Positions 1 through 24,718 of a stretch of 24,718 nt of DNA are shown piece by piece. The DNA is taken from IMG/VR virus record IMGVR_UViG_3300035181_001029, positions 1 to 24,718 of that record; one strand, given 5' to 3'. Source of the DNA: a virus. Made by a program: the position numbers and the translations under genes. Within the stretch, counting starts at the first letter, position 1, and each line of letters opens with the position of its first letter. The notes under the pieces were generated by a model. The model made no database searches. It had not been told where the DNA came from and saw only the letters and a program-made list of their open reading frames with translations.

Positions 1-2
1 AC

Positions 3-173
3 TTTATGAGAATTGTTGCACCGAAAAACCCTAAAATTATACTTATTCACGGAAGTAATCGACTGTCAGCGGATGTTTACACGAAAAAATTAATCAGTTC
101 AAAAATTATTAATTCTACCGTAGATGTTGCGGTTGGAGCTAAAAAAGGAGTAAAAAATATATTTACAATTTAA
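3..173 (+). CDS. C-terminal end of an unidentified protein (5' truncated by window edge)
   Basis: An open frame runs from the first bases of the window to a TAA at 171-173 and encodes at least 56 residues. An ATG lies at 6-8, but the frame is open up to the edge, so this is more likely the tail of a longer gene. The visible part is basic, mixed alpha/beta in character and ends in VKNIFTI. It is followed after 15 bases by the candidate single-strand binding protein gene on the same strand, so it probably belongs to the same early operon. I do not recognise the family. Confidence 0.55.
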   Translation, partial: FMRIVAPKNPKIILIHGSNRLSADVYTKKLISSKIINSTVDVAVGAKKGVKNIFTI

Positions 174-188
174 AAAAAAATAATCATT

Positions 189-662
189 ATGAAACTAAAA
201 ATTTTAAAAAAAACTATCAAAGAGGGTGAAAATTACTGCATAAAATCACTTTTCTGCTCGTTTGAAGGTGAACAAACTTACAACGGTATTGTTTCACATT
301 TGAAAAGCATGGGAGCAACAGATGAGAAGATTTCATCTTTCTGCAAGCCTTCAGAATACAACGGAGTTACTAATTATGCTTTTGGTTTGAACTGCTCAAA
401 TTATACTTTTGACCGCGTTAAACGATTCGGAGTTTTGGATGCAAAAATTATATTTTCAGTAAATGAAAAAGGATATTGTAATGCTAAAATTCAAGTGGTT
501 GACCATAAGGAGCAAATTAATGAGTATAATGAACCAGAAGAAGAAGTATCAGGGTGGAATGTTCCTGTACCAGAAGCAAACGGTGATGGAAGTAAAGCAG
601 AACCAAATCCAATTACAAATTCGGCAGATGTGAATGTTCCAAATGTAGATTTACCATTCTAA
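189..662 (+). CDS. Candidate phage single-strand DNA-binding protein
   Basis: A 157-residue protein. The first ~105 residues are compact and beta-rich in appearance. From about residue 108 the chain becomes acidic, Pro/Asn-rich and probably disordered, and it ends in NVDLPF. A flexible acidic tail closing with D-[IL]-P-F is the hallmark by which bacterial and many phage SSB proteins recruit replication and repair partners. I therefore infer an OB-fold ssDNA-binding protein acting in replication or recombination in the cytoplasm. The OB fold itself cannot be proved by eye, and no family was recognised from the N-terminal part. It lies in a plus-strand run of small genes, 1 base before the next ATG, which fits an early DNA-metabolism operon. 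Confidence 0.6.
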   Translation: MKLKILKKTIKEGENYCIKSLFCSFEGEQTYNGIVSHLKSMGATDEKISSFCKPSEYNGVTNYAFGLNCSNYTFDRVKRFGVLDAKIIFSVNEKGYCNAKIQVVDHKEQINEYNEPEEEVSGWNVPVPEANGDGSKAEPNPITNSADVNVPNVDLPF

Positions 663-663
663 A

Positions 664-915
664 ATGAAAATCCATTGTACAGCACAATTCGAAGGTCAGC
701 TTTTCAACTATCACGATGCATTCGATGCTGGGGTAGTTGAAGCTGACTTTCAGAACGAACAAATTAGAACAAATATCACAAACTTAGCAATCCAAAAAAT
801 TAAGTATAAATGTGATAACTACTTTAATATAGATTTCAATAAAATGATTAGCTTTGAAGTCTATTATTATAATCAAGAAAAAGAAATACAAATTTTTAAA
901 AAAGTAAAACAATGA
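664..915 (+). CDS. Hypothetical small phage protein
   Basis: An 83-residue protein, not recognised. It begins 1 base after the stop of the SSB-like gene, and its last codons overlap the next start as ATGA at 912-915, so it is translationally coupled on both sides. The sequence mixes beta-like N-terminal segments, a central amphipathic stretch and a very basic C-terminus (FKKVKQ). There is no signal peptide, membrane segment or Cys cluster. Its position suggests an accessory role in the early DNA-metabolism operon, but nothing in the sequence shows a function. Confidence 0.7.
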   Translation: MKIHCTAQFEGQLFNYHDAFDAGVVEADFQNEQIRTNITNLAIQKIKYKCDNYFNIDFNKMISFEVYYYNQEKEIQIFKKVKQ

Positions 916-1046
916 GCGAAAAAGAAATTAAAATTAAAGCAATAAAAGATTTTTGCAGATTCATCGAAAATTTTGATGGCGAACTAATCATCAAAGGAAA
1001 TGAAGCGTTTCACAATGGAAATTTAGTTTATAGGTTAAATTTTTAA
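912..1046 (+). CDS. Very small hypothetical protein
   Basis: ATG at 912 overlaps the TGA of the preceding gene in an ATGA arrangement, and the frame closes with TAA at 1044-1046, giving 44 residues. The product starts MSEKEIKIKAIKDF and has an amphipathic helix followed by a probable beta hairpin (GELIIKGNEAF). The coupled start is the main support for a real gene. No function can be assigned. Confidence 0.55.
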   Translation: MSEKEIKIKAIKDFCRFIENFDGELIIKGNEAFHNGNLVYRLNF

Positions 1047-1095
1047 AAAGTATAAATCACAAAAATTTAAACTTAATATTCACTTTATAGAAACC

Positions 1096-1134
1096 ACTGC
1101 ACTCCAGCTTGATTTTATGCGCATATTATGCAGT
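1096..1134. repeat. Palindrome-rich intergenic segment
   Basis: The gap 1047-1174 holds no gene. It contains an outer inverted repeat ACTGCA (1096-1101) / TGCAGT (1129-1134) enclosing the perfect palindrome TATGCGCATA (1116-1125) and the overlapping dyad GCATA-T-TATGC (1121-1131). The segment looks less A+T-rich than its surroundings. No TAnnTTTG promoter box is visible. It could be a regulator-binding or recombination site, and the function is unknown. Confidence 0.4.
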
Positions 1135-1174
1135 CGTTATTTCTTAATTTTCTCAATCATAAAATATAAACAAA

Positions 1175-1432
1175 ATGAAACAGTCAAATGATATTTTACA
1201 TGATTTTCAAGTTTTAAACAATCCATTTTATCCAAGCGAAATGAGGTGGACTTATGAAAGTTTAATCAAATTAGTTGATTTTACAAAAAAAGAGTTTTCA
1301 AAAGAAAGCGTAATTGATATTTTAGAACTTCGGAATCAAAAAGAATTTAGCTTACAAAAGTTCGAGTATAATCAATTGTCAAATGCTATAATAGCTATAA
1401 AAAACCTCGTACCACCTGATTATTTTTTATAA
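1175..1432 (+). CDS. Hypothetical protein, single-gene unit
   Basis: An 85-residue, mainly alpha-helical, charged protein with no recognised domain, signal peptide or membrane segment. It stands alone: 128 bases of non-coding, palindrome-bearing DNA precede it, and a hairpin terminator follows. The 8-base inverted pair TTATGCAG (1126-1133) / CTGCATAA (1435-1442) brackets the gene, which may mean it was acquired as a discrete unit. It is probably the last plus-strand gene of the left early region. Confidence 0.65.
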   Translation: MKQSNDILHDFQVLNNPFYPSEMRWTYESLIKLVDFTKKEFSKESVIDILELRNQKEFSLQKFEYNQLSNAIIAIKNLVPPDYFL

Positions 1433-1479
1433 TGCTGCATAACAAGTTTATATGTTCACTAAAAATCAAACATCCGAAC

Positions 1480-1499
1480 AAAAGCCAGGCTTTTTTTTT
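1480..1499. terminator. Rho-independent terminator between convergent genes
   Basis: AAAAGC-CAG-GCTTTT forms a 6-bp stem with a 3-base loop, followed on the plus strand by a run of T (1491-1499). It ends the plus-strand gene at 1432. In reverse orientation it follows the minus-strand gene ending at 1498, with a shorter T run, so it may act both ways. Confidence 0.65.
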
Positions 1500-1806
1500 A
1501 TAACCATATAATTTCTAATTTATATATAAATTTTGCAACGAAATATTCAATAATTGCACCTTTTGAGTTAATCCAGTTTTTTTGCATTGCTATATGAGTA
1601 CACTTTTTTAAATAATATAAATCCGTAATCATATAACATAACCAACATTTTACGCCTAAAAACGGTTTAAGATTAAGCGGGTTAATTGTTTTATCTAATG
1701 TGCTAAAATTTATTTTTTTGATTAAATCAAATGAAGCTATGGTAAAGTTCCTTGTATATTCTGCTTCTTTTAGTCCTGTTATCTGTCCTGAAATGTAAAT
1801 TTTCAT
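1498..1806 (-). CDS. DUF4406-family protein (nucleoside 2-deoxyribosyltransferase-like fold)
   Basis: A 102-residue protein with the DUF4406 layout. The N-terminus MKIYISGQITGL is the glycine-bearing first strand and loop; INPLNL follows, then the YM-x2-DL-x2-L-x2-CTHI segment, then NWINSKGAIIEYFVAK, whose SKGA-x-IE block matches the conserved Ser/Glu region of this group. DUF4406 proteins share the Rossmann-like fold of nucleoside 2-deoxyribosyltransferases and are common in phages, where a nucleotide-salvage or nucleotide-hydrolase role is suspected but generally unproven. Its gene is 32 bases downstream of a Cys-rich small gene on the same strand, and the two probably form one transcript. 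The C-terminus is slightly extended and hydrophobic. Confidence 0.8.
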   Translation of the reverse strand: MKIYISGQITGLKEAEYTRNFTIASFDLIKKINFSTLDKTINPLNLKPFLGVKCWLCYMITDLYYLKKCTHIAMQKNWINSKGAIIEYFVAKFIYKLEIIWL

Positions 1807-1838
1807 ATTTTGTTTTTTTTTAATGTTATCATATTAAT

Positions 1839-2051
1839 TTATCTTGAATAACTATAATATATACTTTTTTTGTCCTTCCTATTGTGAGCCATACATGGCA
1901 TTAGTCGACTTGAGTAACAACCCATGTGGAATACACAGTATTTGCACGGGAATTCAGAATCCGATTCTTTTTCAACAATCTTACCTGAATTTACACCTAA
2001 TTCAATCTTCATAATTAGCTCATTTAGTCGAGCCATCTTTTCTTTTTCCAT
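1839..2051 (-). CDS. Small Cys-rich, probably zinc-binding protein
   Basis: A 70-residue protein with a helical, charged N-terminal half and a C-terminal half carrying four cysteines: CKYC (C-x2-C), then GC, then PC followed by MAHNRKDKKSIYY. The spacing suggests a small metal knuckle. Similar tiny Cys-rich proteins are common accessory genes in Bacteroidetes phages, but I cannot name a family. It precedes the DUF4406 gene on the same strand. The upstream gap 2052-2142 is very A+T-rich and should hold its promoter. TTATTTTG, one mismatch from TAnnTTTG, is the best box I see there, and it is weak. Confidence 0.6.
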   Translation of the reverse strand: MEKEKMARLNELIMKIELGVNSGKIVEKESDSEFPCKYCVFHMGCYSSRLMPCMAHNRKDKKSIYYSYSR

Positions 2052-2142
2052 TTCTTTTTTTATTTTAATTTATATTCCGCAAAATAACACAATCTTTTTT
2101 AATCAGTAAACATCGCAAATTACAATAATATGTAAATAATGT

Positions 2143-2176
2143 AAAAAAACTGCCGAACTTCACAGCCCAGCAGTTT
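2143..2176 (-). terminator. Terminator closing late block 2
   Basis: On the minus strand AAACTGC pairs with GCAGTTT around a 16-base loop, followed by a T run (2149-2143). It lies about 30 bases after the stop of the spanin candidate at 2208 and is the natural end of the head/fibre/lysis transcript. Confidence 0.75.
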
Positions 2177-2207
2177 CACCTAAAATAAATAAAAAGAAAG
2201 AAAACAT

Positions 2208-2594
2208 CTATGGTATTATTTTTAAAAGTTTCAACAGTCTATAAATGCCATATAATAATGCTGCACCAATCAATACCCAATCAATCCGTCCAACCCATGC
2301 AGTTACTTTTTTCTCTTTGATTTCGGTAATGGTTTTTGTAAGTACTTTTGTCTTTGTAACCGTGTCCGTTTTATTGATATACTTAAATTTGTAATCTATT
2401 TTCGTTGACCATTTAGTAATGAAAGTAGAATCACCTTTGACTTTAATTGTCATTGTATCTTTTTCATACTTATATATGCTGTCAGTCTTTATTGTTTCGT
2501 GTACACGGTCGATGTACTGAATTTCTTTGATAGGATTGCACCCGAATAATAAAAGTGTCGCAAATGCGATTAAAATGACTTGTTTTGTTTTCAT
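2208..2594 (-). CDS. Candidate unimolecular spanin (lipoprotein with C-terminal membrane anchor)
   Basis: A 128-residue protein. Residues 1-19 form a lipoprotein signal peptide: basic MKTK, a hydrophobic core and lipobox LFGC with the modified Cys at 19. Asn at +2 is compatible with outer-membrane sorting. The middle (about 25-98) is hydrophilic and Thr/Lys-rich, probably extended beta. Residues 104-121 (around WVLIGAALLYGIYRLL) form a transmembrane helix with basic residues after it. An outer-membrane lipid anchor at one end and an inner-membrane helix at the other is the architecture of unimolecular spanins such as phage T1 gp11, which fuse inner and outer membranes in the last lysis step. 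It is the last gene of the lysis cassette, just after the endolysin and two tiny genes, which supports the role. An ordinary phage lipoprotein is the alternative. Confidence 0.65.
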   Translation of the reverse strand: MKTKQVILIAFATLLLFGCNPIKEIQYIDRVHETIKTDSIYKYEKDTMTIKVKGDSTFITKWSTKIDYKFKYINKTDTVTKTKVLTKTITEIKEKKVTAWVGRIDWVLIGAALLYGIYRLLKLLKIIP

Positions 2595-2725
2595 AATCTT
2601 TGTAGTATTTGTTTTGCTTTGAGTGGTTTCTTATAATTGCAAGCATAATAAGGATTATTATTCTTCTTATCAACATATTCATTAATACATTGTATCAATA
2701 TCTCTATACTATTTTCTACTGTCAT
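2591..2725 (-). CDS. Tiny hypothetical protein in the lysis cassette
   Basis: ATG at 2725 and TGA at 2593-2591 give 44 residues. A strong Shine-Dalgarno-like GGAGG (2733-2737) lies 7 bases upstream. The start overlaps the stop of the previous gene and the stop overlaps the spanin start (ATGA on both sides). The product begins MTVENSIEIL and has a helical acidic N-terminus, two cysteines and a basic C-terminus (KKPLKAKQIL). There is no membrane segment. Function unknown; the tight coupling is the reason to call it. Confidence 0.55.
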   Translation of the reverse strand: MTVENSIEILIQCINEYVDKKNNNPYYACNYKKPLKAKQILQRL

Positions 2726-2859
2726 TTCATTTCCTCCATTAATTTAATAGCTATATTAATAGCTTCAGTTATCCGTTTTGGTTGCGGTTGCTTAATATCT
2801 GCACCCATCCGCCAATGCTGATAGTATTTTAGCTCTTTAATTGCTTCTTGTAGTGTCAT
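2722..2859 (-). CDS. Small conserved phage protein
   Basis: ATG at 2859 overlaps the endolysin stop (ATGA) and the frame ends with TGA at 2724-2722, giving 45 residues. The product starts MTLQEAIKELKYYQHWR and contains GADIKQPQPKRITEAI followed by a helix. This helix / WR-x-GAD-x3-P-x-P / helix pattern is one I associate with a frequent tiny protein of tailed phages, usually annotated as hypothetical. Its role is not known to me. It is coupled to the endolysin upstream and to another tiny gene downstream. Confidence 0.65.
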   Translation of the reverse strand: MTLQEAIKELKYYQHWRMGADIKQPQPKRITEAINIAIKLMEEMK

Positions 2860-3299
2860 ACTTCCATTGCAAATGCTGAGTTTCTATTACCTACTTTTTT
2901 TGCTGCCAAATGAACCCATTTTGCACCAGTTTTTGTGTTGTGTTCGATTATTAATTGGTCGAAACTTATAACCCGAAGGTCTTTTATAGTTTTCAATACC
3001 ATATTATAACTTTCCATAGCCGTGTGTCCTTCAATGGTAAAGTCAATAGCCATCCCTGACAAGTGTGCAGAATTAGGATGTCCTCCTACTGCTTTATTTA
3101 ATGCAGGACAACGATACCAACTTGTAAGATTAAACGGTAATCCTATCTTGTCTCGGATAGGCTGAACAACTTGTTGAGCAAACCACTCTGCATCTTTCAG
3201 AATTGCTTCTGGCATTGAGTTGTCAATACCATGCGAATTTGCATAATTGCTGTGCGTGGCTTCTTCTAATGTGAAATTTTTACTTAGGTTCATTTCCAT
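2856..3299 (-). CDS. Endolysin, peptidase M15 family (zinc D,D/L,D-peptidase)
   Basis: A 147-residue single-domain protein. The metal-binding signature S-x-H-x2-G-x-A-x-D appears as SAHLSGMAIDF with H79 and D86, and the third ligand is H130 in KWVHLA. The segment SWYRCPALNKAVGG just before the first motif is typical of the Peptidase_M15_3 group, used by many phages of Bacteroidetes and Proteobacteria as a single-domain endolysin cutting the peptide stems of peptidoglycan. There is no signal peptide, so release should need a holin. The start overlaps the preceding holin-like gene by 20 bases. A second in-frame Met (residue 3) is a possible start. Confidence 0.9.
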   Translation of the reverse strand: MEMNLSKNFTLEEATHSNYANSHGIDNSMPEAILKDAEWFAQQVVQPIRDKIGLPFNLTSWYRCPALNKAVGGHPNSAHLSGMAIDFTIEGHTAMESYNMVLKTIKDLRVISFDQLIIEHNTKTGAKWVHLAAKKVGNRNSAFAMEV

Positions 3300-3573
3300 T
3301 GCTTGTTAAGTTTTTTTCTTTTTGAATTTGAGCTACTGTATATCCTGCGAGGACAAATTCAGTACCTGCCCATAACAATAAGTCCGATGTTGTCATCGTA
3401 TGCACATTTTCGATTAAAAACCAAATCATGCCACTCTGCCCAACAGCAAAAGCGATAAAAGATTCCACTCTTTTTTTTGAAAAAAATGATTTTTCGTCTG
3501 AAAACATTTTGATAATCTCGGCTACAAGCCAATAAAATTTGGTTGTTTTGAACCATGCATTTAGTTTTTTCAT
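3280..3573 (-). CDS. Holin-like small membrane protein
   Basis: A 97-residue protein with a basic, amphipathic N-terminus, two hydrophobic segments at about 38-55 (SFIAFAVGQSGMIWFLIE) and 64-81 (LLLWAGTEFVLAGYTVAQI), and a hydrophilic C-terminal tail. Two helices, small size and position directly before the endolysin fit a class II-type holin that would let the signal-less M15 enzyme reach the wall. Its start overlaps the preceding gene by 4 bases. Which of the three small membrane proteins here is the true holin cannot be told from sequence; this one is my first choice because it is next to the endolysin. Confidence 0.65.
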   Translation of the reverse strand: MKKLNAWFKTTKFYWLVAEIIKMFSDEKSFFSKKRVESFIAFAVGQSGMIWFLIENVHTMTTSDLLLWAGTEFVLAGYTVAQIQKEKNLTSNGNEPK

Positions 3574-3875
3574 TTTCCTTTTTTTTGAAGTTCTTTAATT
3601 TGTATTTCATGTTCCGCAAGTAGCAATCCGTGAGCTTCAATTTTTGCCGAATGAGCATTCAGTCGGCTATCAACTGTAAAGGTCCTATTTTTACATGTTG
3701 CGTTCATGTTCTTATTGTCTTCCTGTAATGCTGACATGGTAATTCTTAGCTGTGTTACCGCATCAATTAATTCTTTACCCACACCAATCAACTTATTTAT
3801 AGCCCATCCCAAAATAGCTGATATAATCGTTATCCCTGCAATAATTAGCTCTATCGGTATTGTCATAATCCCCAA
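3570..3875 (-). CDS. Small membrane protein with coiled-coil tail (lysis-associated)
   Basis: A 101-residue protein with one N-terminal transmembrane helix (about residues 6-26, IELIIAGITIISAILGWAI) and a long hydrophilic, probably coiled-coil remainder (about 33-98) ending in a basic tail. This resembles an inner-membrane i-spanin or an accessory holin/antiholin by topology. Since a self-sufficient spanin candidate lies downstream, an antiholin or accessory role is an alternative. It sits 1 base from the upstream membrane gene and overlaps the holin-like gene by 4 bases. Confidence 0.6.
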   Translation of the reverse strand: MGIMTIPIELIIAGITIISAILGWAINKLIGVGKELIDAVTQLRITMSALQEDNKNMNATCKNRTFTVDSRLNAHSAKIEAHGLLLAEHEIQIKELQKKGK

Positions 3876-3876
3876 A

Positions 3877-4101
3877 TTAATATATTAAAATTTTCCAAAA
3901 ATAATTCCCTAATAAAAAGCCACCCATTCCTGCTGCAATGTCCGACAAATCAAATCCTGTTGGATTCTTTTTATAGCAATCGTAAATTTCTTTCATTACC
4001 ATGATAGAAAAGGCTATTTCAATTGGCAAAAATAATAAAAAAAATCCAACCACAAAATGACTTATCTTATCGAATCGTTTTATTAATTCTATTATCTTCA
4101 T
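3877..4101 (-). CDS. Small two-helix membrane protein of the lysis cassette
   Basis: A 74-residue protein with hydrophobic segments at about 14-34 (SHFVVGFFLLFLPIEIAFSI) and 53-72. Between them lies MKEIYDCYKKNPTGFDLSDIAAG. The pattern DK-x2-H-x3-G, then KE-x2-D, then FD-x2-D-x-A-x2-G recalls phage membrane proteins close to the DUF2279/VanZ-like group, often found beside holins in Bacteroidetes phages. The role is probably in lysis, but this is inferred from size and place. The gene lies 4 bases after the fibre gene. Confidence 0.65.
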   Translation of the reverse strand: MKIIELIKRFDKISHFVVGFFLLFLPIEIAFSIMVMKEIYDCYKKNPTGFDLSDIAAGMGGFLLGNYFWKILIY

Positions 4102-4105
4102 TGCT

Positions 4106-6214
4106 TTAGTTCTTGCTATATTCTGAATTACTACCTATACTGTCTTTTTCGATATGGATGTCAAAATATTTAATACTTACAGAAGCATTGACAGGGTCTG
4201 TACCTGCAAAAAGTCCGCTTGTGTTTGCATTATCGCGTATAACTCTAAATTCAACTCCATCACTCAAATTAGCCCCTGATGGTGGTGTTATTCCTGCTAC
4301 TGTGTGAGCTATCTGATTTAAACTTCCACTACTATAAGTAAATGCTGCTGTATTACATATTAAATTAGTCCAATCTGTTTTTGTTGCTCCGCCATCAATT
4401 TGCCAACGATATTGAAGTAAAAAATTAGGGACTGCATTCGTTGTTTGAACAAAATGTATATGTGGAAAAATTATAGAGTTTAATTTCCAAGCATGGCTCA
4501 ATTGAATTGATTGCACCACATAATCGGATAAGTTAGAAGCAGAAGTGAAATCAACTGAACATTCAGGGATATTAAGCGAAACTCCCGGTCCCGTTTGTTG
4601 CAATGTCAAAGCCCCAGCAGATAAATCGTCAAATTGCGTTGCTGTTCCGATTAGTCTAATACCATTAGCATCATTCTGAACATAGTCGGTTACAGTTCCA
4701 CCTTTTGCTGTGGTTGCTAAACTTGAGCCGTTTACTTGTAGATTGTCTGTTGGTGTTTTCGTACCGATGCCGACGTTTCCACTTATTATCATTGACCCTG
4801 AACCCGGATCTGTACCTGCATATGTTGAGCCAATAGAAACTCCTCCATTTGCTCCAATACGAAAACGAGTAGTTCCTCCAACACCATTTGTATTACCCGT
4901 AAATGCGCTTTTAGAATTACTTGAAATATCAAAGAATCCAGCACTATCATATTCAAAGGATGACCCAGATGTTCCTGCCAATAAAGACGCAGCCTTACCA
5001 TTCGTACCAGTATTAATTACAGATATAGTGGGAGTTAAAGCAAAAGCTCCTGTTGAGAATCTAAAATCTGATACACCAGAAAATGCGTTTAGTAGAGATG
5101 CTGGGGTCGTTGTCCCAATACCTATGTTTCCATTATTTAAAATAGTTAAAGCATTAGTTGACCCATTATTTCCAACAAGAGCTTTGATAGCAGGACTTGT
5201 TAGAGTTCCATTACCTGATGTTCCTTGTAGATTAAGAATATCAGTTGTTCCAGTACCACCAACAGCTTTTTGACCACCTGAAACTCCTGATGTTTGCAAG
5301 AAAGTGGTTACAGGTAATCCATTTTTAAGAGTTTTAGAATTATTACCGTCCCATTGAGCAAGATAAGAATCTGATGTATTTTGATTAATTGAAACATAAT
5401 TACCTACTGCTTGATATATGGGATCAAATTTACTTTTCAAATATGTGTAAATTCTTAAACCGCTGAACCATTTCAAAAAATAATTATCCGAAGCTGCAAT
5501 TTTAGTAGTATCTGAAATAGATGTTAATTCAGTTATTTCAATTAAACTTCCTATTGTAGCTTGTGTTTCATTTCTGAAATTGGTATCAGTTTCATTTTTG
5601 GTGTAGTAATTTGTTAAATCAACTTTTTGCGTTTCTAAAACAGATAAACGATAATACCCGATTTGAACTCCTGACAAAATATCAGATACAAATTGAGCAT
5701 CTGAAACGTAAGTATATGGTACGTTTGTAGCCTCAACTGTTTTTATCCATAAGTCAGGAACGTTTAATTCTTCGATGTAAAGATTTTGACCTACATTTAA
5801 TCCACCAACTGACATTTTAGAAATAACATCCTGATAGTCAGTAAATGATAGCGCCTTATTTGCTCCATTTGCAACTGAATTTACTTCGTTTATAGCTCCA
5901 ACAATAGTTTTTGAATCTGTTTCAAGTGATGCATCTTTTTTTGATTGTAATCCTGATAAATCTTGGTCGCCTGTATTGGTACCAGTTGCCGTTCCTCCTC
6001 CTGTTGCGTAATTCCCTGCTGGTTGCAATCCTAAATCAGCAATTGTTTTATTCCCTGATAATTCGACTGAATTGATTTTTGGCTTATTATTTAGAACATT
6101 ATAGTCAATAGTTCCACCGGGCTGTACAACCGTGAATGTAGTAATTATTTCGCCAACAGATTGAATCTTAACTCCATCAATTACCTGTATGAATGTAGTA
6201 GTTATTGTGCTCAT
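4106..6214 (-). CDS. Large tail fibre / receptor-binding protein
   Basis: A 702-residue protein. The N-terminal part carries SVELSGNKTIADLGL and GTNTGDQDLSGLQ, motifs common at the virion-proximal end of phage fibres. The centre is Gly/Thr/Asn/Ser-rich with NIGIGTTTP and NVGIGTKTP repeats, typical of extended trimeric beta-structured fibres. The C-terminal ~150 residues (from about CSVDFTSASNLSDY, with HAWKLNSIIFPHIHFVQ) form a distinct compact beta domain that is the likely tip or receptor-binding head. It follows head-connector genes and precedes the lysis genes, a usual place for a fibre. The start overlaps the preceding gene by 4 bases. The host receptor cannot be deduced. Confidence 0.8.
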   Translation of the reverse strand: MSTITTTFIQVIDGVKIQSVGEIITTFTVVQPGGTIDYNVLNNKPKINSVELSGNKTIADLGLQPAGNYATGGGTATGTNTGDQDLSGLQSKKDASLETDSKTIVGAINEVNSVANGANKALSFTDYQDVISKMSVGGLNVGQNLYIEELNVPDLWIKTVEATNVPYTYVSDAQFVSDILSGVQIGYYRLSVLETQKVDLTNYYTKNETDTNFRNETQATIGSLIEITELTSISDTTKIAASDNYFLKWFSGLRIYTYLKSKFDPIYQAVGNYVSINQNTSDSYLAQWDGNNSKTLKNGLPVTTFLQTSGVSGGQKAVGGTGTTDILNLQGTSGNGTLTSPAIKALVGNNGSTNALTILNNGNIGIGTTTPASLLNAFSGVSDFRFSTGAFALTPTISVINTGTNGKAASLLAGTSGSSFEYDSAGFFDISSNSKSAFTGNTNGVGGTTRFRIGANGGVSIGSTYAGTDPGSGSMIISGNVGIGTKTPTDNLQVNGSSLATTAKGGTVTDYVQNDANGIRLIGTATQFDDLSAGALTLQQTGPGVSLNIPECSVDFTSASNLSDYVVQSIQLSHAWKLNSIIFPHIHFVQTTNAVPNFLLQYRWQIDGGATKTDWTNLICNTAAFTYSSGSLNQIAHTVAGITPPSGANLSDGVEFRVIRDNANTSGLFAGTDPVNASVSIKYFDIHIEKDSIGSNSEYSKN

Positions 6215-6510
6215 CGTATTTCGGTTTCAAAAATTGAGAATGCTGCTTCTTTTGCTACACTTGTGAAATTATCCCCAAACAAAATTTCTTGAATATAAAT
6301 ACCTGATGGCATCGTGGCTGTTATTGTGTTTGGGATTTCTCCGTAATATGTATTTGGTGCCGTTTTTGTCATTTCTGCTTTAGAAATCTCAAAACGTTCT
6401 ACCGTATTTTTCCGATAGAATAAAGTTTTGAAATTGTGAGCGTCCAAATCCAATTGAGCATCACCTGTGTGTGTGAATCCTATTGTTGACCCTTGTCCAA
6501 ATTCTATCAT
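6211..6510 (-). CDS. Small beta-rich virion protein, function unknown
   Basis: A 99-residue protein, beta-rich throughout (TIGFTHTGDAQLDLDAH, TYYGEIPNTITATMPSGIY). The pattern of a polar start, a strand with a threonine-rich loop, then T-x-T-M-P-S-G-x-Y-I-Q-E-I-L is one I associate with small Ig-like proteins found before fibres in Bacteroidetes phages. It overlaps both neighbours by 4 bases (ATGA), between the connector and the fibre, so a head-fibre or adaptor role is plausible but unproven. Confidence 0.6.
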   Translation of the reverse strand: MIEFGQGSTIGFTHTGDAQLDLDAHNFKTLFYRKNTVERFEISKAEMTKTAPNTYYGEIPNTITATMPSGIYIQEILFGDNFTSVAKEAAFSIFETEIR

Positions 6511-6989
6511 AATGAATCTATTTTAAATTGTTTTCGTTCTGTTGTTGGGAAATAAGGCAAATTTAATGTGTTAAGATACATAAGGCATTCATCCCAGTAA
6601 GTTCCTGCTATCTCTTTGTACATTGCTTCCTGATTTGCTAACTCTGAACTTGATAACCTCTGGAATCCATCACCAGTGTGAGCAACAAAACCGCTGAAAG
6701 TATCAGTAATATATGACTGCCGTACATATTTAGCATAAAGCAAATAAGCACATACATATTTCAACCCAGAAAAAGAATAAGTAACACCGTTAATGTTATA
6801 CGTTCCCCCGGTTAGAAGTATTGTGTAGTTTGATGTATTTCGTTTCAACTCCTGAAAAAATTCAGTACCAATATATTTTTGCAAGTCGTTTATTTCAACT
6901 TCATTTTGTAATTGTTCAAATTTTCCAAGTGAATTTTGGTCTATTGCCTTAATTCGTTGCTGCTCCTGTATTGTCCAAAGGTGTGCCAT
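6507..6989 (-). CDS. Head-tail connector / adaptor-like protein
   Basis: A 160-residue protein, mainly helical, beginning MAHLWTIQEQQRIKAIDQNS and containing GLKYVCAYLLYAKYVRQSYI and an acidic/aromatic C-terminal helix (YWDECLMYLNTLNLPYFP). The helical bundle with a conserved L-x-YV-x-A-Y-x2-YA-x-YVR segment resembles the DUF6712-type or gp6-like connector proteins of Bacteroidetes phages that dock under the portal. Its gene overlaps the end of the portal gene by 41 bases, which supports the role. The assignment is by pattern and context only. Confidence 0.6.
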   Translation of the reverse strand: MAHLWTIQEQQRIKAIDQNSLGKFEQLQNEVEINDLQKYIGTEFFQELKRNTSNYTILLTGGTYNINGVTYSFSGLKYVCAYLLYAKYVRQSYITDTFSGFVAHTGDGFQRLSSSELANQEAMYKEIAGTYWDECLMYLNTLNLPYFPTTERKQFKIDSL

Positions 6990-8106
6990 AACTTAATTCT
7001 TTAATTGTGTAATCTGCATTTTTTAAAATCGGGTCAGATGAATTTTTAAGGATGTTTTTCAACCAATTAGAAATAGTTTTTCGGATATTTCGAGTTTCGG
7101 CATTATATATCTCAAAAGCTGCTTCCATTGCTGCCCCAGAGTTCCCGAATAATGCACCGTCTTGTTGCTCGATAAGAATTGATGGTATATTCCACATTGA
7201 TTTCCTGATGTTATTTGCAACAGATTTTTCATAACTCTCGAAAATCTTATCATTGATGTTTTGTTCAAATTTTTCAATTTGTATGTTACTATCTGCAACA
7301 AATTTACCATCATCATCAAATGTAGCAGGAATCAAAAGCAAACTTTTATTATGGTCTCCTCCTTGAAACTCTTGCAAAGTCTGCTTAAATTGCTCTTGAG
7401 ATTGAATATCATCGAATTTAGTATGAAATACCATGTATTTTGCGAAAAATCCACCTCTCAACTCACCATTTTTGAACCCTTTTATTTGTGCTTCTGTGTC
7501 AGCATCCTCCAAAACAGGATCAATCTGTGCCAAAGGATAGACAAATTCATCGTCTAACAACAATAATGCTATTTGACCCATGTAATTTTGGCTAAATTGT
7601 GCCTGAATAACATCTTTATTTGGGTTAAATACTGGTATTTTTATTGCATTTTGTGGTTTAAATTCTTCCCCTTGTCGTTTTTCCCAGTTAGAATAGACAT
7701 GAATTAATCCTGAATAATCGTTTGAATCCTTTTTTCCGATGCGACAATTGCGATAAGGGACATGTTTTAATGCCGAAACATCAAAATTTCCATTGTATTG
7801 AACGTTGATTGCAGCGGCTTTTTGACGTGAAACGCTGTGAGATATTTTTGAAAGTAAATCGTACAACGTAACATCACCCTGTAAATCAGAATAAATAACA
7901 TATTCATTCAATAACTGACTTTCAAAACCTTCTCCAATAAGGAAAGCCTTTGCCTTATCACACGCAGCCTTCGCAGTAACGGAATTATTAATAATTCTCT
8001 CTACACGTTGAGGATAGGCATTATCAACTCCATTGTTATATATTCCTTTTTGTCTGTCAAGCGTGATAATTTCACGTTGTTGCAAATCAACTATTGTAGC
8101 TTTCAT
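6949..8106 (-). CDS. Portal protein
   Basis: A 385-residue protein, about the usual size for small portals. The N-terminal segment GVDNAYPQRVERIINNSVTA and the following KAFLIGEGF match a portal opening I know from Bacteroidetes siphoviruses. The middle has alternating strand/helix segments (the wing and stem). The C-terminal region SMWNIPSILIEQQDGALFGNSGAAMEAAFEIYN and the helix after it resemble the crown-side end of SPP1/HK97-type portals. It would form the dodecameric ring at one capsid vertex through which DNA is packed. The gene stands after a terminator hairpin and before the connector gene. It is unusually far from the terminase genes, which are about 13 kb upstream in the late order. 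Confidence 0.8.
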   Translation of the reverse strand: MKATIVDLQQREIITLDRQKGIYNNGVDNAYPQRVERIINNSVTAKAACDKAKAFLIGEGFESQLLNEYVIYSDLQGDVTLYDLLSKISHSVSRQKAAAINVQYNGNFDVSALKHVPYRNCRIGKKDSNDYSGLIHVYSNWEKRQGEEFKPQNAIKIPVFNPNKDVIQAQFSQNYMGQIALLLLDDEFVYPLAQIDPVLEDADTEAQIKGFKNGELRGGFFAKYMVFHTKFDDIQSQEQFKQTLQEFQGGDHNKSLLLIPATFDDDGKFVADSNIQIEKFEQNINDKIFESYEKSVANNIRKSMWNIPSILIEQQDGALFGNSGAAMEAAFEIYNAETRNIRKTISNWLKNILKNSSDPILKNADYTIKELSYGTPLDNTGAATN

Positions 8107-8117
8107 ATTTTAGTATT

Positions 8118-8154
8118 AAAAAACCCCGATACAATTAGTATCGTATCAGGGTTT
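8118..8154 (-). terminator. Terminator or attenuator upstream of the portal gene
   Basis: On the minus strand AAACCC-T-GATAC pairs with GTATC-G-GGGTTT around a 10-base loop, with one mismatch in the stem, followed by six T. It sits between the paralogous virion protein gene (stop at 8177) and the portal start (8106). No TAnnTTTG promoter is visible between it and the portal, so it probably attenuates rather than ends transcription, lowering portal expression below capsid expression. Confidence 0.75.
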
Positions 8155-8176
8155 GTGATTTTAGAGAAAGAATTGA

Positions 8177-8698
8177 TTAAAGTAGTCCGTTCAATGTTGC
8201 TTCCGGAATGGTACAATAGTATTTTGAATAGTTTTCTTCCATTCCTTCACGCGTTGCAAATTCTACGGAGGTTAATCCGTTGTTATCATTTGCCATTTGT
8301 CCTTGAGTAGTTTTCCAAAGTCCAAAGTCCAAACCATAAGCCAATAAAGTACCATCGTTTGTTTTTACAATTACGAAAATATCATCTGCATTGTCAATGT
8401 TAGCCTGTGCGGCTGCCTTTGCTACCGGGTCATTGCTATTTGCTTCAGTTACAGACAAAGTGTATTTGTGTTTGTAGGCTGTACAAAGATTTTCAAATAC
8501 TTTTGCTTCGTGTCCTGCATTGTTGAAGTCTTTGCATCCAGATGCGGTGTATAGTTTTTTACCGCTTAATGCTGAAATACCTGAAAGCACGTTTGTAACT
8601 TTTGTAAAAGTGAAATCTGTTCTATTTCCGAACCAAGTTTTCTGCAACCCTTTAACTGAACGGGATGCGTTTGTTATTGATGCTGTTAAATTTGCCAT
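8177..8698 (-). CDS. Virion structural protein, short paralogue (tail tube or decoration protein)
   Basis: A 173-residue beta-rich protein starting MANLTASITNASRSVKGL. It is clearly related to the N-terminal ~155 residues of the protein encoded at 8977-10056. Both share the opening (N-L-x2-SI-x-NA-x-RS-x-KGL), a central Y/F-KHK-[YF] strand, and the block GLWKTTQ-x2-MANDN-x(3,4)-[TS]-VEF-[TA]-x-REGMEE. It ends soon after that block, so it is the base domain alone. The family is familiar from Bacteroidetes phage structural modules but has no certain function. The two options are major tail tube subunit or capsid decoration protein. The nearby capsid gene favours neither strongly. Confidence 0.7.
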   Translation of the reverse strand: MANLTASITNASRSVKGLQKTWFGNRTDFTFTKVTNVLSGISALSGKKLYTASGCKDFNNAGHEAKVFENLCTAYKHKYTLSVTEANSNDPVAKAAAQANIDNADDIFVIVKTNDGTLLAYGLDFGLWKTTQGQMANDNNGLTSVEFATREGMEENYSKYYCTIPEATLNGLL

Positions 8699-8702
8699 GA
8701 TA

Positions 8703-8972
8703 TTAATTATTATTTGTTTCGTTAGTTACTGTTTGTTCTGTCTGTGTTGGCTCTTCAGTTGTTGTTTCAACAGGTGTTGAATCTTCAACAGGTGTTGTTG
8801 GTTCTATTGGTGTTTGTTCTACTGTTGTAGTTTCATCAACAGATGCTGTGTCTTCCTGTACATCCCCCTGAATTGCTTTTATAACCTGTTCAGGTAAATT
8901 CTTTTGTTTAGCTGCGGTATTATAATCGCTATGCAAATACTTTTTCCCTCCAAAATATGTTATTGCGTCCAT
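8703..8972 (-). CDS. Small protein with Thr/Pro/Glu-rich low-complexity tail
   Basis: An 89-residue protein. Residues 1-38 look folded (MDAITYFGGKKYLHSDYN, then a short helix). From about residue 39 to the end the chain is an acidic T/P/E/V-rich repeat with TP-[VI]-E units. The DNA carries matching direct repeats, with TTCAACAGGTGTTG occurring twice near 8767-8800. It is wedged, 4 bases from each neighbour, between the two paralogous virion protein genes, so it is probably a structural or assembly partner of them. The tail may be a linker or a surface-exposed stalk. No family recognised. Confidence 0.55.
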   Translation of the reverse strand: MDAITYFGGKKYLHSDYNTAAKQKNLPEQVIKAIQGDVQEDTASVDETTTVEQTPIEPTTPVEDSTPVETTTEEPTQTEQTVTNETNNN

Positions 8973-8976
8973 GTTA

Positions 8977-10056
8977 TTAAGGATTTAATGTTATTGTCCA
9001 ATTTGGTAAATTATATCGAATGAAATCACTCAACCAATTACCATTATCAGTAGGGTCGTTGCTCATATATTGTGATACTGCTACTATACCTGCATTAGTT
9101 CCACCGCTGAATTTAGCTATACCTGCAACAGCAGGATTATTTTGTGCAGCTGCAAATAAGAAATCTCCAATTGAATTTGCTGTTAATGAACAATCGTTAG
9201 CATATATAACAGTTGCCATTGGTGCATAAATATTTTTTATAGAATCACTTCCATGACAATCGAAATAATGTGCGTTTTGTGCAAATAAAGATATTCCTGT
9301 TAAACTGTCGCAATTATCTGCAACAAATGAACTCATAAAATAACTTTTTAACTCTCCTATAAATCCACTACCTGTAATGTCTAAAAAAGAAGTATTTTTC
9401 GGAGTAATAATTTTGGCATTTCCTGCTATTCCTGTCCATGTAGTATTAATTACACCTGATGTTGAAGTTATAACAGATTTATCAGGTGCAACTACATAAC
9501 CGGTTTTATCTGAATCAACCGTTAATTTAATTACACCACCTTTTGCAATTTGTAATCCTGAAATAACCTCATAAGTATATGTTGTAATAATTCCTGTAAT
9601 GTCAGCAACAAGATAATAATCACCTGATGTTTCTTCCATGCCTTCGCGACTCGTAAATTCTACTGCTGTTGTAGAAAGGTTGTCGTTAGCCATCGATGCC
9701 TGTGTAGTTTTCCAAAGACCGTATTTTGCACCGAGAACATATTTTGTTCCATCGTTAGCTTCAACGAACAAAACAATATCATCCATACCATCCAACACTT
9801 CGCCACCATCATTAATTACAGCTGTGAATTTGTGTTTGAATCCGTTGAAATTATCTTCAGAAACTACCTGTTCACCTCCTGCATTCATAAAGAATTTAAC
9901 GCCAGAAATAACCCCTAAAATTGGAGCTGTTACTACCGTTACTTTATTCCCGTCAAAAGTAAGTTTGACATCTTCACGAAATGCCCAATATGCTAAAGGT
10001 TTTAATCCTTTAATTGAGCGTGGTGCGTTTATAATACTTTGAACTAAATTGCTCAT
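8977..10056 (-). CDS. Virion structural protein, long paralogue with added C-terminal display domain
   Basis: A 359-residue protein. Residues 1 to about 152 are homologous to the 173-residue protein at 8177-8698 (shared GLWKTTQ-x2-MANDN and SREGMEE blocks). Residues ~155-359 have no counterpart there. They hold a short beta region (GGVIKLTVDSDKTGYVVAP), then irregular leucine/aspartate-rich repeats (FVADNCDSLTGISLF, YFDCHGSDSIKNIYAP, VIYANDCSLTANSIGDF) that look like a small leucine-rich-repeat or BspA-like domain, and a GTNAGI segment. Such a domain on a tail-tube or decoration subunit would project from the particle and may bind host surfaces or glycans. It is the first gene after the major capsid gene. 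Confidence 0.7.
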   Translation of the reverse strand: MSNLVQSIINAPRSIKGLKPLAYWAFREDVKLTFDGNKVTVVTAPILGVISGVKFFMNAGGEQVVSEDNFNGFKHKFTAVINDGGEVLDGMDDIVLFVEANDGTKYVLGAKYGLWKTTQASMANDNLSTTAVEFTSREGMEETSGDYYLVADITGIITTYTYEVISGLQIAKGGVIKLTVDSDKTGYVVAPDKSVITSTSGVINTTWTGIAGNAKIITPKNTSFLDITGSGFIGELKSYFMSSFVADNCDSLTGISLFAQNAHYFDCHGSDSIKNIYAPMATVIYANDCSLTANSIGDFLFAAAQNNPAVAGIAKFSGGTNAGIVAVSQYMSNDPTDNGNWLSDFIRYNLPNWTITLNP

Positions 10057-10074
10057 TTTTTTTTAATTTTGTTA

Positions 10075-10100
10075 GTGGCGTGAAAACCAATCCACGCCAC
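10075..10100. other. Strong intergenic hairpin after the capsid gene
   Basis: GTGGCGTG (10075-10082) and CACGCCAC (10093-10100) form a perfect 8-bp G+C-rich stem around a 10-base loop. It lies between the capsid stop (10108) and the next start (10056). On the minus strand, the direction of transcription, no T run follows, so it is not a classic terminator there. On the plus strand CTGTTTTTT follows. It may stabilise or process the capsid mRNA, or stop antisense transcripts. Confidence 0.6.
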
Positions 10101-10107
10101 CTGTTTT

Positions 10108-11178
10108 TTAGTATGCTACTGTGATAAGTTGTTCCCGGAGAATAAGTACAGCCATATTGAATAGATATGCCATTATATTTTGACGATTTGGCATATCATA
10201 GAATGATTCGATATTACTTAAATCGCTTTCGGATGTTGTGTACCATCCTAAGTTCGATGTACAAGTGAAGAATCCACGATGAGGAGCATTATATTTTGTT
10301 CCGTTTTGGAAATATGCTTTCAATACTGAGCCGGTTAATTCATCTTTGATAACTGGATAACCTTTGTATTTCAAAACTTTCACGCCATTGACCAAATCAG
10401 AAGTCAATCCACCACCTAAAACAGGTTGGGTTGCTAAATAATCTTCATAATTGAAGTACAATTCAGGTGTTAAACAGAAATAAGCATCTGATTTACCTTT
10501 CAGTACAGCATTGCTATTATTGTACATTCCTTTCAAAGCATCAACCCCTGCAGTTGGTCCAAGTGCTAACTGTGCCGAGAACGATGCTAATGCATTTTCA
10601 GCAATGGTAGTTTTCTTGATAGTATTTGCAGTTACACCATTTGATATTTGTTTCCAAACTCCATCAAGTGCATTAAATAATGTTTTGTCAGTTCCGTTCA
10701 CCAATGCACCACCATTTGCGACTGTGTCTGCTGCTGTGTCGCCTAACATTGTCATTCTCCAGCGTGCTTCATCAATTGCCTGATTCAAGATACCTGTAAT
10801 GTATAATGCAACATCGGAATTCATATTCAATTCTTTGAAATCTTGTGCAGTTTTGCGAATCATCATTTTCCAATTCTGGTTAACATCAGCTTGAGTATGA
10901 TACAATGTATCACCAATTCCAACAACTTTTACTTCTTTTTCTGTGAAAGAGCCTTTTAGATTTCCAGACGTTGGACGTGCTCCGCCTGCATCAAGTTTAC
11001 CAGTTAAGCCAAGTTCGTTAGCAATAGCAATTTTTTGAGCGTAAGTAAAACCACTGAAAGTAGTGAACATACTTGCGAACTTTGGGTTTTCAAGCATCAA
11101 CCGAGCCTGAATTTCGGAAATAGTCCTTGCTTCTTCTGGGTTAATGGTAAGGTTTGTTAAGTCTAATACGTTTGCCAT
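10108..11178 (-). CDS. Major capsid protein
   Basis: A 356-residue protein. Its size, its place after a ClpP-type prohead protease/scaffold gene, and its sequence pattern fit an HK97-fold capsid protein. The N-terminal region is helical and plausibly scaffold-like. The middle holds long helices (spine-helix-like SDVALYITGILNQAIDEA). The C-terminal part has strands with the marker AYFCLTPELYFNYEDYL and the block SDLSNIESFYD, typical of the P-domain of capsid proteins I know from Bacteroidetes siphoviruses. The start is MANVLDLTNL, 25 bases after the protease stop. A high-copy protein is expected, in line with the hairpin after the gene. Confidence 0.8.
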   Translation of the reverse strand: MANVLDLTNLTINPEEARTISEIQARLMLENPKFASMFTTFSGFTYAQKIAIANELGLTGKLDAGGARPTSGNLKGSFTEKEVKVVGIGDTLYHTQADVNQNWKMMIRKTAQDFKELNMNSDVALYITGILNQAIDEARWRMTMLGDTAADTVANGGALVNGTDKTLFNALDGVWKQISNGVTANTIKKTTIAENALASFSAQLALGPTAGVDALKGMYNNSNAVLKGKSDAYFCLTPELYFNYEDYLATQPVLGGGLTSDLVNGVKVLKYKGYPVIKDELTGSVLKAYFQNGTKYNAPHRGFFTCTSNLGWYTTSESDLSNIESFYDMPNRQNIMAYLFNMAVLILREQLITVAY

Positions 11179-11203
11179 GATATTTATTTTTTATAGTTAA
11201 TTT

Positions 11204-11677
11204 TTATACAAATCTGTTTGTTACGGTTTTTTGACCTGCTTCGATTGGGTCCGTTGTAACCATCTGACTTTTGAAAGATGCTAATTGAGCTTTAATACTT
11301 TCAATTTCTTCAACCTTTGCAGATGCTTCTGTAAGTTGTTTTTTCAATGCTTCATTTTCTGCCTTTAGGGCTTCGAGTTCTGCATTTGGTGCTGGTTCTG
11401 CTGCTGGGTCTGCTTCTACTGGGATAATTTCAGAAAGCACACCGCCTTTAATTACATATATTTCTCCTGTTGCCATAACAACTTTTCCATCTGGTGCAGT
11501 TGTTTTGTCACCTACCTTAACTATTCCGCCTTCGGGAACGTCAGGGAATTCAATTTGATTTCCATTAGCATCAGTTACCATAATAGCCTTGACTGTAGGC
11601 TTGAAAATTGTCAAAAGTTTGTCCAAAAAAGTTTGATTTTTCTGGTCGATAATTTTTTCTAATTCTTTTGTGTCCAT
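11204..11677 (-). CDS. Possible nested scaffold protein from an internal start
   Basis: An in-frame ATG at 11677 (codon 180 of the protease) begins MDTKELEKIIDQKNQ, exactly where the peptidase domain ends and the coiled-coil region begins. Upstream is AAAAACAAATGAT, an A-rich leader like those of other starts here. A separate 157-residue scaffold made from this start would parallel the nested Nu3 in the lambda C gene. It is equally possible that only the fusion is made. The sequence cannot decide. Confidence 0.35.
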   Translation of the reverse strand: MDTKELEKIIDQKNQTFLDKLLTIFKPTVKAIMVTDANGNQIEFPDVPEGGIVKVGDKTTAPDGKVVMATGEIYVIKGGVLSEIIPVEADPAAEPAPNAELEALKAENEALKKQLTEASAKVEEIESIKAQLASFKSQMVTTDPIEAGQKTVTNRFV

Positions 11678-12214
11678 ATCATTTGTTTTTAAGTTTAAGT
11701 ATGCGATTGCCTGAATTTTCAGGATATTTGCGAAATTGATTGAAGTTAGTTGTGATTCGGTTAATGGTTCATTAATTTGCATTAATGCTGCGATAACATC
11801 AGGGTCTGCACCGGTTTGTTTTGCAATGAAACTTTGAATACTCTTTTGTTCAGATAACAATAAGTCTGACATTGCCTGTAAATCTTCGGCTGTGGCACCA
11901 TCTCCAAGATATGTTACGAAAGGATTATGAATAAGTGCTACACCTTTTGACATGTCAAAGAATCTTTTTTCAAATGGGAGTGCCAAGAAGATTGAAGCTG
12001 CTATACTTGCAACGTTTCCGGTATTAATAACCCTCGAAAATTGGTCTGCATGAGAACGAATAAAATCAGCTATTTGATTACCTTCTGTAACAGACCCACC
12101 AACAGAATCAATAAAGAGCGTAATTGCTTCGCCTTTTGCGTTAGAATAGTCGGTAATAAACTGACTATAAGTATATTCAGCTCCTATTTCGCCTTTAATT
12201 TCTATTTGTGCCAT
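11204..12214 (-). CDS. ClpP-type prohead protease fused to a scaffold-like domain
   Basis: A 336-residue protein from the ATG at 12214 (MAQIEIKGEIG). The frame is open 183 bases further upstream, but that extension is low-complexity and hydrophobic and covers the opposing promoter region, so I reject it. Residues 1-~165 are a Clp/S14 peptidase: SVGGSV (37-42) is the oxyanion loop, GNVASIAAS holds the nucleophile Ser70, and ALIHNP holds His96. Residues ~180-336 are acidic, Ala/Glu-rich and include the coiled coil AELEALKAENEALKKQL, a scaffold character. It should guide capsid assembly and trim the prohead, including itself. The gene immediately precedes the capsid gene. Confidence 0.85.
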   Translation of the reverse strand: MAQIEIKGEIGAEYTYSQFITDYSNAKGEAITLFIDSVGGSVTEGNQIADFIRSHADQFSRVINTGNVASIAASIFLALPFEKRFFDMSKGVALIHNPFVTYLGDGATAEDLQAMSDLLLSEQKSIQSFIAKQTGADPDVIAALMQINEPLTESQLTSINFANILKIQAIAYLNLKTNDMDTKELEKIIDQKNQTFLDKLLTIFKPTVKAIMVTDANGNQIEFPDVPEGGIVKVGDKTTAPDGKVVMATGEIYVIKGGVLSEIIPVEADPAAEPAPNAELEALKAENEALKKQLTEASAKVEEIESIKAQLASFKSQMVTTDPIEAGQKTVTNRFV

Positions 12215-12276
12215 TATTTTATTATAAATTTCACACAAAAAAACATAAAAATAGAACAGAATAAAAATAAAATACA

Positions 12277-12284
12277 TATATTTG
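12277..12284 (+). promoter_or_regulatory. Bacteroidetes-type -7 promoter box of the plus-strand island
   Basis: TATATTTG matches the Bacteroidetes -7 consensus TAnnTTTG exactly and is followed by C, as is common. It lies 30 bases before the ATG of the first island gene (12314). No good -33 TTG box is seen about 20 bases upstream, so the promoter may be weak or need an activator. The same 99-base gap must contain leader DNA for the minus-strand protease gene. Confidence 0.55.
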
Positions 12285-12313
12285 CAGCACGTAATGCAAC
12301 AAAATAATAAAAT

Positions 12314-12622
12314 ATGGTCTACGAACTTAAAGAATATGCCGAAAAAATAGCTTTTTGCTCTCTTCGGACGTTGGAAACAAGGATAAAAAAACAACAATTG
12401 CCTTCAAATCACATTGTTTACAAAGGAAAACATGGGCAAAGAACAGTTATTGAGATTATTCACGGTTCTGAACATTGTCGAGCTTGTAGCAATGTTCACC
12501 ATGCTGCACTTGAATTTCAAGAAAGAAAGACTGATTCAAACGAACGGGAACTGGCTGCAGAACTGTGTGTTAAATTTGATATTAGCGCAATTAAATTCTT
12601 TAAAATGATGGGAGTGAAATGA
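12314..12622 (+). CDS. Small HTH (MerR/excisionase-like) DNA-binding protein
   Basis: A 102-residue protein. Residues ~3-48 (YELKEYAEKIAFCSLRTLET, then RIKKQQLPSNHIVYKG) follow the layout of winged or MerR/excisionase-type HTH domains: helix, turn with S-x-RT, recognition helix, then basic KKQ-LP and a hairpin (KGKHGQRTVIEI). The middle has two cysteines and two histidines close together (EHCRACSNVHH), possibly a metal site. The C-terminus is a charged helix. It is the first gene of the plus-strand island and overlaps the next gene by 4 bases, so it may control the island or the opposing late promoter region. The family is not fixed. Confidence 0.65.
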   Translation: MVYELKEYAEKIAFCSLRTLETRIKKQQLPSNHIVYKGKHGQRTVIEIIHGSEHCRACSNVHHAALEFQERKTDSNERELAAELCVKFDISAIKFFKMMGVK

Positions 12623-13023
12623 AAAGATGTACAAAGTGTGGTATTGAGAAACCGATGGATGAGTTTTATAAATATAAAACGAGGAAAGTAGTATATCGAA
12701 CTGTATGTAAATCTTGCATAAAAGAACAAAACAAAAAATGTAGATTAGACAATCTTGAAAGAAATAAAGCATCTGTAAGAAAATGGCATTTAGAAAATCC
12801 TGAAAGAGTAAAAGCATTACATAAAAAATGGTATTTTGAAAATCATGAAAAAGTAAAAGAATTAACTGAAAAATGGCGTTTAGAGAATCCAGAAAAATAT
12901 GCTTTATCCAATATAAAATCAAGACTTAAGAAACAAATAGGCGAAACTCCACCGCCAGAATTAGTGGAGGTTAAATTATTAATTAATAAAACAAAAAGAT
13001 TATGCAAAACATTAAAGAATTGA
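12619..13023 (+). CDS. Zinc-ribbon protein related to the N-terminal part of phage HNH proteins
   Basis: A 134-residue very basic protein. The N-terminus has CTKCGIEKPMDEFYK and CKSCIKEQ, two C-x2-C pairs forming a zinc ribbon. Residues ~48-92 contain three tandem ~14-residue helical repeats with the core KW-x2-EN-x-E-[RK]-[VY] (KWHLENPERV, KWYFENHEKV, KWRLENPEKY). This ribbon-plus-repeat arrangement is typical of the N-terminal part of phage HNH endonucleases. No HNH catalytic motif follows, so nuclease activity is unlikely here. The end, ETPPPELVEVKLLINKTKR, is a motif I associate with small DNA-related phage proteins. Likely a nucleic-acid-binding protein. It overlaps the next gene by 22 bases. 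Confidence 0.65.
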   Translation: MKRCTKCGIEKPMDEFYKYKTRKVVYRTVCKSCIKEQNKKCRLDNLERNKASVRKWHLENPERVKALHKKWYFENHEKVKELTEKWRLENPEKYALSNIKSRLKKQIGETPPPELVEVKLLINKTKRLCKTLKN

Positions 13024-13199
13024 GAGAAACTTTAATCTCAAATTACGAAGACTTGAAAGCTGGAAAAATTGAACGTGCCCTCGTTGGCGAACTGAACAAC
13101 ACTGCGGGTAAAATTATTGCCACGGTTACAACTGAATTGAAGTACCAAAACCAACATGGGTTAAAAAGAAAAATTGATTTTTTGGAATATGAAGAATAA
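13002..13199 (+). CDS. Small conserved phage protein, function unknown
   Basis: A 65-residue all-helical protein starting MQNIKELRETLISNYEDLK and continuing with GELNNTAGKIIATVTTELKY and KIDFLEYEE. The pattern LRE-x-L-x3-Y-x2-L-x-x-G-[KI], then N-x-AGK-II-x2-V, then IDFL is one I recognise from short hypothetical proteins in Bacteroidetes phages, often directly after a Zn-ribbon protein like the one upstream. It overlaps that gene by 22 bases, so the two look like a conserved pair. No function known. Confidence 0.65.
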   Translation: MQNIKELRETLISNYEDLKAGKIERALVGELNNTAGKIIATVTTELKYQNQHGLKRKIDFLEYEE

Positions 13200-13241
13200 T
13201 AGTAGCTTGATAGGCTTTTTTAAAACTCAATAAAAAATTAT

Positions 13242-13601
13242 ATGAAAGCGAAATTATTTATTAGACTAAAATCAGTTTCCGCAGATTTAGTATTTAGCAA
13301 GTTTTTAGAAAAAAGATTACAACATGCACTAAACAAATACGGATTGCCTAATAGCGTTTATTTGTTAGCGTTTGAATGTGAATCTGACAAAGAAAATTTT
13401 AATGCAAATAGTACGGAAATACTTATAACAGAGTCGCTACCTGTAATGCGTAGCTTCATTGAATTATATTTTGATAACTACATTGACGGTTCTGATATTA
13501 ATGTGTATTTTCAAGAGTACGATACATACGAGTATGCTTACAATGTTGCTCTAAAAATGAGAGAACAAAATAAAAAATGCTACGATGAAGATAAGTTATA
13601 G
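13242..13601 (+). CDS. Unrecognised protein, first of a coupled pair
   Basis: A 119-residue protein. It begins with a strand-like basic stretch (MKAKLFIRLKS), then a helix (FSKFLEKRLQHALNKYGL), a hydrophobic strand (SVYLLAFECES), and a second alpha/beta part rich in acidic and aromatic residues (YFDNYIDGSDINVYFQEYDTYEYAYNVALK). It looks like a small alpha/beta domain, with no known catalytic motif and no membrane segment. A 42-base gap separates it from the upstream conserved pair, while it overlaps the next gene by 17 bases, so it and the 267-residue protein form a sub-operon. A partner, inhibitor or immunity role for the downstream protein is possible, but that is inference. Confidence 0.65.
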   Translation: MKAKLFIRLKSVSADLVFSKFLEKRLQHALNKYGLPNSVYLLAFECESDKENFNANSTEILITESLPVMRSFIELYFDNYIDGSDINVYFQEYDTYEYAYNVALKMREQNKKCYDEDKL

Positions 13602-14388
13602 AAATAATCCTGCATTGAAATATCTTGAAAATGGAATACCAAGATATTTTCCAATATATAAATCAGACGAAGAGTTTTTTTCACATAATTTAAAATCATT
13701 GAAAGTAACTTTTAATGCAATATACCCATACGTTAAAAACGAAATAAATCAAGTCACTGATTGTTTTGAAAAAGCTACAATGAAATCAATACAGCAACTA
13801 AACAAATTACTAATTGATATAAGTGACAATGAGGAATTATTAATCAATTCAACTTTTATTTTTAAAGAATACACTTGTTTTTTATATTATAAAACAACAG
13901 CAACAAGTGAAGCTATTTTTAGTAGATTATTTGTATTTAACAAACACGGTATGCCTATATGTTATCACCATTCACAACCAGATATATCTGAAAAAAATAC
14001 TTCCGATTTATTTACATGGTTTTCAAATTCAATTATTCCAAAGATAGATGAAGAATTAATAAACAATTCATTAAATCAAATTCTTGCAAGGTGTATTTTT
14101 ACACACTTATTCAAAAAATATGCTAAAGTTGAAACAAAAATAATTCCTGCAAATACCCATACAAAAGGTATTAATTGTAAATATATAAATGATACTAAAA
14201 GTAATATTACTATATTAGATTCAAAATGGTTTACTGATTTGGTAAATTCAAATAGTTTCAGCGTTCGTGGACATTTCAGATTACAGCCTAAAAAGAAAGA
14301 TGGAGAATGGACTAAGGAATTGATTTGGATTAATGATTTTATTAAAAATGGGTATCATAGACAAGCTAAAATTAATACAGTTGTTTAA
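13585..14388 (+). CDS. Unrecognised 267-residue protein with a GHxRxQP C-terminal motif
   Basis: A mixed alpha/beta protein. Residues 1-~165 include helical, Asn/Lys-rich segments and a central part with FTWFSNSIIPKIDEELIN. The C-terminal ~70 residues are distinct: KIIPANTHTKGINCKYIND, then VRGHFRLQPKKKDG, then ELIWINDFIKNGYHRQAK. The G-H-x-R-x-Q-P followed by a [LI]-x-WI-x2-F-x2-G segment is one I have seen at the end of many uncharacterised proteins on phages and other mobile elements; its function is not known to me. The gene overlaps its upstream partner by 17 bases, is followed by a strong terminator, and is absent from any normal late phage gene set, so it is a candidate cargo gene such as superinfection exclusion or anti-defence. 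Confidence 0.7.
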   Translation: MKISYRNNPALKYLENGIPRYFPIYKSDEEFFSHNLKSLKVTFNAIYPYVKNEINQVTDCFEKATMKSIQQLNKLLIDISDNEELLINSTFIFKEYTCFLYYKTTATSEAIFSRLFVFNKHGMPICYHHSQPDISEKNTSDLFTWFSNSIIPKIDEELINNSLNQILARCIFTHLFKKYAKVETKIIPANTHTKGINCKYINDTKSNITILDSKWFTDLVNSNSFSVRGHFRLQPKKKDGEWTKELIWINDFIKNGYHRQAKINTVV

Positions 14389-14413
14389 TGAAATGTTAAA
14401 CAACAAAAAAAGC

Positions 14414-14447
14414 AAAACCCGCTATCTTCACAGACTGCGGGTTTTTT
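14414..14447. terminator. Bidirectional terminator between the island and the tape measure gene
   Basis: AAAACCCGC (14414-14422) and GCGGGTTTT (14437-14445) give a perfect 9-bp stem with a 14-base loop. T runs follow on both strands: TTTTTT on plus, and TTTTGCTTTTTTT on minus. It lies between the convergent stops at 14388 and 14468 and should end both transcripts. This would uncouple late block 1 from late block 2. Confidence 0.85.
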
Positions 14448-14467
14448 GTCGAAAAATGGAAAAATAA

Positions 14468-17400
14468 TTATAGCGAGTTTGTTTGTTTAACTTGAACTTT
14501 ATTAGAAATTGAGGATGTTACATCATCAATTACTAAAACTTGTTGAACAGGATTAGCTTTTAATGCTGTATTCATTGCCGTTGTTGTTGCTGTTTGTTGT
14601 GTCTCTCCGCTTGTTCGAGCAACAAGAGAACCTGTTACGGATGAAGGAACTGATGGTACTGAACCTCCTACGATTCCACCTCCACCGCCACCTCCTGGTA
14701 TTGGCGTTGCCAAAATAGTGGCTAATTCAAGAGCACCAGTCAATCCCGCAAAAATTGCTCCTGGTACTCCTGCTACTGGTCCCAATTCTTGAAAAGATTT
14801 CATTATCGCACCCGCGGTTGAAATTACTACACCAATAGCGCTTAACTCCTTATTTCTGACTGCTGCTTCGTGTTCCAATTTAGCTTTTTTATCAGCAAGT
14901 TCTTTGTCTCCTTGTGCTACAAGTTTGTCGTATCTGTCTTTTGATATTAAACCACTTGCAAGTTGTTTGTCCAAATTTGCTTTTTGAGCATCTCTATTTT
15001 CAGTATCTTTTTGTAATTCACCATCCGAAAGAGCTTTTAAAAAGTCATTCATTTTCCCAGCGACATCCATTGCAGCATTAGCGAAATCCATGAATGCTTG
15101 CTGTTTTTTCTGTTGAGCATCTTGCCATGCTTTTACGTCCCTGTTATGTGCTTCTTCATTTATTGCTTCAATCATTTCAGCATTCCCTTTTGCTGCGTTT
15201 ATTTTGGCAACCCTTTCGTTTTCGATTTGGTCGTATGTTAATTGAAGTTCTTTGTCAATACTAATCCCTTTCACTGACAATTCATTATCAATATGCAATT
15301 TTTCAGCCTCTAAAGACATTTGCATATTTTGAGCTTCTGTAAGTGCTTTGTCGGTTGCGTATTTTTGGTCTAATAATTTTTGAGCCTTTAAATATTCTTC
15401 TTCAGATATTAAATCATTTTCATGCTTTAAATCTAACTGTTTTTGCTCATTATCATAATTTTCATCTAAGTCTGAAAGCTCTTCGGCAAATGTTGCTTGT
15501 CTTCCTGCTCTAATTTCCTTGTTTTTTAAATTATTTAATTCTATTTCAGCCTGCATATTTGAGATTTCAAGGTCAACTTTTTCCTTTATAACTTTCATCT
15601 CTTCCTGATTGGAAACAATAACAGCTTTTTTTCTGTCATTAATTAAAGTTAGAAAAAGAGCTTGTGCCTGTGTAGACAATCCGAGTTCTGTAAGCCTTGC
15701 CTGTAATACCTTCCCATCCGAAATCTGCATTAATTCGTTGAAGTCAATTATCTTTTTAGTTCCTTTTGTTGTTGAGTCTACATACTCTTGGAAAGATTGC
15801 TTTTGTTGTTCATAATTCAAATCATCGGCTTGTTTTATTTTCTCAATAATTGATAATTTTTCGTCTAAACTTAACTTTTCGTTTTTTAACTTATCATCAA
15901 GTATTAATTTAGATTGTTCTGCTGCATTTTTTTCTGCTGTTATTTGGTCGGTTAATAACTGTAAAAATAACTTATCTTTTTTTGCTTGAGCAGTAGTAAT
16001 TGTTACATTATATTCACCCCGTATTTTAATCAATTCAGCCAATGCGTCAGCGTAAGTCTTTCTTGTTGCCATCATCGCATCCCCTGTTTGTTTTTGTTCT
16101 AAATCAAGCGATGCCTTTGCAATTGCAGCTTTTCGCGTTGCCAAATCAAGTTTTATCTTTAATTGCTCATCTTCATTTTTTATCAATCCATTTATCGCAT
16201 CTTCTCGCTCTTTTGCAGATAGGCTTTGACCGGCTTTCCCTAATATCACCTTATATTCTGCTGCTTTTGCTTCGAGAGCCGCCAATGTAGTTACTGATTG
16301 TGTTTCTGCAATTTCGAGAGCTCTTTGCATATCTTTTATTTTTGCTTCCGATTTTGATACGTCTGTAATTGCATCCCCAAGTTGTTTAGCTTTTTCCGTT
16401 GTCTTTCCAATAACATCTTCAACCCCAGTTCCAAGTTGAAGCATTCCATTTGCCAAATCTTTCATTCCTTTTGAAAATTCACCATGTAGCAATTCACCTA
16501 TTGCATGAAATACCTCGCCAAAAGATTTAAACCTATTTAATAGGTTTTCCTCAATAGCTTTACCGATTTTTGTCATTAAATCAGGGAAACTTTTTATTCC
16601 TGAAGCAAAATCAATAACTCCCTGTACCGTTTTCGCAATGAAACCAGCAAGTTCTTTGAAAATAGCGCCCATTACAGCCAATGATTTACTCAGGAATTTA
16701 CTCCCCTCGTTCGTTTGAGTGAAATATGCTACAAGCGAACCCAATAAAACAACTATTGCTCCAATTCCAGTAGATGCCAACGCAACCTTGAATAATTTCA
16801 TTGCTCCGCTACTTGCTTCTGTCGCTACTGTTGCGGCTTCAGTTGCTGCTGCTCTTGCTGCTTCGGCTTCTGTAGCCATTTCGTCAGTTGCTGTTCCTGC
16901 TTCGGTTGCTGCGGCTAATTCGGCTTCCTTTGCTGCGGCTACTTCTGCGGCTTCTGCTGCTGCTGCTTCAGCTTCTTTCTTTACAATTAATGCTTCTTTA
17001 TATTGCATGGTAGCATCCTTCACACTTTCAAATTTAGTACGCAAAGTAACCAATACTGCTTCTCCCTTGCTCGCCATTTCCCCAAAGATACCGGGCAACC
17101 CTTGCAATGCAATTCCATAATCACCAACACTTCGTTGGTTTTGTCCAATTGACTTATCAATTTCTTTTAATTGGTCTGATAATGCTTTGGCTTCTTTTTG
17201 AGCTTCAATTGTCCTTACATTATTAACCCCATAAGCTGCAGCCATATCCTTAGCCTTAATCGCTGCTTCCGAATACCTTTGATTTAACAAAGCATAAGCA
17301 CCAGTAGTTTCACCTGTATCTTTTTTTAATGCAGTTAAAACATTTTGATTTGCAGATAGTTGTTTATTGAGTTGTTTAAGGTTAGATTCTGCGTTGATGT

Positions 17401-17572
17401 ATTCCGATGTCATCTTCGCTTCAACCAATTCAGCTCCTTCTTTCCCTTTAGTAAGCTCGTCAATAGCTTGCTTTTGGGCATTAATGGCAGTTTTTAAATC
17501 TTGTTGTCGTTTTAATGCTTCAGCGGAATCTATTTTTACGGTGATTAGTACTTCCTGCGTTTCAGTAGCCAT
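14468..17572 (-). CDS. Tail tape measure protein
   Basis: A 1034-residue protein. Residues 1-~200 are coiled-coil-like (LKQLNKQLSANQNVLTALKK). Residues 201-256 are a run of Ala/Glu/Thr repeats, encoded by near-repetitive GCN codons. A hydrophobic segment follows at ~262-284 (ALASTGIGAIVVLLGSLVAY), with an amphipathic segment after it, then long coiled coils and a second hydrophobic, Gly-rich C-terminal zone (GGGGGGGIVGGSV). This layout of long helical rod plus one or two membrane-active stretches is typical of siphovirus tape measure proteins, which set tail length and may assist DNA entry. By the usual ~1.5 angstrom per residue rule the tail would be roughly 150 nm, an estimate only. It is the last gene of late block 1. 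Confidence 0.9.
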   Translation of the reverse strand: MATETQEVLITVKIDSAEALKRQQDLKTAINAQKQAIDELTKGKEGAELVEAKMTSEYINAESNLKQLNKQLSANQNVLTALKKDTGETTGAYALLNQRYSEAAIKAKDMAAAYGVNNVRTIEAQKEAKALSDQLKEIDKSIGQNQRSVGDYGIALQGLPGIFGEMASKGEAVLVTLRTKFESVKDATMQYKEALIVKKEAEAAAAEAAEVAAAKEAELAAATEAGTATDEMATEAEAARAAATEAATVATEASSGAMKLFKVALASTGIGAIVVLLGSLVAYFTQTNEGSKFLSKSLAVMGAIFKELAGFIAKTVQGVIDFASGIKSFPDLMTKIGKAIEENLLNRFKSFGEVFHAIGELLHGEFSKGMKDLANGMLQLGTGVEDVIGKTTEKAKQLGDAITDVSKSEAKIKDMQRALEIAETQSVTTLAALEAKAAEYKVILGKAGQSLSAKEREDAINGLIKNEDEQLKIKLDLATRKAAIAKASLDLEQKQTGDAMMATRKTYADALAELIKIRGEYNVTITTAQAKKDKLFLQLLTDQITAEKNAAEQSKLILDDKLKNEKLSLDEKLSIIEKIKQADDLNYEQQKQSFQEYVDSTTKGTKKIIDFNELMQISDGKVLQARLTELGLSTQAQALFLTLINDRKKAVIVSNQEEMKVIKEKVDLEISNMQAEIELNNLKNKEIRAGRQATFAEELSDLDENYDNEQKQLDLKHENDLISEEEYLKAQKLLDQKYATDKALTEAQNMQMSLEAEKLHIDNELSVKGISIDKELQLTYDQIENERVAKINAAKGNAEMIEAINEEAHNRDVKAWQDAQQKKQQAFMDFANAAMDVAGKMNDFLKALSDGELQKDTENRDAQKANLDKQLASGLISKDRYDKLVAQGDKELADKKAKLEHEAAVRNKELSAIGVVISTAGAIMKSFQELGPVAGVPGAIFAGLTGALELATILATPIPGGGGGGGIVGGSVPSVPSSVTGSLVARTSGETQQTATTTAMNTALKANPVQQVLVIDDVTSSISNKVQVKQTNSL

Positions 17573-17739
17573 TGTATTTTGTATATAAAGTTAATAAATT
17601 TCTTTGTCTTTGAAAGTGATTTCATTTTTTCTCTACCTGCAATAAGCATTTCCTGCTTTGCTTTGTTATATTCTTTGCTTTCAAGTCCGAATTCGGCGGC
17701 AACGTTCCTGCAATTCTCTATTGATTCCTCGTACGTCAT
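17545..17739 (-). CDS. Small basic protein between the hub-like gene and tape measure
   Basis: A 64-residue helical protein beginning MTYEESIENCRNVAAEFG and ending in the very basic KIQWLLKRRKY. Its start overlaps the stop of the preceding gene (ATGA) and its 3' end overlaps the tape measure start by 28 bases, so it is coupled on both sides and very likely real. A tail-assembly chaperone or minor tail role is suggested by its place just before the tape measure, but there is no recognisable family and no slippery-site frameshift was seen. Confidence 0.6.
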   Translation of the reverse strand: MTYEESIENCRNVAAEFGLESKEYNKAKQEMLIAGREKMKSLSKTKKFINFIYKIQWLLKRRKY

Positions 17740-19043
17740 ATTTTTATCAGTTTTAGAACGGAATTCCCAGTTGTTAAATTGTATTTCATATCGTCAACCC
17801 AATATCTTCCACCTAATTTTACAGATTTAATCACTCTATCATTCATTATCGTATCGGCTGTCAACGGGTCAATGTAACCTGTTGCCGAAAGTATTACAGG
17901 ATTGGCAAATATTGGATTCAAAATAGTAGAATAGTATCCTGACATTGTCAATATGGCAGCGTTGTAAGAGTAAATATTATATGTTGTACCATTAAAAATA
18001 AACGGGTATGAACCACCAACCGCCTTGTATATTTGCAAATCCTGAACGCTCGATGTATCATATAATTTTGGACTTGTACCATATGCTAATGGAACTGATA
18101 TTCCCAACTTTAATACGTCCTTATTCCCAACTCCATCAGCAATGAAAGTATCTGACCCGAATAATGGGCTAACAGAACTATCCTTCAATTCATATACAAT
18201 GTTATTTTGATTTAAATACCCTGAATATATCGTTTTTTTGAATGATAATGTTTCGATATTTATACCTGATGGAAATGTTACCTTGTTAATAGTAATTGTT
18301 CTACCATTAATTTTCACATCACACATAAAAAGTTGTGATATTGCCTTTAATAGTGTTGATACAGAAATCAAATTGGGAACTGTTGTTTTGTGCTGCGTTA
18401 CATTTATTTGATAATACCCACCACTTATTTGCACATATGTATAAGTTCTACTTAAATATGGTAAAATCATAAAAAGAGCATTAAAGTCAGTATCATCAAA
18501 TAAAGTTCCGTTGAAAGTTATATTGTATTTTGTTGAAAATAAGTTCAATAAATTAAATAATAATGACCCTGAATCTGAATATGTATAAGTAACAGGTCTG
18601 AATGATTCAAATTGTGTATCTGCATCATTTGAAGCATATACTTGCTGTAGTTCACTTATATTTGTTGCATAAGTTTCCCATGTTTTCCCATCGTCGAAAA
18701 GTGTGTCAATTGTAGTTGAAGATAATAAGTCGAGGACACCATTATCATAAACAACCTCACAATTATAATCACCAGTGAACTCCTTTACTTTTAATGTTGC
18801 CGATTTTTGAAATAGTCCTTTTGTTATTACAACATTAATAGATGGTCTATTGTTCCGTGTTGGATGGCTCGCAAACGCAAATATAGCTTCATTATTTGCC
18901 GTTCTCGGTAGCTTGAATGAATTAGTATAACTTACTGTTCTATCGGCTAAATTGAGCAAAGAAATCCCGCCCATATTTACCTCAATAGTTTCGTTCGGGT
19001 ACAAGTCAAAACGCTGTCCTGATATTGTAGTTATACTAAGCAT
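17736..19043 (-). CDS. Tail protein, probable distal tail / baseplate hub
   Basis: A 435-residue beta-rich protein starting MLSITTISGQRFDLYPNETIEV. The segment SYTNSFKLPRTANNEAIFAF, followed by RPSINVVITKGLFQKSATLKV, is the block I associate with Bacteroidetes siphovirus tail proteins of the hub/gp44 type. The rest alternates strands with a helical insert (SVSTLLKAISQLFMCDVKINGRTITI). It would sit at the tail tip and help form the DNA channel. It overlaps its upstream neighbour by 8 bases. It lies before the tape measure in transcription order, whereas hub-type genes usually follow it. Confidence 0.65.
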   Translation of the reverse strand: MLSITTISGQRFDLYPNETIEVNMGGISLLNLADRTVSYTNSFKLPRTANNEAIFAFASHPTRNNRPSINVVITKGLFQKSATLKVKEFTGDYNCEVVYDNGVLDLLSSTTIDTLFDDGKTWETYATNISELQQVYASNDADTQFESFRPVTYTYSDSGSLLFNLLNLFSTKYNITFNGTLFDDTDFNALFMILPYLSRTYTYVQISGGYYQINVTQHKTTVPNLISVSTLLKAISQLFMCDVKINGRTITINKVTFPSGINIETLSFKKTIYSGYLNQNNIVYELKDSSVSPLFGSDTFIADGVGNKDVLKLGISVPLAYGTSPKLYDTSSVQDLQIYKAVGGSYPFIFNGTTYNIYSYNAAILTMSGYYSTILNPIFANPVILSATGYIDPLTADTIMNDRVIKSVKLGGRYWVDDMKYNLTTGNSVLKLIKI

Positions 19044-19878
19044 TTTCTTTTGTTTCTAATGTTATACTGAAATGTAAGTTCTGCCGATTAGCTGCGGTTG
19101 TATCGCTGATTGATTTAACACGATAAACTCTTCCGTCAAAGATGATCCGTTTGCTTCGTTGTATCTCTGTTAAATATCCGAAATGTATAGAATCGACTGC
19201 AACCGTATCAAATGATAATTCACTTGTTGTTTCGCTATCAAGGTCGTAACTGCTCATTACTGCATCAGCATTACGAGTGGCATAATAATCAACTTCATTT
19301 GAATTATTTGTATTTATTTTTTGTGATATTAGCCTGAAATTCCAAAAACTCCAACCTCCCTCTGAATTAATCCATGCTATTTCAGAACCAGTAATGTTAC
19401 GATAAATTTTATCTGTTTTACCTGTTAAGATAGAAAAACTTCCATCTCCATCATACCAACTATATTTTCCGTTGTGATATTTTGGTATAGTATTTACAAA
19501 AGACATTCCACCTGAAACACCACGTTTCGGATAGCCAAAACAAAGATAATAATCAGATAATGTACTTGATGCTAATGTTTCACTACCAGTTGAGTCATAA
19601 ACATTAATAATTGGTGTTACAGTTTTTGTTAATACGGTAACAGTTACAGAAGTCGGAGGATTACCAATTAATGAACGTAGCATATCACCCATATCAATAA
19701 CCCAACTGTCTAATGTTATATTGATACAACGGAATGAGAAGCCACCGATTGATACTTCACAATAATATCCAGATGGTGCACCTGCAACATCGAACGAAAT
19801 AGCATTCGGTGCGAAAGCCGATACAAGCGTTATTCCGTCATAATCTAATCCTTTTACATTATTAATTGTTACCGCCAT
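19036..19878 (-). CDS. Virion structural protein, probably tail
   Basis: A 280-residue beta-rich protein starting MAVTINNVKGLDYDG. It has a strand-rich N-terminal domain, a middle part with GYPKRGVSGGMSFVNTIPKYHNG, Trp/Tyr-rich strands (GGWSFWNFRLIS) and a C-terminal GRVYRVKSISDTTAANRQNLHFSITLETKE. No enzyme motif. It sits between the neck protein and the hub-like protein, with 8-10 base overlaps to both. It resembles distal-tail-type proteins by position and composition, but I cannot assign it firmly. A tail tube role is less likely because of its size. Confidence 0.6.
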   Translation of the reverse strand: MAVTINNVKGLDYDGITLVSAFAPNAISFDVAGAPSGYYCEVSIGGFSFRCINITLDSWVIDMGDMLRSLIGNPPTSVTVTVLTKTVTPIINVYDSTGSETLASSTLSDYYLCFGYPKRGVSGGMSFVNTIPKYHNGKYSWYDGDGSFSILTGKTDKIYRNITGSEIAWINSEGGWSFWNFRLISQKINTNNSNEVDYYATRNADAVMSSYDLDSETTSELSFDTVAVDSIHFGYLTEIQRSKRIIFDGRVYRVKSISDTTAANRQNLHFSITLETKENA

Positions 19879-20357
19879 TGTTCAAAGATTTGTTTAGTTA
19901 TTTGTGAAGTTTCTGTCAAGTATAATCTACCAATTTCGTTTTTTAGATTGTCTATTGATTCGGGAGTGAAAGTGTCAGTTAATAGTCGTCCGTCGTTCCC
20001 AAATTTATTGGGAATAGACCACCCTTTTTTTGCTATATTGTAAGCAATTGCAAAACCTAACCCAAATGAGCCATCTCCAACTCCTTTTACAATTGCCCAT
20101 TGTTGCATTACAGGTGCAAAACCAATAGCCCACCTTCGTAATGCTACCGGACTGTTTGCCGTATTTGGTCTTCTCCCGTAAATGGTACCACCGATATATT
20201 TGTTTCCTCGTATTTCGGTTGAATTGTCAGTAATGGTATGCTCTATACTTTCACCAAAATTTCCGCTTGCCTTTATATTCTTTTTCGCGTAGTTATCACG
20301 AAGCACCTTTTCACGGTCTAAAGTCCATTTGGTTAATATTTCATTTATTGTGCCCAT
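19869..20357 (-). CDS. Neck / tail-completion protein (HK97 gp10-like by context)
   Basis: A 162-residue protein with an N-terminal helix (MGTINEILTKWTLDREKVLRDNYAKK), a strand region, and a middle segment YIGGTIYGRRPNTANSPVALRRW. It has Gly-rich AIAYNIAKKGWSIP and a C-terminal helix. The pattern of I-A-x2-I-A-x-KG-x2-IP before a C-terminal helix is one I associate with HK97 gp10-like head-tail joining proteins in Bacteroidetes phages. It overlaps both neighbours by 10-13 bases, in a neck/tail-completion cluster directly after the terminase genes. Confidence 0.6.
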   Translation of the reverse strand: MGTINEILTKWTLDREKVLRDNYAKKNIKASGNFGESIEHTITDNSTEIRGNKYIGGTIYGRRPNTANSPVALRRWAIGFAPVMQQWAIVKGVGDGSFGLGFAIAYNIAKKGWSIPNKFGNDGRLLTDTFTPESIDNLKNEIGRLYLTETSQITKQIFEQWR

Positions 20358-20797
20358 GTGTTAATAATTATATCACAACTAACCCCATCCAAATTTGCTG
20401 CTAAGAAATCTCTAACCGGGACAACATCACCGTTTAAAGTCAATTGAACCAATCCTGTACACCATTCGTTACTATTAAGAAATTCCCACATCTTCTGTTT
20501 TAGTGGGAAAATTCGAGCCGTGTATTTTTGTTGGTACGTTTCGGAAATTGAACTAATCGTGTCAGCTTCAAACTTACGACAAAGGAATAAACCAACCTTA
20601 TTATTTATCTCACCGTTAAATTGATTAGATTCCTGAACAGGTGTAAAACCATCGTCCCTGATGTAAAGTATTGGGCTTCCATCAGTAATGTCCATTTGAT
20701 TTACTAAAATACTTAGCTCGTTTAAGTCCTTTGCCAGTATTGGCTGCATGCCATTTGCAACTGCAACTTCCTTGATTATTTGTATTACATCTATCAT
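20345..20797 (-). CDS. Probable tail-completion / tail-terminator-like protein
   Basis: A 150-residue alpha/beta protein with an N-terminal helix (MIDVIQIIKEVAVANG), strand GSPILYIRDDG, then GLFLCRKFEADTISS, a helix (ARIFPLKQKMWEFLNSNEW) and C-terminal strands. Size, alpha/beta alternation and position between the neck protein and an upstream small gene fit a tail terminator (gpU/gp17-like), but this is a context inference only. It is linked to its upstream gene by an ATGA overlap at 20794-20797. Confidence 0.5.
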   Translation of the reverse strand: MIDVIQIIKEVAVANGMQPILAKDLNELSILVNQMDITDGSPILYIRDDGFTPVQESNQFNGEINNKVGLFLCRKFEADTISSISETYQQKYTARIFPLKQKMWEFLNSNEWCTGLVQLTLNGDVVPVRDFLAANLDGVSCDIIINTWAQ

Positions 20798-21312
20798 GTC
20801 GATTTCAAAATTAAATTATTGTATTCGTTACTCTTAACATCATAACTATATGCTGCAAAACAAGTTTCCCAACTAACATTGAGAACATCGTTGTAACTCA
20901 TATTAAGTAATTCGGTTAGTCGAAGCGTTTGTGGAACTGCTCCAAACATGGAAAATCCTCCAACTTCATTCAATGCCTGTTCCTGCTTCGGAGTCAATTG
21001 CGTTGTCCATTGTTCGGATTCAATTTTTGAGATTTCATTTATTGAATTGCGAACCCCTAAAAAATTACTGAACACTACATGTGCCGGACTATATTCTTTT
21101 AAGTTTGCACCCTCTTTTTTCGCTATTTCAAGAATATCATTAAAAGTAATTTCACCACTCAACAAATCCTGAACTTCCTTTACTTTCCCCCACGTCCACT
21201 TTTGACAATTGACTTCGACATGGGTTAAACACATATAAACCTCCTGCATTTCATTCCGATAATCTTCTTGGAGTGAAAGGAACTGTAAATATGTAAGGTC
21301 GTATATTTCCAT
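20794..21312 (-). CDS. Late structural or assembly protein, unknown
   Basis: A 172-residue mostly helical protein starting MEIYDLTYLQFLSLQEDYRN. The middle has WTWGKVKEVQDLLSGEITFNDILEIAKKEG, and the C-terminal half has TPKQEQALNEVGGFSMFGAVPQTLRLTELLNMSYNDVLNVSWE. The acidic, helical character and segment LTELLNMSYNDVL-x3-WE resemble phage tail-assembly chaperone or adaptor proteins, though I cannot name a family. The gene lies 3 bases after the large terminase and overlaps the next gene by 4 bases. Confidence 0.55.
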   Translation of the reverse strand: MEIYDLTYLQFLSLQEDYRNEMQEVYMCLTHVEVNCQKWTWGKVKEVQDLLSGEITFNDILEIAKKEGANLKEYSPAHVVFSNFLGVRNSINEISKIESEQWTTQLTPKQEQALNEVGGFSMFGAVPQTLRLTELLNMSYNDVLNVSWETCFAAYSYDVKSNEYNNLILKST

Positions 21313-21315
21313 TTC

Positions 21316-22515
21316 TTAAAATGTTGCGGATGTGTTTACTCTGTTTACTTTTTGTAGAAGCCTATTTAATGCTACATATCTAACAGCATCTAATGCATGA
21401 TTGAAATCATCAATAGGCTCATTTGTTGCTAAACCATTTTTATCTACTTTCCATTTGTATGACAATAGCTCTTTTTTTAAATTAGTTGACCGACTTGTTA
21501 TGTTTATTTTATACCGCTTCAACACATCAATGCCTCCACGAATGGAGTCAGAACCTTTGTTAGCACCCTCAATTCTAAATCGCTTTGATTTTATTTCTGC
21601 AATACTTTTTGGTTCTGCACTATCAGCAATAATATCAACTCTAAATAAATCATTATCTATTAATGATTGAATTATGTCAGAATTAAGCATTCCAGTTTTA
21701 TATTCAAGCTCATCAAGCCATATCTCCCCATTTGAAATCCTAAAATCAATTATAGTTGTAGGGTCGTTTGTAAATCCAAAATCCAACCCTATCCATCTAT
21801 TTTTAAAGTCAACAGGCATTTCATCGACTACATTCCAATTATTATATATTAAACCCTCTATTTTCCCAGTTAATCCACGTGCATATACTTTGAATAATTC
21901 AGGGTCTTTTATAGATTCAATCCTATCATGTTCATCTTGACTTAAATACGGATTATTCCTGTGGTCTGAAATTATAGACTTTAAATCCTTACTATCAATT
22001 TCATGTGCCCAAAACCTAAATGTAGGATTATAATCAAGTATTATTTTTTTTCTTGTCCTTATTGAAAGCTGCCAATAGATTAAATAATTAATTCCGTTTG
22101 CTTCGTTAACAAAAAGGTAATCTCTTTTACCTGATTTTGCATCTTGCTCATCTGCAAATGAGCTAAACTCAATTATAGAACCGTTATTACAAGTAAATAC
22201 TCTATCAGTTTCATTCGGCTTATTAAAATGTTGTTGATATATTTCACTTTCATAGTATATTCTTTTTGCATCTCTAAATGCTCCTTTCTTTAAGTTTGGA
22301 ACATCCTGACCAACAACCGTTATAACTTGATTTGGTTGCTCTATTGCTAAACAAAAAAGAACATCCAATGCTGTATATGTTTTTCCACTTGAAGTTCCAC
22401 CTTGTAGCCTTATAATACGCTCCTTTGCATAATATATTTCATAAAACAAAGGGGGTTTTTCAATCAATAACTTCTGATTCATTTTTTGCAAATGTTTGTT
22501 TTGCTCTTTCATCAA
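21316..22515 (-). CDS. terL: Terminase large subunit
   Basis: A 399-residue packaging motor. The ATPase domain has Walker A GGTSSGKT (39-46), adenine-side helix TALDVLFCLA, and Walker B-like YLFVNEAN with the catalytic Glu at 137. IILDYNP (158-164) is a further conserved region. The RNase H-like nuclease domain has D245 in GLDFGFTNDP, D298 in IIADSAEP and D376 in DDFNHALDAVRY, the expected acidic triad. The set is complete, so the enzyme should be active. It cuts and pumps phage DNA into the prohead through the portal. The chosen start overlaps terS by 56 bases; Met12 (22482) is an alternative with less overlap. Confidence 0.95.
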   Translation of the reverse strand: MMKEQNKHLQKMNQKLLIEKPPLFYEIYYAKERIIRLQGGTSSGKTYTALDVLFCLAIEQPNQVITVVGQDVPNLKKGAFRDAKRIYYESEIYQQHFNKPNETDRVFTCNNGSIIEFSSFADEQDAKSGKRDYLFVNEANGINYLIYWQLSIRTRKKIILDYNPTFRFWAHEIDSKDLKSIISDHRNNPYLSQDEHDRIESIKDPELFKVYARGLTGKIEGLIYNNWNVVDEMPVDFKNRWIGLDFGFTNDPTTIIDFRISNGEIWLDELEYKTGMLNSDIIQSLIDNDLFRVDIIADSAEPKSIAEIKSKRFRIEGANKGSDSIRGGIDVLKRYKINITSRSTNLKKELLSYKWKVDKNGLATNEPIDDFNHALDAVRYVALNRLLQKVNRVNTSATF

Positions 22516-22894
22516 TTACAAATACTGCTTGCTGTGTCAATGGCTTATCTCCACTTGTAATATCTACTTTATCTCCAAACATTTTAGGATAGAATTTTGA
22601 AGCCATCCATTTATAAGTATCAATTATTACACGTGCTGTTATTGCATCAATTTCACCATTCCTTAAATCATTCATTGTTTGATTGATTTCAAAGATAACC
22701 ATTTCTGCTTTATCTTGAATACTACGCACGTATAGGTTAAATAATTCATCATGCTCCCTTTTCCACCTGCACCATGTTGGGAAAGTTGGATAACTATTTT
22801 TGCTATCCAACACATCTTTTATGTGTTTACCTAATGATACCTGCTCACAAATCTCATTACATAAGTCTATATTATATTCTGTTAATCGTGCCAT
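22460..22894 (-). CDS. terS: Terminase small subunit
   Basis: A 144-residue protein. The N-terminal HTH-like part (YNIDLCNEICEQVSLGKHIKDV, then YPTFPTWCRWKREH) should bind the packaging site. The central helices (YVRSIQDKAEMVIFEINQTM) form the oligomerisation core. WMASKFYPKMFGDKVDI is the conserved end of the core in this family. The gene directly precedes and overlaps terL, as expected. Its start lies inside the reading frame of a ParB-like remnant (22872-22940), which overlaps it by 23 bases in another frame. Confidence 0.9.
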   Translation of the reverse strand: MARLTEYNIDLCNEICEQVSLGKHIKDVLDSKNSYPTFPTWCRWKREHDELFNLYVRSIQDKAEMVIFEINQTMNDLRNGEIDAITARVIIDTYKWMASKFYPKMFGDKVDITSGDKPLTQQAVFVIDERAKQTFAKNESEVID

Positions 22895-22940
22895 TGTTAA
22901 ACGGATTCTTTTCTAATGGTTTTAGTTCTGATGTTTTCAT
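22872..22940 (-). pseudogene. ParB-like N-terminal remnant upstream of terS
   Basis: A 22-codon frame from ATG at 22940 to TAA at 22874-22872 encodes MKTSELKPLEKNPF followed by unrelated residues. That opening matches the start of phage ParB/Srx-like nuclease-domain proteins, which in many Bacteroidetes phages stand directly before the terminase genes. The rest of such a protein (usually well over 100 residues) is missing, and the frame runs into the terS start. The start overlaps the stop of the preceding gene (ATGA). I read it as a deletion remnant kept perhaps because it couples translation into terS. A chance resemblance is possible since only 14 residues match. Confidence 0.5.
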
Positions 22941-23116
22941 TCAGTTATTTCCTTTAGTTCAACAATGTTATCGTTGGTTGTAGTTATTTCCCAATTTCCA
23001 TCTATCATGTAAATGTTATAATCTTTTTTTTGAGTTGAATAGCTTATTGTTGTTTGTCCGTTCTCTAACTTTGAGGAAATGTCAAAAGCTCCCTCGTTTA
23101 ATGTTATAGTTTTCAT
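22937..23116 (-). CDS. Small hypothetical protein, first gene of the late transcript
   Basis: ATG at 23116 and TGA at 22939-22937 give 59 residues. The product begins MKTITLNEGAFDISSKLENG and continues with strand-like YNIYMIDGNWEI and an acidic end. It is probably a small beta protein. The start lies 22 bases after the -7 box of the late promoter, so it is the first gene transcribed, and its stop overlaps the next start (ATGA). No family recognised. Confidence 0.65.
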   Translation of the reverse strand: MKTITLNEGAFDISSKLENGQTTISYSTQKKDYNIYMIDGNWEITTTNDNIVELKEITE

Positions 23117-23137
23117 GCAAAATACTTATTTTTTCTG

Positions 23138-23168
23138 CAAATATAGTATATTTTCATGGAAAATACAA
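23138..23168 (-). promoter_or_regulatory. Late promoter (Bacteroidetes -33/-7 type)
   Basis: On the minus strand TTG (23168-23166) is followed after exactly 20 bases by TATATTTG (23145-23138), an excellent match to the Bacteroidetes housekeeping promoter TTG-N19-21-TAnnTTTG. It is placed to transcribe the small gene at 23116, terS, terL and the tail genes. Confidence 0.8.
23149..23165. promoter_or_regulatory. Perfect inverted repeat between the -33 and -7 boxes (operator candidate)
   Basis: TATTTTC-ATG-GAAAATA is a perfect 7-bp dyad around a 3-base centre, filling most of the spacer of the late promoter. A dimeric regulator bound here would block RNA polymerase. The HTH protein encoded at 23441-23641 is a natural candidate. 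Confidence 0.65.
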
Positions 23169-23208
23169 GTAAAAACATTAAAATATATTAAATATTTGAC
23201 TAATAAGT

Positions 23209-23241
23209 ACGTTTTTAAAATAAACGTTGTACATTTGTACC
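23209..23241. promoter_or_regulatory. Early promoter box with two dyads
   Basis: TACATTTG (23230-23237) matches TAnnTTTG on the plus strand and lies 30 bases before the ATG at 23268. It is enclosed in the dyad GTACA-TT-TGTAC (23229-23240). Just upstream, ACGTTT (23209-23214) and AAACGT (23222-23227) form a second inverted repeat around the A+T-rich spacer, near the expected -33 position. No clear -33 TTG is present. The layout suggests regulator control of the right early operon. Confidence 0.55.
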
Positions 23242-23267
23242 ATAAAAATAACACAAAAAATACAATT

Positions 23268-23429
23268 ATGGAAACTAAATTTAAAAATGAACATTTGGTA
23301 TTAATTATCAGGACACAATTAAATCTTGAAAGTTTAATTGATTGTGGTATATTGAGAAGAGAAAAAGTAGAAGAATGTATTAATTTACTTGATAAAAAAT
23401 ATGACGAAATTAGAAAACAATTATCTTAA
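23268..23429 (+). CDS. Small helical protein, first right early gene
   Basis: A 53-residue protein starting METKFKNEHLVLIIR at 23268. The frame is open further upstream to 23079, but that stretch covers the divergent promoters and is hydrophobic nonsense, so I place the start after the TACATTTG box. The product is a two-helix, charged protein (LESLIDCGILRREKVEECINLLDKK). No family recognised. It is followed 11 bases later by the HTH gene and probably forms an operon with it. Confidence 0.7.
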   Translation: METKFKNEHLVLIIRTQLNLESLIDCGILRREKVEECINLLDKKYDEIRKQLS

Positions 23430-23440
23430 AAATTACAGTT

Positions 23441-23641
23441 ATGGAAAAACAAAAAAAAGTAAGCGGAGAATGGGCAGCAATCTTTAAGGCTGCAAAGGTC
23501 GAACATCGTTACACATACGCTCAAATTTCGGAAGGGACGGGGATTCCTGTACCAAGTATCGTTTCCTACTTTTTAGACCGTAGGAAACCAAAAATTGAGG
23601 CATTTAATAAAATTACTAACTTTTTAAAAATTGAATTATGA
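23441..23641 (+). CDS. XRE/Cro-like HTH regulator
   Basis: A 66-residue single-domain DNA-binding protein. The HTH is seen in residues ~25-48: helix YTYAQISEGTG, turn GIPVP, recognition helix SIVSYFLDRRKP, then KIEAFNKITNFL as the last packing helix, the lambda-Cro/434-repressor layout. Being small, without a C-terminal cleavage or oligomerisation domain, it resembles Cro or a minimal repressor. It would bind as a dimer to dyads such as those at 23149-23165 or 23229-23240. Its last codons (KITNFLKIEL and stop) belong to a 35-base segment repeated exactly at 23876-23910. Its stop overlaps the next start. Confidence 0.8.
   Translation: MEKQKKVSGEWAAIFKAAKVEHRYTYAQISEGTGIPVPSIVSYFLDRRKPKIEAFNKITNFLKIEL
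23607..23641 (+). repeat. 35-base direct repeat, copy 1 (3' end of HTH gene)
   Basis: From 23607 to 23641 the sequence is identical to 23876-23910. It covers the last codons of the HTH gene and the overlapping TTATGA that contains the next gene's ATG. Confidence 0.95.
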
Positions 23642-23874
23642 AAACAGATGAAAAAATTAATGAAAGCAAATTTTTATTTAGACCTAAGAAGACAGAGTTA
23701 TTTGTTCAAGAACAACCAGCTATTTATTTTAACTCTCCGAGTGGAAAAACAGTAGGTAACTTACAAATTATTGATGAACAATTGGTTTTTTCTGGAGATG
23801 CAAGTGAATCAGCTCAAATTCTTTTCAAAGAGGTTTGTCGAATATTTAATAAAAAAAATGGTTTTTGTTATTGA
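23638..23874 (+). CDS. Hypothetical protein between the 35-base repeats
   Basis: A 78-residue protein starting MKTDEKINESKFLFRPKK. The centre has strand-like AIYFNSPSGKTVGNLQIIDEQLVFSGDA, and the end is helical (ESAQILFKEVCRIFNKK). It could be a small alpha+beta domain, not recognised. The start overlaps the HTH stop (ATGA). The gene lies exactly between two identical 35-base repeats, which suggests it was inserted here or that the HTH gene end was duplicated with it. Confidence 0.7.
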   Translation: MKTDEKINESKFLFRPKKTELFVQEQPAIYFNSPSGKTVGNLQIIDEQLVFSGDASESAQILFKEVCRIFNKKNGFCY

Positions 23875-23875
23875 T

Positions 23876-23910
23876 ATAAAATTACTAACTTTTTAAAAAT
23901 TGAATTATGA
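23876..23910 (+). repeat. 35-base direct repeat, copy 2 (start region of the membrane protein gene)
   Basis: This exact copy of 23607-23641 lies outside any continuing HTH frame. It supplies the leader and ATG (23907) of the next gene, the same start context that copy 1 supplies to the gene at 23638. Confidence 0.95.
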
Positions 23911-24056
23911 TTTATTTATTATTAGTAGCATTTTTTTATATTGCTTTATTTTTGGCATGGGCAATATTAAAAGCAGCAAGCAAAGCAGACGAAAGAGCCG
24001 AAAAAATTGAGAGAGAAGAGTATCAACGCCGTAACGATTTGGGAGGAAAAAAATGA
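23907..24056 (+). CDS. Small single-span membrane protein
   Basis: ATG at 23907 and TGA at 24054-24056 give 49 residues. Residues 2-21 (IYLLLVAFFYIALFLAWAIL) form one transmembrane helix, followed by a charged helical cytoplasmic tail (KADERAEKIEREEYQRRNDLGG). A Shine-Dalgarno-like GGGAGG near its end serves the next gene, whose start overlaps its stop (ATGA). Its own start lies in copy 2 of the 35-base repeat. Possible roles are superinfection exclusion or membrane anchoring of a phage process, but these are guesses. Confidence 0.65.
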   Translation: MIYLLLVAFFYIALFLAWAILKAASKADERAEKIEREEYQRRNDLGGKK

Positions 24057-24274
24057 AAGCAATAAAAAGAGATATAGAGTTTTTAGGAATTGAATTGGAA
24101 ATTGAGTTTTATTATTATCCTGCAGAACATGCAGTTCCGGGATGTCCAAGTTATCCTGACGAATACGATATAATGGCTATTAGGCACAAAGGAGAGGATA
24201 TATACGACCTTGTTTCAGAGATAAAGAATTTTGAGGAAAAAATAATTGATAAATTAAGTGAAAATGAAAATTAA
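24053..24274 (+). CDS. Small conserved phage protein, unknown function
   Basis: A 73-residue acidic protein starting MKAIKRDIEFLGIELEIEF. A strand pair (ELEIEFYYYP) is followed by a Pro/Tyr loop and then IMAIRHKGEDIYDLVS and a C-terminal helix. The pattern of two strands, aromatic-Pro loop, then hydrophobic strand and G-x-DI-x2-L is one I have seen in short phage proteins annotated as hypothetical. It has a good ribosome-binding site (GGGAGG) and an ATGA overlap with the gene before. Confidence 0.65.
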   Translation: MKAIKRDIEFLGIELEIEFYYYPAEHAVPGCPSYPDEYDIMAIRHKGEDIYDLVSEIKNFEEKIIDKLSENEN

Positions 24275-24551
24275 AACAAAAAAAGAAGTTATAGAAGAAG
24301 TTGAAGTTGAATTTCCTCTATTTGTGAAAGATAAATATTATTATTATGCTTTATTAGAAGAAGATAAATTTATCAGAGTAGGTAATGATAGTTACGAAAA
24401 ATCAATAAGCCACTTTGTACTTGGCTCAGAAGATTTTGCTAATAATACTCAAATCAGTAAAGATGAATTCATTCAGGCATATAATGAAGCTAAAGAGTAT
24501 ATCGAAAGTATTGATATTAATTATTTTTGTAGAAATGAAGATGGCGAATAA
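24264..24551 (+). CDS. Hypothetical acidic protein, last right early gene
   Basis: A 95-residue protein starting MKIKTKKEVIEEVEVEFPLF. I place the start at the ATG at 24264; a GTG two codons upstream (24258) is an alternative. A beta-like centre (KYYYYALLEEDKFIRVG) is followed by helix and a Phe/Asn-rich acidic end. No family recognised. It overlaps the previous gene by 11 bases and is followed by a strong terminator, so it is the last gene of this operon. Confidence 0.7.
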   Translation: MKIKTKKEVIEEVEVEFPLFVKDKYYYYALLEEDKFIRVGNDSYEKSISHFVLGSEDFANNTQISKDEFIQAYNEAKEYIESIDINYFCRNEDGE

Positions 24552-24555
24552 AATT

Positions 24556-24583
24556 AAAAGGTGTCTAATCAGGCACCTTTTTT
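24556..24583 (+). terminator. Terminator of the right early operon
   Basis: AAAAGGTGTC pairs with GGCACCTTTT (one T-G wobble) around the loop TAATCA, with the right arm running into a T stretch to 24583. It follows the stop at 24551 directly. Confidence 0.85.
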
Positions 24584-24589
24584 AAGCAG

Positions 24590-24718
24590 AAATTGAGCTA
24601 TCAAACATCACTCAATTTATAAAAAAAATTCTATAAAAAGTTATAATTGAATTTTATAAATGGTTAAAACGTTGAATATCATATATATATTTGTTAATTT
24701 ATAAATTTATAAAAATAT
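24590..24718. repeat. A+T-rich non-coding region with a dyad and repeated TTTATAAA
   Basis: No gene is seen here. AAATTGAG (24590-24597) / CTCAATTT (24611-24618) form an inverted repeat. The palindrome TTTATAAA occurs at 24616-24623, 24653-24660, 24698-24705 and 24706-24713. A TAnnTTTG match (TATATTTG, 24686-24693, plus strand) lies just before the last two copies, but no TTG is well placed for -33. The region may be the promoter and operator of the next early operon beyond the window, or an origin-like element. Confidence 0.5.

Follow-up and report, generated by a model that had tools for sequence, protein, structure and literature searches.

A conserved accessory-gene slot between the tape measure and head protease genes of a Bacteroidota-type phage clade, probably occupied by a self-regulated operon

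The stretch of DNA analysed here (the window), an IMG/VR virus record of 24.7 kb, has its late genes on the minus strand, where they run from the terminase subunits (small and large, 22894-21316) through the tape measure, the head protease, a likely capsid and the portal (8106-6949) to the lysis genes, while early-type genes occupy the plus strand at both ends. Five plus-strand open reading frames (g1 to g5, 12314-14388) lie within this late region. On the right they are bordered by the tail tape measure gene (14468-17572, minus strand; PHROG tape measure, E=3e-20) and on the left by a gene for a ClpP-type head maturation protease with a scaffold-like C-terminus (11204-12214, minus strand; Pfam CLP_protease, 2.9e-16, and PHROG head maturation protease), so that the five-gene island described by an earlier sequence-only reading is indeed present. 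The frames overlap or almost abut, phage codon usage fits the own frame of each gene best among the six frames, and when the island was Markov-shuffled 300 times no frame exceeded 166 aa, well short of the 267 aa of g5. Elsewhere in the window, a 157-aa early protein (189-662) ends in an SSB-like acidic tail (NVDLPF) and is possibly a single-strand binding protein, and a 102-aa minus-strand protein (1498-1806) is related to nucleoside 2-deoxyribosyltransferase and MazG-like PHROGs.

The first gene, g1 (12314-12622, plus strand; 102 aa), appears to encode a winged-HTH DNA-binding protein, a putative autorepressor, with a helical C-terminal half. The window protein itself has no significant match in Pfam or PHROG, and its family assignment rests on homologues that are 35-47% identical: the one in the related contig L093 matches PHROG 575, a Cox-like excisionase/repressor family (9.9e-7), and the one in L003 matches HTH_17 at 1.3e-5, just under the family cut-off. 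The earlier description of an early-type DNA-binding protein thus holds for the g1 homologues, the window copy being without a significant match of its own. An AlphaFold2 model built from six sequences (mean pLDDT 81) has the winged-HTH element order E-H-H-E-E followed by three C-terminal helices, and fold searches with this model returned weak winged-HTH regulators only, none below E=0.001. A PADLOC match of g1 to Cas1_II (0.015) was dismissed as noise.

The second gene, g2 (12619-13023, plus strand; 134 aa), encodes an EndoVII-like CxxC zinc finger followed by KW..ENPEK repeats. Its match to PHROG 2340 endonuclease (3.8e-12) covers residues 1-95 only, at positions 8-106 of the 171-position model, and no HNH catalytic motif is found in its sequence; g2 therefore resembles the endonuclease VII/HNH zinc-finger proteins of phages in its N-terminal CxxC...CxxC finger and basic repeats but differs from them in the missing catalytic part. 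Homologues of g2 occur in phages and in one related contig, L099, at the same genomic position. That contig also carries a homologue of g3 (13002-13199, plus strand; 65 aa), a small conserved phage protein with a further homologue in Tenacibaculum phage JQ. The remaining two genes, g4 (13242-13601, plus strand; 119 aa) and g5 (13585-14388, plus strand; 267 aa), are ORFans. Searches of viral_contigs, phages, plasmids and genome_contigs gave no homologue of either, and g4 had no match in Pfam, PHROG, NCBIfam, PADLOC or viral_contigs, in agreement with the earlier view that the last two genes belong to no recognised family. The sole genome match to g5 (L091) covers 46 residues within a TPR protein and was rejected as due to chance. 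The GC content of g5 is 24.9%, compared with 31-38% for the late genes, and its single-sequence structure prediction, with a pLDDT of 36, was too poor to be of use. PADLOC had no match for g2 to g5, and no known anti-defence family was matched among them in PADLOC, Pfam or NCBIfam. A role of these genes in defence or anti-defence, which the sequence-only reading put forward with reserve, may be envisaged; the products of the genes that follow g1 would most likely be small proteins acting early, in host takeover or counter-defence.

Profiles of the protease, the portal and g1 were used to retrieve IMG/VR contigs of the same clade, which is Bacteroidota-type and without close cultured relatives in the collections searched. 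One of them, L002, is 99.98% identical to the window and was rejected as an independent relative. Nine further distinct members of the clade have sequence upstream of the protease gene, and each of them, like the window (10/10 loci), has one or more opposite-strand genes as its next neighbours there. The proteases of these contigs range from closely to distantly related to that of the window (L003 72% identical, L007 68%, L093 52%, L010 and L004 46%, L097 36%, L101 35%, L012 34% and L099 33%). The large terminases follow another course in one pair: those of the window (21316-22515) and L003 (1575-2768) are only 25% identical, whereas portal, capsid and protease are 73-82% identical, and the packaging gene has therefore been exchanged.

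g1 is present in eight of the ten loci: in the window, L003, L004, L007, L010 and L093, and shortened in L012 and L097. In L004 and L012 it is preceded by another gene. Its neighbours differ from contig to contig. Besides g1, L003 has a DUF559-type nuclease (2.3e-11), a lipoprotein-like gene and a 37-aa protein; L004 has three unrelated small genes; and L007 and L093 have small zinc-ribbon-like genes related to each other. The homologues in L099 (g3 and g2) and a different small protein in L101 fill the place with g1 not detected, and in L010 g1 stands alone, its stop overlapping that of the tape measure gene. Since the genes other than g1 vary between relatives, the tape measure/protease junction is a slot, or hot spot, for accessory genes, anchored in this clade by g1. 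This also answers the objection, raised with the sequence-only reading, that related phages might all carry the same fixed genes here: it applies to g1 alone, and the differences in cargo support the idea of variable, accessory-type genes at a fixed place. Among more distant portal relatives, L014, L046 and L071 have just one small co-directional gene at the junction and others have different cargo, several of them (L018, L029 and L073) with a divergent gene of 169-185 aa. Eleven distant relatives (L018, L021, L026, L027, L029, L031, L032, L034, L048, L052 and L073) have several other late-strand genes at the junction, with the divergent 169-185 aa gene directly upstream of the protease; for L018 and L073, the two tested, this gene had no Pfam match. 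In L004, 31-nt direct repeats (90%; 8825-8855 and 9043-9073) of terminator sequence flank a 65-aa slot gene, which suggests that gene-plus-terminator cassettes can be gained in the slot.

Ahead of g1, the window has the predicted -7 box of an island promoter, TATATTTG (12277-12284, plus strand), 29 nt upstream of the g1 ATG, in accordance with the promoter-like box noticed earlier. It fits TAnnTTTG, the Bacteroidota sigmaA consensus described for the flavobacterial -7 box (PMC9723704). With 53 occurrences of TAnnTTTG in the window against 42.7 expected, the box alone is not above chance; it becomes significant because the relatives keep it at the same place. A TAnnTTTG box lies 19-37 nt upstream of the first island frame in 7 of the 10 loci, against 1.2 expected (P=1.5e-5), namely in the window, L003, L004, L007, L010, L012 and L093, which include every locus opening on g1; L097, L099 and L101 are without it. 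L003 and L004 have a -33 TTG at proper spacing, as has L093 on one possible reading; the window island promoter has none.

Starting inside this box is an operator-like inverted repeat, TTGCA-N8-TGCAA (12282-12299, plus strand). In all seven box-bearing slot promoters a 16-20 nt inverted repeat with arms of 4-8 bp begins within the box, that is, inside the core promoter: besides that of the window, these are TTGTG-N8-CACAA (L007), TTGAAT-N6-ATTCAA (L010), TTTGTCT-N6-AGACAAA (L012), TGACGTTATAACGTCA (L004), TGTC-N9-GACA (L003) and an imperfect TTGT/ACAA (L093). From one phage to another the arms are not the same in sequence. In the controls, 230 other TAnnTTTG sites, the arm that follows averages 2.5 bp, and the summed arms of the seven sites reach 39 bp, compared with about 17 for random sets of seven and with 0/20,000 resamplings reaching 39; the palindrome score behind these numbers was defined after the sites had been seen, and the sites share some ancestry, the window and L007 being close. 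Two further single-sequence collection scans for held-out loci gave zero new loci. We consider the evidence for a palindrome over the box, read from the sequences, to be strong but not blind. Each exact repeat is single-copy in its own contig, TTGCA-N8-TGCAA having no other exact copy in the window.

At the convergent end of the island, a hairpin at 14414-14445, predicted to act as a bidirectional intrinsic terminator on both strands, consists of a CCCGC/GCGGG stem with flanking A-U pairs; T6 follows it in the plus-strand sequence, and each strand provides a U-tract. On either strand its fold is better than that of shuffled sequences (z=-2.3 and -3.5), confirming the terminator noted after the last gene; a simple terminator scanner missed it, its 14-nt loop exceeding the 8-nt limit. 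In five loci (the window, L003, L004, L097 and L101) the island ends in a bidirectional terminator, the hairpins being unrelated to one another in sequence, and none was found at the island end of L010 and L012, where the island is minimal. With a promoter and a terminator of its own, the island is supported as an independent transcription unit, as had been proposed. The accompanying suggestion that it breaks a single late transcript is only partly right: L010 and L012 lack the terminator, and TTTTTTTG (12236-12243, minus strand), 21 nt before the protease ATG, is a candidate start signal for the head operon. Five of seven relatives have the corresponding element, T[A/T]TTTTTG, on the head strand, 16-23 nt upstream of the protease ATG (shuffles give P of about 1e-6, for a motif picked after the alignment had been seen), and it is a candidate for a separate start of the head operon; a strict TAnnTTTG late promoter upstream of the protease is not general across the loci compared. 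At the other end of the late region, TTG-N20-TATATTTG (23138-23168, minus strand) upstream of a 59-aa gene and the terminase genes is a candidate tail-operon promoter facing the early genes.

Based on the slot, its anchor gene and variable cargo, the conserved promoter with its palindrome and the terminators, as observed in the loci named above, we propose that the island is a self-regulated accessory ("moron"-type) operon in a conserved tail/head slot, with g1 repressing and the downstream cargo interchangeable, and we give this reading a probability of roughly 0.6. Soon after infection, host RNA polymerase would initiate from the TAnnTTTG promoter, and transcription from g1 to g5 would run against the late strand, with the bidirectional terminator insulating island and late transcription from each other in both directions. 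The g1 protein, a winged HTH of the Cox/excisionase type, would bind the inverted repeat over the -7 box and the start point and, once enough product had been made, close the operon, giving an early burst followed by autorepression; the genes after g1 would be swappable cargo. The binding of g1 to the palindrome, the repression, the early timing and the role of the cargo are what we infer from this arrangement, and g1 probably shuts off its own promoter. Against this scheme stand the two loci that fill the slot without detected g1 (L099 and L101) and the three without the box (L097, L099 and L101).

This arrangement recalls the acr-aca operons, where autorepression sets in after a strong early burst. 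Aca proteins bind an inverted repeat that is part of the core promoter (PMC9410906). An inverted repeat lies within the core promoter here also, and an HTH gene shares the operon with small genes, g2 to g5, whose counterparts vary among relatives. In Pseudomonas phage JBD30, acrF1-aca1 is likewise a small accessory operon; it lies just upstream of the gene for the head maturation protease and likewise contains a winged-HTH gene (aca1 there, g1 here). However, the JBD30 operon has the same orientation as the late genes and lies on the head side, whereas the window island is on the opposite strand between tape measure and protease; g1 is first in its operon, whereas aca is often last. By the searches run, g1 is Cox/HTH_17-like and was not placed in an Aca family: its homologues match HTH_17, Cox-like and excisionase models, and the Aca Pfam types in PMC9410906 are others. 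No cargo gene of the window is a known Acr. Since g1 is at most a putative Aca and the cargo matches no known anti-defence gene, the best reading of the analogy is that the island works like acr-aca, and we do not claim that it is acr-aca. A further step would be to regard the slot as a dedicated counter-defence locus, with g1 founding a new Aca-like family and the downstream genes, including g4 and g5, being new defence inhibitors; this is a tentative idea to which we give a minor share of our belief.

With phage morons in general, the island shares an own promoter (here with a conserved -7 box) and an own terminator (here bidirectional), variable presence at one site among relatives, as seen from the varied cargo, from L010 with g1 only and from the single small co-directional gene of L014, L071 and L046, and an unusual base composition of some genes. 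It differs from them in comprising several genes, with a conserved, putative repressor as the first, and a putative operator. With the Cox-like excisionase/repressor family (PHROG 575; Pfam HTH_17), the g1 homologues share the N-terminal winged HTH; g1 differs by a 45-50 residue helical C-terminal extension (AELCVKYDL..FF.MHG), and there is no integrase found here for it to serve.

The position of g1 allows another explanation, which is that it mainly regulates the divergent head operon as a late-gene switch and that the cargo rides along behind a core regulatory gene. Its gene is divergent from the protease gene, its presumed site is located between two divergent promoters, the head strand has the conserved T[A/T]TTTTTG element, and g1 is kept in L010, where cargo is absent. 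However, the palindrome overlaps the island box and is separated by about 40-60 bp from the head-strand element, neither the window nor a 38-kb relative has a further copy of the operator at its other late or early promoters, and no g1 was detected in the L101 and L099 slots. We regard this explanation as unlikely, though worth keeping in mind beside that of an autorepressed accessory operon.

It is improbable that the island is instead a remnant of an early region that has otherwise relocated to the terminase side. In Cellulophaga phage phi46:1 (L112) the whole early region, with integrase genes, lies between tape measure and protease, so that the position of the early region is permuted between that phage and the window phage; in Tenacibaculum phage JQ the g3 homologue adjoins one of the EndoVII-type zinc-finger genes, outside the structural block. 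These arrangements are what a remnant would lead us to expect, but the island genes differ among relatives and are opposite to the late genes, whereas the phi46:1 early genes are mostly co-directional with them; no phi46:1 early gene is a recognised homologue of an island gene, and the intermediate phages L014 and L071 have at most one small co-directional gene here.

The sequence-only reading had favoured cargo expressed in the lysogen, and a prophage-expressed moron for superinfection exclusion or defence would agree with the own promoter and terminator, the opposite strand and the variable cargo, including the lipoprotein-like gene in L003; moreover, phi46:1, a distant relative, is annotated with integrases and an HTH gene. 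This part of that reading is not supported by our results. Neither a tyrosine nor a serine recombinase (integrase PF00589, resolvase PF00239) was found in the window or the relatives searched, including the 38-kb G002, and no repressor module stood out there. The absence of recombinases is to be read in the light of virus records that may be incomplete, and the phage may yet be temperate. A portal-profile scan of 84,980 bacterial and archaeal species genomes found no relative and no prophage. We regard lysogenic-conversion cargo as quite improbable. It is very improbable that a nuclease-like gene brought the island as a selfish homing element, despite the nuclease-type slot genes of the window (g2), L003 (DUF559) and L099, since g2 is the zinc-finger and linker part only, without the HNH motif, and the island persists without a nuclease in L010, L004 and L093.

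The guilt-by-association discovery of anti-CRISPRs relied on a pattern in which a repressor gene and its operator are conserved while the neighbouring genes are exchanged, and here, with g1 as the putative repressor, the pattern occurs at the address used by JBD30, directly upstream of the head protease, in a Bacteroidota-type clade. Each cargo gene is directly testable. If g1 founds an Aca-like family with inhibitor neighbours, it could serve as bait for finding more of them, and if it is an Aca-like autorepressor, it would give a handle on the small host-interaction genes of Bacteroidota phages.
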